Source: Gallionella sp. (GTDB lineage Bacteria > Pseudomonadota > Gammaproteobacteria > Burkholderiales > Gallionellaceae). From it: a stretch of 64,000 nucleotides of DNA. This document shows, one piece after another, positions 1 to 64,000 of the stretch. The position numbers and the translations under genes are program-made. The DNA lies in contig JAQTZW010000006.1 of the NCBI GenBank assembly GCA_028687575.1, positions 62,001 through 126,000 on the forward strand, given 5' to 3'. A model generated the notes under the pieces. That model was not told where the DNA came from, did not search any database, and saw nothing but the letters and a program-made list of their open reading frames with translations. The stretch's first letter is position 1. Every line of letters begins with the position of its first letter.

Positions 1-927
1 AACGCATATCTAATCCCATACCGTGATGTCTATGTGGAAGCTAGGTCAGGCGTGATATCGGAAATAAAGGAAATGACCAATGGTAGTAAGCCGGCTGACG
101 GTGGGCATCTAATAATTTCCTCAGGGGAGGAAGCTAGAGAGATGATCAAACAAGATCCGCACACAGCACGGTACATTCGCCCATTGATTGGTACAGAGGA
201 CACCATTCACGGAGATCATAGGTATTGTCTATGGATCAACGCGTGTGATTCAGAGAATGCGATGTCACTGCCGTTGATTAAAAAACGCACTGATGCAGTA
301 ATCCAAATGCGCTCTGAAAGTTTAAAGGAATTGACAAAGGAGGGCGCAGCTACTCCTTATGCTTTTCAGCAAATTAGGCAAAGAGACAATGAGCGCGTGA
401 TTTTGGTGCCGCGTGTTTCATCTGAAAGCCGCGAATACTTACCTATTTCATACTTTCAGGCAGGAGCCATCGTTGTCGATGGCGCATTTGGATTATTCAA
501 TGCGGAATTGTGGAATTTTGCTTTGCTAGTGTCAAAACTTCATCTGGTCTGGATCGCCACCGTCTGCGGTAAGCTAAAAACCGATTTCCGCTACTCCAAC
601 ACCCTCGGCTGGAACACCTTCCCCGTTCCCCGACTCACTGAGCAAAACAAGGCCGATTTGACCGCATGCGCCGAAGCCATTCTGCTGGCCCGCGAAGCGC
701 ATTTCCCCGCTACCATCGCCGATCTGTACGACCCGGACACCATGCCGGACAACCTGCGCCACGCTCACGAGCGCAACGACGAAGTGCTGGAGCGCATCTA
801 CATCGGCCGTCGTTTCAGGAACGACACCGAGCGGCTGGAAAAACTGTTCGAGCTTTATACCAAGATGACGGCGGCAGCTAAAGCCAAGCCAGCAGTGAAA
901 GCAACGAGAGGAAAAAAGCATGAGTGA
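1..927 (+). CDS. MmeI-type DNA methyltransferase, C-terminal part (5' end outside window)
   Basis: The reading frame is open from base 1, so this is the 3' part of a longer gene; the in-window GTG at 34 is probably not its start. The last 250 or so residues look like the target-recognition and C-terminal region of MmeI-like class I SAM-dependent DNA methyltransferases: a segment with WINACDSEN, an FQQIRQRDNERVILVPRVSSE stretch, FRYSNTLGWNTFPVP and a Lys/Ala-rich tail. The catalytic NPPY motif lies upstream of the window and cannot be checked. The gene overlaps the next by 8 bp. Base composition in the first 500 bases is visibly AT-richer than in the 3' part, which suggests a mosaic or recombined recognition domain. 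In this family the protein modifies adenine, with or without a fused nuclease. Confidence 0.75.
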   Translation, partial: NAYLIPYRDVYVEARSGVISEIKEMTNGSKPADGGHLIISSGEEAREMIKQDPHTARYIRPLIGTEDTIHGDHRYCLWINACDSENAMSLPLIKKRTDAVIQMRSESLKELTKEGAATPYAFQQIRQRDNERVILVPRVSSESREYLPISYFQAGAIVVDGAFGLFNAELWNFALLVSKLHLVWIATVCGKLKTDFRYSNTLGWNTFPVPRLTEQNKADLTACAEAILLAREAHFPATIADLYDPDTMPDNLRHAHERNDEVLERIYIGRRFRNDTERLEKLFELYTKMTAAAKAKPAVKATRGKKHE

Positions 928-1981
928 AATTCCTGTCAGCCTGACCCCGCCACCCGAAGGCTACGCTGATTGGCTGGGCGAATTAAAAGCGCAAATACAC
1001 GAAGCGCAGCAACGTGCCGCGCAAGCGATCAATTTAGAGCTGGTTTGTTTGTATTGGAAAATTGGCAACGCCATTGTAATTCGGCAAAACAAGCAAGGCT
1101 GGGGCGCTAAAGTGGTGGATCGTCTGGCGCATGACTTGCGCAGTGCTTTCCCGGATATGCAGGGTTTTTCAGTGCGCAATCTGAAATACATGCGTGCTTT
1201 CGCAGTCGCTTGGCCTGATGAGGCATTTGTGCAAGCGGTCTTGCACAAATTACCTTGGTATCACCATTTGGCGCTACTGGATAAGCTGCCCGGCCCGGAA
1301 ACTCGCCGCTGGTATGCGGCCAAAGCCATTGAACACAACTGGTCGCGCAACATTTTGGTGATGCAGATTGAGACCAGGTTACTGGAGCGTAGCGGCAAGG
1401 CAGTCACCAACTTCTCGGACAGCCTGCCGAGCCCCCAATCAGACTTGGCACGCGAGTCGCTGAAAGACCCTTATCGCTTCGACTTTCTGGGTCTGACTGA
1501 TGAAGCTCAGGAGCGCGAGATCGAGCACGCCCTGGTGAAACACGTCACCGAATTCCTATTGGAATTGGGCGCAGGCTTTGCTTTTGTCGGGCGGCAGGTG
1601 CTGCTGGAGGTGGGCGGCGACGAGTTTTTCATCGACCTGCTGTTCTACCACCTCAAGCTGCGCTGCTATGTGGTGATCGAACTCAAGGGCGGCAAATTCA
1701 AGCCCGAACATTTGGGTCAGTTGGGGTTTTATCTGACTGCCGTGGATCGCCAAGTTAAAAGCGAACAGGACAATCCGACCATCGGCCTGTTGCTGTGTAA
1801 AAGCAAAAACAAAATCGTGGCTGAATATGCCTTGGGTGACAAATCGCAGCCGATGGGCATAGCCGAATACAAATTGCTCGAATCTTTGCCGCCAGAACTA
1901 CAAACCAGCCTGCCCAGCATCGAGCAGATTGAGCGCGAACTGGCGGGCGACGACACACCTATGGAGGATGATGCGCAATGA
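920..1981 (+). CDS. PDDEXK nuclease, DUF1016/YhcG family
   Basis: Protein of 353 residues with the DUF1016 layout. The N-terminal helical domain (about residues 10-170) contains LVCLYWKIGNAI and FSVRNLKYMRAFA. The C-terminal nuclease domain (about 190-330) contains EFFIDLLFYH, then VIELKGGKFKPEHLGQLGFY, which is the D...E-x-K core of a PD-(D/E)XK fold. Proteins of this family often accompany restriction and other defence genes; their exact substrate is poorly known. The start overlaps the methyltransferase by 8 bp and the end overlaps the helicase start by 4 bp (ATGA), so translational coupling is likely. I infer a DNA-cleaving or DNA-binding role within the defence operon. Confidence 0.85.
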   Translation: MSEIPVSLTPPPEGYADWLGELKAQIHEAQQRAAQAINLELVCLYWKIGNAIVIRQNKQGWGAKVVDRLAHDLRSAFPDMQGFSVRNLKYMRAFAVAWPDEAFVQAVLHKLPWYHHLALLDKLPGPETRRWYAAKAIEHNWSRNILVMQIETRLLERSGKAVTNFSDSLPSPQSDLARESLKDPYRFDFLGLTDEAQEREIEHALVKHVTEFLLELGAGFAFVGRQVLLEVGGDEFFIDLLFYHLKLRCYVVIELKGGKFKPEHLGQLGFYLTAVDRQVKSEQDNPTIGLLLCKSKNKIVAEYALGDKSQPMGIAEYKLLESLPPELQTSLPSIEQIERELAGDDTPMEDDAQ

Positions 1982-4083
1982 GTAAGCAGACCAATCCCAC
2001 CAATGCCTACACTGTGCCAGCGGTATCCATCACCACGGCGCGCACGGGAGCATCCAGCAAGGCCAATGAACTGGGGATGCGTGCCATGCAGGAACGCGCT
2101 TATGCCAAGCGTGGCGAGCAATACCTGCTAATCAAATCGCCCCCCGCTTCCGGCAAGTCGCGGGCGTTGATGTTCATTGCGTTGGACAAGCTCCACAATC
2201 AAGGCTTGAAACAGGCCATCATCGTGGTGCCGGAGCGCTCAATCGGGGGCAGCTTTGCCGACGAGCCGTTGAGCCAGTTCGGTTTCTATTGGGACTGGAA
2301 GGTTGCACCGCAATGGAACCTGTGTAACGCCCCCGGCGTGGATGAGCCGAAAGTGGCGAAATCCAAGGTGGAAGCAGTTCGGCAGTTTCTACAAGGCGAA
2401 GACAAGGTGCTGGTTTGCACCCATGCCACCTTCCGCTTTGCGGTGGACGAGTTAGGTGTACAGGCATTCGATGGGCGGCTGATCGCCATTGATGAGTTCC
2501 ACCATGTTTCCAGCGATACGGACAACAAGCTGGGGAGCCAATTGGGTGCCTTTATCGCCCGCGACAAGGTGCATGTGGTGGCGATGACCGGCTCATATTT
2601 CCGGGGCGATAGCGTGGCGGTATTGGCACCAACGGATGAGGCAAAGTTCGAGACGGTGACCTACACCTACTATGAGCAGCTCAACGGTTACAACTGGCTC
2701 AAGACGCTGGACATCGGCTATTTCTTCTATACGGGCCGCTATGTGGAGGCGGTCGAAAAGGTGCTCGATCCGGCACTGAAAACCATCGTCCACATTCCGA
2801 ATGTAAATGCCCGCGAAAGCCTGAAAGACAAGGAGCACGAGGTCAACGAGATCATGCACTCATTGGGTGACTGGAAAGGCGTTGATCCGGCCACGGGCTT
2901 TCACCAGATTGAAACGCCGGATGGTCGTATTCTGAAAATTGCCGACCTGGTGGATGACACCGATCTGGCTGCACGCTCCAATGTGCTTGCGGCGCTGAAA
3001 GACCCGTCACAGAAGAACAACCGTGACCATGTGGACATCATCATCGCGCTGGGCATGGCAAAAGAAGGCTTTGACTGGATATGGTGCGAACACGCCCTGA
3101 CTATCGGCTACCGCAGCAGTTTGACGGAGATTGTGCAGATCATCGGGCGGGCCACTCGCGATGCCGAAGGCAAGGAGAGGTCACGTTTCACCAATTTGAT
3201 TGCCGAGCCCACGGTGGAACAATCCGCTGTAGCCGAGGCGGTGAACGACATGCTCAAGGCGATCTCCGCCAGCTTGCTGATGGAACAGGTACTGGCACCG
3301 CGCTACGAGTTCACCCCAAAGAACGCTGGCGCGCAGCCGGGTTTCGAGTACCAGGGCGGCTATCAGGAAGGCGGCCACAATATTGGCGTGAACAAGCAAA
3401 CCGGACAGATTCACCTGGAGATAAATGGGCTGACCAAGCCCCAAAGTGTGGAAGCGACGCGCATCTGCAAAGAGGATTTGAACGAGGTCGTCACCAGCTT
3501 CTTGCAGGACAAGGCCGTGCTGGAACGCGGTCTGTTTGATCAGGAAAACACCCTGCCAGAAGAACTGACCCAGATGCGCATGGGCAAGATTGTGCGGGAG
3601 CGCTATCCCGATCTGAGCGAGACCGATCAGGAGGCCATCCGTCAACATGCGGTTGCGGCCATGAATGTCACCCAGCAGGCCAAGCTGGCTTTGGCGCAAG
3701 CGGATGCCGAGGGTGGAACGCAAGGCAGCACTGCTTTAATTGATGGGGTGCGCAAATTCGTCAATGTGCGCGACTTGGATATTGACCTGATTGACCGGAT
3801 TAACCCCTTCGATGCCGCTTATGCTGTGCTGGCTAAAGCGATGGATGAAAAGTCGCTTCGTCAGGTGCAGGCCAGCATTGCGGCCAAAAAGGTAAGCATC
3901 CCGGAAGAGGAAGCGCGTGAGCTGGCCAAACGTGCCTTGCTGTTCAAGCAAGAGCGCGGTCGCTTGCCCGACATCAACTCCGCAGATGCTTGGGAAAAAC
4001 GCATGGCCGAAGGGGTTGCTGCGTTAGCTCGTTATCGTGCCCAAGCTAAAGCTAAAGAGATGAGCGGTGCTGGCAATGGTTGA
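1978..4083 (+). CDS. DEAD/DEAH-type superfamily 2 helicase
   Basis: Protein of 701 residues. Walker A is PPASGKS (about 55-61), motif II is DEFH (172-175), motif III TGS lies near 203, and the motif VI region reads QIIGRATRD in the second RecA domain. The C-terminal 300 residues are helical and I do not recognise them. It resembles the helicase subunits of type III restriction and other multi-gene defence systems, which use ATP to move along or unwind DNA. It is coupled by ATGA to the DUF1016 nuclease upstream and overlaps the GIY-YIG gene downstream, so the three products probably act as one complex or pathway. Confidence 0.88.
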   Translation: MSKQTNPTNAYTVPAVSITTARTGASSKANELGMRAMQERAYAKRGEQYLLIKSPPASGKSRALMFIALDKLHNQGLKQAIIVVPERSIGGSFADEPLSQFGFYWDWKVAPQWNLCNAPGVDEPKVAKSKVEAVRQFLQGEDKVLVCTHATFRFAVDELGVQAFDGRLIAIDEFHHVSSDTDNKLGSQLGAFIARDKVHVVAMTGSYFRGDSVAVLAPTDEAKFETVTYTYYEQLNGYNWLKTLDIGYFFYTGRYVEAVEKVLDPALKTIVHIPNVNARESLKDKEHEVNEIMHSLGDWKGVDPATGFHQIETPDGRILKIADLVDDTDLAARSNVLAALKDPSQKNNRDHVDIIIALGMAKEGFDWIWCEHALTIGYRSSLTEIVQIIGRATRDAEGKERSRFTNLIAEPTVEQSAVAEAVNDMLKAISASLLMEQVLAPRYEFTPKNAGAQPGFEYQGGYQEGGHNIGVNKQTGQIHLEINGLTKPQSVEATRICKEDLNEVVTSFLQDKAVLERGLFDQENTLPEELTQMRMGKIVRERYPDLSETDQEAIRQHAVAAMNVTQQAKLALAQADAEGGTQGSTALIDGVRKFVNVRDLDIDLIDRINPFDAAYAVLAKAMDEKSLRQVQASIAAKKVSIPEEEARELAKRALLFKQERGRLPDINSADAWEKRMAEGVAALARYRAQAKAKEMSGAGNG

Positions 4084-5266
4084 GATGAACGATGACGATT
4101 TGCTGGATGCACTTGGGGTAGAAGTCACCCCGATTAAGACATCACGCCGGACACCTCTCGAAGAACGCATCATCGCCGGATTCGAGGATATTCTGCGTTT
4201 TTATCAGACGCACGGACGCGCGCCGCAACATGGTGAAGATCGCGACATCTTCGAGCGTCTGTATGCCGTGAGGCTGGATCAGTTGCGCAAGTTGCCGGAG
4301 GCGAAAATCCTGCTGGTTGCACTGGACACTCCGGGATTGCTGTCCGGCATCGCCAGTACGGCGATCAATGTGGATGCACTCGATGAAGATGCCTTGTTGG
4401 CTGAACTGGGGGTTGCAGGTGAATCTGCCGAGGGTGACATCACGGTGCTTCGGCATGTGCGTTCTACGATTGAAAAACGCGCTGCGGAAGAAATTGCACA
4501 GCGCACGCCCTGTGCAGATTATGAGCCTTTCAAGGCGCTGTTTGAGGCAGCCGCATCGGGTCTCAAATCCGGAACGTGGATGACCAAACCGGTCGCCCGC
4601 GATGCCAGCATTGAGCTGGGGGATTTTTTCATCATCGGCGGCCAGATCGCCTATGTGGCCGAGATGAATGAGGCGGGAAAAACCAAGGACGGTCGCGACA
4701 ATCCGCGCCTTCGAGTAATTTTTGACAATCAAACTGAGAGCAATCTGTTGTTGCGGTCGCTTGTGCGCTCGCTGTATCCAGACGGGGATAAGCGACTAGG
4801 TCAGCGATTGATTCCCAGAGATGACGGGCCATTGTTCTCCGGCGTGCTTGAAGCTGACGACATCGAGTCAGGGACGATTTATGTATTGCGCAGTCTGTCC
4901 GATCATCCGTTCGTTGCGCAACATCGCGAGCTCATCCACAAAATCGGCGTGACGGGGGGCGATGTGGCAACCCGCATTGCAGGTGCCAGCAAGGATGCCA
5001 CCTACCTGTTGGCTGATGTCGAGGTTGTTGCCACCTACAAGTTACACAACATCAATCGCACCAAGCTGGAAGGCTTGTTTCACAAGCTGTTCGGCGCTGC
5101 CCAGATTGACCTTTCCATAGAGGATCGTTTTGGAAACAAGGTAAAACCAAGAGAGTGGTTCCTCGCTCCATTACAGGTCATAGATGAGGCCATAGCGCGC
5201 TTTGTGGACGGTTCTGTCACCGAATTTACTTATGACCCGTTCACGGCAAGTTTGCAGCCGATTTGA
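4076..5266 (+). CDS. GIY-YIG nuclease-like protein (T5orf172/MUG113 type)
   Basis: About 396 residues from the ATG at 4076; a GTG at 4067 or an ATG at 4085 are alternatives. The C-terminal 130 residues carry a GIY-YIG-like core: TIYVLRSL, HKIGVTGGDVATRIA with the family arginine, then a Lys-x-Glu helix (TKLEGLFHKLF) and PREWF. The N-terminal half has two short related motifs, DDLLDALGV near the start and DALLAELGV about 100 residues on, perhaps interaction helices. The family cleaves or nicks DNA or RNA. It is the last gene of the putative defence operon and overlaps the helicase. Downstream is a short perfect inverted repeat (GACGAG-CAC-CTCGTC, 5265-5279) with no T tract. Confidence 0.8.
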   Translation: MVEMNDDDLLDALGVEVTPIKTSRRTPLEERIIAGFEDILRFYQTHGRAPQHGEDRDIFERLYAVRLDQLRKLPEAKILLVALDTPGLLSGIASTAINVDALDEDALLAELGVAGESAEGDITVLRHVRSTIEKRAAEEIAQRTPCADYEPFKALFEAAASGLKSGTWMTKPVARDASIELGDFFIIGGQIAYVAEMNEAGKTKDGRDNPRLRVIFDNQTESNLLLRSLVRSLYPDGDKRLGQRLIPRDDGPLFSGVLEADDIESGTIYVLRSLSDHPFVAQHRELIHKIGVTGGDVATRIAGASKDATYLLADVEVVATYKLHNINRTKLEGLFHKLFGAAQIDLSIEDRFGNKVKPREWFLAPLQVIDEAIARFVDGSVTEFTYDPFTASLQPI

Positions 5267-5395
5267 CGAGCACCTCGTCACGACTGCTCATTTTTATGCA
5301 CGGTGTCGCTGAAGAAAAAAGAAACCAAACCGACGTTGCTTGCCAAACGCCGTCCATTCATTAAACGCCCAATAGCTTGTTTTTATGAATATATC

Positions 5396-5470
5396 TGGTG
5401 TCCTCGACAGGAATCGAACCTGTAATTGCCCCTTAGGAGGGGGCGGTTATATCCATTTAACTACGAGGAC
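5396..5470 (-). tRNA. tRNA-Arg (anticodon CCT)
   Basis: The minus strand folds into a complete cloverleaf. The acceptor stem pairs GTCCTCG with CGAGGAC. The D arm has stem GTTA/TAAC, the anticodon stem is GCCCC/GGGGC with loop CTCCTAA, and the T arm is ACAGG-TTCGATT-CCTGT. Discriminator A and an encoded CCA follow. The anticodon is CCT, reading AGG. Its 3' end faces the defence operon to the left; tRNA 3' ends are common integration sites for genomic islands. Confidence 0.95.
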
Positions 5471-5614
5471 GGCGGCGCGCATTCTACCGACAAATGCGCT
5501 GTAATCCAAACCCTCGCGCTGGTATCATGCGCGGCTGCTGTTAAACCATAAGAAATAAGAACTGCCCGGCGGCATGAGGCGTACAGCCTTTAGGGAGATG
5601 CTGAATTATTATGG

Positions 5615-5687
5615 GTCGTCGTTCCCGCGAAAGCGGGAACCTAGTTAAATCAATAAGCTGGATACCCGCCTGCGCGGGTATGACGAA
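5615..5687. repeat. Dispersed palindromic repeat, copy A (short form)
   Basis: The left arm reads GTCGTTCCCGCGAAAGCGGGAAC, itself a hairpin, and the right arm is GGATACCCGCCTGCGCGGGTATGACG. The arms are separated by about 20 bases, shorter than in copies C and E. It belongs to the same family as the repeats near 9664, 36594, 38010 and 58657. Confidence 0.8.
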
Positions 5688-5799
5688 TTAATAAGCGCTT
5701 CCCTAGCCGATGGTGTACATGGTGCGTGGCATGGACTGCGCGCCTGATTACCAACAATCATCGTGGTTTCGCAATTACCAATACTGGAGAAAATCAACA

Positions 5800-6240
5800 A
5801 TGGGTGCTCGTATCAATCTGTTTTTTGCATGGTTTCTGATTCCGCAGACGCTGTTGATGGGCTGGGTCGCTGTGTGTGGCCGCATGCTTCTGGAGATACT
5901 CGGGCTGAGCACCACAGAAGGCGACATACCGGGTCGACTGGTCGGTTCGCTGCTACTGTTTGGCGCGGTGTATCTGGTACTGTACTTCCGCCAGAGCCTG
6001 CCACCCGAAGGTAATCCTGCGGGCAAGGGCTACAAGACCGGGCAGCGTCTGGTGCTGGCCGCCAACCTGCTGGGCGGCCTGTTTGTGGTATTCCAGTACA
6101 CCTTCCCGCTGATTGCTGACGCCAATGTGCACTTGCTGCTGGACGGCTTCACCAATGCCTTCGGCTATTGGGCGATGGCGGTCTGGGTGGTCGGTTTCTC
6201 TTTTCTCTATCAATCGGCGCTCCCCGCCCAACAAGCCTGA
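5800..6240 (+). CDS. Small four-helix membrane protein, unknown function
   Basis: Protein of 146 residues from the ATG at 5800, preceded by GGAGA nine bases upstream; this start is better than the longer open frame from 5710. Four hydrophobic segments are visible: about 8-30 (FFAWFLIPQTLLMGW), 45-65 (LVGSLLLFGAVYLVLYF), 84-108 (LVLAANLLGGLFVVFQY) and 122-142 (AFGYWAMAVWVVGFSFLY). The loop between the second and third is charged and rich in Gly and Pro. I do not recognise a family. It lies 3 bp upstream of the ABC-F gene and is probably cotranscribed with it. Confidence 0.7.
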   Translation: MGARINLFFAWFLIPQTLLMGWVAVCGRMLLEILGLSTTEGDIPGRLVGSLLLFGAVYLVLYFRQSLPPEGNPAGKGYKTGQRLVLAANLLGGLFVVFQYTFPLIADANVHLLLDGFTNAFGYWAMAVWVVGFSFLYQSALPAQQA

Positions 6241-6243
6241 CCC

Positions 6244-8151
6244 ATGCCCTACATTACACTCGATAACGCCAGCCTCGCCTTCGGTCATGTCGCCCTGCTC
6301 GACCACACCACCTTTCAACTGGACGAAGGCGAACGCGTCGGTCTGATCGGCCGCAACGGCGGCGGCAAATCCAGCCTGATGCGGGTGCTGGCCGGACAGG
6401 CGAATCTGGATGATGGCCAAGTCTGGCGCGCGCCCACCGCGCGTATCTGTTACGTCAGCCAGGAACCGGTGCTGGAGGCCGACGACAGCGTGTTCGACGC
6501 GGTCGCCAAGGGGCTGGGGCCGCTGCAACAACTGCTGCACGACTATCATCTGGTCTCACACCAACTGTCCGAGCCGGACGCGGATTACGACACGCTGCTG
6601 GAGCGGATGCAGCACTTGCAGACTCAACTCGAAGCGCAGGACGGCTGGTCTGTCCAGACGCGCATCGAAACCGCCATCGCCAAGCTCGACCTCAATGCCG
6701 ACAGCCGCATCGGCGACCTGTCCGGCGGACAGCGCAAACGCGTGGCGCTGGCGCAGGCACTGGTGACCGAGCCGGACGTGCTGATCCTCGACGAGCCGAC
6801 CAACCATCTGGACTTTGCCTCCATCGAATGGCTGGAGGGCCTGCTCAACAATTTTGCCGGCAGCGTGCTGTTCGTCACCCACGACCGGCGCTTTCTGGAC
6901 AACGTCACCACCCGCATCGTCGAACTGGATCGCGGCGTGCTGTCCAGCTTTCCCGGCAATTTCTCCGCCTATCAGGCCATCAAGGAACGCATGCTGGCCG
7001 ACGAAGCGGTGGTCAACGCCAAGTTCGACAAGGTGCTGGCGCAGGAAGAGGTGTGGATACGTCAGGGCGTGAAAGCCCGCCGCACCCGCAACGAAGGCCG
7101 CGTGCTGCGGCTGGAACAGTTGCGCCGTGAGCGCGCGGCGCGCCGCGAAAAAGTCGGCAAGGTCGAAATGAACATCGAGACCGGCGAACGCTCCGGCAAG
7201 CTGGTCGCGGAACTCACCAACGTCAGCAAATCCTACGGCGGTCGCCAGCTAATAGGCGATTTTTCCTGCCGCATCCAGCGCGGCGACAAGATCGGCCTGC
7301 TCGGCCCCAATGGCGCGGGCAAGAGCACGCTGCTGAAGATCATCCTGGGCGAATTGCCGCCGGATTCCGGCACGGTCAAACTCGGCACCAAGATCGCGGT
7401 AGCCTATTTCGACCAGTTGCGCGCACAGTTGGACGACAATGCCACGCTGGCCGACACCATCAGCCAGGGTTCTGATTTCATCGAGATTGGCGGACAACGC
7501 AAGCACGTCATCAGTTATCTGGGCGACTTCTTGTTCCCGCCGGAACGCGCCCGTTCGCCGGTCAAGAGCTGCTCGGGCGGCGAACGCAACCGCCTGCTGC
7601 TGGCGCGCTTGTTCACCCAGCCGGCCAACGTGCTGGTGCTGGACGAACCGACCAACGATCTGGACATCGAGACGCTGGAACTGCTGGAAGAACTGCTGGC
7701 CAATTACGACGGCACACTGTTCCTGGTCAGCCACGACCGTTCCTTCCTGGACAACGTGGTGACACAGGTGATCGCCTTCGAGGGCGACGGCAAGTTGCAA
7801 GAGTACGTCGGCGGCTATGAGGACTGGGTGCGCGTCAAACAATACCAAGCCAGCATGGCCAGCGCCAAACCCGCCGCGACACCGCCCCGCCCCGCTCCGG
7901 CAGCAGTCGAAAAATCCAAGAGCAACAAGCTGAGCTACAAGGAAGCCAAGGAACTGGAGGAGCTTCCGAAACGCATCGAGGTGCTGGAGCAGGAGCAGAT
8001 AGACATCGCCGCCCATCTCGCCGACGGCACTATCTTCCGCACCGACGCCAAGCGCGCCAAGCAATTGCAGACACGCAGCGAAGCGATAGATGCCGAGATC
8101 GCCGCCGCGATGGAGCGCTGGGAGGCGCTGGAAGCTCGCGGCAATGCCTGA
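6244..8151 (+). CDS. uup: ABC-F family ATPase Uup
   Basis: Protein of 635 residues with two ABC ATPase domains and no membrane segments, as in ABC-F proteins. Domain 1 has Walker A GRNGGGKSS (about 36-44), signature LSGGQRKRVALAQAL and Walker B VLILDEPTNHLD. Domain 2 has GPNGAGKST, signature CSGGERNRLLLARL and LVLDEPTNDLD. A charged linker joins them (RRTRNEGRVLRLEQLRRER). The C-terminal 90 or so residues after a Pro/Ala-rich stretch form a predicted coiled coil (EAKELEELPKRIEVLEQEQ), which distinguishes Uup from EttA and YheS. Known Uup is linked to ribosome function and to suppression of transposon excision and branched-DNA problems. Both catalytic sites look intact. Confidence 0.92.
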   Translation: MPYITLDNASLAFGHVALLDHTTFQLDEGERVGLIGRNGGGKSSLMRVLAGQANLDDGQVWRAPTARICYVSQEPVLEADDSVFDAVAKGLGPLQQLLHDYHLVSHQLSEPDADYDTLLERMQHLQTQLEAQDGWSVQTRIETAIAKLDLNADSRIGDLSGGQRKRVALAQALVTEPDVLILDEPTNHLDFASIEWLEGLLNNFAGSVLFVTHDRRFLDNVTTRIVELDRGVLSSFPGNFSAYQAIKERMLADEAVVNAKFDKVLAQEEVWIRQGVKARRTRNEGRVLRLEQLRRERAARREKVGKVEMNIETGERSGKLVAELTNVSKSYGGRQLIGDFSCRIQRGDKIGLLGPNGAGKSTLLKIILGELPPDSGTVKLGTKIAVAYFDQLRAQLDDNATLADTISQGSDFIEIGGQRKHVISYLGDFLFPPERARSPVKSCSGGERNRLLLARLFTQPANVLVLDEPTNDLDIETLELLEELLANYDGTLFLVSHDRSFLDNVVTQVIAFEGDGKLQEYVGGYEDWVRVKQYQASMASAKPAATPPRPAPAAVEKSKSNKLSYKEAKELEELPKRIEVLEQEQIDIAAHLADGTIFRTDAKRAKQLQTRSEAIDAEIAAAMERWEALEARGNA

Positions 8152-8158
8152 CGGACAT

Positions 8159-8181
8159 CCGGCTCGACACGTCTGAGCCGG
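8159..8181. terminator. Hairpin between uup and the DUF2799 gene
   Basis: Perfect 7-bp inverted repeat CCGGCTC/GAGCCGG with a nine-base loop, directly after the uup stop. No T tract follows, so it may be an attenuating or mRNA-stabilising stem rather than a full terminator. Confidence 0.4.
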
Positions 8182-8200
8182 CATTACAACGGAGAAAAAT

Positions 8201-9607
8201 ATGAGCCTGAACCTTCGCCTGAACACCACCCTGCTCTGCCGGCTAGTTGCCCCCGCGCTGCTGGCGCTACTGGCGGGCTGCCAAACCGGCATGCATACCC
8301 TCGCCGAGTGCAAGGTCGGCGACTGGAACGCGATCGGCCACAAGGATGGCCAAGCCGGCTTGGTGCAGAACTTCAAGGAACGTCAGGCGTTCTGCTCCGC
8401 CTACGTCAAGGACAAGGATGCCGGCAGCATGGAGGCCGACTACCAGTCGGGATGGAAGCAGGGAAATTGGGATTTGTGGTCGGAAGCTGGCCGCAACGAT
8501 GGCCGCATGGCCCTGCCCGAAACGCAAATGGATGTGCGAGCCAGCGCCATTCCCAAGCAACATGCGCCGCTTAACCGTGTTGCCTATGAATCCGGCTGGC
8601 TGACCGGCAACAGCGCGTACTGGCAGGATATGGGACAGCGCGCCGGCACCGATGGCAAGCCACTTAGCGAGAAAGCGCAAAGTCGCGCCAACGCCGACGC
8701 ACAGCACCTCCGCTTTGACGAAGCGGCTTACGAGAACGGCTGGAAAACAGGCAATCTGGCTTTCTGGTCGAATGCCGGCTTTCAGGATGCTCACAACGGC
8801 ATCCCGGAAAGCCAGTTCAACGCACGCGCAGCTGCCGCCAAAAGCGCCGGCGTGCTGGTGCAATCCGCCGCCTACCACACCGCATGGAATGGCGAGATCC
8901 CCAACTATTGGAAGAATCTGGGCACTGCGGATGCGGTGTCGGGGCGGGATTTTGAGATGCGCAACCGCGAAGCCAGACAAAATGGTCTGAAAGTATTTGA
9001 AGCGGAATATCGCCAGAGTTGGGAAGCCAGACTGGCCACCTACTGGAGCGAAGCGGGCAACGAAGACGGCTACGGCCACCCTTTCCAGCTTGAAGAACGC
9101 ATCGCCAATGCGGCCCGTGACGGGGTATTCGTGATCGCCCGCACCCGCGATCTCTACACCCGTGCATGGGAAGTGCAAAACCTGCGCTACTGCAACGTGG
9201 ACGATGCCTTCAATCGCGGTCGCCGCAACGAACGCATGGCCATCGAAGTGTGCAGGGAGCCGCAGCAGAGCCAGGTCAGGCGCGCATATCTGGCCGGACA
9301 GGATTACGAAGCCGTCGCGGTAAAACACAAGCATGCGCTAGACGAGATAGACGAATACGCGCGCAAGAACACGACGTTGCACCAACAACTGCAACAAGTA
9401 GAAGGCGTGATACGCAACAATGCCGCCAACAAACAACGCCCGGTCAACGAGGAGACGGCCAGACAGGACAAGCGTCTGGAACACGAACATCACGACCTTG
9501 AAGACCAGATCGAACAGAACCAACGGAAACTCAGTGAAGCGCGCCGCTGGGAAGACCAGTACAACCAGCAGATGCAGCGGATCAAGCGCGACATCTACCT
9601 GAAGTAA
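8201..9607 (+). CDS. DUF2799-repeat outer-membrane-type lipoprotein
   Basis: Protein of 468 residues with a start supported by GGAGAAA just upstream. The N terminus is a lipoprotein signal with lipobox LLAGC (Cys27). The mature part consists of degenerate repeats of about 50 residues, each with a Y-x(3)-W...YW...G core: YQSGWKQGNWDLWSEAG, YESGWLTGNSAYWQDMG, YENGWKTGNLAFWSNAG, YHTAWNGEIPNYWKNLG, YRQSWEARLATYWSEAG, ending near residue 330. This is the DUF2799 type. The last 100 residues form a charged coiled coil (HQQLQQVEGVIRNN onward). DUF2799 proteins are usually single- or few-domain, so five or more units plus a coiled coil is long for the family. Function unknown; an envelope-surface role is inferred. 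Confidence 0.82.
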   Translation: MSLNLRLNTTLLCRLVAPALLALLAGCQTGMHTLAECKVGDWNAIGHKDGQAGLVQNFKERQAFCSAYVKDKDAGSMEADYQSGWKQGNWDLWSEAGRNDGRMALPETQMDVRASAIPKQHAPLNRVAYESGWLTGNSAYWQDMGQRAGTDGKPLSEKAQSRANADAQHLRFDEAAYENGWKTGNLAFWSNAGFQDAHNGIPESQFNARAAAAKSAGVLVQSAAYHTAWNGEIPNYWKNLGTADAVSGRDFEMRNREARQNGLKVFEAEYRQSWEARLATYWSEAGNEDGYGHPFQLEERIANAARDGVFVIARTRDLYTRAWEVQNLRYCNVDDAFNRGRRNERMAIEVCREPQQSQVRRAYLAGQDYEAVAVKHKHALDEIDEYARKNTTLHQQLQQVEGVIRNNAANKQRPVNEETARQDKRLEHEHHDLEDQIEQNQRKLSEARRWEDQYNQQMQRIKRDIYLK

Positions 9608-9663
9608 ACCACCGAGTGCGTCCGGGAATGCCGTCCTATTGATGCGGCATCTGTAAGGTAGCG

Positions 9664-9752
9664 CGTCATACCCGCGCAGGCGGGTATCCAGTGGTGCGCG
9701 AAGCGCGCCGTTATCTTTTTTCTGGATTCCGGGGCTAGCCCGGAATCACGGA
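9664..9752. repeat. Dispersed palindromic repeat, copy B (diverged)
   Basis: Begins CGTCATACCCGCGCAGGCGGGTATCCAG and ends CTGGATTCCGGGGCTAGCCCGGAATCACGG. Both arms are hairpins, and the inner part GTGCGCGAAGCGCGCC is itself palindromic. It lies between the converging ends of the DUF2799 gene and glnE and could act as a bidirectional transcription barrier. Confidence 0.75.
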
Positions 9753-9775
9753 AGTAATACTTTATACGCGCCGGA

Positions 9776-12493
9776 TCACTGGTAGATGCCGAACAGCTGC
9801 GCCCACAGTTGCCGGCAGGCGCTGGTGTCTATCTCGTCGGCTGCGACGCGGCACGGTGCGTCGCTGTTGAGCCGCATGCGGTGCTGGTTCTGGCGCAGCG
9901 TGCGGTACAGCACCCGGTTGCGCTCGGCCAGATCGGCGTCTATCAGCCCGGCTTCCGCCGCCAGTTTCAGCAGCGCCAGATTGCCCGCATTGGCAGTGAG
10001 TTGCGGATACTGGCAGGAATACGCCAGCACCAGATACTGCACCATGAATTCGATGTCCACCATGCCGCCGGCATCGTGCTTGATGTCGAACAGTCCGCTG
10101 GCATTGGGGTGTCCGTCGTGCATCTTCTGGCGCATCGCGACGATCTCTTCGCGCAGTTTCGCATGGTCGCGCTCGCGGCACAGCACCTGCCGGCGTATCT
10201 CCTCGAACGCCGCCCCCACCGCCGCATCGCCCGCACTGTAACGCGCGCGGGTCAGCGCCTGATGCTCCCACACCCAGGCATGATGCTGCTGGTAGTCGGC
10301 AAACGCCTCGACCGAGCTGACCAACAGACCGCTCGCACCGTTCGGGCGCAGCCGCAGGTCGGTCTCGTACAGCCTGCCGGTGGCGGTATAGCTGCCCAGC
10401 AGCGTGTTGATGCTCTTGCCGAGCCGCGCGTAATTCTCCTGCGCGTCCGGGTGGTCGTCGTCATACAGGAAGATCATGTCCAGGTCGGAGGCATAGCCCA
10501 TCTCCTTGCCGCCCAGTTTGCCGTAGGAAATGATGGCGAAGCGCGCGTCATCGCGATGCCGCTTGCGCGCTATCGCCCAGCACAGCGCCAGCACATGGCG
10601 CAGCATCAGGTCGGCCAGATCGGAAAGATGGTCGCTCAATTTCTCCAGCGGCAGCAAGCCCTGCAAATCCATCGCCAGCAGATGGAAAATCTGTTCCTGC
10701 TGGACATGGTGCAACACGTCGAGTTGGCGTTCGGTATCCGGCCCGCATTCGGCCAGCCGCGCCGTCAAGTCTTCCTCTATCAGCGGCCATTGCGGCGGCT
10801 GGTACAGTTCGCGCGCCGCCAGCAATTCATCGAACAGCGCCGGGTGTTTAGCCAGATAGTCCGCCGCCCAACTGCTGGACGAGACCAGCTTGGCCAGCCG
10901 GTCCAACGCCTGAGGGTACTCGACCAGAAACGACAGGTAGGCAGAACGGCGGCTGATCGCCTCCAGCACGGCAAGCAGGCGCGATAGCGTGGCATCCGGA
11001 TCATCAAAACGCACACCCAACTTGATGAATCTGGGGATCAACGTATCGAGTAGCTTGCGGCTGCGCTCGGACGACTGCTGGTAGCGCAGCCCGCCGCGCA
11101 ACTGCAAAAGATGCTGCGCGCTGTCCGCAGCCTTGCGGTAGCCCAGTTCGGAAAGTCCTGCGGCCAACTCCTCGTCGCCGATATGCTCACGCCACAGTTG
11201 CGCGTTGTCCTGTTCCTGCGGGGTCTCGCCGAAAATGTGCTCGAACTGATTGGTGACGACGGCCCGATGACGGTCGAGCACCGAGATCAGCGCGGGATAG
11301 TCGGCATAGCCCATCATCTCGGCGATAACCTGTTTGTCCTCGGGCTTTTCAGGCAACTCCTGGGTCTGCTGATCGTCCAGATATTGCAGCCGGTGCTCCA
11401 GATTGCGCAGCAGCACGTAGGCCTCGTCCAGCGCCGTCACCACCTCTGCCGCCAGATGTTCCTTGGCTGCCAGCAAGCCGAGCACACGCCGGGTCGGCAG
11501 GATGCGCAGCGCGGCATCCTGCCCGCCGCGTATCAGCTGGAACACCTGCGCGGTGAATTCGATCTCGCGGATGCCGCCCGGCCCCAGCTTGATGTTGTCC
11601 AGCCGGTCGCGGCGCTGCACTTCCTGACGGATCTGCGCATGCAGCTTGCGCATCGAATCTATCGCCCCATAGTCCAGATATTTGCGGTAGACGAAAGGAC
11701 GGAACAGCGCCTGCAACTCGGCAGCGCTCGCTGCTTCCGGCGGGGAAATAACGCGCGCCTTGATCCACGCGTAACGTTCCCACTCGCGTCCCTGGCTGAT
11801 CAGGTATTCCTCCAGCGCGGCGAAGCTCATCACCAGCGGGCCACTGTCTCCATAAGGTCGCAGCCGCATGTCCACGCGGAACACGTAACCGTCGCCAGTC
11901 AGCTCGTTGACCAGATTGATCAGCCGCCGCCCGATGCGGGTAAAGAATTCGTGATTGGAAAGCTGGCGCGGCCCGTCGGTCTCGCCATCTTCGGCGTACA
12001 CGAAGATCAGGTCTATGTCGGACGACACGTTCAGTTCGCCGCCACCCAGCTTGCCCATGCCGATCACCAGCATTTGCTGCTGCGCCCCGCTCTCCCTACC
12101 TATCGGCATGCCGAATTGTTGCCGCAACGTTTGCATCACGCAGGCCTGCGCCTGTTGCACCACGACCTCGGCCAATGCCGTCATCGCCTGCATCACCTCG
12201 ACCAGATCGGCCAGCCCGTTCAGGTCGCGCAAGATCAGTTTGACCATCACCTGTTTGCGCAATCTGCGCACTGCACTGGCAAGGCTGGCCTCGTTGAACA
12301 AATCCGCCCCGGCCGATTGCAGCAGGCGTGCGATCTCCTCGCGGTCGCACGGGGTGGCGCAATGCTGCTGCAGCCATTCCAGCAACGCGGGCTCGGCTTC
12401 CAGCACACGTTTGGCGTAGCGACTGCCACGCAACGTCTTTTGTAACATTTCATTGAAAGCAAGCGGCTGCGGATTTTCAGTGTTTACAGGCAT
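9776..12493 (-). CDS. glnE: Bifunctional glutamine synthetase adenylyltransferase/adenylyl-removing enzyme
   Basis: Protein of 905 residues, slightly shorter than the E. coli enzyme. Two nucleotidyltransferase domains are seen, each with the G-G...D-x-D motif: GMGKLGGGELNVSSDIDLIF (about 145-165) in the N-terminal half, and SYGKLGGKEMGYASDLDMIF in the C-terminal half, each followed by a helical domain. In the known family the N-terminal domain removes AMP from glutamine synthetase and the C-terminal domain adds it, under control of PII. The gene is transcribed divergently from yhdP; the 90 bp between them must hold both promoters, but I see no clear consensus. It stands alone on the minus strand. 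Confidence 0.95.
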   Translation of the reverse strand: MPVNTENPQPLAFNEMLQKTLRGSRYAKRVLEAEPALLEWLQQHCATPCDREEIARLLQSAGADLFNEASLASAVRRLRKQVMVKLILRDLNGLADLVEVMQAMTALAEVVVQQAQACVMQTLRQQFGMPIGRESGAQQQMLVIGMGKLGGGELNVSSDIDLIFVYAEDGETDGPRQLSNHEFFTRIGRRLINLVNELTGDGYVFRVDMRLRPYGDSGPLVMSFAALEEYLISQGREWERYAWIKARVISPPEAASAAELQALFRPFVYRKYLDYGAIDSMRKLHAQIRQEVQRRDRLDNIKLGPGGIREIEFTAQVFQLIRGGQDAALRILPTRRVLGLLAAKEHLAAEVVTALDEAYVLLRNLEHRLQYLDDQQTQELPEKPEDKQVIAEMMGYADYPALISVLDRHRAVVTNQFEHIFGETPQEQDNAQLWREHIGDEELAAGLSELGYRKAADSAQHLLQLRGGLRYQQSSERSRKLLDTLIPRFIKLGVRFDDPDATLSRLLAVLEAISRRSAYLSFLVEYPQALDRLAKLVSSSSWAADYLAKHPALFDELLAARELYQPPQWPLIEEDLTARLAECGPDTERQLDVLHHVQQEQIFHLLAMDLQGLLPLEKLSDHLSDLADLMLRHVLALCWAIARKRHRDDARFAIISYGKLGGKEMGYASDLDMIFLYDDDHPDAQENYARLGKSINTLLGSYTATGRLYETDLRLRPNGASGLLVSSVEAFADYQQHHAWVWEHQALTRARYSAGDAAVGAAFEEIRRQVLCRERDHAKLREEIVAMRQKMHDGHPNASGLFDIKHDAGGMVDIEFMVQYLVLAYSCQYPQLTANAGNLALLKLAAEAGLIDADLAERNRVLYRTLRQNQHRMRLNSDAPCRVAADEIDTSACRQLWAQLFGIYQ

Positions 12494-12583
12494 CTGGAAC
12501 GCGTTCCTAAGTTAGAATGTGGCTCTTCTCGAATTTTTCCGATTATTTAAAGCTGGACAAGGAATACGGCGCATTCGCGCCAA

Positions 12584-15500
12584 ATGCTGATGTTGAATTC
12601 ACTCCCCGTTCGCCTGCTATGGCGCAGCCTCAATCACCTGACCCGGCTGACTGTCACCAGCGCAGCGATTATAGCCCTGCTTTGCGCAGCGACCATCATC
12701 GCCATGCGTTACTGGGTGCTGCCCGACATCGAGCAATATCACGAGCGGATCACCCGTTCGCTGTCGCAGGCAATGGGCAACCCGATCAGCATCGGCAAGA
12801 TCGAAGGGGATTGGAACGGACTCTACCCACACCTCAAACTGACCGATGTGCGACTGCTGGACCAACAGCAACAGACCGCACTGGCCCTGCCCTACATAGA
12901 CGCGAAAGTCTCCTGGCTGTCCCTTCTGGCGGCCGAACTGCGCCTCTCCAGCCTGGTGATAGACCGCCCCAGCCTGGTCATACGCCGCGATAAATCGGGC
13001 AAGACCTTCATCGGCAACGTCGCACTTACGTCACAAGGTACCGACAACGATCTGGCGAACTGGCTGCTGCATCAATCCCACATGGTGGTACGCAATGCTG
13101 TCATCGTCTGGCTGGACGAACAACGTGACGCACCGCCGCTGGCGCTGAATCAGGTCAACCTGCGTATCGAGAATCTATTCCGCCATCACCAGTTCGCATT
13201 GCGCGCTGTGCCACCCGCAGAACTCTCGACCCCGCTCGACGTGCGCGGCGACTTTCGCGGCAGGAGTTTCGACAACCTGAAGGAATGGCGTGGCCAGATC
13301 TACACCCAACTGGACCACACCGACCTGCTGGGTTGGCGCCCCTGGCTGAACTTGCCCGAACAACTGAGCAGCGGACGCGGTGCAATACGCGGCTGGCTCT
13401 CCGTGGCGGATGGCGGCATCTCGCAGTTCACCGCCGACCTGTCACTGCGCGACCTGTCTACGCGATTGGCGGACAACGTGCCCACGATGAACGTGGACTT
13501 CCTGCTCGGGCGCGCTGCCTGGCAGACCGTGGAAAACGGCTGGGAAGTCTCCACCCGCCATCTGTCCATGCGCCTTGAGAACGGCTTGCGGCTGCGTCCC
13601 ACCGACTTTCACTTCCGCAGCATCCCGGCCAATGCCGAGCACCCGGCCAGCGGCGAACTGCGCGCCAACCTGCTGCAACTGGAAAGTCTGGTCAGTCTGG
13701 CGAACTTCCTGCCGATGGATGCCCAACAGCGCGCCCGTCTGGATGCCTACGGCCCGCGAGGCCGGGTCTCCGATCTGGAACTGCAATGGGAAGGCGTGCC
13801 AAAATTTCAAGGTGAAGCCCAAGTCCCGAAATTCAAAATCAAGGGGGTATTCGACAACCTCTCCTTACAGCCGGTCAATGGCATGCCCGGATTCTCCGGC
13901 CTGAGCGCAAGCGTGGACGGTAGCGACAGCGGCGGCAACTTGGGTATCAAGTCACGCGACCTGATGCTGGACAGCAACGGCGCGATGCGCGAACCGCTGT
14001 TCTTCAAGCATCTGACCGGCCAGTTGAACTGGCAGCGCGAGGGCCGCGAATGGGTCGTCAAACTTGAGAGTGTCTCCGTTGCCAATGACGATCTGGCCGG
14101 CAACCTGTATGGCTCCTACCAAACCAAGGCAGGTACTCCCGGTGTATTGGACCTGACCGTCAGCCTGACACGTGGCGACCTGCGACGTGCGGCGCGCTAC
14201 ACTCCGCTGGTCGCGCTGGAGAAAAAGGACAACGACTGGCTGAACGACGCGATGTTATCCGGCCACACCGAAAATTTCCATCTGCGCATCAAGGGCAATT
14301 TGAGCGACTTTCCGCTGGATGGCACCAAGGATGCCATGTTCGAGGTCACTGCACATTGCGAAGATGCGACGGTGGCATACGCACCGGATTGGCCAACCAT
14401 CACAAACATATCTGGCGAATTTTCAATACACGGCAACAAGCTGGAAGCACGTGTTTCCAAGGCGGCCATATTGGGTGCGAACATCCACGACCTGACCATT
14501 GCCCTGCCAGACATGGCCAGTCCCGACATACCGCTGGAGATCAAGGGACAGGCCGAAGCGGGCAACGCCATCCATCTTGATTTCATCCAGAAAAGCCCGG
14601 TACGGGGTTACATAAAAGGCTTCACCGACAACATGACAGCCACCGGCAACGGCCATCTGGAACTGTACGCGCGCATCCCGCTCCGTGGGACCAAGCCGGT
14701 AACGGTATCGGGATCGCTACTGGTGCAGAACGCCGACCTCGACATGGGCGGCAATGTGCCGATGTTGCGCAATACCAACGGTACACTGGCGTTCACAGAG
14801 TCGGGCATGAATGCCAGTGATGTGACCGCCAACATCCTCGGCGGACCGGCGCGCCTGAACATACAGACCGCAGAAGGCGGCGTGGTGAACGCCAACGTAC
14901 ACGGACGTGCCAATCTGGACGAGTTGCGCAAAGTCCAGAGCGCGCCGCTACTGGCATCGCTACGCGGCGCGACCAACTGGGACGCAGCAATCAGCATGGT
15001 CAACAAGACCGCCCAAGTCACGCTCAACTCCAACTTGCAGGGCATCGCCTCCACCCTGCCCGCTCCGCTCACCAAGCGAGCCAATGAAACATGGCCTTTG
15101 CGCTTCGAGAAAAAAAGTCAGGATGATATTCAGGATGAGATTACCTTCCAGATCGGCAAGGTACTCAATGCCCGCCTGCAACGCAGCGAGGAAAACGGCA
15201 TCAGTGTGGTGAAGCGCGGCACCATCGTGCTGGGCACACCGGTGGCTACCGATGCCGCCGCCGGCAAAAAGCCCGCCGACCCCAAATCCGGCGTGTGGAT
15301 TTCTGGCAGATTGCCGGCACTGTCCTTGCAAGGATGGGGCGGCCTGTTCTCTGGCCCGTCCGGTGCGACTCTGCCGATCAGCGGCGGCAACCTGCAGGTG
15401 GACAAACTGAGTGGCTACGGAATGGCCATGAAAGACATTCAGATCGGTTTCGCTAAACGTGGCGACGGTGTGGCTGCCCAACTTTCCGGCGCAGCACTCA

Positions 15501-16504
15501 ATGGCGAACTGGTCTGGCAACCACAGGGCTTCGAAGGCACCGGAAAACTCACCGCCCATCTGCACAACCTCTACTGGCTGTCCGATGATCAGAATAAAGC
15601 AGGCAGCAAACCAACCAGCGCTCAGGATGTCGAGGTGACCCCTACTCACTCCCCCCACGACCTGCCCGCACTCGAGCTATCAGTCGATGACTTCCAATAC
15701 AAAAACAAACAGATAGGAAGATTTGAACTAGTCGGCCATCCAGACGGCAAGGACTGGCGGCTGCGCCGTTTCCGCATCACCAATCCGGATGGCAGCCTGA
15801 GCGGCGACGGTGCCTGGCATGAAGGCCGCCAGACCGACATCAACCTGACGCTGGAGATCAGCAATGCCGGCAAGATACTGGCGCGCTCCGGCTACCCGGA
15901 TACGGTCAAGAACGGCAGTGGAAAACTGATTGCCAACCTGAGTTGGGCCGGCCACCCGGATGAATTCAGCTATGCCACACTGAACGGCACGCTGAAACTG
16001 GACACCGGCAAAGGACAGTTCCTCAAAATGGATCCTGGCATGGGTAAACTGCTCAGCATCCTGAGCTTGCAGTCTCTGCCAAAACGCATCACGCTGGACT
16101 TTAACGACATCTTCAGCGAAGGTTTCGAGTTCGACAATATCAACGGCAATGCCACCATCAAACAGGGACTGATGCTGACCCAGGACTTGCACATAGAAGG
16201 TTCTTCGGCCAAGGTAACGATGCAGGGGAACGTCAACTTGAACAATGAGACACAAGACCTGCGCGTGACCATCCTGCCCACGCTGGGCGATAGCGTCTCC
16301 GTACTCAGTGCGTTTGCGGCGGGGCCGGTAGTCGGCATCGGCACGCTGATTGTCAACAAGGTGCTGGGCAATCCACTCGATAAACTGGTGTCGTTTGAAT
16401 ACAATATCAGCGGAACCTGGAGCAACCCGAATGTCGTCAAGCTCGGCGAAAAGCCGGTAACCGGGCTGACGCCCCCTGCAGAAAAATCCAAAAAATCAAA
16501 ATAA
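12584..16504 (+). CDS. yhdP: YhdP family AsmA-like protein (TIGR02099)
   Basis: Protein of 1306 residues. One N-terminal membrane helix (about 22-45, ITSAAIIALLCAATIIAMRYW with flanking charges) is followed by a very long periplasmic part built of beta-rich AsmA-like repeats, and a C-terminal AsmA-2-type region near residues 1110-1290 (GKGQFLKMDPGMGKLLSILS, LPKRITLDFNDIFSEGFEFD). YhdP, TamB and YdbH are large bridge-like proteins thought to move phospholipids from inner to outer membrane. Length matches the family. The start ATG at 12584 has no good ribosome site; the ATG at 12590 is an alternative. The nitrilase and tldD genes follow closely. Confidence 0.88.
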   Translation: MLMLNSLPVRLLWRSLNHLTRLTVTSAAIIALLCAATIIAMRYWVLPDIEQYHERITRSLSQAMGNPISIGKIEGDWNGLYPHLKLTDVRLLDQQQQTALALPYIDAKVSWLSLLAAELRLSSLVIDRPSLVIRRDKSGKTFIGNVALTSQGTDNDLANWLLHQSHMVVRNAVIVWLDEQRDAPPLALNQVNLRIENLFRHHQFALRAVPPAELSTPLDVRGDFRGRSFDNLKEWRGQIYTQLDHTDLLGWRPWLNLPEQLSSGRGAIRGWLSVADGGISQFTADLSLRDLSTRLADNVPTMNVDFLLGRAAWQTVENGWEVSTRHLSMRLENGLRLRPTDFHFRSIPANAEHPASGELRANLLQLESLVSLANFLPMDAQQRARLDAYGPRGRVSDLELQWEGVPKFQGEAQVPKFKIKGVFDNLSLQPVNGMPGFSGLSASVDGSDSGGNLGIKSRDLMLDSNGAMREPLFFKHLTGQLNWQREGREWVVKLESVSVANDDLAGNLYGSYQTKAGTPGVLDLTVSLTRGDLRRAARYTPLVALEKKDNDWLNDAMLSGHTENFHLRIKGNLSDFPLDGTKDAMFEVTAHCEDATVAYAPDWPTITNISGEFSIHGNKLEARVSKAAILGANIHDLTIALPDMASPDIPLEIKGQAEAGNAIHLDFIQKSPVRGYIKGFTDNMTATGNGHLELYARIPLRGTKPVTVSGSLLVQNADLDMGGNVPMLRNTNGTLAFTESGMNASDVTANILGGPARLNIQTAEGGVVNANVHGRANLDELRKVQSAPLLASLRGATNWDAAISMVNKTAQVTLNSNLQGIASTLPAPLTKRANETWPLRFEKKSQDDIQDEITFQIGKVLNARLQRSEENGISVVKRGTIVLGTPVATDAAAGKKPADPKSGVWISGRLPALSLQGWGGLFSGPSGATLPISGGNLQVDKLSGYGMAMKDIQIGFAKRGDGVAAQLSGAALNGELVWQPQGFEGTGKLTAHLHNLYWLSDDQNKAGSKPTSAQDVEVTPTHSPHDLPALELSVDDFQYKNKQIGRFELVGHPDGKDWRLRRFRITNPDGSLSGDGAWHEGRQTDINLTLEISNAGKILARSGYPDTVKNGSGKLIANLSWAGHPDEFSYATLNGTLKLDTGKGQFLKMDPGMGKLLSILSLQSLPKRITLDFNDIFSEGFEFDNINGNATIKQGLMLTQDLHIEGSSAKVTMQGNVNLNNETQDLRVTILPTLGDSVSVLSAFAAGPVVGIGTLIVNKVLGNPLDKLVSFEYNISGTWSNPNVVKLGEKPVTGLTPPAEKSKKSK

Positions 16505-16521
16505 CCATCAGGAAATCAATC

Positions 16522-17376
16522 ATGTCAGACGGAAATTCCACACAAGCCAGAATCGCCTCACAAGCCAATGCATTCAAGGTGGCCGCCATCCAGATGGCCT
16601 CCGGCCCGAATGTTGAAAGCAATCTGAGTGAGGCGCGCCGACTCATCGCCAACGCCGCCAAACAAGGCGCGCGACTGGTGGTATTGCCGGAATTCTTCGC
16701 CATCATGGGATTGACTGAGCAGGATAAGCTCAAAGTATCTGAACAGCCCGGCCTTGGCCCAATCCAGGCATTCCTCAGCGAAACCGCGCGCCAACACAAG
16801 ATATGGCTGGTGGGTGGCTCCATTCCACTGGCGGCCAACACACCGGACAAGGTACGCAACACCTGCCTGGTCTTCAATGAACTTGGCGAACAAGTGGCCC
16901 GCTACGACAAGATTCACCTGTTCAATCTGTCGTTAGGCAACGAGAGCTACGACGAAGCGGCAAGCATCGAACCCGGCAACCAGGTGGTGGTAGTTGACAG
17001 CCCGTTCGGACGCATCGGTCTGGCCATCTGCTACGACCTGCGCTTCCCAGAGCTATTCCGTGCGCTTGAGAACGTGGACATCATCGTACTGCCTGCCGCC
17101 TTTACCGAGACCACCGGCAAAATGCACTGGGAAGTGCTGGTGCGCGCACGCGCCATCGAAAACCTTTCCTATGTGATTGCCTCGGCACAGGGCGGCTATC
17201 ACGTCAACGGGCGCGAAACATACGGCCACAGTATGATCGTTGACCCGTGGGGTCGCGTGCTGGACTCGCTGCCACGCGGTTCCGGCGTGGTCATCGGCAC
17301 GGTCAATCCGTCGTATCAGACCAGCCTGCGCACCAGTCTGCCGGCGCTTAAACACCGCATCATGCACAACTGCTAA
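16522..17376 (+). CDS. Nitrilase-superfamily amidase, deaminated glutathione amidase-like
   Basis: Protein of 284 residues. The Glu-Lys-Cys triad of carbon-nitrogen hydrolases is visible: E57 in LVVLPEFFAIMG, K130 in RYDKIHLF and C170 in GLAICYDLRFPEL. The YDKIHLF and YDLRFPEL forms match the Nit1/NitB subgroup, whose known members repair deaminated glutathione. An AGGAAA ribosome site precedes the ATG. It lies 17 bp after yhdP and upstream of tldD; yhdP, this amidase and tldD are a common betaproteobacterial gene order. The substrate assignment is by family only. Confidence 0.85.
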   Translation: MSDGNSTQARIASQANAFKVAAIQMASGPNVESNLSEARRLIANAAKQGARLVVLPEFFAIMGLTEQDKLKVSEQPGLGPIQAFLSETARQHKIWLVGGSIPLAANTPDKVRNTCLVFNELGEQVARYDKIHLFNLSLGNESYDEAASIEPGNQVVVVDSPFGRIGLAICYDLRFPELFRALENVDIIVLPAAFTETTGKMHWEVLVRARAIENLSYVIASAQGGYHVNGRETYGHSMIVDPWGRVLDSLPRGSGVVIGTVNPSYQTSLRTSLPALKHRIMHNC

Positions 17377-17456
17377 GCGTCGCGACGGGGTGGATAGTGG
17401 ACGGCATGCCCCACCACTTACCCCCTCGACCTCCCCACACTGCAAACGATAAAAAT

Positions 17457-18911
17457 ATGATCCTGACTCCCGCTTCCGACACCCTGTTCGACACCGCACA
17501 GCAAACCCTGCTTTTGCCCGCCTCACTCGGCGCGCGCCAGATTGAACAGATATTCGGCAGCATGATGACGCACCAACTGGATTATGCCGACCTGTATTTC
17601 CAGTACAGCCGCGCCGAGAGTTGGTCGCTGGAGGAAGGCATCGTCAAATCGGGCAGTTTCAACATCGATCAAGGCGTAGGGGTGCGCGCCGTCTGCGGCG
17701 AAAAGACCGCCTTTGCCTATTCCGACGAGATCAGCCTGAACGCACTTCAGAGTGCTGCACAGGCCACCCGTGCCATCGCTGCCAACGGCGGCACACAGAC
17801 TGTACCCAAGCTGCACCATGGTACGCGCCGCGACCTCTACCTGCCGCACGACCCCATCGCCAGCCTGAAGGATGCCGATAAAGTCGCGCTGCTGGAACGC
17901 ATCGAAGGCTATGCGCGCGCGCTCGACCCACGCGTGGTGCAAGTGATGGCTGGTCTGGCAGGCGAATACGATGTGGTGTTGGTGGCACGCAGCGACGGCC
18001 TGATGAATGCCGACATCCGCCCGCTGGTGCGACTGTCGGTCACTGTCATCATCGAAAGCAACGGACGCCGCGAGCAAGGTTCGGCGGGCGGTGGCGGACG
18101 TTTCGATTACGGCTATTTCGACGATGCCATGCTGCACCGCTACGCCGCGCAAGCAGTGCATCAGGCAGCAATCAATCTGGATGCCACCCCTGCCCCGGCG
18201 GGCAACATGACGGTGGTGCTCGGCAATGGCTGGCCTGGCATCCTGTTGCATGAGGCGATCGGTCACGGGCTGGAAGGCGACTTCAACCGCAAGGGTAGCT
18301 CGGCCTTCTCGGGCCGCATCGGCGAACGCGTCGCAGCCCCGGGCGTGACGGTGGTGGACGACGGCACGCTGGCCAACCGGCGCGGCTCGATGCAGATGGA
18401 CGATGAGGGCAACGCCACGCAATGCACCACGCTGATCGAGGATGGCATCCTGATGGGCTACCTGCAGGACAGCCAGAACGCCCGCCTGATGGGTGTGCCG
18501 CTGACCGGCAACGCGCGCCGCGAATCCTATGCCCACCTGCCGCTGCCGCGCATGACCAATACCTACATGCTGAACGGCGACAAGCCCCCCGAAGAGATCA
18601 TCGCCTCGGTCAAGAACGGCCTGTACGCAGTTAACTTCGGCGGCGGACAGGTGGACATCACCAGCGGCAAATTCGTCTTCTCGACCGCCGAGGCCTACCT
18701 GATCGAGGACGGCAAGATCACCCGCCCGGTCAAGGGCGCGACGCTGATCGGCAACGGCCCGGACGTGCTGACGCGCATCGCCATGATAGGCAACGACATG
18801 GCGCTAGACCCCGGCGTGGGCACCTGCGGCAAGGAAGGCCAGAGCGTGCCGGTCGGCGTCGGCCAGCCCACCGTCAGAATAGACGGGCTGACCGTCGGCG
18901 GCACGGCCTGA
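17457..18911 (+). CDS. tldD: Metalloprotease TldD
   Basis: The best start is the ATG at 17457, giving 484 residues, the usual TldD length; an earlier GTG at 17397 would add 20 residues of low-complexity, Pro/His-rich sequence. The zinc-binding HExxxH motif of the TldD/PmbA family is seen as LLHEAIGHGLEGDF (about 265-270). Other conserved parts are the N-terminal DYADLYFQYSRAESWSLEEG and the C-terminal GNDMALDPGVGTCGKEGQ. TldD acts with TldE (PmbA) in cytoplasmic peptide processing and CcdA degradation; the partner gene is not in the window. Confidence 0.95.
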   Translation: MILTPASDTLFDTAQQTLLLPASLGARQIEQIFGSMMTHQLDYADLYFQYSRAESWSLEEGIVKSGSFNIDQGVGVRAVCGEKTAFAYSDEISLNALQSAAQATRAIAANGGTQTVPKLHHGTRRDLYLPHDPIASLKDADKVALLERIEGYARALDPRVVQVMAGLAGEYDVVLVARSDGLMNADIRPLVRLSVTVIIESNGRREQGSAGGGGRFDYGYFDDAMLHRYAAQAVHQAAINLDATPAPAGNMTVVLGNGWPGILLHEAIGHGLEGDFNRKGSSAFSGRIGERVAAPGVTVVDDGTLANRRGSMQMDDEGNATQCTTLIEDGILMGYLQDSQNARLMGVPLTGNARRESYAHLPLPRMTNTYMLNGDKPPEEIIASVKNGLYAVNFGGGQVDITSGKFVFSTAEAYLIEDGKITRPVKGATLIGNGPDVLTRIAMIGNDMALDPGVGTCGKEGQSVPVGVGQPTVRIDGLTVGGTA

Positions 18912-18961
18912 GCCACAAATTCGGTATCATTGGAAAAATTCAACATTTTGGAGTCAAACAC

Positions 18962-20281
18962 ATGCAAACCCCCATCCCCTTGAGAAACGTCCCGCAAACC
19001 AACATCTTCAAGAAGGGCGACGTATTCGTGCTGTTCGGCGAGCTGTTCGGTCGCGGCTACGCCAACGGCCTGATCAACGAGGCGCGCGATGCGGGCATGA
19101 CCATCGTCGGCATCACCGTGGGCCGCCGCAATGAGGACAACAGCCTGCGCGCGCTGACGGCGGAAGAACTGGCCGAAGCCGAAGCCAATCTGGGCGGGCG
19201 CATCATCAACGTGCCGCTGATGGCGGGTTTCGACCTGGACGCCCCGGCCGGCGAGCCGACGCCTACCGACCTGTTGGCCGGCATGACGCTGAAAAGCTGG
19301 CAGGACGACAAACTGGACTGGGCGCAGATCGAACGCTGCCGCGAGGCCGGCATCAAGCGCTTCAAGGATTCGGTAGCCGAGGTGATGAGTGAGCTGGATA
19401 AGTTGATCCCGGACGGGGCGAACGCCTTCTTCGCCCACACCATGGCCGGCGGCATTCCCAAGGTCAAGGTGTTCCTGGCCATCGCCAACCGCATCTACAA
19501 GGGGCGCGGCGAGCGTTTCCTGTCGTCGCAGGCGCTGCTGGACAGCGATCTGGGCAAACTCATTCTGATGAATTTCGACGAAGTGACCGCCAACTCCTTC
19601 CAGTACCTGATAGACGGCAGCGCCGCGATCCGCGCCCGTCTGGAGCAATCCAGCGGCCAGGTGCGTTACAGCGCCTACGGCTACCACGGTACCGAGATCC
19701 TGATTGATGGAAAATACCAGTGGCAGACCTACACCAGCTACACTCAGGGCCGCGCCAAGATGCGTCTTGAGCGCGTCGCCGAAGCCGCCTGGGCGCAAGG
19801 TATCAAGGCCACCGTTTACAACTGCCCGGAGATCCGTACCAATTCCTCAGACATCTTCGTCGGTGTTGAACTGTCGCTGTTCCCGCTGCTGACTGCGCTG
19901 AAGAAAGAGAACGGCGGTGCTTGGGCGGATGCCCAATGGGATGCCTGCCGAGCGATGTTGCAGGAAGGCCAGACGCTGGAAGGCTTGCTGGACATGATAG
20001 AGGCATACAACCAGAGCGCGGTGATGGCCGGTTTCCGCAACTTCGCCGCCTGGCCCATGGCCAACTCCGCCGAACTGGCCGATTTGATGATAGGCACCTC
20101 GGAAGCCATCACCAACATGCACACCGACAAGAAGGAACTGGTCACCGGACTGTTGAGTGCGCTGGTGCTGGAAGGCACCGGCCCGCTGATGTTCCGCGAG
20201 ACCTCCGCCCCCGCCGGCCCGGTACTGTGGCTGAGTCACGACGTGATCGCCAAACAACTGAGCCAGTTGCACAACGCCTGA
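18962..20281 (+). CDS. FabMG-like enoyl-ACP reductase family protein
   Basis: Protein of 439 residues starting 10 bases after a GGAG ribosome site. The N-terminal part contains GDVFVLFGELFGRGYANGL and VGITVGRRNEDN, which look like a Rossmann-type nucleotide-binding fold; later blocks are FFAHTMAGGIPKVKVFL, YSAYGYHGTEILI and YNCPEIRTNSSDIFVGVE. I recognise the pattern as the family named FabMG, an enoyl-acyl carrier protein reductase first found by metagenomic selection for triclosan resistance; assignment is from memory of the family, not a search. If right it would catalyse the last step of fatty acid elongation and be a FabI equivalent. It stands 50 bp downstream of tldD. Confidence 0.65.
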   Translation: MQTPIPLRNVPQTNIFKKGDVFVLFGELFGRGYANGLINEARDAGMTIVGITVGRRNEDNSLRALTAEELAEAEANLGGRIINVPLMAGFDLDAPAGEPTPTDLLAGMTLKSWQDDKLDWAQIERCREAGIKRFKDSVAEVMSELDKLIPDGANAFFAHTMAGGIPKVKVFLAIANRIYKGRGERFLSSQALLDSDLGKLILMNFDEVTANSFQYLIDGSAAIRARLEQSSGQVRYSAYGYHGTEILIDGKYQWQTYTSYTQGRAKMRLERVAEAAWAQGIKATVYNCPEIRTNSSDIFVGVELSLFPLLTALKKENGGAWADAQWDACRAMLQEGQTLEGLLDMIEAYNQSAVMAGFRNFAAWPMANSAELADLMIGTSEAITNMHTDKKELVTGLLSALVLEGTGPLMFRETSAPAGPVLWLSHDVIAKQLSQLHNA

Positions 20282-20289
20282 GTGACCCG

Positions 20290-20315
20290 CCCTCCCCTGC
20301 CATGCTGCGGGAGGG
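20290..20315. terminator. Hairpin after the FabMG-like gene
   Basis: CCCTCCC pairs with GGGAGGG across a 12-base loop just after the stop codon. No T tract follows. It lies between converging genes. Confidence 0.35.
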
Positions 20316-20347
20316 ACGCCGGCGCGGCATCCCTTATGCGGATGCGC

Positions 20348-20833
20348 CTACGCGGATTTGAAGGTTGACTGGATCAACGCCTCGTTCGGCAGGGATTTGG
20401 CCTGCCAGCGAATCAGGCGGATACCGGCAGCGGCCAGCACCTGATCCTTTTTCTCGTCAGCCTTGACGCGATCCGGGCGCTCGTGGGTCGCATCGTCCAG
20501 CTCGATCACCGCGAGGATGTTGAATCCCCGGTCGCACACCACAAAATCCGCGCTCATCCGGTTGATGCGATTGAACCACGCCCGACGGTCATGGTTCTTC
20601 TTTACGGCCAGCATACTGGATAGCGGAACCTGTGCCAGCACCACCTGCTCCGGCAGCGCCTTGACCAGCCGAAAATACAGCGTCTGCTCGGGTTTGGACA
20701 GCGGGGCCTTGGCATCGAACGGCCACTCTGCATCCTTGATGCCGCCCTTGGACGTCACCTTAAGTGCGACCACCAGAATCAGCAGCACGACCACGACAAA
20801 CAACAGAAAAAACATAATGCCCATTTGATTCAT
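20348..20833 (-). CDS. Membrane-anchored DUF2726 protein
   Basis: Protein of 161 residues. Residues 5-25 form a single membrane helix (MFFLLFVVVVLLILVVAL). The remainder is a DUF2726 domain: LSKPEQTLYFRLVKALPEQV, SADFVVCDRGFNILAVIELDD and AGIRLIRWQAKSLP. The D...E-x-D arrangement recalls a restriction-endonuclease-like fold, and these domains are usually treated as nuclease-like with no proven activity. It lies upstream of nothing obvious on its strand and is followed by the converging FabMG-like gene. Function unknown. Confidence 0.8.
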   Translation of the reverse strand: MNQMGIMFFLLFVVVVLLILVVALKVTSKGGIKDAEWPFDAKAPLSKPEQTLYFRLVKALPEQVVLAQVPLSSMLAVKKNHDRRAWFNRINRMSADFVVCDRGFNILAVIELDDATHERPDRVKADEKKDQVLAAAGIRLIRWQAKSLPNEALIQSTFKSA

Positions 20834-20877
20834 CCTCCAGATTCACGATGCGCGGCAGCCCGTGCTGCTGCATTTAC

Positions 20878-21543
20878 TCAGGGTTTGACCGCCTCAACAT
20901 AGAGGGTCGAGTATTCCCTGAGCTTGCTGTCCAGAGCGGGGTTGAACGCGCGGCGTTTCACGTCCGCGAACCCCACGCTTTCCAGCGCGCCTTTGAGGGT
21001 CTCAAAATCATAGGCGAAGCGGTGCTCCCTGCCCTGGCGGAAACTGTAATTCACGCACTCCATCCGGGTCTTGCACCATGCCGGATAACCATATTCCCTG
21101 ACCTTTTGAAACCATTCGGCATATTCGGCATCGCCGGCATAGGCCCTGACCGGCCATTCGGAATCCGGCACGCCGACGCTGATCACGCCGCCCGCATCGA
21201 GCACCCGGAAACATTCACCGAGAAAGGAGCGGGTGGTGTCGGGATATTCGACATGCTCCAGAAAGTGCTCCGAATAGACCATCGCACAGCACCCGGATTC
21301 GAAAGGCAGCGGCTCATACAGATTGAGCGTCAGATCGGCCTTGTTGCTAAGGTCTATGTTGATGAACCCCTGCTTGATGTTGGGGCCGGCCCCCAGATGG
21401 AGCTTGAGCTGCTTTTGCCCCTGATAGCGGCGCGCATTGCGCACCCCGTCAAGGTGCAGGCGGCAGAATCTTGCCTCCAGCATCACGTTCTTGATCGCGT
21501 CACGCAGACCCTGCGTGGTGTATTTCTTAAGCCATCCAATCAC
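20878..21543 (-). CDS. Class I SAM-dependent methyltransferase
   Basis: I choose the GTG start at 21543, giving 221 residues, because GGGGGA precedes it at good spacing and the upstream open frame has no domain features. Methyltransferase motif I-like sequence is LKLHLGAGPNIKQGFINIDL (about 45-65), followed by LPFESGCCAMVYSEHFLEHV and a post-I region FRVLDAGGVISVGVPDSEW. The form resembles methyltransferases of glycan and surface-polysaccharide clusters that act on small molecules or sugars. There is no such cluster nearby, so the substrate is unknown. Confidence 0.8.
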   Translation of the reverse strand: MIGWLKKYTTQGLRDAIKNVMLEARFCRLHLDGVRNARRYQGQKQLKLHLGAGPNIKQGFINIDLSNKADLTLNLYEPLPFESGCCAMVYSEHFLEHVEYPDTTRSFLGECFRVLDAGGVISVGVPDSEWPVRAYAGDAEYAEWFQKVREYGYPAWCKTRMECVNYSFRQGREHRFAYDFETLKGALESVGFADVKRRAFNPALDSKLREYSTLYVEAVKP

Positions 21544-21786
21544 TTTCGTTCCCCCAAGGTGGATATGCAGAACCAACCCCTCGCCGTGATGACCCGGAAA
21601 GTGGCGTAATCCGAAAAATATATCACAAACCAGCCCCTTTCCGGCGTGCCACATGACTAGCCATGCAGCATTGCCCCATCTGTAAGGGCTGACAGCCCCC
21701 TCAGGAATCCCCCGCCCGCACCGACTTAACCCCTGACTGGCAACGGGTTTCGCATCACTCGGCAAGCCTGATTTCACATCTGCCTG

Positions 21787-21792
21787 TATAAT
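21787..21792 (+). promoter_or_regulatory. Consensus -10 box (TATAAT) of ribF
   Basis: A perfect TATAAT ends nine bases before the ribF ATG. No good -35 is seen at 16-18 bp upstream. If used, transcription would start only about two to three bases before the start codon, giving a nearly leaderless mRNA with no room for a ribosome site. Confidence 0.45.
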
Positions 21793-21801
21793 CCCGCCGC
21801 T

Positions 21802-22728
21802 ATGCAGATACTACGCGGCCTCCATTCCCCTGACGCACTTCCCGTTGCCCTCACCATCGGTAATTTCGATGGGGTGCACCTTGGCCATCAGGCTTTGCTG
21901 AATGAATTGAAAGCCGTTGCCCACGCCCGTAATTTGCAGACAGCGGTCATTCTCTTCGAGCCGCATCCGCGCGAATTTTTTACGCCCGACTCCGCCCCCG
22001 CCCGCCTCTCCAGCCTGCGCGAAAAACTGGAGATGCTGGACAGACTGGGCATAGACCGCGTGCATGTGTGCCGCTTCAACGCCAGTTTCGCCAGAATGGA
22101 TGCCGCCGCATTCATCCATGCGCTGCACCGCGACCTGGCTGCGAAGTTCGTGCTAATAGGCGACGATTTCCGTTTCGGCAACGGTCGCATCGGCGATTTT
22201 GCGCTGATGGAGAAAATAGGCTCCCAACAGGGATTTGAAGTACAGGCGGTGCATACCATCACGCATGACGAAGTGCGCATTTCCAGCACGGCGGTACGTG
22301 CGGCACTGAGCGCCGGTCAATTGCGCCGGGTGCAGGATTTTCTGGGACGCACCTACAGCATCAGCGGACACGTGGTACATGGTGATGGCATGGGGCACAA
22401 GTTGGGCTATCCGACCGCCAACGTGCAACTGCGCCACAACCGCCCGCCATTGACCGGTATTTATGTGGTGGAAGCTCATGTCCAGAACATGGGCGTATTG
22501 CAGGGTGTGGCCAGTTTGGGCGTGCGTCCCACGCTGAAACACGATGCGCAGCCGGTGCTTGAGGTACACATCTTCGAGTTCGGCCAAGACATCTATGGCA
22601 AACGGCTGCGCGTGGAATTCCTGCAAAAGCTGCGCGACGAGGAAAAGTATCCCAACCTGGATGCCCTGATTCGGCAAATCGGGCTGGATGTGGAAAATGC
22701 CAAAAAATGGTTCGCACAGCACGAATGA
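21802..22728 (+). CDS. ribF: Bifunctional riboflavin kinase/FAD synthetase
   Basis: Protein of 308 residues. The N-terminal FAD synthetase domain has the nucleotidyltransferase motif TIGNFDGVHLGHQ (about 18-30) and later GDDFRFGNGRIGDF and ISSTAVRAAL. The C-terminal riboflavin kinase domain has GHKLGYPTANVQL and TGIYVVEAHV. It converts riboflavin to FMN and FAD. It heads the block ribF-ileS-lspA-ispH, a gene order shared by many proteobacteria. Confidence 0.96.
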   Translation: MQILRGLHSPDALPVALTIGNFDGVHLGHQALLNELKAVAHARNLQTAVILFEPHPREFFTPDSAPARLSSLREKLEMLDRLGIDRVHVCRFNASFARMDAAAFIHALHRDLAAKFVLIGDDFRFGNGRIGDFALMEKIGSQQGFEVQAVHTITHDEVRISSTAVRAALSAGQLRRVQDFLGRTYSISGHVVHGDGMGHKLGYPTANVQLRHNRPPLTGIYVVEAHVQNMGVLQGVASLGVRPTLKHDAQPVLEVHIFEFGQDIYGKRLRVEFLQKLRDEEKYPNLDALIRQIGLDVENAKKWFAQHE

Positions 22729-22781
22729 CCGCCGGAGCGGCACGAGATGAACGAACAGCGACAAATTGATTTGGAATAAAG

Positions 22782-25580
22782 ATGACTGATTACAAGAACA
22801 CCCTCAACCTCCCCGACACCGCCTTCCCGATGCGCGGCGACATGGCCAAACGCGAGCCGCAGATGCTGGCGCGCTGGCAGGAACAGCAACGATACCAGAA
22901 GCTGCGCGCAGCCAAGGCCGGCAAGCCGAAATTCATCCTGCACGACGGCCCGCCCTATGCCAACGGCGACATCCACATCGGCCACGCGGTGAACAAGATC
23001 CTCAAGGACATCATCATCAAGAGCAAGACGCTGTCCGGTTTCGATGCCCCTTATGTGCCGGGCTGGGACTGCCACGGCCTGCCGATCGAGTTGCAGGTGG
23101 AAAAGAAACACGGCAAGTCCCTGCCGCCGGGCGAATTCCGCGAATTATGCCGCGCCTACGCCAAGGAGCAGATCGAACGCCAGAAGAAGGATTTCATCCG
23201 GCTGGGCGTGCTGGGCGACTGGGACCATCCCTACCTGACCATGGATTTCCAGACCGAGGCCGACATCATCCGCGCGCTGGGTCGCATCCAGCAGAACGGC
23301 TACCTGTATCAGGGCTACAAGCCGGTGAACTGGTGTCTGGACTGTCAGTCCGCGCTGGCCGAAGCCGAAGTGGAATACGAGGACAAGACCTCCGCCGCGA
23401 TAGACGTGGCGTTCGAGGTCAAAGACCACGTGTCGCTGGCCAAGGCATTCGGCGTTTCGCTGCCCGGCAGCGCCAAAGTCTACGCGGTGATCTGGACCAC
23501 CACGCCCTGGACACTGCCCGCCAATCAGGCGGTGAGCGTGCATCCCGGCCATGAATACCGCCTGACCCGCACCGACAAGGGCTATCTGCTGCTGGCATCC
23601 GAGTTGAGCGATGCCTGTCTGGCGCGCTACCAACTGGCAGGCGAAACAGTCGGCCAGTGCAAGGGCGCGGCGCTCGACATGCTGGCGCTGCAACACCCGT
23701 TCCAGCAGCGCATCGTGCCGGTCATCTGCGGCGAGCATGTGACGCTGGAAGCCGGCACCGGGCTGGTGCATACCGCACCGGCGCACGGTCTGGACGACTA
23801 TTTCGTCGGCCAGAAATACAACCTGCCGACCGACAACCCGGTCGGCGACGATGGCAAATTCCTGTCCAGCGTGCCACCGATCGGCGACATTCCGCTGGCG
23901 GGCGTGTTCGTCTGGAAAGGCAACGACATCGTGCTCAATGCCTTGCAAACCAGCGGTCACCTGCTGTGCCTGAACAAAGTGCAACACAGCTACCCGCATT
24001 GCTGGCGCCACAAGACACCGATCATCTTCCGCTCCACGCCGCAATGGTTCATCGGCATGGGCCAGCAGGCGCACGGCAGCGATCTGACGCTGCGCAATCT
24101 GGCCAATCAGGCGGTGGATCAGACCGACTTTTTCCCGTCCTGGGGACGCGCGCGTCTCGAAGCGATGATCAAGAACCGCCCGGACTGGTGCGTGTCGCGC
24201 CAGCGCAACTGGGGTGTGCCGATGCCGTTCTTCGTCCACCGCGAGACCGGCGAACTTCACCCGCGCAGCGCCGAATTGCTGGAGCAAGTTGCCAAACGGG
24301 TTGAACAGTCCGGTATCGAAGCGTGGTTCAGCCTCAACTCAGTAGACCTGCTGGGCGCAGAGGCCGAACACTACAAGAAGATCACCCACACGCTGGACGT
24401 GTGGTTCGATTCCGGCGCGACCCACGCCGCCGTGCTGGAACGCCGCGCCGAGCTGGCTTCGCCCGCCGACCTGTATCTGGAAGGCTCAGACCAGCACCGT
24501 GGCTGGTTCCAGTCATCGCTGCTGACCGGCTGCGCGATGAATGGTCGTGCGCCCTTCAAGGCGTTGCTGACGCATGGCTTCGTGGTGGACGGCAAGGGCC
24601 ACAAAATGTCCAAGTCCAAGGGCAACGTGATTGCGCCGCAAAAGGTCTTCGATACGATAGGCGCGGACATCCTGCGGCTGTGGACGGCCTCGACTGACTA
24701 TTCCGGCGAACTGACCATCTCGGATGAAATCTTGAAGCGCGTGGTCGAAATCTACCGCCGCATCCGCAACACCCTGCGCTTTTTGCTGGCCAACCTCGCC
24801 GACTTCGACGCGACCCGCGACGCGCTGCCGGTGGCCGAGTGGCTGGAGCTCGACCGCTACGCGCTGGCGATGACACAAAAGCTTCAGAGCGAAGTGCGCG
24901 CCGATTACGACCGCTACGAGTTCCACCTGGCGGTGCAGAAACTGCAAGGCTTCTGCTCCGAAGAACTGGGCGGCTTCTATCTGGATATTCTGAAAGACCG
25001 CCTGTACACCAGCGGGGTGGACTCGAAGGCGCGCCGTTCCGCGCAGAACGCACTGCACCACATCACCCACGCGCTGGCACGGCTGATCGCCCCCATCCTG
25101 AGCTTCACCGGCGAGGAAGTTTGGGTGGAACTATCAGGCAGCGAGCAACTGAGCGTGTTCGAGGGCGAATGGCACGATCTGCCCGATGCACAACTGGACA
25201 ACGCGGCCATCGCCGACTGGCTGAAGATCGAAGCCTGGCGCTCCCGCGTCAATAAGCAACTGGAAGAAGCGCGCAGCGCCGGTCTGATCGGCTCGGCGCT
25301 GGCCGCCGAAGTGGACGTATTCGCGGCAGATGCCGATTACGACGTGTTGCAGCGACTGGGCGACGATTTGCGCTTCATCTTCATCACCTCGCGCGCCACC
25401 GTGCACCGCGCGGCAAGCGTGGATGAGCAGCGCATAGACGTTTCGGCCAGCCTGCACGACAAGTGCGAACGCTGCTGGCATTACCGCGAGGATGTCGGTA
25501 GCGATGCCGCCCATCCGGCAATCTGTGGCCGCTGCGTGAGCAACCTGTACGGTTCGGGCGAGGCACGCCAGTATGCTTGA
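22782..25580 (+). CDS. ileS: Isoleucine--tRNA ligase
   Basis: Protein of 932 residues, a full class I synthetase. HIGH motif is in [16 protein letters not shown] (about 60), KMSKS is in [10 protein letters not shown] (about 605), and the editing CP1 domain lies between ([13 protein letters not shown]). The C-terminal zinc-binding motif is CERCW...CGRCV, typical of the bacterial (IleS1) type. It begins 53 bp after ribF and overlaps lspA by 8 bp. Confidence 0.97.
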
Positions 25581-26067
25581 TCGCTGTCCGGCATTCGCCC
25601 GCTGGCTGGCGCTCGCCACGCTGATTATCGTCCTCGACCAGATCAGCAAGCTGCTGATTATTGGACACTTCAACTACGGCGAGGACTACGTGATCGCCAG
25701 CGTGTTCAGCCTGACGCTGGTGCATAACCCCGGCGCTGCCTTCAGCTTCCTGAGCGATGCGGGCGGCGTACAGCGCTGGCTGTTCAGCGGTTTGGCTGTG
25801 GTCGCCTCGGTATGGATGACGGTGTTGCTGAAAAGGCACGGCGACAAGCTGCTGTTCGCGCTGGCGCTAAGCCTGATACTGGGCGGCGCGTTAGGCAACT
25901 TGATAGACCGCATCGCCTACGGCTATGTGGTGGATTTCCTGTTGTTCCACTGGGACACGCACTACTTTCCGGCCTTCAATCTGGCTGACTCTGCCATTAC
26001 GGGCGGCGCGATCCTGTTGATACTGGAAAGCTTACTGGAGAAAAAACATGAACATACTGCTCGCTAA
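25573..26067 (+). CDS. lspA: Lipoprotein signal peptidase (signal peptidase II)
   Basis: Protein of 164 residues with four membrane helices. The conserved aspartate protease motifs are present: [22 protein letters not shown] and VVDFLLFHW...FNLADSAI, the last two containing the catalytic Asp residues. It cleaves prolipoproteins after diacylglyceryl modification, which the lipoproteins encoded at 8201 and 39442 would need. Coupled to ileS by an 8-bp overlap and to ispH by a 20-bp overlap. Confidence 0.96.
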
Positions 26068-26971
26068 CCCGCGCGGTTTCTGCGCCGGCGTGGACCGCGC
26101 CATCGCCATCGTCGAACGCGCGCTGACCCTGCACGGCGCGCCGATCTACGTGCGACACGAAGTGGTACACAACAAATTTGTGGTGGAGGGCCTGCGCGCC
26201 AAGGGTGCCATCTTCATCGAAGAACTTTCCGACGTACCCGCCGGCAGCATCCTGATCTTCAGCGCGCACGGCGTGCCGCTGTCGGTACGCCACGAGGCCG
26301 AGCAACGCGGCCTGACGGTATTCGATGCCACCTGCCCACTGGTCACCAAGGTGCACATCCAGGTGTCGCGCCTGCGCGAACAGTGCAAGGAGATCATCAT
26401 GATCGGCCACAAGGGACACCCCGAAGTGGAAGGCACGATGGGTCAATCCAGCGGCGGCATGTATCTGGTCGAATCGCCCGAACAGGTCGCCAGCCTGCAA
26501 GTGACCGACGAGCAAAATCTCGCCTACGTGACGCAGACCACGCTGTCGGTGGATGACGCCAGCAACATCGTCGCCGCCCTGAAACAGCGCTTCCCGGACA
26601 TCACCGGCCCGAAGAAGGACGACATCTGCTATGCCACACAAAATCGCCAGGATGCGGTCAAACTGCTGGTGCAGCATTGTGACGTGGTGGTAGTGGTCGG
26701 CTCACCCAACAGCTCCAATTCCAACCGCCTGCGCGAAGTCGCCGCCAATGTCGGCATCCCATCCTATCTGGTGGATGATGCCAACGGCCTGCAAGCAGAG
26801 TGGTTCGCCGGCAAACGCAGCATCGGCGTCACTGCTGGCGCTTCGGCCCCGGAGCTACTGGTGCAGGATGTGGTGACCCGACTCAACGAGATGAGTGCCG
26901 GCGCGGTTACAGAGTTGCAGGGCATCATAGAGAACGTCACTTTCCCACTACCCAAAGCCCTGCAAGCCTGA
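26048..26971 (+). CDS. ispH: 4-hydroxy-3-methylbut-2-enyl diphosphate reductase
   Basis: Protein of 307 residues. Cysteines that bind the [4Fe-4S] cluster are seen in [12 protein letters not shown] (Cys12), [11 protein letters not shown] (about 96) and the C-terminal [11 protein letters not shown] (about 197). The catalytic Glu region [10 protein letters not shown] is present. It makes IPP and DMAPP, the last step of the MEP pathway. GGAG at 26044 region precedes the start inside lspA. The fkpB gene often found between lspA and ispH is missing here. Confidence 0.96.
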
Positions 26972-26972
26972 C

Positions 26973-28031
26973 ATGGCGAGCGATTTCCTGATCATCGGCG
27001 GCGGCGCGGTCGGACTTGCCAGTGCGCTTTCCCTGCTGGAAGCAGGCTATGACGTCACGCTGGCCGAACGCGGCACGGTCGGCCAGGAAGCCTCGTGGGC
27101 CGGCGGCGGCATCATGTCGCCGCTGTGTTCCTGGGATTACTCCGAGGCGGTCACCCGCCTGACCCAGCGCAGCATGGGCATGCTGGCCGACACTGCCGCG
27201 ATGCTGCACGCCACCACCGGCATAGACACCGAATACACCCGCAGCGGCATGTTGCTGCTGCCACCGCTGCGCGAAGAACTTGCCACGCGCTGGTGCGCGC
27301 AACATCAGGTCGAACTGCACCGTGTCGCGGCGCAAGACCATCTGCCGGGCGTATCGGGCAACGCGCTGCTGATGCCGGACATCGCACAAGTGCGCAACCC
27401 CCGCCTGCTGGCCGCACTGCGCCGCCGCGTCGAGATGCTGGGCGGCGTGATCCTGGAACACCACGAAGTACAAAAATTTGAAATCACCGGTCAACGCGTG
27501 ACCGCGCTACACACTAGCGGGGGAAAACTCAGCGCCGATGCCTATGTGGTCGCGGCCGGAGCCTGGAGCAAGGTGTTATTGGGCGAACAAGCGCTGCAAC
27601 TGGATGTCCGCCCGATACGCGGCCAAATCCTGTTGTTCAAGTTTGACACGCCGCCGTTCAGCCAGATCGTGCTGCAAGGCAGCCTGTATTTCATCCCGCG
27701 CCGCGACGGTCACATGGTGGTCGGCAGTACGCTGGAAGATACCGGCTTCGACAAATCCACCACCCAACAGGCCTTTGACGACCTGCTGGGGCGTGTCCGC
27801 ACGCTGTTCCCGGACTGGCCGCAACCGATCCGCCACTGGGCCGGCCTGCGCCCCAGCTCCAAGGACAATATCCCCACCATCGGACGCCATCCCGAACTTG
27901 CCAACCTGTACGCCAACTGCGGCCATTTCCGTTACGGTGTCACCATGTCGCCCGCCTGCGCCGAACTGCTGGTCAACGAAATCGAAGGCAATCCGCAGCC
28001 CTTGGCGATGGACGAATACCGCTGGCAATAG
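26973..28031 (+). CDS. thiO: Glycine oxidase ThiO (FAD-dependent)
   Basis: Protein of 352 residues starting one base after the ispH stop. The dinucleotide-binding motif is FLIIGGGAVGLASALSLLEAG (5-25), followed by QEASWAGGGIMSPL, and the C-terminal DAO-family block has HWAGLRPSSKDNIPTIG and NCGHFRYGVTMSPA. The family oxidises glycine to iminoglycine for the thiazole part of thiamine; the other thi genes are not in the window. Confidence 0.88.
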   Translation: MASDFLIIGGGAVGLASALSLLEAGYDVTLAERGTVGQEASWAGGGIMSPLCSWDYSEAVTRLTQRSMGMLADTAAMLHATTGIDTEYTRSGMLLLPPLREELATRWCAQHQVELHRVAAQDHLPGVSGNALLMPDIAQVRNPRLLAALRRRVEMLGGVILEHHEVQKFEITGQRVTALHTSGGKLSADAYVVAAGAWSKVLLGEQALQLDVRPIRGQILLFKFDTPPFSQIVLQGSLYFIPRRDGHMVVGSTLEDTGFDKSTTQQAFDDLLGRVRTLFPDWPQPIRHWAGLRPSSKDNIPTIGRHPELANLYANCGHFRYGVTMSPACAELLVNEIEGNPQPLAMDEYRWQ

Positions 28032-28066
28032 CCGTAGCTAGTCCTCTATAATCCTTCAAGCCATAC

Positions 28067-28142
28067 GCCGGTGTAACTCAGTTGGTAGCGACACGCACTC
28101 ATAAGGCGCAAGTCGGAAGTTCGGTTCTGCTCTCCAGTACCA
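28067..28142 (+). pseudogene. Degenerate tRNA-Met (anticodon CAT)
   Basis: The 76 bases have the length and order of a tRNA ending in ACCA: GCCGGTG acceptor start, AGTTGGTAG D loop, anticodon loop CTCATAA with CAT, and T loop TTCGGTT. But the stems do not pair: the acceptor has C-A and T-T mismatches, the D stem ACTC/GCGA pairs at only two positions, the T stem GGAAG/CTGCT has an A-G mismatch. A TATAAT box sits at 28047-28052. I read it as a decaying tRNA-Met gene rather than a working one. Confidence 0.65.
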
Positions 28143-28219
28143 CAGCGTGCTGGTGAAAATATTTATCGGCAGCCTCATCCAGTATCGGGAGAAAATCACG
28201 GGATAAGGTAACCGGATCA

Positions 28220-30664
28220 TTGACCAGTGATACAGGTACGCATACGCTCAACACGGCTGATATGGCAAAAATCAAGCACCTCATCAGGATGAACAAACAA
28301 CAGCGGCGAACCATGCTGATTACGCTGTTGATGATAGTCATATGGCTCATTTCAGTAGCGGTTCTCTCAGAGCGTCATTACCTTTCCTCATCGCAGCAGA
28401 TGGTCAATCAGGAGACCCTGCGCTCCAAGGAACTTGCGGGCGATCTGGCTGACAGCATCCAGCGCAATCTGACTCAATTGCATGGCATACCCGACATGCT
28501 TTCCGAGCTATTGCGCGTCAAATGGGCAGTTTCTCGTTTCACCCCAACCGCGCCGATTAACAACCTGCCGCTCGAACAACGCAAGCAGGCATGGACTGAC
28601 GAGCCTGCCCTGAACAATTTGAGCCGCTATCTGGCGCAGGCACAGCAGAGTCTGAGTGCGGACATGGTTTATGTTGTGAACGCGAATGGGGACTGCATCG
28701 CGGCCAGCAACTGGGACACCCCGGGCAGTTGCATAGGCACTAACTTTGCCGAGCGCGATTATTTCAAGAGCAACCAGCGCGGACAGCGCGGAATGCAATA
28801 TGCAGTTGGCAAAACAACGCATATTGCCGGACTGTATTTCTCCACCCCGGTATTCATTGATGGGGAATTCAGGGGAGCCGTGGTCGCCAAAGCGGATATC
28901 CCCCATCTTTCCTTTCTGATAAAGCAGTTCGATTCCTTCCTGACCGACGACTATGGTGTCATCGTCCTTGCCAGAGACAAAACACTAGAGATGCACGTGC
29001 TGCCGGATAGCAAAATCGCCGACATCAGCATGGAGCAACGATTTGCTCGATACAACACCAAAGAATTGCCAACGCTATCCATAAGACCTTTTGAAAACAA
29101 TCGAATACAAGACCTATTTCAACTAGAAAACGAGTCTTTACCGCACATAATGGTGACGACGGATTTGCCGAATTATGCGCTCCATGTTCACATCATCAGA
29201 GATATGGACAACCTGCCGGCATTCAACCGCAACCATTTCTGGATCACGGTACTGATAGGCGCATTGGGCTGCCTGCTGATACTGGCGACCGGCATCACCG
29301 CGATTTACCTCAATTCCATCAAGCAATCGAAGGCACTGTTGTGGCGCAAGGCCAATTTCGATTCGCTGACAGAGTTGCCCAACCGGGATATGTTTCTCGA
29401 CCGATTGTCACAGGAGCTCAAAAAATCAGTGCGTTCGGGCACGCCGGTGGCGCTGTTGCTGCTGGATCTCGACCAGTTCAAGGAAGTGAACGACACGCTG
29501 GGGCACGAATTGGGCGACATGCTGTTGCAACAGGCCGCACATCGTATCGTGCACTGTGTGCGTGCTTCCGACACCGTAGCACGGCTGGGGGGCGACGAAT
29601 TTGCGCTGGTATTGCCGCTGATTTCCGACCCAAGGATAGTCAAACAGATTGCCCAGAAAATTATCAGCCGACTGGCCGAACCCTTCCATCTGAACAAAGA
29701 GATTATTCATATCTCTGCCAGCATCGGCATCACGATGTATCCCGCCGATGCCACCGAGATTGTCAACTTGCTGCGCAATGCCGATCAGGCCATGTATGCC
29801 GCCAAGAACGAGGGACGCAACCGTTCCTGCTATTTCACGCTGGCCTTGCAGGAAACTGCCCAGAAACGCCTGCACATGATCAACGACCTGCGCATCGCAT
29901 TGACTGAGAATCAGTTCAGGGTAGTGTTCCAACCCATCGTCGAACTGGCAACCGGCCACGTTCACAAGGCCGAAGTGCTGGTGCGCTGGCAACATCCCGA
30001 ACGCGGCATGATCAGCCCTGCGGAATTCATCCCGCTGGCGGAAGAAACCAAACTCATAGTCGGCATCGGAGCCTGGGTGCGGCAGGCATCAATGGCCTGG
30101 TGCAAACGCTGGAATGCGCTTGAACCCGGCGGCTTCCAGATTAGCGTGAACAAATCGCCTGCCGAGTTCATGGACGAGCATGACAACGCCAACGTGGAAC
30201 AATTCGTCCATGACCTCGAAAATATGGCATTGAACGGCAACCATTATGTGCTGGAGATTACTGAAGGCCTGCTGCTGAATGCCAATCAGAACATCCACGA
30301 GAAACTGATGGAACTGCGCGATAACGGCATCCAGGTCGCCATAGACGATTTTGGCACCGGCTATTCCTCGCTGTCCTACCTGAAGAAATTCGACATTGAT
30401 TACCTCAAGATAGACCAGTCTTTTGTACGCAACCTGCAGGCCGACTCTGACGACATGGCATTGTGCGAAGCCATCATCGTGATGGCGCACAAACTCGGTC
30501 TGAAGGTGATCGCCGAAGGCGTGGAGACGGAACAACAACGCGACTTGCTAACCCGGGCCGGCTGCAACTATGGCCAGGGCTACCTGTTCTCGAGACCGCT
30601 GCCACCCGACACCTTCGAGCAATGGCTGGTAGCCCACAATGGAACCGCCACCGGCACGACTTGA
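28220..30664 (+). CDS. Membrane c-di-GMP protein with Cache-like sensor, GGDEF and EAL domains
   Basis: About 814 residues from TTG 28220, preceded by TAAGG; an ATG at 28262 is the alternative. Layout: membrane helix near 33-52, periplasmic dCache-like sensor (about 55-335), second helix (about 342-365), GGDEF domain (380-540) and EAL domain (550-805). GGDEF is intact, with inhibitory site RASD five residues before it. In the EAL domain the motif reads EVL, but the catalytic Glu, NKSPAEF, EITEG, DDFGTGYSSL, YLKIDQSF and AEGVET are all present, so phosphodiesterase activity is plausible. A small-molecule signal probably sets the balance. It lies 11 bp upstream of the export operon. Confidence 0.9.
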   Translation: MTSDTGTHTLNTADMAKIKHLIRMNKQQRRTMLITLLMIVIWLISVAVLSERHYLSSSQQMVNQETLRSKELAGDLADSIQRNLTQLHGIPDMLSELLRVKWAVSRFTPTAPINNLPLEQRKQAWTDEPALNNLSRYLAQAQQSLSADMVYVVNANGDCIAASNWDTPGSCIGTNFAERDYFKSNQRGQRGMQYAVGKTTHIAGLYFSTPVFIDGEFRGAVVAKADIPHLSFLIKQFDSFLTDDYGVIVLARDKTLEMHVLPDSKIADISMEQRFARYNTKELPTLSIRPFENNRIQDLFQLENESLPHIMVTTDLPNYALHVHIIRDMDNLPAFNRNHFWITVLIGALGCLLILATGITAIYLNSIKQSKALLWRKANFDSLTELPNRDMFLDRLSQELKKSVRSGTPVALLLLDLDQFKEVNDTLGHELGDMLLQQAAHRIVHCVRASDTVARLGGDEFALVLPLISDPRIVKQIAQKIISRLAEPFHLNKEIIHISASIGITMYPADATEIVNLLRNADQAMYAAKNEGRNRSCYFTLALQETAQKRLHMINDLRIALTENQFRVVFQPIVELATGHVHKAEVLVRWQHPERGMISPAEFIPLAEETKLIVGIGAWVRQASMAWCKRWNALEPGGFQISVNKSPAEFMDEHDNANVEQFVHDLENMALNGNHYVLEITEGLLLNANQNIHEKLMELRDNGIQVAIDDFGTGYSSLSYLKKFDIDYLKIDQSFVRNLQADSDDMALCEAIIVMAHKLGLKVIAEGVETEQQRDLLTRAGCNYGQGYLFSRPLPPDTFEQWLVAHNGTATGTT

Positions 30665-30675
30665 CTGGATAAACA

Positions 30676-31854
30676 ATGCCGCAAGCACAATCCACCACAC
30701 CAACCACTTGGCTACGTTACCTGCCCTGGCTGATAGGCGTAGCACTGTTGGCTGGCGTAGTCTGGTTCGTCACTCGCCCTGCCCCCGTCACCGTGCAATT
30801 GGTCAAGGCCGGACGCGGCCTGGTCGAGGCCACCGTCAGCAACACCCGCGCCGGCACCATCAAGGCTTGCCATAGAGCTAAGCTCTCCTCCCCCTCGGGT
30901 GGCCAGATCGCCCGGATGCTGGTCAAAAAAGGGGAGCGCGTGAAACAAGGTCAGGTGCTGCTGGAACTGTGGAACAACGATCTTCAGGCGCAGGCGCAGT
31001 TGGCGCAGCAACAACTCGACATGGCGCAAAGCCAGTCGCGCCAGGCCTGCGCCCAGGCTGACCTTGCCGCACAGGAAGCCGTACGCGCGCAACACCTGCA
31101 CGCCAAAGGCTTCATTTCCAATGAAGCGCTGGATCAGCGCGATTCCGCCGCCAAGGTCGCGCAGGCCGGATGCAAGGCCGCACAAAGCCAGATAGAGCAG
31201 AGCCGTTCGCGCATCGCCGCCGCCCGCGCCACACTGGAGCGCATGGTGCTCAAAGCGCCGTTCGACGGCATCGTCGCCGACATCAGCGGCGAACTGGGCG
31301 AATACGCCACGCCCTCGCCGCCCGGCATCCCCACCCCGCCGGCGGTGGACCTGATAGACGACCGCTGCCTGTTCGTCAGCGCGCCGATAGACGAGGTGGA
31401 TGCCGCCAATATCAAGGTCGGCCAGACCGCCCGCATCACGCTCGATGCGATCAAGGGCAAGACCTTTGAGGGGCGCGTGAAGCGCATCGCCCCCTATGTG
31501 CTGGAACTGGAAAAGCAGGCGCGCACCGTCGAGGTCGAAGTGGACTTCGTCCAACCGCCCAGTGCCGAGAACTTGCTGGTCGGCTACAGCGCCGACGTGG
31601 AGATCGTCCATACCCGTCACGAAAACGTGCTGCGCATCCCCACCCAAACGCTGCTGGAAGGTAATAAGGTGCTGCTGTACACCGCCGACGGCACACTGGA
31701 AGAGCGTACCGTCACCACCGGCCTGGCCAACTGGGAACAGACCGAGATCACCGCAGGCCTGCAGGAGGGCGACCAAATCGTGCAGTCGCTGGACGTTGAA
31801 GGGGTGAAAGCAGGCGCCAAAGTGCGGCCTGACACGAAGCAAGCCACCAAATGA
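30676..31854 (+). CDS. Periplasmic adaptor (MacA/HlyD family) of an ABC exporter
   Basis: Protein of 392 residues. One N-terminal membrane helix (about 16-32, LPWLIGVALLAGVVWFV) is followed by the biotinyl-lipoyl-like half (SGGQIARMLVKKGERVKQGQ), a helical hairpin rich in Ala/Gln (95-185), the second lipoyl half (LKAPFDGIVADISGELGEY) and a beta-barrel domain. Adaptors of this type join an inner-membrane MacB-like transporter to an outer-membrane channel. The ATPase and permease genes follow at once. No TolC homologue is in the window. Substrate unknown. Confidence 0.88.
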   Translation: MPQAQSTTPTTWLRYLPWLIGVALLAGVVWFVTRPAPVTVQLVKAGRGLVEATVSNTRAGTIKACHRAKLSSPSGGQIARMLVKKGERVKQGQVLLELWNNDLQAQAQLAQQQLDMAQSQSRQACAQADLAAQEAVRAQHLHAKGFISNEALDQRDSAAKVAQAGCKAAQSQIEQSRSRIAAARATLERMVLKAPFDGIVADISGELGEYATPSPPGIPTPPAVDLIDDRCLFVSAPIDEVDAANIKVGQTARITLDAIKGKTFEGRVKRIAPYVLELEKQARTVEVEVDFVQPPSAENLLVGYSADVEIVHTRHENVLRIPTQTLLEGNKVLLYTADGTLEERTVTTGLANWEQTEITAGLQEGDQIVQSLDVEGVKAGAKVRPDTKQATK

Positions 31855-31884
31855 GTGTCGCAAAGCCATGATTCCCGAAAAGCG

Positions 31885-32565
31885 ATGATAGAGTTTCGCC
31901 AGATCAATCGAAATTTTCTGGTCGGCGGTCAGCCGGTCTCCGCCTTGCGCGATATTGATCTGAGCATCGCCGCCGGCGATTACGTTTCCATCATGGGGCC
32001 GTCCGGCTCCGGCAAATCCACCCTGCTCAACCTGATCGGTTTGCTCGACCGCCCCAGTTCCGGCACTTACCTGCTGGACGGCGGCGATGTCACCGCGCTG
32101 GACGACAAGGAACAGGCCAGCGTGCGCAGCAAAAAAATCGGCTTCGTGTTCCAGTCCTTTCATCTGGTGCCGCGCCTGAGTGCCGCAATGAACATCGAAC
32201 TGCCGCTGATACTGGCCGGCATGCCGCCCGCCGAACGCCGCGCCCGCGTCACCGAGTTGCTGGAAAACTACGGCCTGACAGCCCGCGCCGACCACCGCCC
32301 CGACCAGCTTTCCGGCGGCCAGCGGCAACGCGTGGCGATCGCGCGTGCCACCAGCATGCACCCCGCCGTGCTGCTGGCCGACGAACCGACCGGCAACCTC
32401 GACCAGACCACCGGCAAGGAAGTCATCGCCCTGCTGGAGGGCCTCACCGAACAGAACGTCACGCTGATCATGGTGACCCACGACCCCGCCATCGGCAGCC
32501 GGGCAACACGCCAGTTGCACATGGTGGATGGCCGCATCGTCAGCGAAACCGGACGAGAAACATGA
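31885..32565 (+). CDS. ABC transporter ATPase, MacB/LolD type
   Basis: Protein of 226 residues from the ATG at 31885; a GTG at 31855 that touches the adaptor stop would add ten residues. Walker A GPSGSGKST (about 38-46), Q-loop VFQSFHL, signature LSGGQRQRVAIARA, Walker B VLLADEPTGNLD, H-loop MVTHD. The DEPTGNLD form is typical of the LolD/FtsE/MacB subfamily that drives mechanotransmission rather than classical transport. It overlaps the permease by ATGA. Confidence 0.93.
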   Translation: MIEFRQINRNFLVGGQPVSALRDIDLSIAAGDYVSIMGPSGSGKSTLLNLIGLLDRPSSGTYLLDGGDVTALDDKEQASVRSKKIGFVFQSFHLVPRLSAAMNIELPLILAGMPPAERRARVTELLENYGLTARADHRPDQLSGGQRQRVAIARATSMHPAVLLADEPTGNLDQTTGKEVIALLEGLTEQNVTLIMVTHDPAIGSRATRQLHMVDGRIVSETGRET

Positions 32566-33770
32566 GACCGCTGGATGTCGCGCTATTCGCTTCAGCCAGC
32601 CTGCGCGGCAGCCGCACCCGCACCCTGCTGATGATTCTGGCGATGTCCATCGGCGTGGCCTCGGTGGTCATCCTGACCGGGCTGGGCGAAGGTGCGCGCC
32701 GCTACGTGGTCAACCAGTTCTCTTCGCTGGGCACCAATCTGGTCATCGTGTTTCCCGGCCGCACCGAGACGGCGGGCATCGGCCCCGGCATGTTGCTGGG
32801 CCAGATTCCCCGCGAACTCAGCCTGGACGATGCCGAGGCGCTGTTGCGCAGTCCTACCATCAAACGCATCGCGCCGCTCACCATAGGCACCTCGCAAATC
32901 TCCAAGGACGCGCTCAACCGCGAAGTGGTGGTGCTGGGCTCGACCGCCGAACTGCTGCCGGTGCGCCACATGACGCTGGGACAGGGACAGTTCCTGCCCG
33001 CCGGCGACCTGCATTCCAGCGAATCGGTGTGTGTGCTGGGCGCGAAGATCCGGCGTGAATTGTTCGGCCACCAATCAGGCATAGGCGCGTGGGTCAGACT
33101 GGGCGACCGGCGTTTCCGCGTGATCGGCGTGATGGCGAGTCAGGGCGAGTCCATGGGCTTCAACACCGACGAGATCGTCATCATCCCGGTCGCCTCGGCG
33201 CACATGCTGTTCAACACCTCCGGCCTGTTCCGCGTGCTGGTCGAAGCCAACAGCCGCGACGCGATCGAACCGGCCAAACGCGCCGCCGAACAGATCCTCA
33301 CCGAGCGCCACGGCGGCGAGCGCGATGTCACCGTGGTCACCCAGGATGCCGTGCTGGCCACCTTCGACCGCATCCTGCGCGCCCTGACCCTGGCCATCGG
33401 CGGCATCGCCGCCATCAGCCTGGCGGTGGCCGGCGTGCTGATCATGAACGTGATGCTGATCGCCGTGTCGCAGCGCGTCAAAGAGATCGGCCTGCTAAAA
33501 GCGCTGGGCGCACCCGCCGTGCAGATACGCACGTTGTTCTTCGCCGAAGCCGTGCTGCTGTCCGCCATCGGCAGCGTATTCGGCCTGCTGCTGGGCGAAC
33601 TGGGCGTGCTGGCAATCGGCCAACTCTACCCCTCCCTGCCGGTGGTCGCACCCTGGTGGGCGGTGCTCGCCGCAATCGGCACCTCGCTGGGCACCGGCAT
33701 CCTGTTCAGCGTCTGGCCCGCCCGCCGCGCCGCCCGCCTCGATCCGGTGCAGGCACTGGCGGGGAGATAG
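32562..33770 (+). CDS. ABC transporter permease 1 (MacB-type, FtsX domain)
   Basis: Protein of 402 residues. An N-terminal membrane helix (about 20-40) is followed by a periplasmic MacB_PCD domain, then three membrane helices at the C terminus, about 275-300 (IGGIAAISLAVAGVLIMNVML), 325-350 and 365-385, the last followed by ARRAARLDPVQAL, the usual FtsX-family end. It is 35-40 percent similar by eye to permease 2 at 38126, which suggests the two form a heterodimer. The next genes belong to an inserted toxin/restriction cassette. Confidence 0.9.
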   Translation: MRPLDVALFASASLRGSRTRTLLMILAMSIGVASVVILTGLGEGARRYVVNQFSSLGTNLVIVFPGRTETAGIGPGMLLGQIPRELSLDDAEALLRSPTIKRIAPLTIGTSQISKDALNREVVVLGSTAELLPVRHMTLGQGQFLPAGDLHSSESVCVLGAKIRRELFGHQSGIGAWVRLGDRRFRVIGVMASQGESMGFNTDEIVIIPVASAHMLFNTSGLFRVLVEANSRDAIEPAKRAAEQILTERHGGERDVTVVTQDAVLATFDRILRALTLAIGGIAAISLAVAGVLIMNVMLIAVSQRVKEIGLLKALGAPAVQIRTLFFAEAVLLSAIGSVFGLLLGELGVLAIGQLYPSLPVVAPWWAVLAAIGTSLGTGILFSVWPARRAARLDPVQALAGR

Positions 33771-33807
33771 TTATGGTTCTTGACACCATAGCTACAGCGA
33801 AACGATA

Positions 33808-34092
33808 ATGGACGCCGAACTGCTCTACCGGGAAAAGCGCCGCCACAAGGGCGGCATCATCGAACTGGTGATCTGGTGCGTGCCGCAGCCAGTTCCGCCC
33901 TCAGAGCATCCGTTCAAATACCGACTGGTATTTGTGCGTGACGGCAAGCGGCTGGTTGGCTACGACAACGAACGCGGCAAGGGCGATCACAAACATCTGG
34001 GAGCAATCGAATCTCCCTATGAATTCGTCAATGAAACCCGCTTGCTGGAGGATTTCTGGCAAGACGTAATGGAGGCCTCAAATGGGAACTGA
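33808..34092 (+). CDS. TumE-type toxin (DUF6516 family)
   Basis: Protein of 94 residues: MDAELLYREKRRHKGGIIEL at the start, then WCVPQPVPPSEHPFKYRLVFV and YDNERGKGDHKH, ending in a Phe/Trp-containing helix. This is the pattern of the DUF6516/TumE toxins, which occur with TumA antitoxins; the GKGDHKH block is typical. It overlaps the next gene by 11 bp. Toxic activity is inferred from the family. Confidence 0.75.
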   Translation: MDAELLYREKRRHKGGIIELVIWCVPQPVPPSEHPFKYRLVFVRDGKRLVGYDNERGKGDHKHLGAIESPYEFVNETRLLEDFWQDVMEASNGN

Positions 34093-34465
34093 CAAAAAAG
34101 TGCTGCACCTCACCGTGGGCGAACCGATGGCCGCCAGTCTGGAACGCGCCCGCACCGCCATGCTCGCCGCCCGCGAGAACACCCCCGCGCTACCCTATTT
34201 CGGCATCGGCTTTGACGACGTGGGCGAACTGTTCGCGATCTTCACGCCCAAGCGCTGGGAACTCATCGGCACGCTGCGCAGCCACGGCCCGATGACCATA
34301 GCCGAACTCGCCCGCACCCTCGGGCGCGACTACAAGAACGTCCACAACGACTGCGACCGCCTGACCGAATGGCTGGCGCTGGAAAAGGACGAAACCGGTC
34401 GCATCTGCGCCCCGTATGACGAGATCGTGGTGGACATGAAGCTGCCGGAACGGGTGGCGGCATGA
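34082..34465 (+). CDS. TumA-type antitoxin / winged-helix regulator
   Basis: Protein of 127 residues. The C-terminal half contains a winged helix-turn-helix: TPKRWELIGTLRSHGPMTIA then LARTLGRDYKNVHNDCDRL and a beta wing. The N-terminal 40 residues (VLHLTVGEPMAASLERARTA) probably bind the toxin. It matches the HVO_A0114/TumA group. It is coupled to the toxin (11-bp overlap) and to the type IIG gene (4-bp ATGA overlap), so it may also regulate the whole cassette. Confidence 0.75.
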   Translation: MGTDKKVLHLTVGEPMAASLERARTAMLAARENTPALPYFGIGFDDVGELFAIFTPKRWELIGTLRSHGPMTIAELARTLGRDYKNVHNDCDRLTEWLALEKDETGRICAPYDEIVVDMKLPERVAA

Positions 34466-37400
34466 GCAAGGACATGTTCCGGCAACCACTGTTCAACGCG
34501 CGTCTGGTCGCCAAACGCTGCCCTGCCTCGCCCACGCCGGAGGCTCACAAGCGATTGCTGCATGACTGGGCGCAGACCATCCGCGACGGTTCCATTAGTA
34601 AAAAGAGCAACAAAGAGACCGCCATTCGCAGCGCCTTCATCCAAAAATTCTTTGTCGAAATACTGGGCTATGTCCCGTTTGGCAGCGGCAGCCAGCAAAC
34701 CATCAAGGAAGAGCATCACACCGGAGCGGGCAGCGCCGACGCAGCCTTGGGATTTTTCGGGACGGAGGCCGCCCGCATCATTGCCCCGGTCGAACTCAAG
34801 GGAGCCGACACCGTCAATCTGGATGCCATCATGCCCGGTCGGCACAAATCGCCGGTACAGCAAGCCTGGGAATACGCCGCCGACATTTCCGGTCGCAAGT
34901 TCATCGTGCTGTCTAACATGGTCGAGATACGGCTCTATGCTTACGCCCACACCCGACAGGTATACGAATCGTTCGACGTGCTCGAACTGGCCGACAGCGA
35001 TGCCGAATATCAGCGCTTCCGCTACCTGTTGGGCGCGGATAACCTGCTGGGCGGACAGACCGAACGCCTGCTGGCCGAAAGTGCAGCAGCGGAAAAGGCC
35101 ATCACCAACCAGCTCTACTCCGACTACCGAGACTGGCGCATCCAGCTCATCATCGCGCTGGCCCAGCACAATGCCCAGCCGCTACCCGAGATTGTCACGC
35201 TGGCGCAAACCATTCTCGACCGCATCCTGTTCATCGCCTTCGCCGAAGACCGCGATTTGCTGCCAGATCGCACCATCGAACACGCCTATCGGCAAAGCAA
35301 CCCCTACTCACCACAGCCGGTCTGGGAAAACTTCAAGGGTTTGTTCCGCGCCGTGGACAAAGGCAACGCCGCGCTGGGCATTCCCGCCTACAACGGCGGC
35401 TTGTTCCGCGCGGACGTGACGCTGGATGCACTGACCGTACCCGATTCCGCCTGCGAACTATTCAAGAAGCTCGCCGAGTACGATTTCGCCTCGGAAGTCA
35501 GTGTCACCGTGTTGGGCCACATCTTCGAGCAATCGGTGGCTGATCTCGAAACCCTGCGCGAATTCAGCGACCTGAATGCCTTCCGCCTCAAGGCCGAGGA
35601 ATCGCGCAGCGCAGCCAGCGGTGTCACCGGCAAGCGCAAGCAGCACGGAATCGTCTATACCCCCGATGACATCACCGCCTTTATCGTCGAACAGACGCTG
35701 GGCGGCTATCTAAATGACCGCCGCGAAGCCTTGCGGGCGCAGTATCTCGCCGCCGCGCCGGAATCCGGGCAAGCCTTCAACTACCGCAAACCGACCGGCG
35801 AAGAAAAGAAGCTCGCCAAGATACGCGACGCCTCCCGGCTGACCGAATTCCTGTTCTGGCACCACTGGCGCGAGGCGCTGCAAACCGTCAAGGTGGTTGA
35901 TCCGGCGTGCGGTTCGGGGGCGTTCCTGATCGCCGCCTTCGACCTGCTGGATGAAGAATACCGTCAGGTCAACGAACAGCTCCAGGCCATCACCGGCAGC
36001 GCCGACCTGTTCGACATCAACCGCGAGATTCTCAACGGCAACCTGTACGGCGTGGACCTCAACCCCGAATCCATCGAGATTTCCAAACTCTCGCTGTGGC
36101 TGAAAACCGCGCAACACGGCAAACCGCTGCAAACGCTGGAAGCCAACCTGCGCGTCGGCAACAGCCTGATCGCCGAACTGAACGGCGGCGCGGAATTCTC
36201 CACCCGCGCTTTTGATTGGCGCGGCGCATTCCCCGAAGTGTTTGACGCTGGCGGTTTCGACGTGGTGCTGGGCAATCCGCCCTATGTACGCATGGAGCGC
36301 ATCAAGCCGATCAAGCCCTATCTGGAACGCCACTACCGCGTCGCCTCCGACCGCGCCGACCTGTACTGCTACTTCTTTGAACTGGGTATCAACCTGCTGA
36401 AGGAAGGCGGCAGGCTGGGCTACATTTCGTCGTCCACCTTCTTCAAGACCGGCTCAGGTGAGCCGCTGCGCCGCTTCCTGCTGGAGCAAACCCGGCTGCG
36501 CGCCGTGGTGGATTTTGGCGACCTGCAAGTGTTCGAGGGCGTCACCACCTACCCGGCGATTCTGGTTCTGGAAAAAACGGCCTCGCCCGCTGCCGTCATT
36601 CCCGCACAAGCGGGAATCCAGCAGGACAATAGCCCGCAAAGCGGACAAAACCAGGTTGACCCGCTACGCGGGGGCGATCCCATCAACTGGATTCCCGCCT
36701 GCGCGGGAATGACGAAGGAGGTGCGCTACCTCGTTCTCAAAAGCCTGCCGGAGCACGGCCTCGGGTTGACCTTCGACAAACAGTCACAAACTTTGCCGCA
36801 GAGCCAGTTGGGCAGCGGCAGTTGGCAACTGGAAAGCGATGCCCGCGCCACGCTGCGCGCCAAACTCACCACAGGCCACCCGACGTTGAAGCAGGTGTAT
36901 GGCTCGCCGTTATATGGCATCAAGACTGGACTAGAGGAAGCATTCGTAGTGGATCGCGCCACGCGTGACCGGCTGGTCGCTGCCGACCCGAGATCGGCGG
37001 AACTACTCAAACCCTTCCTTGAAGGCAAAGACCTGAAGAAATGGCGCATCGAGCCGCAAGACCTGTGGCTGATCTACATTCCCAAGAACCGCATCGCCAT
37101 AGACGACTATCCCGCCATCCGCGACCACCTGCTGCCGTTCAAAACCAAACTTGAACAGCGCGCCACCAAACAGGAATGGTTTGAATTGCAACAAGCGCAG
37201 GAAGCCTACGCACTCAAACTTGAACTCAATAAGATTGTTTATGCCGATATTTCACGAGAGCCAAAGTTTTCTCTTGAGACTCGAAAGCACTACTTACCAA
37301 CAACCGGATTTTCGATTCCCACAAATGAAACTTACCTCGTGGGGATTTTGAACTCTCGAGCGACTTGGTCGTTTGTCAAACAGATATGCCCTGCGATTAG

Positions 37401-37860
37401 CGGAGGATTTTATAGGCTTAAGGCGCAATACATCGAAACCCTGCCCATCCCTGCCGCCAGCGAGGAACAGCGGCAAACCGTCGCCACGCTGGCCGAACAA
37501 TGCCAACGTGCCGCCGAGTCGCGCCGCGCTTGCCAGACGGCGTTCCGGCACCGTATCGCTGCCGATCTGTCGCCCGCCGGGGGCGGCAAGCTCAACACCA
37601 AACTGCAAAACTGGTGGGCGCTGGATTTCCCGGCGTTCCGCGCCGAGGTGAAAAAACTGTTCAAACAGGACATCCCGCTGGCCGAACGCAACGACTGGGA
37701 AGCGTATTTCAACCAGCAGCGCCAACAGGTGCAGGCGCTCAGCGCCAACATCGCCCGCGATGAAGCCGCGCTCAATCGTGCGGTGTACGCGCTGTTCCAA
37801 CTCACGCCCGACGAGATCGCCCTGATCGAAGGCGATGCCAACCCGGCAGCCGCGACATGA
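34462..37860 (+). CDS. Type IIG restriction-modification enzyme (Eco57I-like, fused nuclease and N6-adenine methyltransferase)
   Basis: Protein of 1132 residues. N-terminal nuclease part (about 40-170) has GSGSQQTIKEEH, SADAALGFF and APVELKGAD, a D...E-x-K core. The methyltransferase domain has motif I VVDPACGSGAFL (about 477-488) and motif IV VVLGNPPYVRM (about 605). The C-terminal 400 residues, with TRDRLVAADPRSAELLKPFL and LPIPAASEEQR, form the target recognition part. About 120 bp of the dispersed repeat is inserted in frame near residues 712-751, adding VIPAQAGIQ...NWIPACAGMT between LEKTAS and the conserved VRYLVLKS. Homologues would lack it; the effect on activity is unknown. It is coupled to the antitoxin by ATGA. 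Confidence 0.9.
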   Translation: MSKDMFRQPLFNARLVAKRCPASPTPEAHKRLLHDWAQTIRDGSISKKSNKETAIRSAFIQKFFVEILGYVPFGSGSQQTIKEEHHTGAGSADAALGFFGTEAARIIAPVELKGADTVNLDAIMPGRHKSPVQQAWEYAADISGRKFIVLSNMVEIRLYAYAHTRQVYESFDVLELADSDAEYQRFRYLLGADNLLGGQTERLLAESAAAEKAITNQLYSDYRDWRIQLIIALAQHNAQPLPEIVTLAQTILDRILFIAFAEDRDLLPDRTIEHAYRQSNPYSPQPVWENFKGLFRAVDKGNAALGIPAYNGGLFRADVTLDALTVPDSACELFKKLAEYDFASEVSVTVLGHIFEQSVADLETLREFSDLNAFRLKAEESRSAASGVTGKRKQHGIVYTPDDITAFIVEQTLGGYLNDRREALRAQYLAAAPESGQAFNYRKPTGEEKKLAKIRDASRLTEFLFWHHWREALQTVKVVDPACGSGAFLIAAFDLLDEEYRQVNEQLQAITGSADLFDINREILNGNLYGVDLNPESIEISKLSLWLKTAQHGKPLQTLEANLRVGNSLIAELNGGAEFSTRAFDWRGAFPEVFDAGGFDVVLGNPPYVRMERIKPIKPYLERHYRVASDRADLYCYFFELGINLLKEGGRLGYISSSTFFKTGSGEPLRRFLLEQTRLRAVVDFGDLQVFEGVTTYPAILVLEKTASPAAVIPAQAGIQQDNSPQSGQNQVDPLRGGDPINWIPACAGMTKEVRYLVLKSLPEHGLGLTFDKQSQTLPQSQLGSGSWQLESDARATLRAKLTTGHPTLKQVYGSPLYGIKTGLEEAFVVDRATRDRLVAADPRSAELLKPFLEGKDLKKWRIEPQDLWLIYIPKNRIAIDDYPAIRDHLLPFKTKLEQRATKQEWFELQQAQEAYALKLELNKIVYADISREPKFSLETRKHYLPTTGFSIPTNETYLVGILNSRATWSFVKQICPAISGGFYRLKAQYIETLPIPAASEEQRQTVATLAEQCQRAAESRRACQTAFRHRIAADLSPAGGGKLNTKLQNWWALDFPAFRAEVKKLFKQDIPLAERNDWEAYFNQQRQQVQALSANIARDEAALNRAVYALFQLTPDEIALIEGDANPAAAT
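36594..36714. repeat. Dispersed palindromic repeat, copy C, inside the type IIG gene
   Basis: Starts CGTCATTCCCGCACAAGCGGGAATCCAG and ends CTGGATTCCCGCCTGCGCGGGAATGACG, so the two ends are inverted copies of each other. The middle has GCGGACAAAACC and GACCCGCTACGCGGG. It keeps the coding frame open. Its core closely matches copy D. Confidence 0.9.
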
Positions 37861-38117
37861 TGCCGATTACCACCATGACCCCATCAACCGGACAGATCGC
37901 CCTTTACCATACCGATGACGGCTTGGTGCGGCTTGAGGTCGCGCTGAAGCAGGCGATTGCCCTGTCGGCCCGGCTGATCCACAACAAGAACCTGTCGTCC
38001 GACGAGTCGTGCGGGATTCTGGCTAGAACAACATTTCGCAACACGGACAAAACCCTGAGGTCAACCCGCTACGCGGCGGCTCTTCAAACCACTGGATTCC
38101 CGCCGGCGCGGGAATGA
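37857..38117 (+). pseudogene. Truncated RhuM-like gene start fused to repeat sequence
   Basis: The open frame begins by ATGA overlap with the type IIG stop. Its first 30 or so residues, TGQIALYHTDDGLVRLEVAL, look like the start of RhuM-family proteins (GEI-x-LY-x-TDG-x-LEV). After about residue 45 the frame runs into repeat copy D (ending TTGFPPARE), so most of the gene is missing. I take it as a remnant. RhuM-family genes often accompany restriction systems. Confidence 0.55.
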
Positions 38118-38119
38118 CG
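38010..38119. repeat. Dispersed palindromic repeat, copy D (left end degraded)
   Basis: The right end is complete: CTGGATTCCCGCCGGCGCGGGAATGACG. The core ACGGACAAAACCCTGAGGTCAACCCGCTACGCGGCGGC is close to copy C. The left arm is hardly recognisable. It ends seven bases before the start codon of permease 2 and so replaces its native leader. Confidence 0.75.
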
Positions 38120-38125
38120 ATTTAA

Positions 38126-39325
38126 ATGCTAATCCGCGACCTCATTGCATTGACCTCATCGAGCTTTCTGTCGGGCAGGCTGCGCAGTTTTCTGACTGGC
38201 CTTGGCATCGCCATCGGCATCATGGCGGTGATTCTGCTGACTTCCATCGGCGAAGGTTTGCACCAGTTCGTGTTGACCGAGTTTTCGCAATTCGGCACCA
38301 ACATCACCACGGTGCAGCCGGGCAAAACGCAGATGCAGGGCGGCAACGTCGGCATCTTCGGATCGAGCAGGCCGCTGTCGCTGGACGATGCCGAGGCGCT
38401 GCGCCACCTGCCGTATGTGGAGAGCGTCAACCCCGGCCTGATGGGCAATTCGGACATGCGCGCCAACGGCAAAACGCGCCGCGCCACGGTGTTCGGCGAG
38501 GGGCGCGATTTCGCCAGGACGTTCAGCATGAAGGTGCAAAGCGGCGGCTTCTGGACGGACGAGGACAACGAGCAAGCACGCGCGCAGGTGGTGCTGGGCG
38601 CGAAGATTCGTCAGGAACTGTTCGCAGGCGTGAATCCGCTGGGCAACTATCTGCGCATCGCCGGCCAGCGTTACCGGGTGATCGGCGTGATGGAACCCAA
38701 GGGGCAGATACTGGGCATGGACATGGACGACGCGGTGTTCATTCCGGCGGCGCGTGCGATGGAGCTGTTCAACCGCCCCGGCCTGATGGAGATCAATGTC
38801 AGCTACCGCGCCAGCAGCGACCTCGAAGCGGTCACCAAGGTCATCACCGAACGCATGACGGAACGGCACGGGCGCGAGGATTTCACGCTGATTTCGCAGC
38901 AACAGGCGCTGGAGGTGCTGGGTTCGGTGCTGGACGTGATCACCTTCGCGGTCGGTGCGCTGGGCGGCATCTCGCTGCTGGTGGGCGGGGTCGGCATCCT
39001 CACCATCATGACCATGGCGGTGACCGAGCGCACCGCCGAGATCGGCCTGCTGCGGGCGCTGGGCGCGCGTGAAGGTCAGGTGCTGACGCTGTTTCTGGGC
39101 GAGGCGATGCTGCTGTCCGCGCTGGGCGGACTGGCCGGGCTGGTGCTGGGCGCAGGGCTGGCGCAGGGATTGCACTGGCTGTTCCCGGCGCTGCCGGTGC
39201 ATACGCCGTGGCTGTTCGCGGTATTGGCGGAAGTCTCCGCTGTCAGCATCGGCATGATTGCCGGCGTCGCGCCCGCCCGTCGTGCGGCAAGGCTGGACCC
39301 GGTAGAGGCACTGCGCAGCGAGTAG
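38126..39325 (+). CDS. ABC transporter permease 2 (MacB-type, FtsX domain)
   Basis: Protein of 399 residues with the same layout as permease 1: N-terminal helix (about 18-40, FLTGLGIAIGIMAVILLTS), periplasmic domain, three C-terminal helices and the closing ARRAARLDPVEALRSE. The likely partner of permease 1, from which it is now separated by the 4.3-kb toxin/restriction cassette. Its ribosome site is poor: the ATG follows the end of repeat copy D. Expression may have been affected. Confidence 0.9.
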   Translation: MLIRDLIALTSSSFLSGRLRSFLTGLGIAIGIMAVILLTSIGEGLHQFVLTEFSQFGTNITTVQPGKTQMQGGNVGIFGSSRPLSLDDAEALRHLPYVESVNPGLMGNSDMRANGKTRRATVFGEGRDFARTFSMKVQSGGFWTDEDNEQARAQVVLGAKIRQELFAGVNPLGNYLRIAGQRYRVIGVMEPKGQILGMDMDDAVFIPAARAMELFNRPGLMEINVSYRASSDLEAVTKVITERMTERHGREDFTLISQQQALEVLGSVLDVITFAVGALGGISLLVGGVGILTIMTMAVTERTAEIGLLRALGAREGQVLTLFLGEAMLLSALGGLAGLVLGAGLAQGLHWLFPALPVHTPWLFAVLAEVSAVSIGMIAGVAPARRAARLDPVEALRSE

Positions 39326-39441
39326 ATCCCCTATCCACTTCCGGGTTATCGCGCTGCCCCGCTTGAACTTATTGGCGGCCTGCCACACCAAGCACTCCGA
39401 AACGGCGGACATACCGCCTCCCCCATCACCCGGACGAAACC

Positions 39442-40038
39442 ATGAAACTCCTGACCTCCCTGCTGGCGCTCGCCGCACTCGCCCTGACCGGCTGCTCAAG
39501 CTACGTTGCCCCGGACTACCAGCCGACGGCACAATCCGACGAGGGCGTGGTGGTATTCACCGTGACGCAGGAACACAGCCGGGCCGAAAATCGCCGCGAA
39601 AAAATAGACTTTCTCTTCAGCGGCGGCGCACTGGGCTACCGCAAGATCGTCGCCAGCGCCCGCAGCGGATGGGATTTCAGCGTGGAACCGGCGTTCGGCA
39701 AGGCCTACGGGCGGGTCTATGTGCTGCGCTTCCCGGTCGGCATGAACCAATTGACCCACTGGTCCATGAACGACGGCTTCAATAATTTCTATCCGCCAGC
39801 GCCCTTGCCGCCGCTGACCTTCGAGGTCAAACCCGGCAGCGTGACCTATCTGGGCAACCTGCATGGCAAGTTGCTGTGGGGCAAAAACCTGTTCGGCGGC
39901 AACGTAGTGACCGGTGTCAACACCGAGGTCAGCGACCAGTCGGAGCGTGACTTGAAGCTGGTGCTGCAACGCTATCCGCAGTTCGCGGGCAGGATAACCG
40001 TCGCCCCGCTGCGTCCCGGCCCCTGGCTGCCGGAATGA
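39442..40038 (+). CDS. Lipoprotein of unknown function
   Basis: Protein of 198 residues. The signal peptide has lipobox ALTGC (Cys18). The mature part is beta-rich with FLFSGGALGYRKIVASAR, VLRFPVGMNQLTHW and VKPGSVTYLGNLHGKLLWG. The stretch YLGNLHG recalls the exposure-type domain of other small lipoproteins with DUF2846-like folds, but I cannot assign it. It lies about 115 bp after permease 2 and could belong to the export system or be separate. Confidence 0.7.
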   Translation: MKLLTSLLALAALALTGCSSYVAPDYQPTAQSDEGVVVFTVTQEHSRAENRREKIDFLFSGGALGYRKIVASARSGWDFSVEPAFGKAYGRVYVLRFPVGMNQLTHWSMNDGFNNFYPPAPLPPLTFEVKPGSVTYLGNLHGKLLWGKNLFGGNVVTGVNTEVSDQSERDLKLVLQRYPQFAGRITVAPLRPGPWLPE

Positions 40039-40125
40039 GCGTCCGACATGGTCGGCCGGCTGCCTGATTTTTCCCTGCTGAGTGTATAATTCGCGGCACT
40101 GTCCAACTCCCAACAAGGAAAAATC

Positions 40126-41316
40126 GTGTCCCTGTCCAAACGCGTCGAAGCCATCAAACCGTCCCCTACTCTTGCCGTCTCTGCGCGCGCTGCGAAGCTG
40201 AAGGCGGAAGGTCACGACATCATCGCACTGGGCACCGGCGAGCCGGACTTCGACACGCCGCAACACATCAAGGATGCCGCAATCGCGGCCATCAACAAGG
40301 GCTTCACCAAGTACACCGCCGTAGGCGGCACACCGTCCCTGAAAGCCGCAGTGATCGCCAAGTTCAAGCGCGACAACAATCTCAGTTACACCGCCAAACA
40401 GATTCTGGTGTCCTGCGGCGGCAAGCAAAGCTTCTTCAACCTGGCGCTGGCGGTGATAGACCCGGGCGACGAAGTCATCATTCCCGCACCGTACTGGGTG
40501 TCGTATCCCGACATCGTCATCATCGCCGATGGCCGCCCGGTGGTGGTCGAGACGGACATTTCGCAGGGCTTCAAGCTGACGCCGGCACAACTGGAAGCGG
40601 CGATCACGCCGCAGACCAAGATGTTGGTCATCAACAGCCCGAGCAACCCTTCCGGCGCAATCTACACGCTGGCAGACCTTAAGGCGCTGGGCGAGGTGTT
40701 GCGCAAACATCCGCGCATCCTGATCGCCACCGACGATATGTACGAACACATCGCGCTGACCGACGAAAAATTCGTCAACATTTTGGACGCCTGCCCCGAC
40801 CTGTATGACCGCACGCTGGTATTGAACGGCGTGTCCAAGGCCTACGCGATGACCGGCTGGCGCATCGGCTACGCGGCCGGCCCCGAAACCATCATCGAGG
40901 CGATGGAAAAAGTGCAGTCGCAGAGCACCTCCAACCCGACCTCAATCTCGCAAGTGGCAGCCGAAGCCGCGCTGAATGGCGACCAGAATTGTCTGGCACC
41001 GATGATCGCAGCGTTCCGCGAGCGTCACGTGTACGTGGTGAATGCGCTCAACGCCATCCCCGGCCTGAAGTGCCTGATGGCGGGCGGCGCGTTCTATGCC
41101 TTCCCCGATGCGCGCCAAGCCATCGCCACGCTGCACCAGAAAGGCCTGATCAAGGAAGCCAACGATCTGGCACTGTCCGAATACCTGCTGCAGGCCGGCG
41201 TGGCGGTGGTTCCCGGCTCCGCCTTCGGCAGCGAAGGTTACATCCGCCTGTCGTTCGCCACCTCGATGGAAAACCTGCAAAAGGCGATGGAGCGCATCGC
41301 CCGCGCGCTGTCCTGA
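40126..41316 (+). CDS. aatA: Aspartate aminotransferase, class I, PLP-dependent
   Basis: Protein of 396 residues starting with GTG, preceded by AAGGAAA. Conserved features: GTGEPDFDTPQHI near the N terminus, YTAVGGTPSLK, INSPSNPSGAIY, and the PLP lysine in NGVSKAYAMTGWRIGY (about K238), then the C-terminal arginine region YIRLSFATS. This is the 1-gamma type aspartate/prephenate aminotransferase common in bacteria. It is followed by a strong terminator. Confidence 0.92.
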   Translation: MSLSKRVEAIKPSPTLAVSARAAKLKAEGHDIIALGTGEPDFDTPQHIKDAAIAAINKGFTKYTAVGGTPSLKAAVIAKFKRDNNLSYTAKQILVSCGGKQSFFNLALAVIDPGDEVIIPAPYWVSYPDIVIIADGRPVVVETDISQGFKLTPAQLEAAITPQTKMLVINSPSNPSGAIYTLADLKALGEVLRKHPRILIATDDMYEHIALTDEKFVNILDACPDLYDRTLVLNGVSKAYAMTGWRIGYAAGPETIIEAMEKVQSQSTSNPTSISQVAAEAALNGDQNCLAPMIAAFRERHVYVVNALNAIPGLKCLMAGGAFYAFPDARQAIATLHQKGLIKEANDLALSEYLLQAGVAVVPGSAFGSEGYIRLSFATSMENLQKAMERIARALS

Positions 41317-41377
41317 GCCGGGGCGGCTTCATTCCGCCCAATCATTCTGTCGAATCATTCAGTCCGGCAACAAAAAA

Positions 41378-41401
41378 GCCACCGTTAACGGTGGCTTTTT
41401 T
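41378..41401. terminator. Bidirectional intrinsic terminator between aatA and the coiled-coil gene
   Basis: Perfect stem GCCACCGTT/AACGGTGGC followed by a run of T and preceded by a run of A. It serves aatA on the + strand and the large coiled-coil/AsmA gene on the minus strand. Confidence 0.92.
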
Positions 41402-41425
41402 AATACGACATGAAACTGTTGCCGC

Positions 41426-44400
41426 TTAGTGCGCTACTTGCAGGATAGGCGTATCCGTCGTCCCGCTGATTTGCAGAGCAACCGTGCCGCTGCTGCGCAT
41501 CGCCAGATCAGCCGATAGATTGCCTGACAGCTTTTGCTGGGAAACGGTTAACGCACCATTCGCCTTCAGCACGCTGTCTTTCAGGCTTACATGACTAAAA
41601 CGATAGATACCGTTGGCGTAATTCAACTCGCCTGCCATCTCGTCAAAATGCGTCCTGCCGCCGGGAATACTCTCCTGACTGCGCAAACGCACCGTCTCGA
41701 CCACATCCATGCCGGTGAGCAGCCCTTTACTTACCGTGAATACGCCATCCAGCACCGCCGAATCAGCCAGTTCAGACAGTTTGAAAGCATGCATCTGAAA
41801 ATGCGCCGAGCCGTCCAGATCGCCGCTCAGCGACGGACTGATGTTTTGCGCCGGGATAACCTTGGCAACCAGTGCACCCTGTGCATGCCAGCCGGAATGC
41901 CAGCCCAGACGAGCCTCACCGGTCAATACACCGCCCATGATGCGACCGTCCAGATTGGTAAACCGCACTTCTTCGCCAGCCAGCACACCGGTCGCCTTCA
42001 GGTCGCTAAACATCCAGTTCGGTAATAGTGGCAAAGCCGCATCCCGCAACTCCAGCGCAAGCTGGTACTTATTACCGACATCCGTCTGAATACCCAGAGC
42101 AATCTTATTCCCTTGGCTATGCAGATTGGCCGAGACGAACTTTCCCGACGCATCGAACAGCATGTCGCCTGACACCTCGGAGAACGCCACCCCCTCGGCT
42201 TCGAGCTTGCCATTGCTCAACACAATATGCGCGACCGGATGCTCGGCATCCGCCGCCACTTGTTGCAACCACCCCGCCACGTCGGACAGCGCTTGACCAT
42301 TGACACTCACACCATCAATCGTCAAGCGCTTGACTGAGCGCTGCCCGCCGAACAACGCCTGGAAGGGGAAGTCCACCTGGGCTTGCGTCACCTGGAGCTG
42401 TTTGCCCTCGCCCACCGAGACTTCTCCCAAGGTCAGCCTCGGTGTGGGTAATATACGCGCGCCAAACTTGCCTATTTGCACCGGTTGCTGCAATTTCTTG
42501 CCCAGCCACTGCTCGGCAGTCTCACGATAACTCTCAGTCGGCAAGACATAAGGCAGCAAGAATAAGACTGCAATCAGCAACACGAATAGCCCGCCGCCAA
42601 CAGCCGCCCAGGGAATGCGTTTGAAGCGCGCCATCTTGTTTGCCGCCACCACGGGCTGCACTTCTGCGACCGGAGCTTGAGCCGCCTTGGCGGCCGCAAG
42701 TTCCGCGACTTTTTTGGCTTTATCCAACGCGCGCTGTTCGGCCTCGGCCCACGCTTTCGCCTGCGCATCGGCCAATTCCCTGGCTTCCCGTTCGGAAAAC
42801 TGTTGCAACGGCGTAGGAGTAGCAGTCTGTTCGACAGGCTGCTCAATTTCCACTGGACTAACGACCGCTTGGCGCTCCGGCTGCTCGGCAAGTTTCTGCA
42901 CAACCACCTCGGGAGTTTCCATCCTGCCGAGCATGGCGACATCCTTGAGCAACTGGTCAGCAATATTGGATTGCAGTTGCTCCTCGTTCTCCAACTCCGA
43001 ATCGGTATAGGAGAGGCTGACACTTACCGGTTGTTCCAGGGCGGCTTCCACCGCCTTCAAATCGAAGGGCACCAGTTCAATGGATTGCTCATTATGCTGC
43101 GGCTTGGAATCCGCGCTCACCAGCGCAATCGTTTCCGGAGCCTTGGCTTCAAGGACAGCCTTCTCTGCAGCGCGCTTCTGCTCAAACCGCTTGGCAGCTT
43201 TTTTGCCTCGCCGACCAGAATTTTCCTGCCCTCTAGCTGCCACCTCCTGCCTGGCAGACTCCGCCGCTTCACGGTCTTTGGCAGACATTTCCTCCGCCCT
43301 GCGGCGCGCCGCCTCGACCTCCTGTTCGGCCTTGATGCGGGCTTCCTCAGCTTCCTGCCTTAACCTTGCAGCCTCCTGCTCCGCCCTATTCCGCACTTCC
43401 TCGGCGGCCTTGCTTTCTTCGGCCAAATGCTGCCTGGTGCGCTCAGCCTCTTCACGCAGCTGACTCGCTTCCTGCTCAATCAGCAGACGAGCCTCTTCAG
43501 CCTCACGTCTGGCCTGCTCCACGGCCTCTAGCTTGGCTGCTACCGCCTCCTGATCGGCCTTGATACGCGCCGCCTCGGCCTCTTTTTTCTCACGCTCTGC
43601 CTTCTCGGCCTGCGCCTTCAATTCGACCACGACAGCTTCCAACCTGGCCTTCTCTTCAGCTGCAGCACGCGACTCGGCTATTGCAAGTTCTTGAGCTGCC
43701 TGACGTTCCTCCCGCAAGCGCGCAGCCTCTTCTTCTTCACGGGCACGACGTTCAGCGGCCTCACGCACGCCATCCTCGGCTTGCTGCCTTAACCTGGCAG
43801 CTTCCTGCTCAGCCTTGAGGCGAGCCTCCTCGGCATCACGCTTCGCCTGCTCTGCCGCAACAGCTATGGCTTCAGCTTCTGCTCTAGCCTGCGCAGCAAG
43901 TTGCTCTGCCTGAACACGTGCAGCATCGGCCTCTTCAAGAGCACGACGCTCTCTGTCCTTGCGCGCCAGTTCTTCTGCTTCCTGCTTGGCTCTGGCAGCC
44001 TCCTGCTCAGCCTTGAGGCGCGCTTCTTCGGCTTCCTCTTTTAACCTGGCTGCTTCCTGTTCGACCTTGAGGCGCGCTTCTTCCGCTTCCTGCCTTAGTC
44101 TTGCAGCTTCCTGCTCGGCCTTGAGGCGCGCTTCTTCTGCCTCTTGCCTTAATCTGGCCGCTTCCTGTTCGGCCTTAATACGCGCTTCCTCGGCCTCTTG
44201 TCTTATCCGGGCGGCTTCCTCCTCGGCTGCCTGCTTCGCCCTGGCCACCTCCTGCTCGGCCTTGAGGCGCGCCTCTTCAGCCTCCTGCCTTAATCTGGCC
44301 GCCTCTTCTTCGGCTGCCTGTTTTGCCTTGGCCGCTTCCTGTTCGGCCTTGAGGCGCGCCTCTTCAGCCTCCTGCCTTAACCTGGCCGCCTCTTCTTCGG

Positions 44401-45466
44401 CGGCCTGTTTTGCCCTGACCGCTTCCTGCTCGGCCTTGAGGCGCGCCTCTTCAGCCTCCTGCCTTAATCTGGCCGCCTCTTCTTCGGCTGCCTGTTTTGC
44501 CCTGGCCGCTTCCTGTTCGGCCTTGAGGCGCGCCTCTTCAGCCTCCTGCCTTAATCTGGCCGCCTCCTCTTCAGCTGCCTGTTTTGCCCTGGCCGCTTCC
44601 TGCTCGGCCTGAAGACGCGCAGCTTCGGCATCACGCCGCGCCTGCTCCATCGCTGCCGCACGTTCTCTCGCCTCAGCTTCGGCTTGCGCTTTAAGTCTGG
44701 TCAGTTCTGCTTGCAGTTTGGCTTTTTCTTCGGCTGCCGCCTTGGCTTTGGCTTCAGCTTCCGCCTTAACCTCAGCCGCATGCGCTTCCGCCTTGAGTCG
44801 CGCAGCTTCCACCGATTCCCTCGCGCGACGTTCGGCTTCCTGGCGCGCACGAGTTTCCGCCTCGGCACGCGCTTTATTAGCCTCCTGCTCGGCCTTGAGG
44901 CGCACCGCCTCAGCTTGCAACCTGATCTTCTCGACTTGCGTAGCCTCTGCCTGCGCATTAGCCCGAGCTTCGGCCTCAGCCTCGGCCTTGCGCCGCGCAA
45001 CCTCTGCCATTTGCTCCGCCTTCAGCTTGGCGAAATCGGCCTCCAGCTTGGAGCGTTCCTTCGCGATGATACGTTCCCTTTCCTCCTCTTCTTTACTGGC
45101 AGCGGCGCTTTTGATCTTCTCAGCTTCCGCAGCCAGCATTTCAGGGGTAGGCGCGCGATACGCGGCGGTGAAATCCAATTCTTCTTCGGCATCAGATTTT
45201 TTGGATACAGGCGGAATCACAACCCGCTTAATTACTGGAACAGGCTTCGCTTTGTCACGAATGAACTCGTTCTTCTCCAGCTCTATGAACATATCCCCCA
45301 ACACCATGCGCAAACTGGGGGAAGAACGTTTGGTAAGCTCGGCGACCGTGGCCGTACCGTCAACCATCAACAGGGCGCGCTTGATGTCTTTTGACAGGTG
45401 CGCCGTCCGGTTGCGCACCTCATCCTCGCCGCTGTCTGTTCGGATAAAAATAGTTTTTTCGTTCAT
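41426..45466 (-). CDS. Giant coiled-coil protein with membrane anchor and periplasmic AsmA-like domain
   Basis: Protein of 1346 residues. Parts in order: an N-terminal globular domain (1-75, with LSKDIKRALLMVDGTATVAEL, winged-helix-like); a long helix rich in Ala, Glu, Lys and Arg (about 100-770); a linker with Pro/Thr; a membrane helix (about 951-975, IPWAAVGGGLFVLLIAVLFL) preceded by KMARFKR, so the N terminus is inside; and an AsmA-like periplasmic domain (976-1346, PVQIGKFGARILPTPRLTLG, VGEGKQLQVTQAQVDFPFQA). Inside the helix five copies of a 29-residue unit are followed by 18-residue units. AsmA-like proteins work in envelope lipid transport or assembly. The fused cytoplasmic helix could reach 100 nm if straight. 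I know no named family of this architecture. Confidence 0.85.
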   Translation of the reverse strand: MNEKTIFIRTDSGEDEVRNRTAHLSKDIKRALLMVDGTATVAELTKRSSPSLRMVLGDMFIELEKNEFIRDKAKPVPVIKRVVIPPVSKKSDAEEELDFTAAYRAPTPEMLAAEAEKIKSAAASKEEEERERIIAKERSKLEADFAKLKAEQMAEVARRKAEAEAEARANAQAEATQVEKIRLQAEAVRLKAEQEANKARAEAETRARQEAERRARESVEAARLKAEAHAAEVKAEAEAKAKAAAEEKAKLQAELTRLKAQAEAEARERAAAMEQARRDAEAARLQAEQEAARAKQAAEEEAARLRQEAEEARLKAEQEAARAKQAAEEEAARLRQEAEEARLKAEQEAVRAKQAAEEEAARLRQEAEEARLKAEQEAAKAKQAAEEEAARLRQEAEEARLKAEQEVARAKQAAEEEAARIRQEAEEARIKAEQEAARLRQEAEEARLKAEQEAARLRQEAEEARLKVEQEAARLKEEAEEARLKAEQEAARAKQEAEELARKDRERRALEEADAARVQAEQLAAQARAEAEAIAVAAEQAKRDAEEARLKAEQEAARLRQQAEDGVREAAERRAREEEEAARLREERQAAQELAIAESRAAAEEKARLEAVVVELKAQAEKAEREKKEAEAARIKADQEAVAAKLEAVEQARREAEEARLLIEQEASQLREEAERTRQHLAEESKAAEEVRNRAEQEAARLRQEAEEARIKAEQEVEAARRRAEEMSAKDREAAESARQEVAARGQENSGRRGKKAAKRFEQKRAAEKAVLEAKAPETIALVSADSKPQHNEQSIELVPFDLKAVEAALEQPVSVSLSYTDSELENEEQLQSNIADQLLKDVAMLGRMETPEVVVQKLAEQPERQAVVSPVEIEQPVEQTATPTPLQQFSEREARELADAQAKAWAEAEQRALDKAKKVAELAAAKAAQAPVAEVQPVVAANKMARFKRIPWAAVGGGLFVLLIAVLFLLPYVLPTESYRETAEQWLGKKLQQPVQIGKFGARILPTPRLTLGEVSVGEGKQLQVTQAQVDFPFQALFGGQRSVKRLTIDGVSVNGQALSDVAGWLQQVAADAEHPVAHIVLSNGKLEAEGVAFSEVSGDMLFDASGKFVSANLHSQGNKIALGIQTDVGNKYQLALELRDAALPLLPNWMFSDLKATGVLAGEEVRFTNLDGRIMGGVLTGEARLGWHSGWHAQGALVAKVIPAQNISPSLSGDLDGSAHFQMHAFKLSELADSAVLDGVFTVSKGLLTGMDVVETVRLRSQESIPGGRTHFDEMAGELNYANGIYRFSHVSLKDSVLKANGALTVSQQKLSGNLSADLAMRSSGTVALQISGTTDTPILQVAH
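44015..44615 (-). repeat. In-gene tandem repeats: five 87-bp units then three 54-bp units
   Basis: Within the coiled-coil gene the block CTTGAGGCGCGCCTCTTCAG recurs at 44261+87n (44261, 44348, 44435, 44522 by the CTTGAGGCGC anchor). The encoded unit is RLKAEQEAARAKQAAEEEA plus ARLRQEAEEA (29 residues). To the left of it shorter units RLKAEQEAARLRQEAEEA (18 residues) continue. Confidence 0.9.
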
Positions 45467-45624
45467 ACTTTAATTCTAACTGATAGCAATCCAAATTTAG
45501 TATTGAAATACATACCCACGCCCCGGTCGGGGCTGCATCATACCTTGCCCTCCCCACCATATTACAAATGTTACCGTGCCAAAGATAAAAATTTCACCGC
45601 GCTAGCTCCCACGACCGAATCCTG

Positions 45625-45653
45625 TTGACAACAGAACGCTCGTTCTTTATATT
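45625..45653 (+). promoter_or_regulatory. Promoter of the lexA-like/umuDC operon
   Basis: TTGACA (45625-45630), a 17-base spacer and TATATT (45648-45653) form a near-consensus sigma-70 promoter. The spacer contains operator 1. The start of transcription would be near 45660, followed by operator 2 and the AGGAG ribosome site at 45674. Confidence 0.85.
45633..45646. promoter_or_regulatory. Operator 1, AGAAC-N4-GTTCT
   Basis: AGAACGCTCGTTCT is a perfect palindrome lying in the -35/-10 spacer. It resembles the GAAC-N4-GTTC SOS box of Gram-positive LexA rather than the CTGT-N8-ACAG box usual in beta- and gammaproteobacteria. Probably bound by the LexA-like product. Confidence 0.7.
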
Positions 45654-45657
45654 TCAC

Positions 45658-45671
45658 AGCACATTCGTTCT
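45658..45671. promoter_or_regulatory. Operator 2, AGCAC-N4-GTTCT
   Basis: AGCACATTCGTTCT is the same motif with one arm mismatch, 25 bp downstream of operator 1, overlapping the expected transcription start. The flanking bases agree as well (ACAG before both), supporting a true pair. Confidence 0.6.
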
Positions 45672-45684
45672 GTAGGAGATTGCC

Positions 45685-46293
45685 ATGACTGACAGCCATT
45701 CGACCAGCGCCGACGCGAAAGACCAACAGTACCTCAACAAACTCCAGGACTATTACTCGGATTGGAAGAGTATTCCGTCCTACGCCAAGCTGTGCGAGGT
45801 GTTCGGCATCGCCTCCAAATCCTGGGTGAAATCGGTGCTGGACCGGCTGTGCGAGGCGGGTTTCATCGAACGCACCCCGGACGGCGCGTGGATCCCTACC
45901 CGGCAATTCTTCGCACGCCCGCTGGCGGAGGCCACCGTTCAGGCCGGCATGCCGGTGTCGGTCACCGACACGCAGGGCGACTATCTGGTGATAGACGAGA
46001 TGCTGATAGATACCCCCTCACGCACCACGCTGATCACCGTCAAGGGCGATTCCATGATAGAGGCCGGCATCCATGACGGTGACATCGCAGTGGTGGAGAA
46101 ACGCCTGACCGCCAATGTGGGCGACATCGTGGTAGCCATCGTGGACAACGACTTCACGCTCAAGACACTGGCGCGCGAGAACGGCGAATACGTGCTGCTG
46201 CCGGCCAACCCTGCCTTTCCCATCATCCGCCCGCACGGCTCGCTGGAGATCTTCGGCGTGCTGACCGGGCTGGTGCGCAAATACCGGAGATGA
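45685..46293 (+). CDS. lexA: LexA-like SOS repressor (S24 peptidase)
   Basis: Protein of 202 residues. N-terminal winged helix (about 30-64, SYAKLCEVFGIASKSWVKSV) is unlike the usual LexA HTH in sequence. The C-terminal S24 domain has all autocleavage parts: scissile Ala87-Gly88 in VQAGMPV, nucleophile Ser123 in GDSMIEAGI and Lys160 in FTLKTLAREN. On RecA* activation such proteins cut themselves and free the operator. It heads the umuDC operon. It may be an additional LexA variant rather than the genome's main one, so the symbol is provisional. Confidence 0.85.
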   Translation: MTDSHSTSADAKDQQYLNKLQDYYSDWKSIPSYAKLCEVFGIASKSWVKSVLDRLCEAGFIERTPDGAWIPTRQFFARPLAEATVQAGMPVSVTDTQGDYLVIDEMLIDTPSRTTLITVKGDSMIEAGIHDGDIAVVEKRLTANVGDIVVAIVDNDFTLKTLARENGEYVLLPANPAFPIIRPHGSLEIFGVLTGLVRKYRR

Positions 46294-46298
46294 TAACC

Positions 46299-46778
46299 AT
46301 GCAACTGCCACTGGAACTGACATCACATCCGGCCCGGCGCTGCAATCATCCGGTGCTGCTGTCCATGACCCGCCCCAACCGCGAGATGCTGCACCGCCAG
46401 CGCGCCCTGCTGCGCCGCGCCGTCCCCGCTGGTTTTCCGTCACCCGCCGACGATTATGTGGAGCGCCGCCTGAGTCTGGACGAACATCTGGTCGAACACC
46501 GCGAATCCACCTTCTTCATGCGCGTCGCCGGTGAATCCATGTGCGGCATGGGCATCTACGATGGTGACCTGCTGGTGGTAGACCGGGCATTGCCCGCCAC
46601 GCCGGGCAGCGTGGTGATTGCCGTGGTGGACGGCGAATTCACCGTCAAGCAGTTGCTGCACACGCCGGACGGCATGACCCTGCGCGCCGCCCATCCCGAC
46701 TACCCGGACCTGCACATCCGCCCGGAACAGGATTTCTCCATCTGGGGCGTGGTGCGCTGGAACGTCCACAAGCTCTGA
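46299..46778 (+). CDS. umuD: UmuD, DNA polymerase V accessory protein
   Basis: The ATG at 46299 is favoured (GGAG nine bases before), giving 159 residues; an ATG at 46290 overlaps the lexA stop. Cleavage site Ala44-Gly45 in [15 protein letters not shown], Ser80 in [11 protein letters not shown] and Lys117 in FTVKQLL match UmuD. After RecA-stimulated self-cleavage UmuD'2 pairs with UmuC to form polymerase V. It lies 10 bp upstream of umuC. Confidence 0.92.
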
Positions 46779-46788
46779 CGCCTCCGCC

Positions 46789-48063
46789 ATGACGCGCGCG
46801 ATCGCACTGGTGGACTGCAACAACTTCTACGTATCCTGCGAACGCCTGTTCCAGCCGGCGCTGGAAGGTCGCCCGGTGGTGGTGCTGAGCAACAACGACG
46901 GCTGCGTGGTGTCGCGCTCGGCGGAAGTCAAGGCGCTGGGCGTGCCGATGGCCGTGCCGTGGTTCCAGCTGCGCGACCTCGCCAAACGACACGACATCAC
47001 AGCCTTCTCCTCCAACTACGCGCTGTATGCCGATCTTTCCGAGCGGGTGATGCGCCTACTGGCGCGACTCGCCCCCCATCAGGAAGTCTATTCGATAGAC
47101 GAATGTTTTCTGGAAATGACCGGCATGGCCGACCCTGGGGCCCATGCCCGGCAGATACGTCAGGCCGTGCGGCGCGACCTCGGCATACCGGTGTGCGTCG
47201 GCATCGCGACAAGCAAGACGCTGGCGAAGCTGGCCAACCATGTCGCCAAAAAGCATCCCGAACTGGAGGGCGTATGCGACTTCAACGCACTGGACAGCGT
47301 CACGCTGGACGCACTGCTGGCCGGCATAGCGGTCGGCGAGGTCTGGGGGGTGGGCCGGAAAAGCCAGCTGCGCCTGCAGGAAATGGGTATCGCCGACGTG
47401 CTGGCGCTGAAACGCGCCCCGGCCAAACGCATCCGCGCCGAATTCGGCGTGGTGATGGAGCGCACCCACACCGAATTGAATGGCATCGCCTGTCTGGAAA
47501 TGGGCGATCCCGCCGCGCCCCGACAGCAGATCATCTGCTCGCGTTCGTTTGGCGCACCGATCACCGCGCTGGCCGATCTGGAGCAGGCGGTCATCGCCTA
47601 CACCAGCCGCGCTGCCGAGAAATTGCGCCGCCAGCACTCGCTGGCCGCTTCCCTGCAAGTCTATATCCGCACCAATCCACACCAGCAGAATGCGCCACTC
47701 TACCAGCCGTTGCTCAACGTGCCGCTGGGCGAACCCACTGCCGACACGCGCCTGCTATGCCGCGCCGCGCTGTACGGCCTGCGCCGTATCTACCGCCCGG
47801 GCATGGCCTACCAGAAAGCGGGGGTCGCACTGTGCGACATCCTGCCAGGCGATGCCCGCCCACGCAGCCTGTTCGACGACGAGGCGGCAGAACGGCGCTC
47901 CGCCGCGCTGATGGAGACGCTGGATGCCATCAACCGCCGCATGGGCAGCGGCACGGTGCGCCTGCTGGGCGAGGGTGTCCACAAGGGATGGGCGATGAAG
48001 CGCGGCCACATGTCGCAACGCTTTACCACCGAATGGGACGAACTGGCAGTGGCGCGCACCTGA
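46789..48063 (+). CDS. umuC: UmuC, Y-family DNA polymerase V catalytic subunit
   Basis: Protein of 424 residues. Catalytic motifs: [16 protein letters not shown] (Asp near residue 7) and [12 protein letters not shown] (Asp-Glu, about 100); helix-hairpin-helix region [15 protein letters not shown]; little-finger and C-terminal DUF4113-type end [19 protein letters not shown]. It carries out error-prone translesion synthesis. The operon lexA-umuD-umuC would make mutagenesis self-controlled. A short tandem repeat begins at its stop codon. Confidence 0.95.
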
Positions 48064-48112
48064 TCCAACCTGACCTGATCCAACCTGACCTGACCCGACC
48101 CGACCCGACCCG
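48060..48112. repeat. Short tandem repeats at the end of umuC
   Basis: Two copies of the 15-mer CTGATCCAACCTGAC, the first including the umuC stop, followed by CTGAC and about three copies of the 5-mer CCGAC. A likely slippage-prone tract. Confidence 0.85.
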
Positions 48113-48150
48113 CACAAAAAAAAGCCCGGACGATCACTCGTCCGGGCTTT
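48113..48150 (-). terminator. Intrinsic terminator of efp
   Basis: Stem AAAGCCCGGACGA/TCGTCCGGGCTTT with a four-base loop. On the minus strand it is followed by a run of eight T, a strong terminator for efp; on the + strand only three T end the stem, so it probably also slows umuC transcripts. Confidence 0.9.
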
Positions 48151-48172
48151 GCTGTGACGCAATCAGGGTCGC

Positions 48173-48727
48173 TTAAGCGCGCTTCCTGAATTCGTTGGTG
48201 CGAGTGTCGATCTCGATCTTGTCACCGATCTCGATGAATGCCGCAACCGGCAACTCAAAACCGCCGTTGATCTTGGCAGGCTTCATCACCTTGCCGGAAG
48301 TGTCGCCGCGCACTGCTGGCTCGGTGTAGATCACTTCGCGCACGATGGTGTTGGGCAACTCGACGGAGATCGCCTTGTCGTTGTAGAACACCACTTCACA
48401 AGGCATGCCGTCTTCAACGTAGTTGATCGCATCGCCCATGCTTTCGAGTTCGATTTCGTACTGGTTGTACTCTTCGTCCATGAACACGTACATCGGCTCA
48501 GCGAAGTAAGAATAAGTGCATTCCTTGCGATCCAGAATGATCTGGTCGAATTTGTCGTCTGCGCTGTAGACGGTTTCCTTGCCGGCTTCAGTCAGCAGAT
48601 TCTTCATCTTCATCTTGACCACGGAACCGTTACGGCCTGAACGGCTGTATTCCGCCTTCAGAATAACCATAGGCTCACCGTCCACCGAAATGACGTTGCC
48701 TGCACGTAGTTCTTGTGCTGTTTTCAT
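48173..48727 (-). CDS. efp: Elongation factor P (Arg32 type)
   Basis: The ATG at 48727 ([10 protein letters not shown]) gives 185 residues and places the tip arginine at position 32, in [11 protein letters not shown]; the ATG two codons earlier is less likely. EF-P relieves ribosome stalling at polyproline. In beta- and some gammaproteobacteria Arg32 is rhamnosylated by EarP, whose gene is adjacent. All three EF-P domains are complete. Confidence 0.96.
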
Positions 48728-48729
48728 AT

Positions 48730-49950
48730 TCACTGCCCCTCAATTTTGAAGGCGCGCATTCTACCGACTTCCCCAAAAAAATCCAGCAAATTCAAAGCAA
48801 GATTGTTGGCGGACAATTCCTGCGCCCAGTCTAACGAGCGCTGCCCCACTTCCCCGCACGCCGCGTCGAATGCCGGCCATGCCGCGCCCGCCCCGCCCCC
48901 GCCGTTCCATGCCTGCCACAAGCCTTGCACAGCCTGTGCCGCAGCCGGGCTGAGCGACGCACTGTAATGATCGAGAAAGGCTTGCAGCTTCTGCCAGTGC
49001 ACCCCGTCATCCTGCGGATAAATCTGCCAGACGAAAGGTTTGCCGGCCCACTGCGCCCGCACGCAGGAATCCTCGCCACGCACGAAATTCACATCGCAGG
49101 CCCACAGCAGCGCGTCGTAATCCTGCTGGCGCACGAACGGCAGCACACACACTTCAAGATTGCCGCGCCGGTAGCGCTTGCCGGCCTGCGACGCGTCGTC
49201 TCCGAAATGACGGCCCACCTGCGGCAGGATGCGCCCCTCGGGAACCAGACACAGCACCGGCTGTGCGCCGCGCTGCCACACCTCGAACAGGCCGGCCAAC
49301 GCGTCGTTTTCGTAACCGAACAGCGACACTTTCAGCGCCCCCGCGTCCGGCACTTCCAAACCAACCGAGCGCCAGAAGCGCTGCTGCTGCGTGGTATCTG
49401 CCCAAAAGGCATCCCGCCTTGCCAGTAGGTCGTGCTCCAGCAGCAGGCCGCCGGTGCGACGGGTAAAGCCGGGGAAGAAGAAATAGCGGGTCAGCGGAGG
49501 ACGCGGCGACGGCAGACGGTGACAGCCCTCCACCCACTGCTCAGCGCTCAGGTATTCCAGATTGATCCACACCGGCGGCGGCTTCCGAGCCGCCATCGCC
49601 GCCAGATAGGCTTCCGGCAGTTTGCAGCCGAACGCATCTATCACCAGATCGGCTGCCAACACGGCAGAAAAATCTTCGCCCCAATGGCGCACCTCGACCC
49701 CGCAACAAGTCTGCTGCACCAACCCGGCATCGGCTACCGGGCAAATTTTGGCGAAACTTGCCAGCTCGTCCACCCACAACCGCACGACCAGCGGCAACTC
49801 GTCGGCCAGTTGTCGAGCCAGCCGCCAGGCAACGCCGATGTCGCCGTAGTTGTCTATAACGTTGCAGAAGATGTCGCAGGTAATCGGAATTGCGCCTGCT
49901 GGCGGTGCCGCCTGCACCTGTGGTGTCGAGTAAGTCATCATGACGCGCAT
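48730..49950 (-). CDS. earP: EF-P arginine rhamnosyltransferase
   Basis: Protein of 406 residues; ATG codons at 49941 and 49938 are also possible starts. The N-terminal Rossmann part begins [22 protein letters not shown] with the two catalytic-site Asp residues known in EarP; the C-terminal nucleotide-sugar site is [24 protein letters not shown], with the catalytic Glu in GED. It transfers rhamnose from dTDP-rhamnose to Arg32 of EF-P. It ends two bases before the efp start codon, so the modifier is made first in a two-gene operon. Confidence 0.95.
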
Positions 49951-50231
49951 TATGACTTACCGCCCCGCCGTATGCTCACGACAACTAGGCAACCGGAAAA
50001 TCCGCAGACCCCTATCCAGCCCATCGCAAACGATTCCGAAGGGGCAAAAATCCGTACCGCTCATCCCCGCAATACTGCCTTTCATCCGCGTCAGACACCG
50101 GTCATCGCCCGCGCCCAACCGCCTGTAAATCAGACCGTTTTCCGCTATTGACGCCCCCCGATACCGACTGGAGAATGCAGGCCGCAACACCAAACAACCC
50201 ACGAAATAACTCTCTGTAAAGGAAGAACAAA

Positions 50232-50651
50232 ATGAATAAGCTGTCTGCCGTTCTGATCGCCCTGCTGGCCTCCGTGAGCCTGTCCGCCCACGCCGACGTC
50301 ATCACCGCCCAACAGGCCGCCAACGACTACGGCGTATTTGCCAAACGGCTCAACCCGAATTCCACCCTGTCAGCCGACGCTGGTCGCGCTTTCTACACCA
50401 AGAAAGTGGTCGTCAACGGCAAGGACGTTTCCTGCTCTTCCTGCCACACCGACAATCCGGCCAATACCGGCAAGCACAACGTGACCGGCAATCCGATCAA
50501 GCCGATGGCACCTTCAGTGAATCCGCAGCGCTTCTCCGACATCAATAAATCGGAAAAGAACTTCACCAATCACTGCAAGGATTTGTACGGCAAGAATTGT
50601 AGCCCGCAGGATAAAGGCGACTTCGTCACCTACCTGCTGACCACCAAGTAA
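50232..50651 (+). CDS. Small periplasmic cytochrome c, DUF1924 (SHP-like)
   Basis: Protein of 139 residues with AAAGGAAG before the ATG. Sec signal (1-22, ending SAHA-D) and one haem motif CSSCH (68-72). The following NVTGNPIKPMAPSVNPQRF and the C-terminal CKDLYGKNCSPQDKGDFVTYLL match DUF1924, the family of sphaeroides haem protein (SHP), a high-spin cytochrome that can bind oxygen or NO. SHP genes often neighbour a diheme cytochrome c and a cytochrome b; here the nearest are 1.4 kb away and in the opposite orientation. Followed by tandem terminator-like hairpins. Confidence 0.85.
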   Translation: MNKLSAVLIALLASVSLSAHADVITAQQAANDYGVFAKRLNPNSTLSADAGRAFYTKKVVVNGKDVSCSSCHTDNPANTGKHNVTGNPIKPMAPSVNPQRFSDINKSEKNFTNHCKDLYGKNCSPQDKGDFVTYLLTTK

Positions 50652-50702
50652 CCAAGCTTTCCGCAGTACCCTCTCCAACCTCCCCGCAGTACCCCCCCTT
50701 GG

Positions 50703-50787
50703 CCCGCCTCTGGCGGGTCATTTTTTTGTCTGTCTCGCCTCTGGCGGGTCATTTTTACCCGCCACGCCTTTGGTAGGTCATTCTTTC
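50703..50787 (+). repeat. Three direct repeats with terminator-like hairpins
   Basis: CGCCTCTGGCGGGTCATTTTT occurs at 50705 and 50736 and, diverged, at 50765 (CGCCTTTGGTAGGTCATTCTT). The first forms the stem CCCGCC-TCT-GGCGGG followed by T-rich sequence and is a plausible terminator for the DUF1924 gene. The rest of the stretch 50652-50903 shows no gene. Confidence 0.75.
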
Positions 50788-50903
50788 GTCGCGACTCATT
50801 CTGTCGCACCCCTCCGGGATAATAATGCCGAATGAATAGAGGTGATTGTGTGAGCCTGCTGCGGTTCTGACAGGCTCTCACGAACCGAATAAGTCGCAAT
50901 TGC

Positions 50904-51074
50904 CTAATGGAATACGTCCGTATTGGCTTCATCCCTCAGGGCGATCAAGGGAGTAAAGCGATTGACCATTTTCGCCAATCTGTCTGGCAATTTGTCATCG
51001 TCGCCACCTACAATTTGACACTGCTCATCGTAGGCAAGCAAGCAGGCCAATAGGGCGATGTTGAAAATTTTCAT
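50904..51074 (-). CDS. Hypothetical 56-residue protein
   Basis: Open frame after the metallophosphoesterase gene, starting with MKIFNIALLACLLAYDEQCQ and continuing with GGDDDKLPDRLAKMVNRF. There is one short hydrophobic segment, possibly a cleaved signal. I do not recognise it, the ribosome site is weak, and it may be a fragment of a longer lost gene. Confidence 0.3.
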   Translation of the reverse strand: MKIFNIALLACLLAYDEQCQIVGGDDDKLPDRLAKMVNRFTPLIALRDEANTDVFH

Positions 51075-51090
51075 TGGAATAGAGGCATCG

Positions 51091-51915
51091 TCATTGCAAA
51101 CCCACCTCAAAAACCGTCAACTCAGGAACGGAACCAACACGCAGAGGGACTACGGTCGTGCCGATGCCGCGTGAAATGTAGAGCCTGCCGTAACGTGTGT
51201 CGTACCAACCGCGATTGTACGTGCCACTGCCGGGCGGAGTTTCAATGGGGCTGCCAAAAATCGTCACCTGTCCGCCATGTGTATGTCCGGACAGGCTCAA
51301 TAAATAGGGCGGATTTGCTATTGGCGCCGTTAAAGGGGCGCCGAAGAATCCAGGAGAATGTTCAACCAGAATCTTTCCCTCCGTATCGTCCTTCTCACAA
51401 CGATGCTGCGCCTTGTCGAGTTTGGGCTTGCCTGAAAGCGCATCGTCCAGCCCGACAAACGCCAAGCTACGATTTCCGAAGTGGACGACATGGCAGTCGT
51501 TCACCAGAAATTCGACTTGGTGCCGGGCGTACAGTTTTGCAAGCGTCTTGAAATCAACCTCGCTCCAGTATTCCCAGTTGCCCGGCACCGCAATTTTTTG
51601 CACAGGGCCGAGTTCATTCAGAAAGGTTTCCAGTGCGGGTAAGCTGTCCTGCCTGTCCACAATATCGCCAGACAATACAATCACATCCGGCTTGACCGCC
51701 ACAGTACGCTGCGCCACCGCGCGCCGAATCTCATCCATGGTCCGCAAATGCAGATCGGAAATCTGCACGATACGCACTCTGGACTGAGCAAACGCATCGC
51801 CCACCGTGTGATGTGTCACCTCAAGCTGGAAAGGCTCGACGAATGCGCCATAGCCATACAGCCCGACGATCGGCAGCAAAAGCAGCGCGTACCCAACCAG
51901 GGTTTTGAGTTTCAT
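51091..51915 (-). CDS. Membrane-anchored metallophosphoesterase (YkuE-like)
   Basis: Protein of 274 residues. N-terminal hydrophobic helix (about 6-26). Metal-binding motifs of calcineurin-like phosphoesterases follow: IVQISDLHL (about 50), VIVLSGDIVD, GNWEYW (the usual GNHE/GNHD has Trp for the first His) and LSGHTHGGQ. Family members act on phospholipids, UDP-diacylglucosamine or phosphodiesters at the membrane; the substrate here is unknown. Confidence 0.85.
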   Translation of the reverse strand: MKLKTLVGYALLLLPIVGLYGYGAFVEPFQLEVTHHTVGDAFAQSRVRIVQISDLHLRTMDEIRRAVAQRTVAVKPDVIVLSGDIVDRQDSLPALETFLNELGPVQKIAVPGNWEYWSEVDFKTLAKLYARHQVEFLVNDCHVVHFGNRSLAFVGLDDALSGKPKLDKAQHRCEKDDTEGKILVEHSPGFFGAPLTAPIANPPYLLSLSGHTHGGQVTIFGSPIETPPGSGTYNRGWYDTRYGRLYISRGIGTTVVPLRVGSVPELTVFEVGLQ

Positions 51916-52015
51916 TTCTCAGCTCTCGTCACTTTCCAAAGCAGATAATCCATTGGGCTAGATATGACTGCGCATAACTAGCAACTTGGCCTTAATTCGG
52001 CCTCCTATCCCATCC

Positions 52016-53665
52016 TCATCTTGCCGCACGGCGATGGAAGCGATGACAACTTTCGCAGGCGGTTGCCAGCTTGCCGGCAACGGATTTGCCTCCGGCGTGG
52101 CAACTGCGGCACTTACTGATGTCGGGCATCGAAATATCCGCGCTGGACTGCGAATTCTGCTTGTCGTGGCAATCCTGACATTTCATCGTGGCGTGTCGTG
52201 TGTGCGAAAAGCGCGCGCCGGGTTGCCAGTCGGGATTGACGCGTACAGGCGCGACCTGCCAGGGCGTATCCGCCTCCCCGCCCGGCGTGATCTCGTGACA
52301 TTCGCGGCACTGTCCTTTCCCGCCGAACAGCGAAGTTTCGGCATCCTTGCGCGCCAGTTCGAGCGCACAACGGTGCATGTGCTGCACGACATCCTGCCCC
52401 GCTGTGGCCGGCCCACACGCCGCCCGATTTTCGGCAGATTCGGCCAGCCAGGACGTATACCCCTCGCGCAGCCGGCCCATCGCCGCAGACACGGAGCCGT
52501 GCGGCACGCGCCCGTCCAGCGGTTCGGCAAGGTCCAGCCGGTGGCAGCCCGACTGCTGGCAGGACTGGCGCATGGTCATCGGCACGAAATGCTCGCCAGC
52601 CGCATCCGGCTTATGGCAATCGCGGCACTGCATCACCGTGTCGCCCCCCGGCGTTGACACGCCAGACCTATCCAGATGCACCTTGTGGGAGTATTTCAGG
52701 CCGGGCTGCTCCTGCGGCAGGGCGCCAATCGGCACACGCCGCACGCCTGCACCGTCCGGCAGAGTCAGATGAAAGTTCGGATGGCTGGATGAAAAGTCGC
52801 GCGCATCGGCCAGTTTGCTCCCCGCGTTCCGATGCTTGATGTCGCCGTGGCAGCTCACGCAGCGCGCGCGGTCATTTCCCGGCGCGCCGTGTTGCAGCCG
52901 CTCGCGCCCCTGATGGTCGGCGTGACAGGCGGTGCAGCGCAATTCGCCCGCCACCTGCTGCTGAAGTTTCGCATCGGACAGATGCCCGCCCATCTCGCGG
53001 TGACAGCCGGTGCAGGTCTGGTCGGCGACAGGCCGGAACAGCGCGGTGTGACAGGTCGAACATTTGATCCCGGACAGCGCGTGACCGCCCGCCAGCGGCC
53101 CCGGACTCCAGACCCCGCTCAGACTGGCCGGCAACGCGTCCTGCACGGTCGCCAGCGCGTTTGAGGTGATCGGCAGCGCACGCAACACCGGCAGCAACAG
53201 GAACACCAGCAGGATGCAGGCGGCAAGCGTCAGCCCCAGCTTGCGCTTGGAAAAGCCCAGCGCATCCAGCGAAACCGGCAGCTCCCGGCGGTCCGACGCG
53301 CTATCGTTAGTCGCGACATGCTCGACCGCAAGCGCCAGATCGCAACCTGCGGGGGCGGCCTCGACCACGATCCGGTAAGGGCCTACCTCCACGGTGACGT
53401 CCGGTTGCAGGGTCGCCGTCGGACTGAGGTATCCGTTGATCTTGAGCGCCTCATCACCCTGCGCCGCGATGCGCAACGCGCCGCGCTCGGTGCGCCGCAC
53501 TTCGGCATGTTGCAGGGCGACGCGATGGTCGGGCAGATGGATGGCGCAGCCGGCATCCCGGCCCAACTGCAACGCCTCAGCAGCGACCCGGCGCTCGCGG
53601 CGCAGCGGCAGCCCCTGGGGATTGCGCGTCACTTCGATCAGCAGACAGGAGATCATCGCGCTCAC
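52016..53665 (-). CDS. Multihaem cytochrome c with N-terminal FHA domain
   Basis: Protein of 549 residues. Residues 20-105 form an FHA-like domain (LQLGRDAGCAIHLPDHRVAL, then QHAEV and INGYLSP); Gly-Arg, His53 and Asn-Gly are kept, but the usual Ser before xxH is Ala. One membrane helix (about 141-164) follows, then a periplasmic region with nine CXXCH motifs (CSTCH, CTGCH, CTACH, CVSCH, CRDCH, CRECH, CQDCH, CRSCH, CESCH) and one CX4CH (CQQSGCH). The FHA part is cytoplasmic. It overlaps the cytochrome b gene by 4 bp. An FHA domain fused to a multihaem cytochrome is unusual: it suggests a phosphorylation-dependent partner controlling electron flow. Confidence 0.85.
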   Translation of the reverse strand: MSAMISCLLIEVTRNPQGLPLRRERRVAAEALQLGRDAGCAIHLPDHRVALQHAEVRRTERGALRIAAQGDEALKINGYLSPTATLQPDVTVEVGPYRIVVEAAPAGCDLALAVEHVATNDSASDRRELPVSLDALGFSKRKLGLTLAACILLVFLLLPVLRALPITSNALATVQDALPASLSGVWSPGPLAGGHALSGIKCSTCHTALFRPVADQTCTGCHREMGGHLSDAKLQQQVAGELRCTACHADHQGRERLQHGAPGNDRARCVSCHGDIKHRNAGSKLADARDFSSSHPNFHLTLPDGAGVRRVPIGALPQEQPGLKYSHKVHLDRSGVSTPGGDTVMQCRDCHKPDAAGEHFVPMTMRQSCQQSGCHRLDLAEPLDGRVPHGSVSAAMGRLREGYTSWLAESAENRAACGPATAGQDVVQHMHRCALELARKDAETSLFGGKGQCRECHEITPGGEADTPWQVAPVRVNPDWQPGARFSHTRHATMKCQDCHDKQNSQSSADISMPDISKCRSCHAGGKSVAGKLATACESCHRFHRRAAR

Positions 53666-54552
53666 CAGAAGTAATAGACCGTAAAAACATGCGCCACGAG
53701 TGCCGCCAGCAGGGCGATGCCGAGCGGCGCGTGCAACCTCAGCCAGACCGTCATGCGCGCCCGCAACATGATGTCGGCGCGGGCGCGCAGCAGCATTCCT
53801 TCCTTGCGCGACAGCGCCTCATAAAGATCGCGCAGCGCCGCCTGCTCTGCCGGCTCACGGCATTTCCCCGCCAGTTCCGGCAGGCGCTGCAACGCGGCAT
53901 GGGTCGGGCAGTCGCGCTGCACGCCGCTCAACTGCTGCCAGAGATCGCCGCCCACGCGCGTCTCCCGGCAGGCTGCCCGCACCAGCGCGTTGACCTCGTC
54001 CGGCAGTTGCAGCGCGCGCGCCTCCGCCGAGCGATCTAGTTCCGCGACCTTCAGCAGCAGGTCGGCCAGCGTCTCCCCGCCCAGGTTGGCGGTCAGCCGT
54101 GCCGGGAGGGTCAGGTAGGCGTACAGCCCGTAGCCGCCGCTGGCCATCACCAGCACCATCAGCGCGTAAGGCAGGGTGTGCACGTTCCAGCCGAACTCAA
54201 AACCGCTGTGCAGCGTCGCCAGCACCAGCAACAGCCCGCCCAGATAGACGTGTGCCGATAGCCAGCCTTGCAAGGTCGCACCCTCGCCCCTGGCAACCCG
54301 CCCGGCTTTCCTGCGCCAGCCGAAACCGCGCCGTGCGACACCATAAAACATCAGCACCAGCAACAGCAGCGTCGCCGCGATGCCCAGCCCGTAGCCCGCG
54401 ACCGTGCCGCCATACCCCGGACTGCCGGCCTCGCCGCCCGCCAGATAGACCGTGACCGCCAGCAGTGCAGCCGCCGCCGTCGCCTTCAGATAACGGGCGT
54501 TGCGGTAAGTCAGCAGCGTGGCATCACGGTTCAGGTTCAGGTTCGGGTTCAT
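53662..54552 (-). CDS. Inner-membrane cytochrome b, four to five helices
   Basis: About 296 residues from the ATG at 54552, preceded by GGAGAGAG; a longer frame from 54591 overlaps the upstream gene. Hydrophobic segments occur near 25-45, 55-80, 100-125, 130-150 and 270-290. Histidines suitable as haem ligands are paired in helices: SAHVYLGGLLLVLATLHSGF and LRLHAPLGIALLAALVAHVF. A soluble loop of about 110 residues lies between. Such proteins pass electrons across the membrane from a cytoplasmic flavoprotein to periplasmic haems. Confidence 0.78.
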   Translation of the reverse strand: MNPNLNLNRDATLLTYRNARYLKATAAAALLAVTVYLAGGEAGSPGYGGTVAGYGLGIAATLLLLVLMFYGVARRGFGWRRKAGRVARGEGATLQGWLSAHVYLGGLLLVLATLHSGFEFGWNVHTLPYALMVLVMASGGYGLYAYLTLPARLTANLGGETLADLLLKVAELDRSAEARALQLPDEVNALVRAACRETRVGGDLWQQLSGVQRDCPTHAALQRLPELAGKCREPAEQAALRDLYEALSRKEGMLLRARADIMLRARMTVWLRLHAPLGIALLAALVAHVFTVYYFW

Positions 54553-54580
54553 CTGGCTCTCTCTCCGATTCGCAGGCAGT

Positions 54581-56956
54581 TTATCCGGCATTCTTCAGCA
54601 ACGCCTCGGGATGGCCGCGCATCGCAGCGCCGGTCGGGCAGGCCCGCACACACACCGGCCCGCCGGCGATGTCCTTGCACATATCGCACTTGACAGCCTT
54701 TTTCGGCGCATCGGTGTCGGCAGCCGCCTCCTGCCGGGCCTGTCCCAGCAATATCTGCCAGAAACTGCGCGGCGGGTATTCCCGCTCCGCCGCCATGCGG
54801 ATCACGCCATACGGACAATTCCGCTGGCAGTTGCCGCAACCGATGCAGTTGTCGCCGATGTACACCTCGCCATCAACCGCGCGATGGATGGCATCCGGCG
54901 GGCAATCCTTCATGCAGTGCGGATGTTCGCAATGCCGGCAGGAAGTCGGCACATGAATCTGCGCCCAGGTCGCGCCCGCCTCCCGGTCCAGCCGGGACGC
55001 GCCGCCGTGGGAATCGGCGCAGGCGCTCTCGCAGTTGTTGCAGCGGATGCAGCGCGCGTAGTCTATCAGCAGCACATCGGCGGCCTCGCCCACGCCCTGC
55101 TCCATCAGGAAATTGATCACCCCCTCCGCCTGCCCGGTGCGCTGCCCGTCGCGCACGTTCTCAAGGTAGCGGCTGCCGATCTTGCCGCGCAATCCGGTAT
55201 TGCGGCCCAGCACCTCGCCGACCCGCGCCGCTTCGAGCAGCACCACTTCGGCGGGAGAGGCCGCCCGCACCGTCGCCGACCGGGGCTGGCTGGAAAGCAG
55301 TGCCATCTCGCCGACATAATTGCCCGCCGGCAAATACGCCAGCACCACGTCCCGCCCCTCGCTGCGGCGCGACACCGTGACCGAGCCGCGCCGGATCAGG
55401 TGCAGCCCGTCCGCCGCGTCCCCCTCGGCAAACACCGTGTCGCCCATCGCATAGCTTCTGACCTGCGCGCCCTGCACCAGATAGTCAATCTCCCGCTCCG
55501 GCAGCACGGTGTCCAGACAGCGCGCCACCACCCGCTTCAACGCCACCTCGTCCAGCTTGCGCTGCACCCCCTTGACCGCATGCAGCAGCTTCAACATCGC
55601 GCGGCGCGGTGTCTCGACCAGCACGCAATCCTGACTTGCCACCGCCGTACCGGAACGGCGACGGCCCGACAGCAGGCTCATCTCGCCGAAGAATTCGCCC
55701 TCGCGCAGGCCGAACACGGCAGCCACCCCCTGCCGGTCCGTGGTCTCGATGGCAATGCCGCCGGACAGGATGGAATAGAAACTGTTGCTGTAATCGTTAC
55801 TCTGGAACACCACTTCGCCACGCGGCAACACCCGCAAGCTGCTGCCCAGCATGAATTCGCGCAGTTGCAGCGTGGTGAGCGACGCCAGCAGCGGCATTTT
55901 CTGTCGGAGCAGCGCCACCCCCTCGCTCACCGAGGCGATCCCCGGCACGCCGGCAAATTTCGCCGCCAGCAACGCTTCGTCCGCCGGTGCGACCGGATGG
56001 CCCAGGATGGCCTCGATCACCTCGTAGCCCTGATTCATCGCCTGCTTGATCAGCGGATAACCCGCCAGCGCGCCGATGATGTACAGCCCCGGCACGTTGG
56101 ATTCGTAATGCTCCGACAACTCCGGCAAGGCGGTCGAATCGCCGGACGGGAAAGCCACGCCGAACCGCTCCAGCAGCGGGCGCGGCGGCTTCGCGCCGAT
56201 GCGGGCGATGACGCGGTGGCAGGCTATCCGCTCCAGCCCCTGTTGCGTTTGTGCGACATAAACCAGCGGGAAATCACCGCTCTGCTGCTCGATGGATTCC
56301 GTCCGGCTGCCGAGCCGGGTCTCGATGCTTCCTTGGGCGACCGCCGCCATCAGCCGCTCGTGATTGGCGGCCGCGCAGTCGCCGAATTCCTCGTTGCGGT
56401 TCACCAGAATGACGCGATTCTGACCGGCCAGCCCCAGCGCGTTCTCCACGCCCGCATCGCCGCCGCCCACCACCACGATGGTCTCGCCGCAAAATTCATC
56501 CGGGTCATCCAGCTGGTATTGCACCCCCGGCAGCTCGCCGCCCGGCACCTCCAGCTTGCGGATATTGCCCTGCAAGCCGATCGCCAGCACCACTTGCCCG
56601 GCCTGCACGGTCGCGCCATCCGCCAGCGTGACGCAAAAATCGCCGCGCTGCCCGGCGATGTCCGTCACCCGCGCATTCAGCCGCAGCTTGATGCCGAGTT
56701 GCACTGCCCCGGCCTGCCAGCAAGCCAGGATGTCCTCGCGCAAACCGGCGGCGAAGGCAAGACTGCTGCGCAGCGGCAACTGCGCGGGCTCGGCCATCAC
56801 CGCCTTGCCTTTCTGGAAATGATGCAGAGTGTCGGCCAGACGGGGCGAGGCCTCCAGCAGCAGATGCGATGCCCCCGATTCCGCCGCCCGCGCCGCCGCC
56901 GACAACCCGCCCGGGCCGGCCCCCACAATCACAATGTCAAACTTTTCAACCATCAA
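54581..56956 (-). CDS. FAD-dependent oxidoreductase with two cNMP-binding domains and a four-cluster ferredoxin tail
   Basis: Protein of 791 residues. N-terminal FAD domain (1-300) with VIVGAGPGGLSAAARAAESG and NAD(P)-type motif IVVVGGGDAGVENALGLA; there is no CxxC of thioredoxin reductase. Two cyclic-nucleotide-binding domains follow (about 345-470, with FSNDYSNSFYSILSGGIAIE-like sequence and GEFFGEMSLLSGRRRSGTA; about 480-600, with VFAEGDAADGLHLIRRGSVT and GNYVGEMALLSSQPRSATV). The last 160 residues carry four [4Fe-4S] motifs (CIRCNNCESAC, CRHCEHPHCMKDCP, CIGCGNCQRNCP, CDMCKD...CVRACP). It likely takes electrons from NAD(P)H and passes them to the cytochrome b encoded next; the cNMP domains suggest allosteric control. 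Confidence 0.85.
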   Translation of the reverse strand: MMVEKFDIVIVGAGPGGLSAAARAAESGASHLLLEASPRLADTLHHFQKGKAVMAEPAQLPLRSSLAFAAGLREDILACWQAGAVQLGIKLRLNARVTDIAGQRGDFCVTLADGATVQAGQVVLAIGLQGNIRKLEVPGGELPGVQYQLDDPDEFCGETIVVVGGGDAGVENALGLAGQNRVILVNRNEEFGDCAAANHERLMAAVAQGSIETRLGSRTESIEQQSGDFPLVYVAQTQQGLERIACHRVIARIGAKPPRPLLERFGVAFPSGDSTALPELSEHYESNVPGLYIIGALAGYPLIKQAMNQGYEVIEAILGHPVAPADEALLAAKFAGVPGIASVSEGVALLRQKMPLLASLTTLQLREFMLGSSLRVLPRGEVVFQSNDYSNSFYSILSGGIAIETTDRQGVAAVFGLREGEFFGEMSLLSGRRRSGTAVASQDCVLVETPRRAMLKLLHAVKGVQRKLDEVALKRVVARCLDTVLPEREIDYLVQGAQVRSYAMGDTVFAEGDAADGLHLIRRGSVTVSRRSEGRDVVLAYLPAGNYVGEMALLSSQPRSATVRAASPAEVVLLEAARVGEVLGRNTGLRGKIGSRYLENVRDGQRTGQAEGVINFLMEQGVGEAADVLLIDYARCIRCNNCESACADSHGGASRLDREAGATWAQIHVPTSCRHCEHPHCMKDCPPDAIHRAVDGEVYIGDNCIGCGNCQRNCPYGVIRMAAEREYPPRSFWQILLGQARQEAAADTDAPKKAVKCDMCKDIAGGPVCVRACPTGAAMRGHPEALLKNAG

Positions 56957-57039
56957 TCAGCATCCTGAAATGCTCGCCAGGCCTGGGCGAATGGCGAATG
57001 CCGCCCGTCCGGCATTCCTGCGCGCTGCGCAGAATAGTA

Positions 57040-57065
57040 GTAGGGCGGGTCACACCCGCCAACCC
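57040..57065 (+). repeat. REP, left copy
   Basis: Stem GGCGGGT (57044-57050)/ACCCGCC (57054-57060) with loop CAC, followed by AACCC. Confidence 0.9.
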
Positions 57066-57069
57066 ACCC

Positions 57070-57630
57070 TCATTCACCAAATCGCCCTCCGGATTCTTCC
57101 TCACCGGTTGCCCAATCGGGCGGATAGATACCTGCCTTTACATACCGGTTAAAACTGGAGTACGGCCAATCTGCCACGCATTTTACATAGCCGTGCTTGA
57201 CCGGATTCCAATGAATGTAATCCGCATGCCGGGCAAAATCTCGCTCGTCACGAATTTGATGTTCCCAGTAGCGGTTCTGCCAAAGTGTGCCTTGACGCTT
57301 TTGCTTGCGGCGCTCGGTCAGGTATTCGTCACGCGCCAACCTGATGCCACAATGTTGCGTCACCGCAGTTTTAATCAAACGCCAACGCGTGGCGAAATCC
57401 GCATCCCCCGGCGGCAACGTCCACAGACAATGCAGGTGATCCGGCAACAACACCCATGCGTGAATTGCAAAGGGAAGCGTTGTTCTCACGGCATCAATCG
57501 CCTCGCGCAATGCAGTCCGCACGTCCGCCTCCACCAGCAGCGGCTGGCGGCGCAGGGTAGTAACCGTGAAGAAATAGCAGCCTCCTTCAGTGTTGGAACG
57601 GCGATAGTTGGGCATGGCATTACGGTTCAA
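57070..57630 (-). CDS. REP-associated tyrosine transposase (RAYT)
   Basis: Protein of up to 186 residues; a start at MPNYRRS (57615) gives 181. Y1-transposase features: CYFFTVTTLRRQPLL at the start, the metal-binding H-x-H in AWVLLPDHLHCLW, and the downstream YIHWNPVKHGY, whose tyrosine is the likely nucleophile. It is complete and flanked by REPs, so it probably still mobilises them. RAYTs are domesticated and usually vertically inherited. Confidence 0.92.
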   Translation of the reverse strand: MNRNAMPNYRRSNTEGGCYFFTVTTLRRQPLLVEADVRTALREAIDAVRTTLPFAIHAWVLLPDHLHCLWTLPPGDADFATRWRLIKTAVTQHCGIRLARDEYLTERRKQKRQGTLWQNRYWEHQIRDERDFARHADYIHWNPVKHGYVKCVADWPYSSFNRYVKAGIYPPDWATGEEESGGRFGE

Positions 57631-57633
57631 ATT

Positions 57634-57661
57634 GGGTTGTGGCGGGTGTGACCCGCCCTAC
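57634..57661 (-). repeat. REP, right inverted copy
   Basis: Stem GGCGGGT (57641-57647)/ACCCGCC (57651-57657) with loop GTG. The reverse complement matches the left copy except for two extra bases in the tail. Confidence 0.9.
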
Positions 57662-57811
57662 CTTGCTACATATTTGTTCGGTGCAATCACAAATCCTGAG
57701 AAAATCACTGCGGAACTTTTTGCGGGGTCGCCACTCTGAATCGTGCCTGTCGTTACATCGAGCAGTTAGCGTGGAAACTTCAGGCATTCCAATTCTCAAT
57801 GAGGTGTAAAA

Positions 57812-57922
57812 GTGAAAAAAGTCTATTCGGAAGTTGCCCGTTTTGTTCGTTGGGTCGTAGCGGCCGTGGTGTCGTTCATCGTCGCGCTCCCGACTCTCTT
57901 TTCTTTCAGTACATCCCTGTAG
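57812..57922 (+). CDS. Small hydrophobic protein, 36 residues
   Basis: GTG start with GAGG eight bases upstream, inside a 310-base stretch with no other gene. The peptide begins KKVYSEVARFVRWVVAAV and continues with a membrane helix (SFIVALPTLFSF). The charge pattern suits a small inner-membrane protein. No family is recognised. Short length makes chance possible. Confidence 0.4.
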   Translation: MKKVYSEVARFVRWVVAAVVSFIVALPTLFSFSTSL

Positions 57923-57971
57923 TCCCGTCAAAGTCCGCGCCACCACTCTCCTCCCGGGCGGCGCGGCATCC

Positions 57972-58613
57972 TTATTCTTTTGGCTTGCCGTATCCCACGA
58001 ACTGCCGCTGCGCGTCGGCGAATTCTGCCGGCGTGAGCAGCACCGGCTCGCCGACGACCAGCGCGCGCAAATATAGCTCGCTCAGATTTTCGACTTCCAC
58101 GGTATTGCGATAGGCATCGGCAAGATTGTTGCCTGCCGCGATCATGCCGTGGTTGGCCAGCAGGCAGGCGCGGCGCTCCCGCATCGCCAGCAGCGCATTC
58201 TCGGACAGCGCCTGCGTGCCGAAGGTGGCGTATGCGGCGCAGCGCAGGCTATCGCCGCCCAGCAGCGCCAGCATGTAGTGGAATGGCGGAATGTCGCGGC
58301 GCAGACAAGCCAGCGCGGTCGCGGCGTTGGAATGGGTGTGGATCACCGCGCCGAATTCGGGGCGCTGCGCGTAGATGTCGCGATGGAACAGCCATTCGCT
58401 GGAAGGCTGCCAGCGCCCGTGCGCGCGGCCCGACATTTCCACGAACACGATGTCGTCCTCGGTCAGCCCCTCCGCGCCGAAGCCGGACGGGGTAATCAAA
58501 AATCCTGCGCCGTGACGCGCGCTCAGGTTGCCCGCCGTGCCGTGGCTGAAGCCCTGCGCATCCAGTTCCTGGGTGAAGCGCACCAGTTCGGCGCGCAATG
58601 CCTGTTCGTTCAT
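57972..58613 (-). CDS. Class II aldolase/adducin family protein, probable MTA-salvage aldolase (Ald2-like) or MtnB
   Basis: Protein of 213 residues. Zinc ligands and active site of the class II aldolase fold: GTAGNLSAR, SSEWLFHRDIY (catalytic Glu region), VIHTHSN and LLANHGMI. It lies downstream of mtnP, apt and mtnA on the same strand. Two readings fit: methylthioribulose-1-phosphate dehydratase (MtnB) of the full methionine salvage, or the Ald2 aldolase of the DHAP shunt, which splits 5-methylthioribulose-1-P into DHAP and methylthioacetaldehyde. No mtnC, mtnD or mtnE is in the window, which leans to Ald2. A dispersed repeat separates it from mtnA. Confidence 0.75.
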   Translation of the reverse strand: MNEQALRAELVRFTQELDAQGFSHGTAGNLSARHGAGFLITPSGFGAEGLTEDDIVFVEMSGRAHGRWQPSSEWLFHRDIYAQRPEFGAVIHTHSNAATALACLRRDIPPFHYMLALLGGDSLRCAAYATFGTQALSENALLAMRERRACLLANHGMIAAGNNLADAYRNTVEVENLSELYLRALVVGEPVLLTPAEFADAQRQFVGYGKPKE

Positions 58614-58656
58614 TTTCTATCCCCTGATTGGATAAAACCAAATAATCTTCAGATTT

Positions 58657-58779
58657 CGTCATTCCCGCGCAAGCGGGAATCCAGCGAAAAAGCATTCCGC
58701 GAAGCGGACAAACCATTGAAATCGCTCCGCCGCACGAGGTCGGTTCAACAACTGGATTCCCGCTTGCGCGGGAATGACG
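58657..58779. repeat. Dispersed palindromic repeat, copy E
   Basis: Begins CGTCATTCCCGCGCAAGCGGGAATCCAG and ends CTGGATTCCCGCTTGCGCGGGAATGACG, with 65 or so bases between. The ends are near-perfect inverted copies. It lies between mtnA and the aldolase gene in the operon. Confidence 0.92.
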
Positions 58780-58788
58780 AGTTTTGAG

Positions 58789-59892
58789 CTACTTATCTTT
58801 CGATGATAAGGCGCTCTGTATCGCGCCCGCCTCTGCCGCCACCCGCCCGCGCTCGGTGATCAGTCCGGAAACCAACCGCGCCGGAGTCACGTCGAAACCG
58901 TAGTTGGCCGCCCTGCTGCCTTGCGGCGTCACCATCACGCGGCGCACCTGCCCGTCGTCGCACAGGCCGGAAATGTGCGTCACTTCATCCTGCCCGCGCT
59001 CCTCGATGGGTATTTCCTGCACGCCGTCCTGCAAATCCATGTCCAGCGTCGAGACCGGCATCGCCACGTAGAACGGCACGCCGTTGTCTTTTGCTGCCAG
59101 CGCCTTGAGATAGGTGCCGATCTTGTTGCACACGTCGCCTTGCGCGGTGACGCGATCAGTGCCGACGATCGCCAGATCCACCAGCCCGTGCTGCATCAGG
59201 TGTCCGCCGGCGTTGTCCACGATCACGGTGTGCGGCACACCGTGCTGCGCCAACTCCCACGCGGTTAGGCTGGCGCCCTGGTTGCGCGGACGGGTCTCGT
59301 CCACCCAGACATGCAGCGGAATGCCGGCCTCGAACGCCGCATAGACCGGCGCCAGCGCGGTTCCCCAGTCCACCGTCGCCAGCCAGCCAGCGTTGCAGTG
59401 GGTCAGCAGATTCACCATGCCGCTATTGCCGCGCGCCAGTTTTTGCCGGTGGATGTCGCGGATGATTTCCAGCCCGTGCTGCCCGATGGCCCGATTGATC
59501 TCCACATCCTGTTCCGCGATGCGCGCCGCCTCCTGCCAGGCGGCTTCGGCACGTGCAGCAGCAGGCAACGGCGACAACAGCGCGCGCATGCGCTCCACCG
59601 CCCAGCGCAGATTCACCGCCGTCGGCCTCGCCTTGACCAGCATGTCGCAAGTGGCCTGCAAGGCCGCATCCGAGGCGTGATGGCGCATGGACAGCGCCAC
59701 CCCGTAGGCCGCCGTCACACCGATCAAGGGCGCGCCGCGCACCTGCATGTCGCGTATCGCCCGCTCCGCATCGCGCATGTTTTCCAGCCGTAGCGTGACG
59801 AATTCATGCGGCAGGCGGGTCTGATCTATGATCTCGACCGCAAAGTCGGCGGTGGGCCAGATGGTGCGGGTGGGATTACCGTTGACGTTCAC
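58789..59892 (-). CDS. mtnA: S-methyl-5-thioribose-1-phosphate isomerase
   Basis: Protein of 367 residues. The family active site Cys is in [19 protein letters not shown] and the Asp in [20 protein letters not shown]; the N-terminal [17 protein letters not shown] is also typical. It isomerises methylthioribose-1-P to methylthioribulose-1-P. It starts right after the apt stop, so the genes are coupled. Confidence 0.93.
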
Positions 59893-60420
59893 TTAATCAC
59901 CTTCGAACTCGCACAACGCGAAGACTTTGTGGCCGAGTTTTTCTAGGCGGGCGCGACCGCCGATGTCGGGCAGGTCTATCACGAAGCAGCATTCGACGAC
60001 GATGCCGCCCATGTCCTCGATCAGTTTGGTGGCCGCTTCGGCGGTGCCGCCGGTAGCGATCAAATCGTCCACCAGCAGCACGCGGTCGCCCTTTTGTATC
60101 GCGTCCAGATGAATCTCGATGCGGTCGCTGCCGTATTCGAGCTGGTAGTCGCGACCCACCGTTTCGGCGGGCAGCTTGCCGCGCTTACGGATGGGCACAA
60201 AGCCCAGTCCCAACTCGTAGGCGACCGGCGTGCCGACGATGAAGCCGCGCGATTCGATGCCGGCGATCTTGTCTATCTGGATGTCTTTGTAGCGACTGAC
60301 AAGTTCCTGGATAGTGGTGCGCAGACCGACCGGGTCTTTCAACAGCGTGGTGATGTCGCGAAATTGAATTCCCTGATGCGGGTAATGCGGGACGGTACGG
60401 ATACGGGATTTGATAGGCAT
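59893..60420 (-). CDS. apt: Adenine phosphoribosyltransferase
   Basis: Protein of 175 residues. PRPP-binding loop VLLVDDLIATGGTAEAA (about 117-133) and the N-terminal FRDITTLLKDPVG are characteristic. It reclaims adenine, the by-product of MtnP in the same operon. Confidence 0.95.
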   Translation of the reverse strand: MPIKSRIRTVPHYPHQGIQFRDITTLLKDPVGLRTTIQELVSRYKDIQIDKIAGIESRGFIVGTPVAYELGLGFVPIRKRGKLPAETVGRDYQLEYGSDRIEIHLDAIQKGDRVLLVDDLIATGGTAEAATKLIEDMGGIVVECCFVIDLPDIGGRARLEKLGHKVFALCEFEGD

Positions 60421-60435
60421 GATGGGTAGTGAGGC

Positions 60436-60463
60436 GTGAAATGTGAAAAGTGAAATGTGAAAC
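60436..60463. repeat. Two tandem 14-bp units between mtnP and apt
   Basis: GTGAAATGTGAAAA followed by GTGAAATGTGAAAC fills the 49-base gap between mtnP and apt. It holds no obvious function. Confidence 0.8.
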
Positions 60464-60469
60464 GGGGAG

Positions 60470-61345
60470 CTACTCCGCGCTTTCCGGTTTTATCATTCGG
60501 CCTGCGACGGCGGACAGTTTTTCCAGCATAGCTGCGTCGCGCGCTTCTGGCGCGGTGATGATGGCGTATTGCAGCGCGCTGCGGCAGCCGCAGGCGTGGG
60601 CTTCGTCGTCGCCGTGCACCGGGTGAGCGACTTCCTTGACCAGCGCGCGCGCCTTGTCGGCGTTCTCCAGCAGCACCTTGACGATGGCATCCACGGTGAC
60701 GTGGTCGTGGTCAGGGTGCCAGCAGTCGAAATCGGTGACCATCGCCACGGTGGCGTAGCAGATCTCGGCCTCGCGGGCCAGCTTGGCCTCGGGCATATTG
60801 GTCATGCCGATCACATCGCAGCCCCACATGCGGTACAGCTTCGATTCGGCCAGACTGGAGAACTGTATCCCCTCCATCACCAGATAAGTCCCGCCGCGCA
60901 CCGCCGGGATGCCCAGTTGCTGTGCCGCCTCGAACAGATGGTCGCCCAGCCGGTTGCACACCGGTTTGGCCATCGACACGTGGGCGACCAGCCCGGTGCC
61001 GAAAAAGCTCTTCTCGCGGGCGAAGGTGCGGTCTATAAACTGATCCACGATGACGAAGGTGCCGGGCGGCAAGTCTTCGCGCAGCGAGCCGACCGCACTG
61101 ACCGAGATGATGTCGGTCACCCCCAGCCGCTTCATCGCGTCTATGTTGGCGCGGAAGTTGATGTCCGACGGCGCGATGCGGTGTCCGCGTCCATGACGCG
61201 GCAGAAAGGCGAGCGGCTGTCCTGCCAGTTCGGCCAGCAGTATTTCGTCGGAAGGTTCGCCAAAAGCCGACTCGACCTTGACCCAGCGGGCATTTTCCAG
61301 CCCCTCGATATGGTAGACGCCGCTACCGCCGATGATTCCCAGCAT
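60470..61345 (-). CDS. mtnP: S-methyl-5'-thioadenosine phosphorylase
   Basis: The ATG at 61345 gives 291 residues, preceded by GGGGA; the longer open frame upstream is unsupported. LGIIGGSGVYHIEG at the start, the phosphate site LPRHGRGHRIAPSDINFRAN and MEGIQFSSLAESKLYRMWG are of the MTAP family. It splits MTA to adenine and methylthioribose-1-P, which feed Apt and MtnA. It lies 11 bp after the PilZ gene. Confidence 0.93.
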   Translation of the reverse strand: MLGIIGGSGVYHIEGLENARWVKVESAFGEPSDEILLAELAGQPLAFLPRHGRGHRIAPSDINFRANIDAMKRLGVTDIISVSAVGSLREDLPPGTFVIVDQFIDRTFAREKSFFGTGLVAHVSMAKPVCNRLGDHLFEAAQQLGIPAVRGGTYLVMEGIQFSSLAESKLYRMWGCDVIGMTNMPEAKLAREAEICYATVAMVTDFDCWHPDHDHVTVDAIVKVLLENADKARALVKEVAHPVHGDDEAHACGCRSALQYAIITAPEARDAAMLEKLSAVAGRMIKPESAE

Positions 61346-61356
61346 GGTGTTCCCCG

Positions 61357-62247
61357 CTATTTTTCCAGAATGGATTTGTAAACAAAATTCTGCAACATGG
61401 TGAGTTCCAGACTCACGGTCTGCACGAACTCCAGCCCGTGCATAATCGCCGGCCTGCCGGTCTGGCTGTCCGGCTCGGCCCGCACATTGCGTATCATGGC
61501 CGGCACCAGAAATACCTGATTCTCGCCGTCGATCTGCAGGCGCAGCCCCACCGTCACCTTGTCGCCCTCCTTGCCGAACGTCTTGTCGGCGCGGACGCGC
61601 GCGCCGGAGATGCTCAAGTCTTCTATCACCGCCGGCAGCTTTGCGCCGCCCGCAGCCGTCTCGATGGTGCACACCAGTCTGAGCTTGATGCGTACCGCAC
61701 CACGCATATTGGCAGTCTTGACCTGTGCGGGGTAAGTCAGGTGCAGGTAGGGATAGGGTGTGAGGCAGACGCCAAGTACCGTGGTATTGAATTCATAGGT
61801 CTTGGTTCCGGAGAAACCCCGCACCTGATAGCCTTCGCCATCCTTGATGAAGACCAGTTTGTCATTCTGCATGGGATGGGACACCAAAACGCTTTTGCGC
61901 TCGACGAACCCGATCAGTTTGACGAAAAAACGGTGTTTGTCATAAGAAAAATCCTGTAGCTGGATCGCATCGCCTATCGCCAATCTGAGCGAACGCAGGT
62001 CTTCGTTCTGGCTGGCCTCGGGCGCAACCGGCTTTTCGGCGGTATCGGTGGAAACAGTCCGCTTAACGGGCGCATCGTTCAAATCGCGGTACAGGCCGTT
62101 CAACGACAAACCCTCAAGTTGACGCTGCGATTCGACCATGGCGCCCTCGCGCATCATCAGCCGGCCAAACTTGTCATACACCGCCCAGGCCAGCGGCTTG
62201 CCAATCTGGATGTCTATATGTTTGACGGGGTGCAATTGTGCATCCAT
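61357..62247 (-). CDS. PilZ/YcgR-type c-di-GMP receptor (flagellar brake family)
   Basis: About 296 residues from the ATG at 62247, preceded by AGGAAAG; earlier ATGs at 62268 and 62301 overlap alr. The N-terminal half (about 85-175) is YcgR-like (LAIGDAIQLQDFSYDKHRFF, VLVSHPMQNDKLVFIKDGEG). The C-terminal PilZ domain begins RGAVRIKLRL, continues with VIEDLSISGARVR and a beta-barrel and ends with a helix. The RxxxR and D-x-S-x-x-G residues that bind c-di-GMP are present in this form. It could respond to the GGDEF/EAL protein encoded at 28220. Its place between alr and mtnP is unexplained. Confidence 0.8.
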   Translation of the reverse strand: MDAQLHPVKHIDIQIGKPLAWAVYDKFGRLMMREGAMVESQRQLEGLSLNGLYRDLNDAPVKRTVSTDTAEKPVAPEASQNEDLRSLRLAIGDAIQLQDFSYDKHRFFVKLIGFVERKSVLVSHPMQNDKLVFIKDGEGYQVRGFSGTKTYEFNTTVLGVCLTPYPYLHLTYPAQVKTANMRGAVRIKLRLVCTIETAAGGAKLPAVIEDLSISGARVRADKTFGKEGDKVTVGLRLQIDGENQVFLVPAMIRNVRAEPDSQTGRPAIMHGLEFVQTVSLELTMLQNFVYKSILEK

Positions 62248-62264
62248 GTTGTTTTTCTTTCCTG

Positions 62265-63326
62265 TCATGATATGACCGGCACGCGCGCGGTCACGGCACA
62301 CATCAACTCATAACTGATCGTGCCCGCCGCCTCCGCGACTTCTTCTATCGGCACGCCCTCCCCCCACAGCGTGACGACACTGCCCACGCCCGATCCCGGC
62401 AAATGACTCAAATCCACATACAGCATGTCCATCGAGACCCGCCCCAGCAAGCGGCTTGGCTGTCCGTCCACCTGCATAGGCGTGCCGTTGGGCGCATGGC
62501 GCGGATAGCCGTCGGCATAGCCACAGGCGACCACGCCGACACGCATGGCGCGGTCGGCGCGGAACAGCGCGCCATAACCGATCTCGTCGCCGGCGCGCAG
62601 TTGCTGCACCGCGATGATGCGGCTCTCCAGCGTCATCACCGGTCGCAACCCGAGTTGCCGCGCCGTCACATCCGCAAACGGCGACGCGCCATACAGCATG
62701 ATGCCCGGCCTTACCCAGTCACCGTGCGTGAAGCGGTGCCGCAACAGCGCGGCAGAATTGGCCAGCGAGCGCGTCACGCGATAATCGGCGGCCAGTTCGT
62801 TGAACACATCAAGTTGTTCCGTCACGCCGCGCGCCTCGTCGGCATGGGCGAAATGCGTCATCAGCGTGATCTCGTGCACCGCCTTATGCCGGCGCAACGC
62901 CTGCATCGCACCGTCCAGCTCGTGGGGAGCAAACCCCAAACGCGTCATGCCGCTATTGACCTTGAGCCAGACATCCAACGCCCCGCGCGCAGGGTAGGCA
63001 TCCAGCAGCGCGATCTGCCACGGGCTGTGAATCACGCAAGCCAGGTCGTACTCGGCGGCAAGCGCCATGTCCTGCGCGTCGAAGACGCCTTCCAGCAACA
63101 GGATGGTCTGGCGATACCCGGCCTCGCGCAACCTGACCGCATCCGCCATATCCAGCAGTGCAAAACCGTCCGCATCGGCCAGTGCCTCGGCGGCGCGCAA
63201 CAGGCCGTGACCATAGGCATTGGCCTTGATAACCGCCATGATGCGTGAAGAGGTGGCATGCCTTGCGACATACAGATTGCTTTCCAGTGCATTCAGGTCA
63301 ACTTTGGCTTGTATCGGACGCGGCAT
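62265..63326 (-). CDS. alr: Alanine racemase
   Basis: Protein of 353 residues. The PLP lysine is K34 in AVIKANAYGHG; the second-domain tyrosine lies in GDEIGYGALFRADR, and ACGYADGYPRHAPNG and the C-terminal LWGEGVPIEEVAEAAGTISYE are conserved. It makes D-alanine for peptidoglycan. It is divergent from lplT and heads a minus-strand series of six genes. Confidence 0.95.
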   Translation of the reverse strand: MPRPIQAKVDLNALESNLYVARHATSSRIMAVIKANAYGHGLLRAAEALADADGFALLDMADAVRLREAGYRQTILLLEGVFDAQDMALAAEYDLACVIHSPWQIALLDAYPARGALDVWLKVNSGMTRLGFAPHELDGAMQALRRHKAVHEITLMTHFAHADEARGVTEQLDVFNELAADYRVTRSLANSAALLRHRFTHGDWVRPGIMLYGASPFADVTARQLGLRPVMTLESRIIAVQQLRAGDEIGYGALFRADRAMRVGVVACGYADGYPRHAPNGTPMQVDGQPSRLLGRVSMDMLYVDLSHLPGSGVGSVVTLWGEGVPIEEVAEAAGTISYELMCAVTARVPVIS

Positions 63327-63436
63327 GAATCTTTCATTACTGGAAGGAAATTAAGTCGCGCAATGATAGCAGGGGAGTTTCTTTCGTGATATAAAACCGC
63401 CTGATTAAAACCTCCCCTGTTCATCCCACCCTTCAA

Positions 63437-64000
63437 TGAACCTAGGCTTCTACATCATCCTCGCTGCGCAATTTTTCTCCGCGCTCGCCGACAATGCCTT
63501 GTTGTTCGCCGCTATCGCGCTGCTGATGGAACTCAAATCTCCGGCTTGGCATACGCCGGTATTGCAGGAAGCCTTCGTATTTTCATACATCGTACTCGCG
63601 CCATTCGTGGGTGCATTCGCTGATTCCTTGCCCAAGGGACGCGTGATGTTCGTCAGCAACATCATAAAACTGGCAGGCTGCCTCACCATGTTGCTGGGCG
63701 CCCATCCATTATTCGCCTACTGCCTGGTCGGGCTGGGTGCGGCGGCCTATTCGCCGGCCAAGTACGGCATCCTCACCGAATACCTGCCGCCCTCCCGACT
63801 GGTCACCGCGAACAGCTGGATGGAAGGCCTGACGGTGCTGGCCATCGTGCTGGGTGCGGTGCTGGGCGGCATACTCGTCACCCCTGCCATTACCGCCCCG
63901 CTGCTGCAATCTCTGCACCTGCCGCTGATTACCAGCATCCCGGAACTGGCGATTCTGCTGATCGCGCTGGTCTATGTCATCGCTGCCGTATTCAACCTGT
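63437..64000 (+). CDS. lplT: Lysophospholipid transporter LplT, N-terminal part (cut by window edge)
   Basis: The first 188 residues are present, from MNLGFYIILAAQFFSALADN; the frame is open to the last base. Major facilitator layout with about five helices in the window; LPKGRVMFVSNIIKLAGC and AAYSPAKYGILTEYLPPSRLV are typical for LplT. It flips lysophosphatidylethanolamine for reacylation. Many relatives are fused or adjacent to an acyltransferase (aas), which would lie beyond the edge. Confidence 0.88.

Follow-up and report, generated by a model that had tools for sequence, protein, structure and literature searches.

A conserved flavoprotein, cytochrome b and decahaem cytochrome c gene trio in Gallionella and its link to a cytochrome c''-like protein

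In the window (the whole analyzed stretch of 64,000 nucleotides from Gallionella sp., GenBank assembly GCA_028687575.1, contig JAQTZW010000006.1), three adjoining genes form a conserved module: they encode a flavoprotein with cyclic-nucleotide (cNMP)-binding domains and Fe-S motifs, a cytochrome b, and a decahaem cytochrome c with an FHA-like domain. We consider it fairly probable that the trio is one inner-membrane electron conduit, a module like that of the porin-cytochrome system PCC4, which in the window's family lacks the porin and works with a soluble periplasmic cytochrome partner. The trio appears to fall within a class of cell-surface electron systems that has been recognized but left unstudied; what is new here is its link to a cytochrome c''-like protein that has His for Asn at the sixth-ligand site.

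The three open reading frames (ORFs) that a preliminary description had placed at 52016..56956 of the minus strand were confirmed there (Table 1). On the basis of ATG codons and alignments, we preferred ATG 56953 as the start of the flavoprotein (the second codon of a TTG ORF opening at 56956), ATG 54552 for the cytochrome b (ORF opening at 54591), and ATG 53656 for the decahaem protein (GTG ORF beginning at 53665). With these revised starts, the intergenic gaps are about 28 and 5 bases.

Table 1. Features of the trio and of the neighboring monohaem gene, in window positions
Feature	Position	Strand	Basis
Flavin / two cNMP-binding / four-[4Fe-4S] protein	54581..56953	(-)	Pfam, conserved sites, trees
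Pyr_redox_2 domain, FAD/NAD(P)-type, residues 6-310	56027..56941	(-)	Pfam; both Rossmann motifs conserved in rows reaching them
cNMP-binding domain 1, cassette GEMSLLSGRRRSG	55547..55837	(-)	Alignments; boundaries approximate
cNMP-binding domain 2, cassette GEMALLSSQPRSA	55187..55489	(-)	Pfam and alignments; boundaries approximate
Ferredoxin-type part, four cubane motifs, putative electron link to cytochrome b	54587..55075	(-)	Pfam, motifs, fusion
Di-haem cytochrome b of the PCC3/PCC4 inner-membrane-protein (IMP) type	53662..54552	(-)	Two WX3HX13H and one SGXXG, invariant His
FHA-TM-decahaem cytochrome c	52016..53656	(-)	Pfam, alignments, motifs
FHA-like domain without phosphothreonine serine	53351..53653	(-)	Sub-threshold Pfam and alignments
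Transmembrane segment of decahaem protein	53183..53239	(-)	Hydropathy
Periplasmic ten-haem domain, 9 CXXCH and 1 CX4CH	52031..53083	(-)	Motif count, Pfam
Cytochrome c''-like / SHP-family (DUF1924) monohaem protein, His at sixth-ligand position; proposed periplasmic partner	50232..50651	(+)	Pfam, alignments

We collected 62 loci, from which the distant matches G188, G633, and G648 were excluded; a scan of genome contigs gave only two relatives. The cytochrome b and the decahaem protein adjoined on the same strand in 61 of the 61 readable loci (the decahaem of G416, at a contig end, was unreadable), and the flavin/Fe-S protein lay within the same cluster in 56 of the 57 loci whose contig reached far enough. 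G122 had the cytochrome b and the decahaem, and the flavoprotein was not found in the region read. The proposal that many relatives do without the flavoprotein was rejected, as longer stretches revealed a seven-gene cluster with this gene at its distal end. Two genomes (L142 and L143) have the Fe-S protein fused to the cytochrome b, the fused ORFs of G653 and G538 measuring 1125 and 1120 aa. Furthermore, the protein trees of the three agreed with each other (distance r 0.926-0.933, n = 50 of the 62 loci; a locus entered the test when all five of its parts had been read, and G388 was dropped). Given these linkage counts, the gene set of the trio is far beyond chance. The preliminary description had taken the trio for one system and had named mostly unlinked homologues, or loss of the FHA and cNMP domains, as what would speak against it; the linkage and the fusion support the claim, and, across the collected loci, the Gly-Arg pair that marks an FHA fold is kept in 55 of 61 alignment rows and cNMP domains were found in 52 loci.

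Pfam matches of the flavoprotein were Pyr_redox_2 (8e-29), cNMP_binding in two stretches (9e-41), and Fer4 domains, and the protein contains four CxxC-led cubane-type motifs. Its NAD(P) site is assigned by motif only. In the window protein, the phosphate-binding cassettes of both cNMP domains contain their Glu and Arg. Of 52 loci, 50 keep at least one intact cassette and 38 keep both, with 14 missing one or both by the pattern used; in G088, the second cassette has no Arg.

The cytochrome b had only a sub-threshold match to DUF4405 in Pfam. Its putative haem-b ligands were nevertheless invariant (H114, H128, and H287 in 49/49 rows each and H301 in 48/48), WX3HX13H occurs twice in the window protein and in 47 of 49 rows, and SGXXG (SGGYG at 151 in the window) is found in 45 of 49. 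Together with the Fe-S/cytochrome b fusion, the four histidines support the membrane-crossing electron path that had been proposed for the trio and that we predict here. A simple hydropathy scan returned three clear transmembrane segments and the structure model was of low confidence; the predictions, made from 3-sequence alignments, had mean pLDDT values of 39.2 and 63.4, too poor to use, and a Foldseek search with the second gave 0 matches at E ≤ 0.001. The PCC3/PCC4 IMP is described as having five transmembrane helices, SGXXG, and two WX3HX13H motifs (PMC5566968).

The decahaem protein matched Cytochrome_C7/c3 in Pfam, and its nine CXXCH motifs and one CX4CH in the window therefore make ten haem sites, in line with the earlier count of about ten periplasmic haems; decahaems outside the window's family have mostly ten CXXCH. 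Because the single transmembrane segment (143-161) has three Lys/Arg before it and one after it, a cytoplasmic side for the FHA-like domain fits. The Pfam score of this domain was 18.9 bits versus a cut-off of 20.7 in the window protein and 23.2 bits in a relative. In FHA domains, the serine that follows the conserved Arg contacts the phosphothreonine; just 4 of 55 rows have it, and the window protein has Ala in its place. Thus, of the proposed gating by a nucleotide signal and a kinase, the kinase part was not supported, although Pkinase domains are encoded in the window genome, and the FHA-like domain probably serves in assembly or docking rather than in reading phosphothreonine. The nucleotide part is plausible, given the intact cassettes and the class III cyclase domains encoded in the same genome, and the two cNMP domains probably turn the flavin/Fe-S part on and off. 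The two kinds of signaling domain, with cyclase and kinase domains elsewhere in the genome, could also be taken to mean that the trio is a signaling device and not a respiratory part, its decahaem sensing periplasmic redox and its cNMP and FHA domains relaying the state. We regard this as very improbable: the phosphothreonine serine is missing in 51 of 55 FHA rows, FHA is absent altogether from 6 of 61 decahaem proteins, and ten haems in a porin-cytochrome context indicate transport.

That context came from the relatives. Judged by similarity, a porin-like gene lay beside the cytochrome b in 32 of 44 loci outside the window's family versus 0 of 18 inside it; a Pfam porin match was not found in these proteins, and 30 of the 32 end in Tyr or Phe. 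The cluster neighborhood in the window has no porin, and genes for 4-haem and 5-haem cytochromes were not found near its operon. Across the loci, a 4-haem gene was present in 24/62 and a 5-haem gene in 3/62, and G300, G388, and G226 have 4-haem, 5-haem, and porin-like genes in line with the operon. In G088, a member of the window's family, the operon directly precedes monohaem-decahaem-MtrB/PioB genes. Since the cytochrome b carries the IMP motifs and so many outside relatives have the porin-like gene, we read the trio as the part of a PCC4-like system that sits in the inner membrane, with no porin in this case. As in PCC4, an IMP with SGXXG and two WX3HX13H stands beside a ten-haem cytochrome with an Fe-S gene upstream, in the window and in relatives, the Fe-S gene being placed upstream of the IMP in PCC4 subgroup II (He et al. 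2017, PMC5566968). In contrast to PCC4, the window cluster has no porin, 4-haem, or 5-haem gene, and cNMP and FHA domains go unmentioned in the available portion of the same account. Moreover, Table 1 of PMC10734462 includes a “Forkhead-associated protein” with ten haem motifs (Cluster 403) from 27 of 87 Gallionellaceae iron oxidizers; going by FHA and ten haems, it is very probably the same family as the window's decahaem, and the table files it under “Other,” without context or function. The earlier statement that no named system has this set was not supported, given the IMP type of PCC3/PCC4 and this listed protein, and a literature search on the domain set of the trio found no description beyond the PCC4-type and related systems cited here.

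The published model of PCC4 has electrons flowing inward and reaching the quinone pool (He et al. 2017, PMC5566968). Applied here, external or periplasmic donors would feed the decahaem, and the cytochrome b would hand the electrons on to either the quinone pool or the Fe-S protein, the flavin part being a side branch or a redox sensor. The porin-like genes of the outside relatives and the gene order in G088 speak for this direction as well, but NAD(P) reduction from iron-level potentials via two haems b would be energetically uphill and would have to work against the membrane potential, and the cytoplasmic flavin/four-cluster arm, conserved in 56/57, would be superfluous for a quinone-only route; we hold the inward module to be unlikely. 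Outward flow seems likelier if NAD(P)H is the donor, because the electrons would then move downhill in redox terms and in the direction favored by the membrane potential.

To our knowledge, Geobacter CbcL and other c/b-type cytochromes have no flavin/cNMP/Fe-S arm. They resemble the trio in joining a haem b membrane part to a multihaem c part, and they serve the inner-membrane step to extracellular acceptors (PMC5585712). The Geobacter ext clusters (extHIJKLMNOPQS) group a porin, an ExtM-like multihaem protein, and a membrane cytochrome b, but with the Rieske-type ExtO where the trio has the flavin/cNMP/Fe-S protein (PMC5877670); the large multihaem protein of the clusters related to that of the window matched ExtM weakly (66.8 bits, cut-off 800). 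The Mto cluster of the window genome includes a haem c-b561 fusion protein of its own, for which reason the trio was rejected as the missing partner of Mto and is not obviously needed as its inner-membrane partner. A search for NapC/CymA-type proteins found none; as it overlooked the Mto decahaem, too, where a match of 31.8 bits exists, it is untrustworthy.

We also looked into the neighboring monohaem gene, whose product matched DUF1924 (2.8e-35). Among PDB entries, cytochrome c'' (1e8e) of Methylophilus methylotrophus matched it best (4e-30), and SHP of Rhodobacter sphaeroides (1dw0) gave 1e-12. We know of no established function of cytochrome c''. Aligned with 1e8e, the product has one haem, His instead of Asn at the predicted sixth-ligand site, and C-X7-C after it, and so resembles cytochrome c'' in its putative ligand and in a cysteine pair for a disulfide. 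The SHP genes described so far lie together with those for CytB and diheme cytochromes c (PMC2909971), whereas the neighbor here is the trio. The window gene lies on the strand opposite to the trio.

Of the 18 operon genomes in the window's family, 13 have the c''-like (His) gene, adjacent in 10, against 0 of the 102 others; the top 13 matches of the search across all 120 genomes were all in operon genomes, under an E-value gap chosen after the list was seen. Two of the five operon genomes without it are 72% and 86% complete. His occupied the ligand site in 15 of 15 c''-like copies, compared with 17 Asn-type copies hand-picked from the 120-genome list, and a second set of 30 loci had 27 Asn and 3 His (the window's own, G421, and G449), two of the 27 being also among the 17. 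Two Methylophilus-like genomes have the c''-like gene without the operon, beside a b561-type cytochrome b. Instead of a functional pairing, the association might be a by-product of common descent or joint gene transfer, given that the 120 genomes, all of one family, are not independent samples, that the gap was picked post hoc, that the gene is unlinked in 3 of the 13 genomes, and that the decahaem has other possible partners. However, in same-genus genomes that lack the operon every copy read is of the Asn type, three operon genomes (G104, G065, and G042) keep an Asn-type copy in addition to the His type, and the same neighborhood recurs in L142 and L143, of another family and class; we therefore find the by-product explanation rather doubtful. 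The c''-like protein is the best candidate, by these comparisons, for the periplasmic partner of the trio in the window's family.

In the conduit that we propose, electrons would pass from NAD(P)H or another cytoplasmic carrier to FAD, through the four [4Fe-4S] clusters and the two haems b, and on to the ten haems c in the periplasm, with the cNMP pair acting as a switch on the flavin/Fe-S part. The porin-less cluster of the window's family would pass electrons to, or receive them from, soluble periplasmic cytochromes, the c''-like protein first. An outward valve would need a switch. More tentatively, the trio may be a cNMP-gated transmembrane NAD(P)H:multihaem oxidoreductase, a regulated valve of the porin-cytochrome class, for which the window's family has shed the porin and adopted an Asn-to-His SHP, cytochrome c'', as a dedicated partner.

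The inner-membrane crossing in PCC4-like systems has so far only been guessed at, and the trio offers a concrete, testable answer. A cNMP switch suggests that extracellular electron transfer is under second-messenger control by direct binding. Moreover, the link to the c''-like protein would make the function of cytochrome c'' directly testable and, if the trio is indeed a gated valve, would for the first time place cytochrome c'' in a physiological setting.

The 790-residue flavin/cNMP/cNMP/four-[4Fe-4S] protein, the roughly 296-residue cytochrome b and the 546-residue FHA-TM-decahaem cytochrome c are encoded by three adjacent genes (see table) in a genome assembled to 2.9 Mb in 29 contigs. 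A Y1/IS200-like transposase ORF lies directly upstream, on the same strand.

Coordinates of the features discussed
Feature	Location	Positions	Strand	Basis
Trio, three genes	window	52016-56953	minus	ORFs + Pfam + motifs
DUF1924 c''-like protein	window	50232-50651	plus	Pfam
Y1/IS200-like transposase ORF	window	57070-57630	minus	
Mto cluster (locus L230)	own genome, C2	2999-8943		
Class III cyclase-PilZ protein (locus L231)	own genome, C21	1554-2666		PF00211 plus PF07238

Searches with the cytochrome b found relatives, the window's own genome counted each time, in 18 of the 120 genomes searched at family level, 29 of 399 at order level and, by an alignment-based search, 17 of 398 at phylum level. 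We read 62 loci from these searches plus two named records, with three distant matches excluded. The decahaem gene followed the cytochrome b gene on the same strand in all 61 readable loci, with about 0.8 kb extra between them in genome G538. The flavin/Fe-S protein belonged to the same cluster at 56 of the 57 loci on contigs long enough (sole exception, G122), and in G653 and G538 it formed a single ORF with the cytochrome b. Tree distances of the three proteins were correlated at 0.926 to 0.933 (n = 50, Mantel P value = 0.001, the floor of the test), a figure that includes shared species history. This linkage, fusion and correlation bear out the proposal that the trio is one system. On contig C116 of G392 the cluster is present twice (L086 and L087), the copies facing each other.

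The preliminary description had also known of no named system with this set, a view that was not supported: the trio is a PCC4-like inner-membrane module, a known kind in a new form. The cytochrome b carries WX3HX13H twice (47/49 alignment rows) and SGXXG (45/49), with its four His invariant; He et al. 2017 (PMC5566968) describe these as marks of the inner-membrane protein of the porin-cytochrome clusters PCC3 and PCC4. G300, G388 and G226 add 4-haem and 5-haem cytochromes and a porin-like protein of 528 residues after the trio, which gives the PCC4 gene set. A ten-haem "Forkhead-associated protein" is already listed for 27 of 87 Gallionellaceae genomes in Table 1 of PMC10734462. That entry and the Mto cluster of the window's genome suggest that this genome is of the Gallionellaceae kind. 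In the main texts of the open-licence papers searched, neither the trio nor its cNMP domains nor the c'' link was described.

At 18 loci of other families the gene order was cytochrome b, decahaem, HbpS-like, porin-like, large ExtM-like multihaem, 4-haem and flavin/cNMP/Fe-S, and all seven genes were present at 19. Seven-gene clusters of this type, their ExtM-like protein bearing LVIVD repeats, were seen at L090, L091, L102, L108-L112 and L158-L170, with ccm genes adjoining several. The porin-like proteins had no Pfam porin match, and 30 of 32 ended in Tyr or Phe. None of the 18 loci in the window's family had a porin-like gene of this type; in G088, a family member, the trio precedes monohaem, decahaem and MtrB/PioB genes. 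Locus L156 (G633) holds a PCC4-like cluster with a 586-residue protein with three cNMP stretches and Fer4 domains, in which a flavin domain was not found. The window's own genome also has an Mto cluster, in which the gene for a 687-residue fusion of a b561-type membrane domain with about nine haem c motifs precedes monohaem and decahaem genes and an MtrB/PioB porin gene. The 687-residue protein is CbcL-like, an inner-membrane partner for Mto replacing CymA.

The window protein retains two intact cNMP cassettes; across 52 loci at least one was intact in 50 and both in 38 (strict pattern), with His replacing Arg in the second cassette of G088. Four matches to PF00211 (class III cyclase) occur in the genome, three of them strong; one such domain is fused to PilZ and another to CHASE2. 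The cyclase-PilZ protein possibly links cyclic di-GMP with cNMP signalling. The FHA domain is absent from six of the 61 decahaem proteins and keeps its Gly-Arg in 55, only 4 of which have the phosphothreonine-contacting Ser. Gating by a kinase, as first suggested, thus lacks its reader domain rather than its kinases, since the genome has five PF00069 matches.

The c''-like gene lies 1.4 kb from the decahaem gene, with a metallophosphoesterase gene between. Among solved relatives its product matches cytochrome c'' best (1e8e, 4e-30) and SHP less closely (1dw0, 1e-12). The 13 best homologues among the 120 family genomes (E values up to 1.2e-40; next, 8.7e-30) fell in 13 of 18 genomes with the operon versus 0 of 102 without, figures that are descriptive rather than a test, as these are related genomes and the threshold was set after the list had been inspected. 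Ten lie beside the operon and three are unlinked (G056, G065 and G083). The sixth-ligand site was His in 15/15 copies (the 13, L142 and L143) and Asn in 17/17 others, a hand-picked sample including three second copies in operon genomes. Among 30 order-level loci inspected, 27 had Asn; His occurred in the window and in two Methylophilus-like genomes, where the gene stands without the operon and is followed by a b561-type cytochrome b. The available description of the Methylophilus protein has it not binding oxygen. SHPs with His are a minority (4/42; PMC2909971).

In the probable mechanism a cytoplasmic donor, NAD(P)H or some other, would reduce FAD. Electrons would then cross four [4Fe-4S] clusters and two haems b to reach the ten haems c, whose acceptors would be either an outer-membrane conduit or periplasmic carriers, the c''-like protein among them. 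Flow might instead run in reverse, toward the quinone pool, as He et al. (PMC5566968) draw it. Outward flow would be downhill if the donor is NAD(P)H, and a cNMP switch on it would spare reductant and membrane potential.
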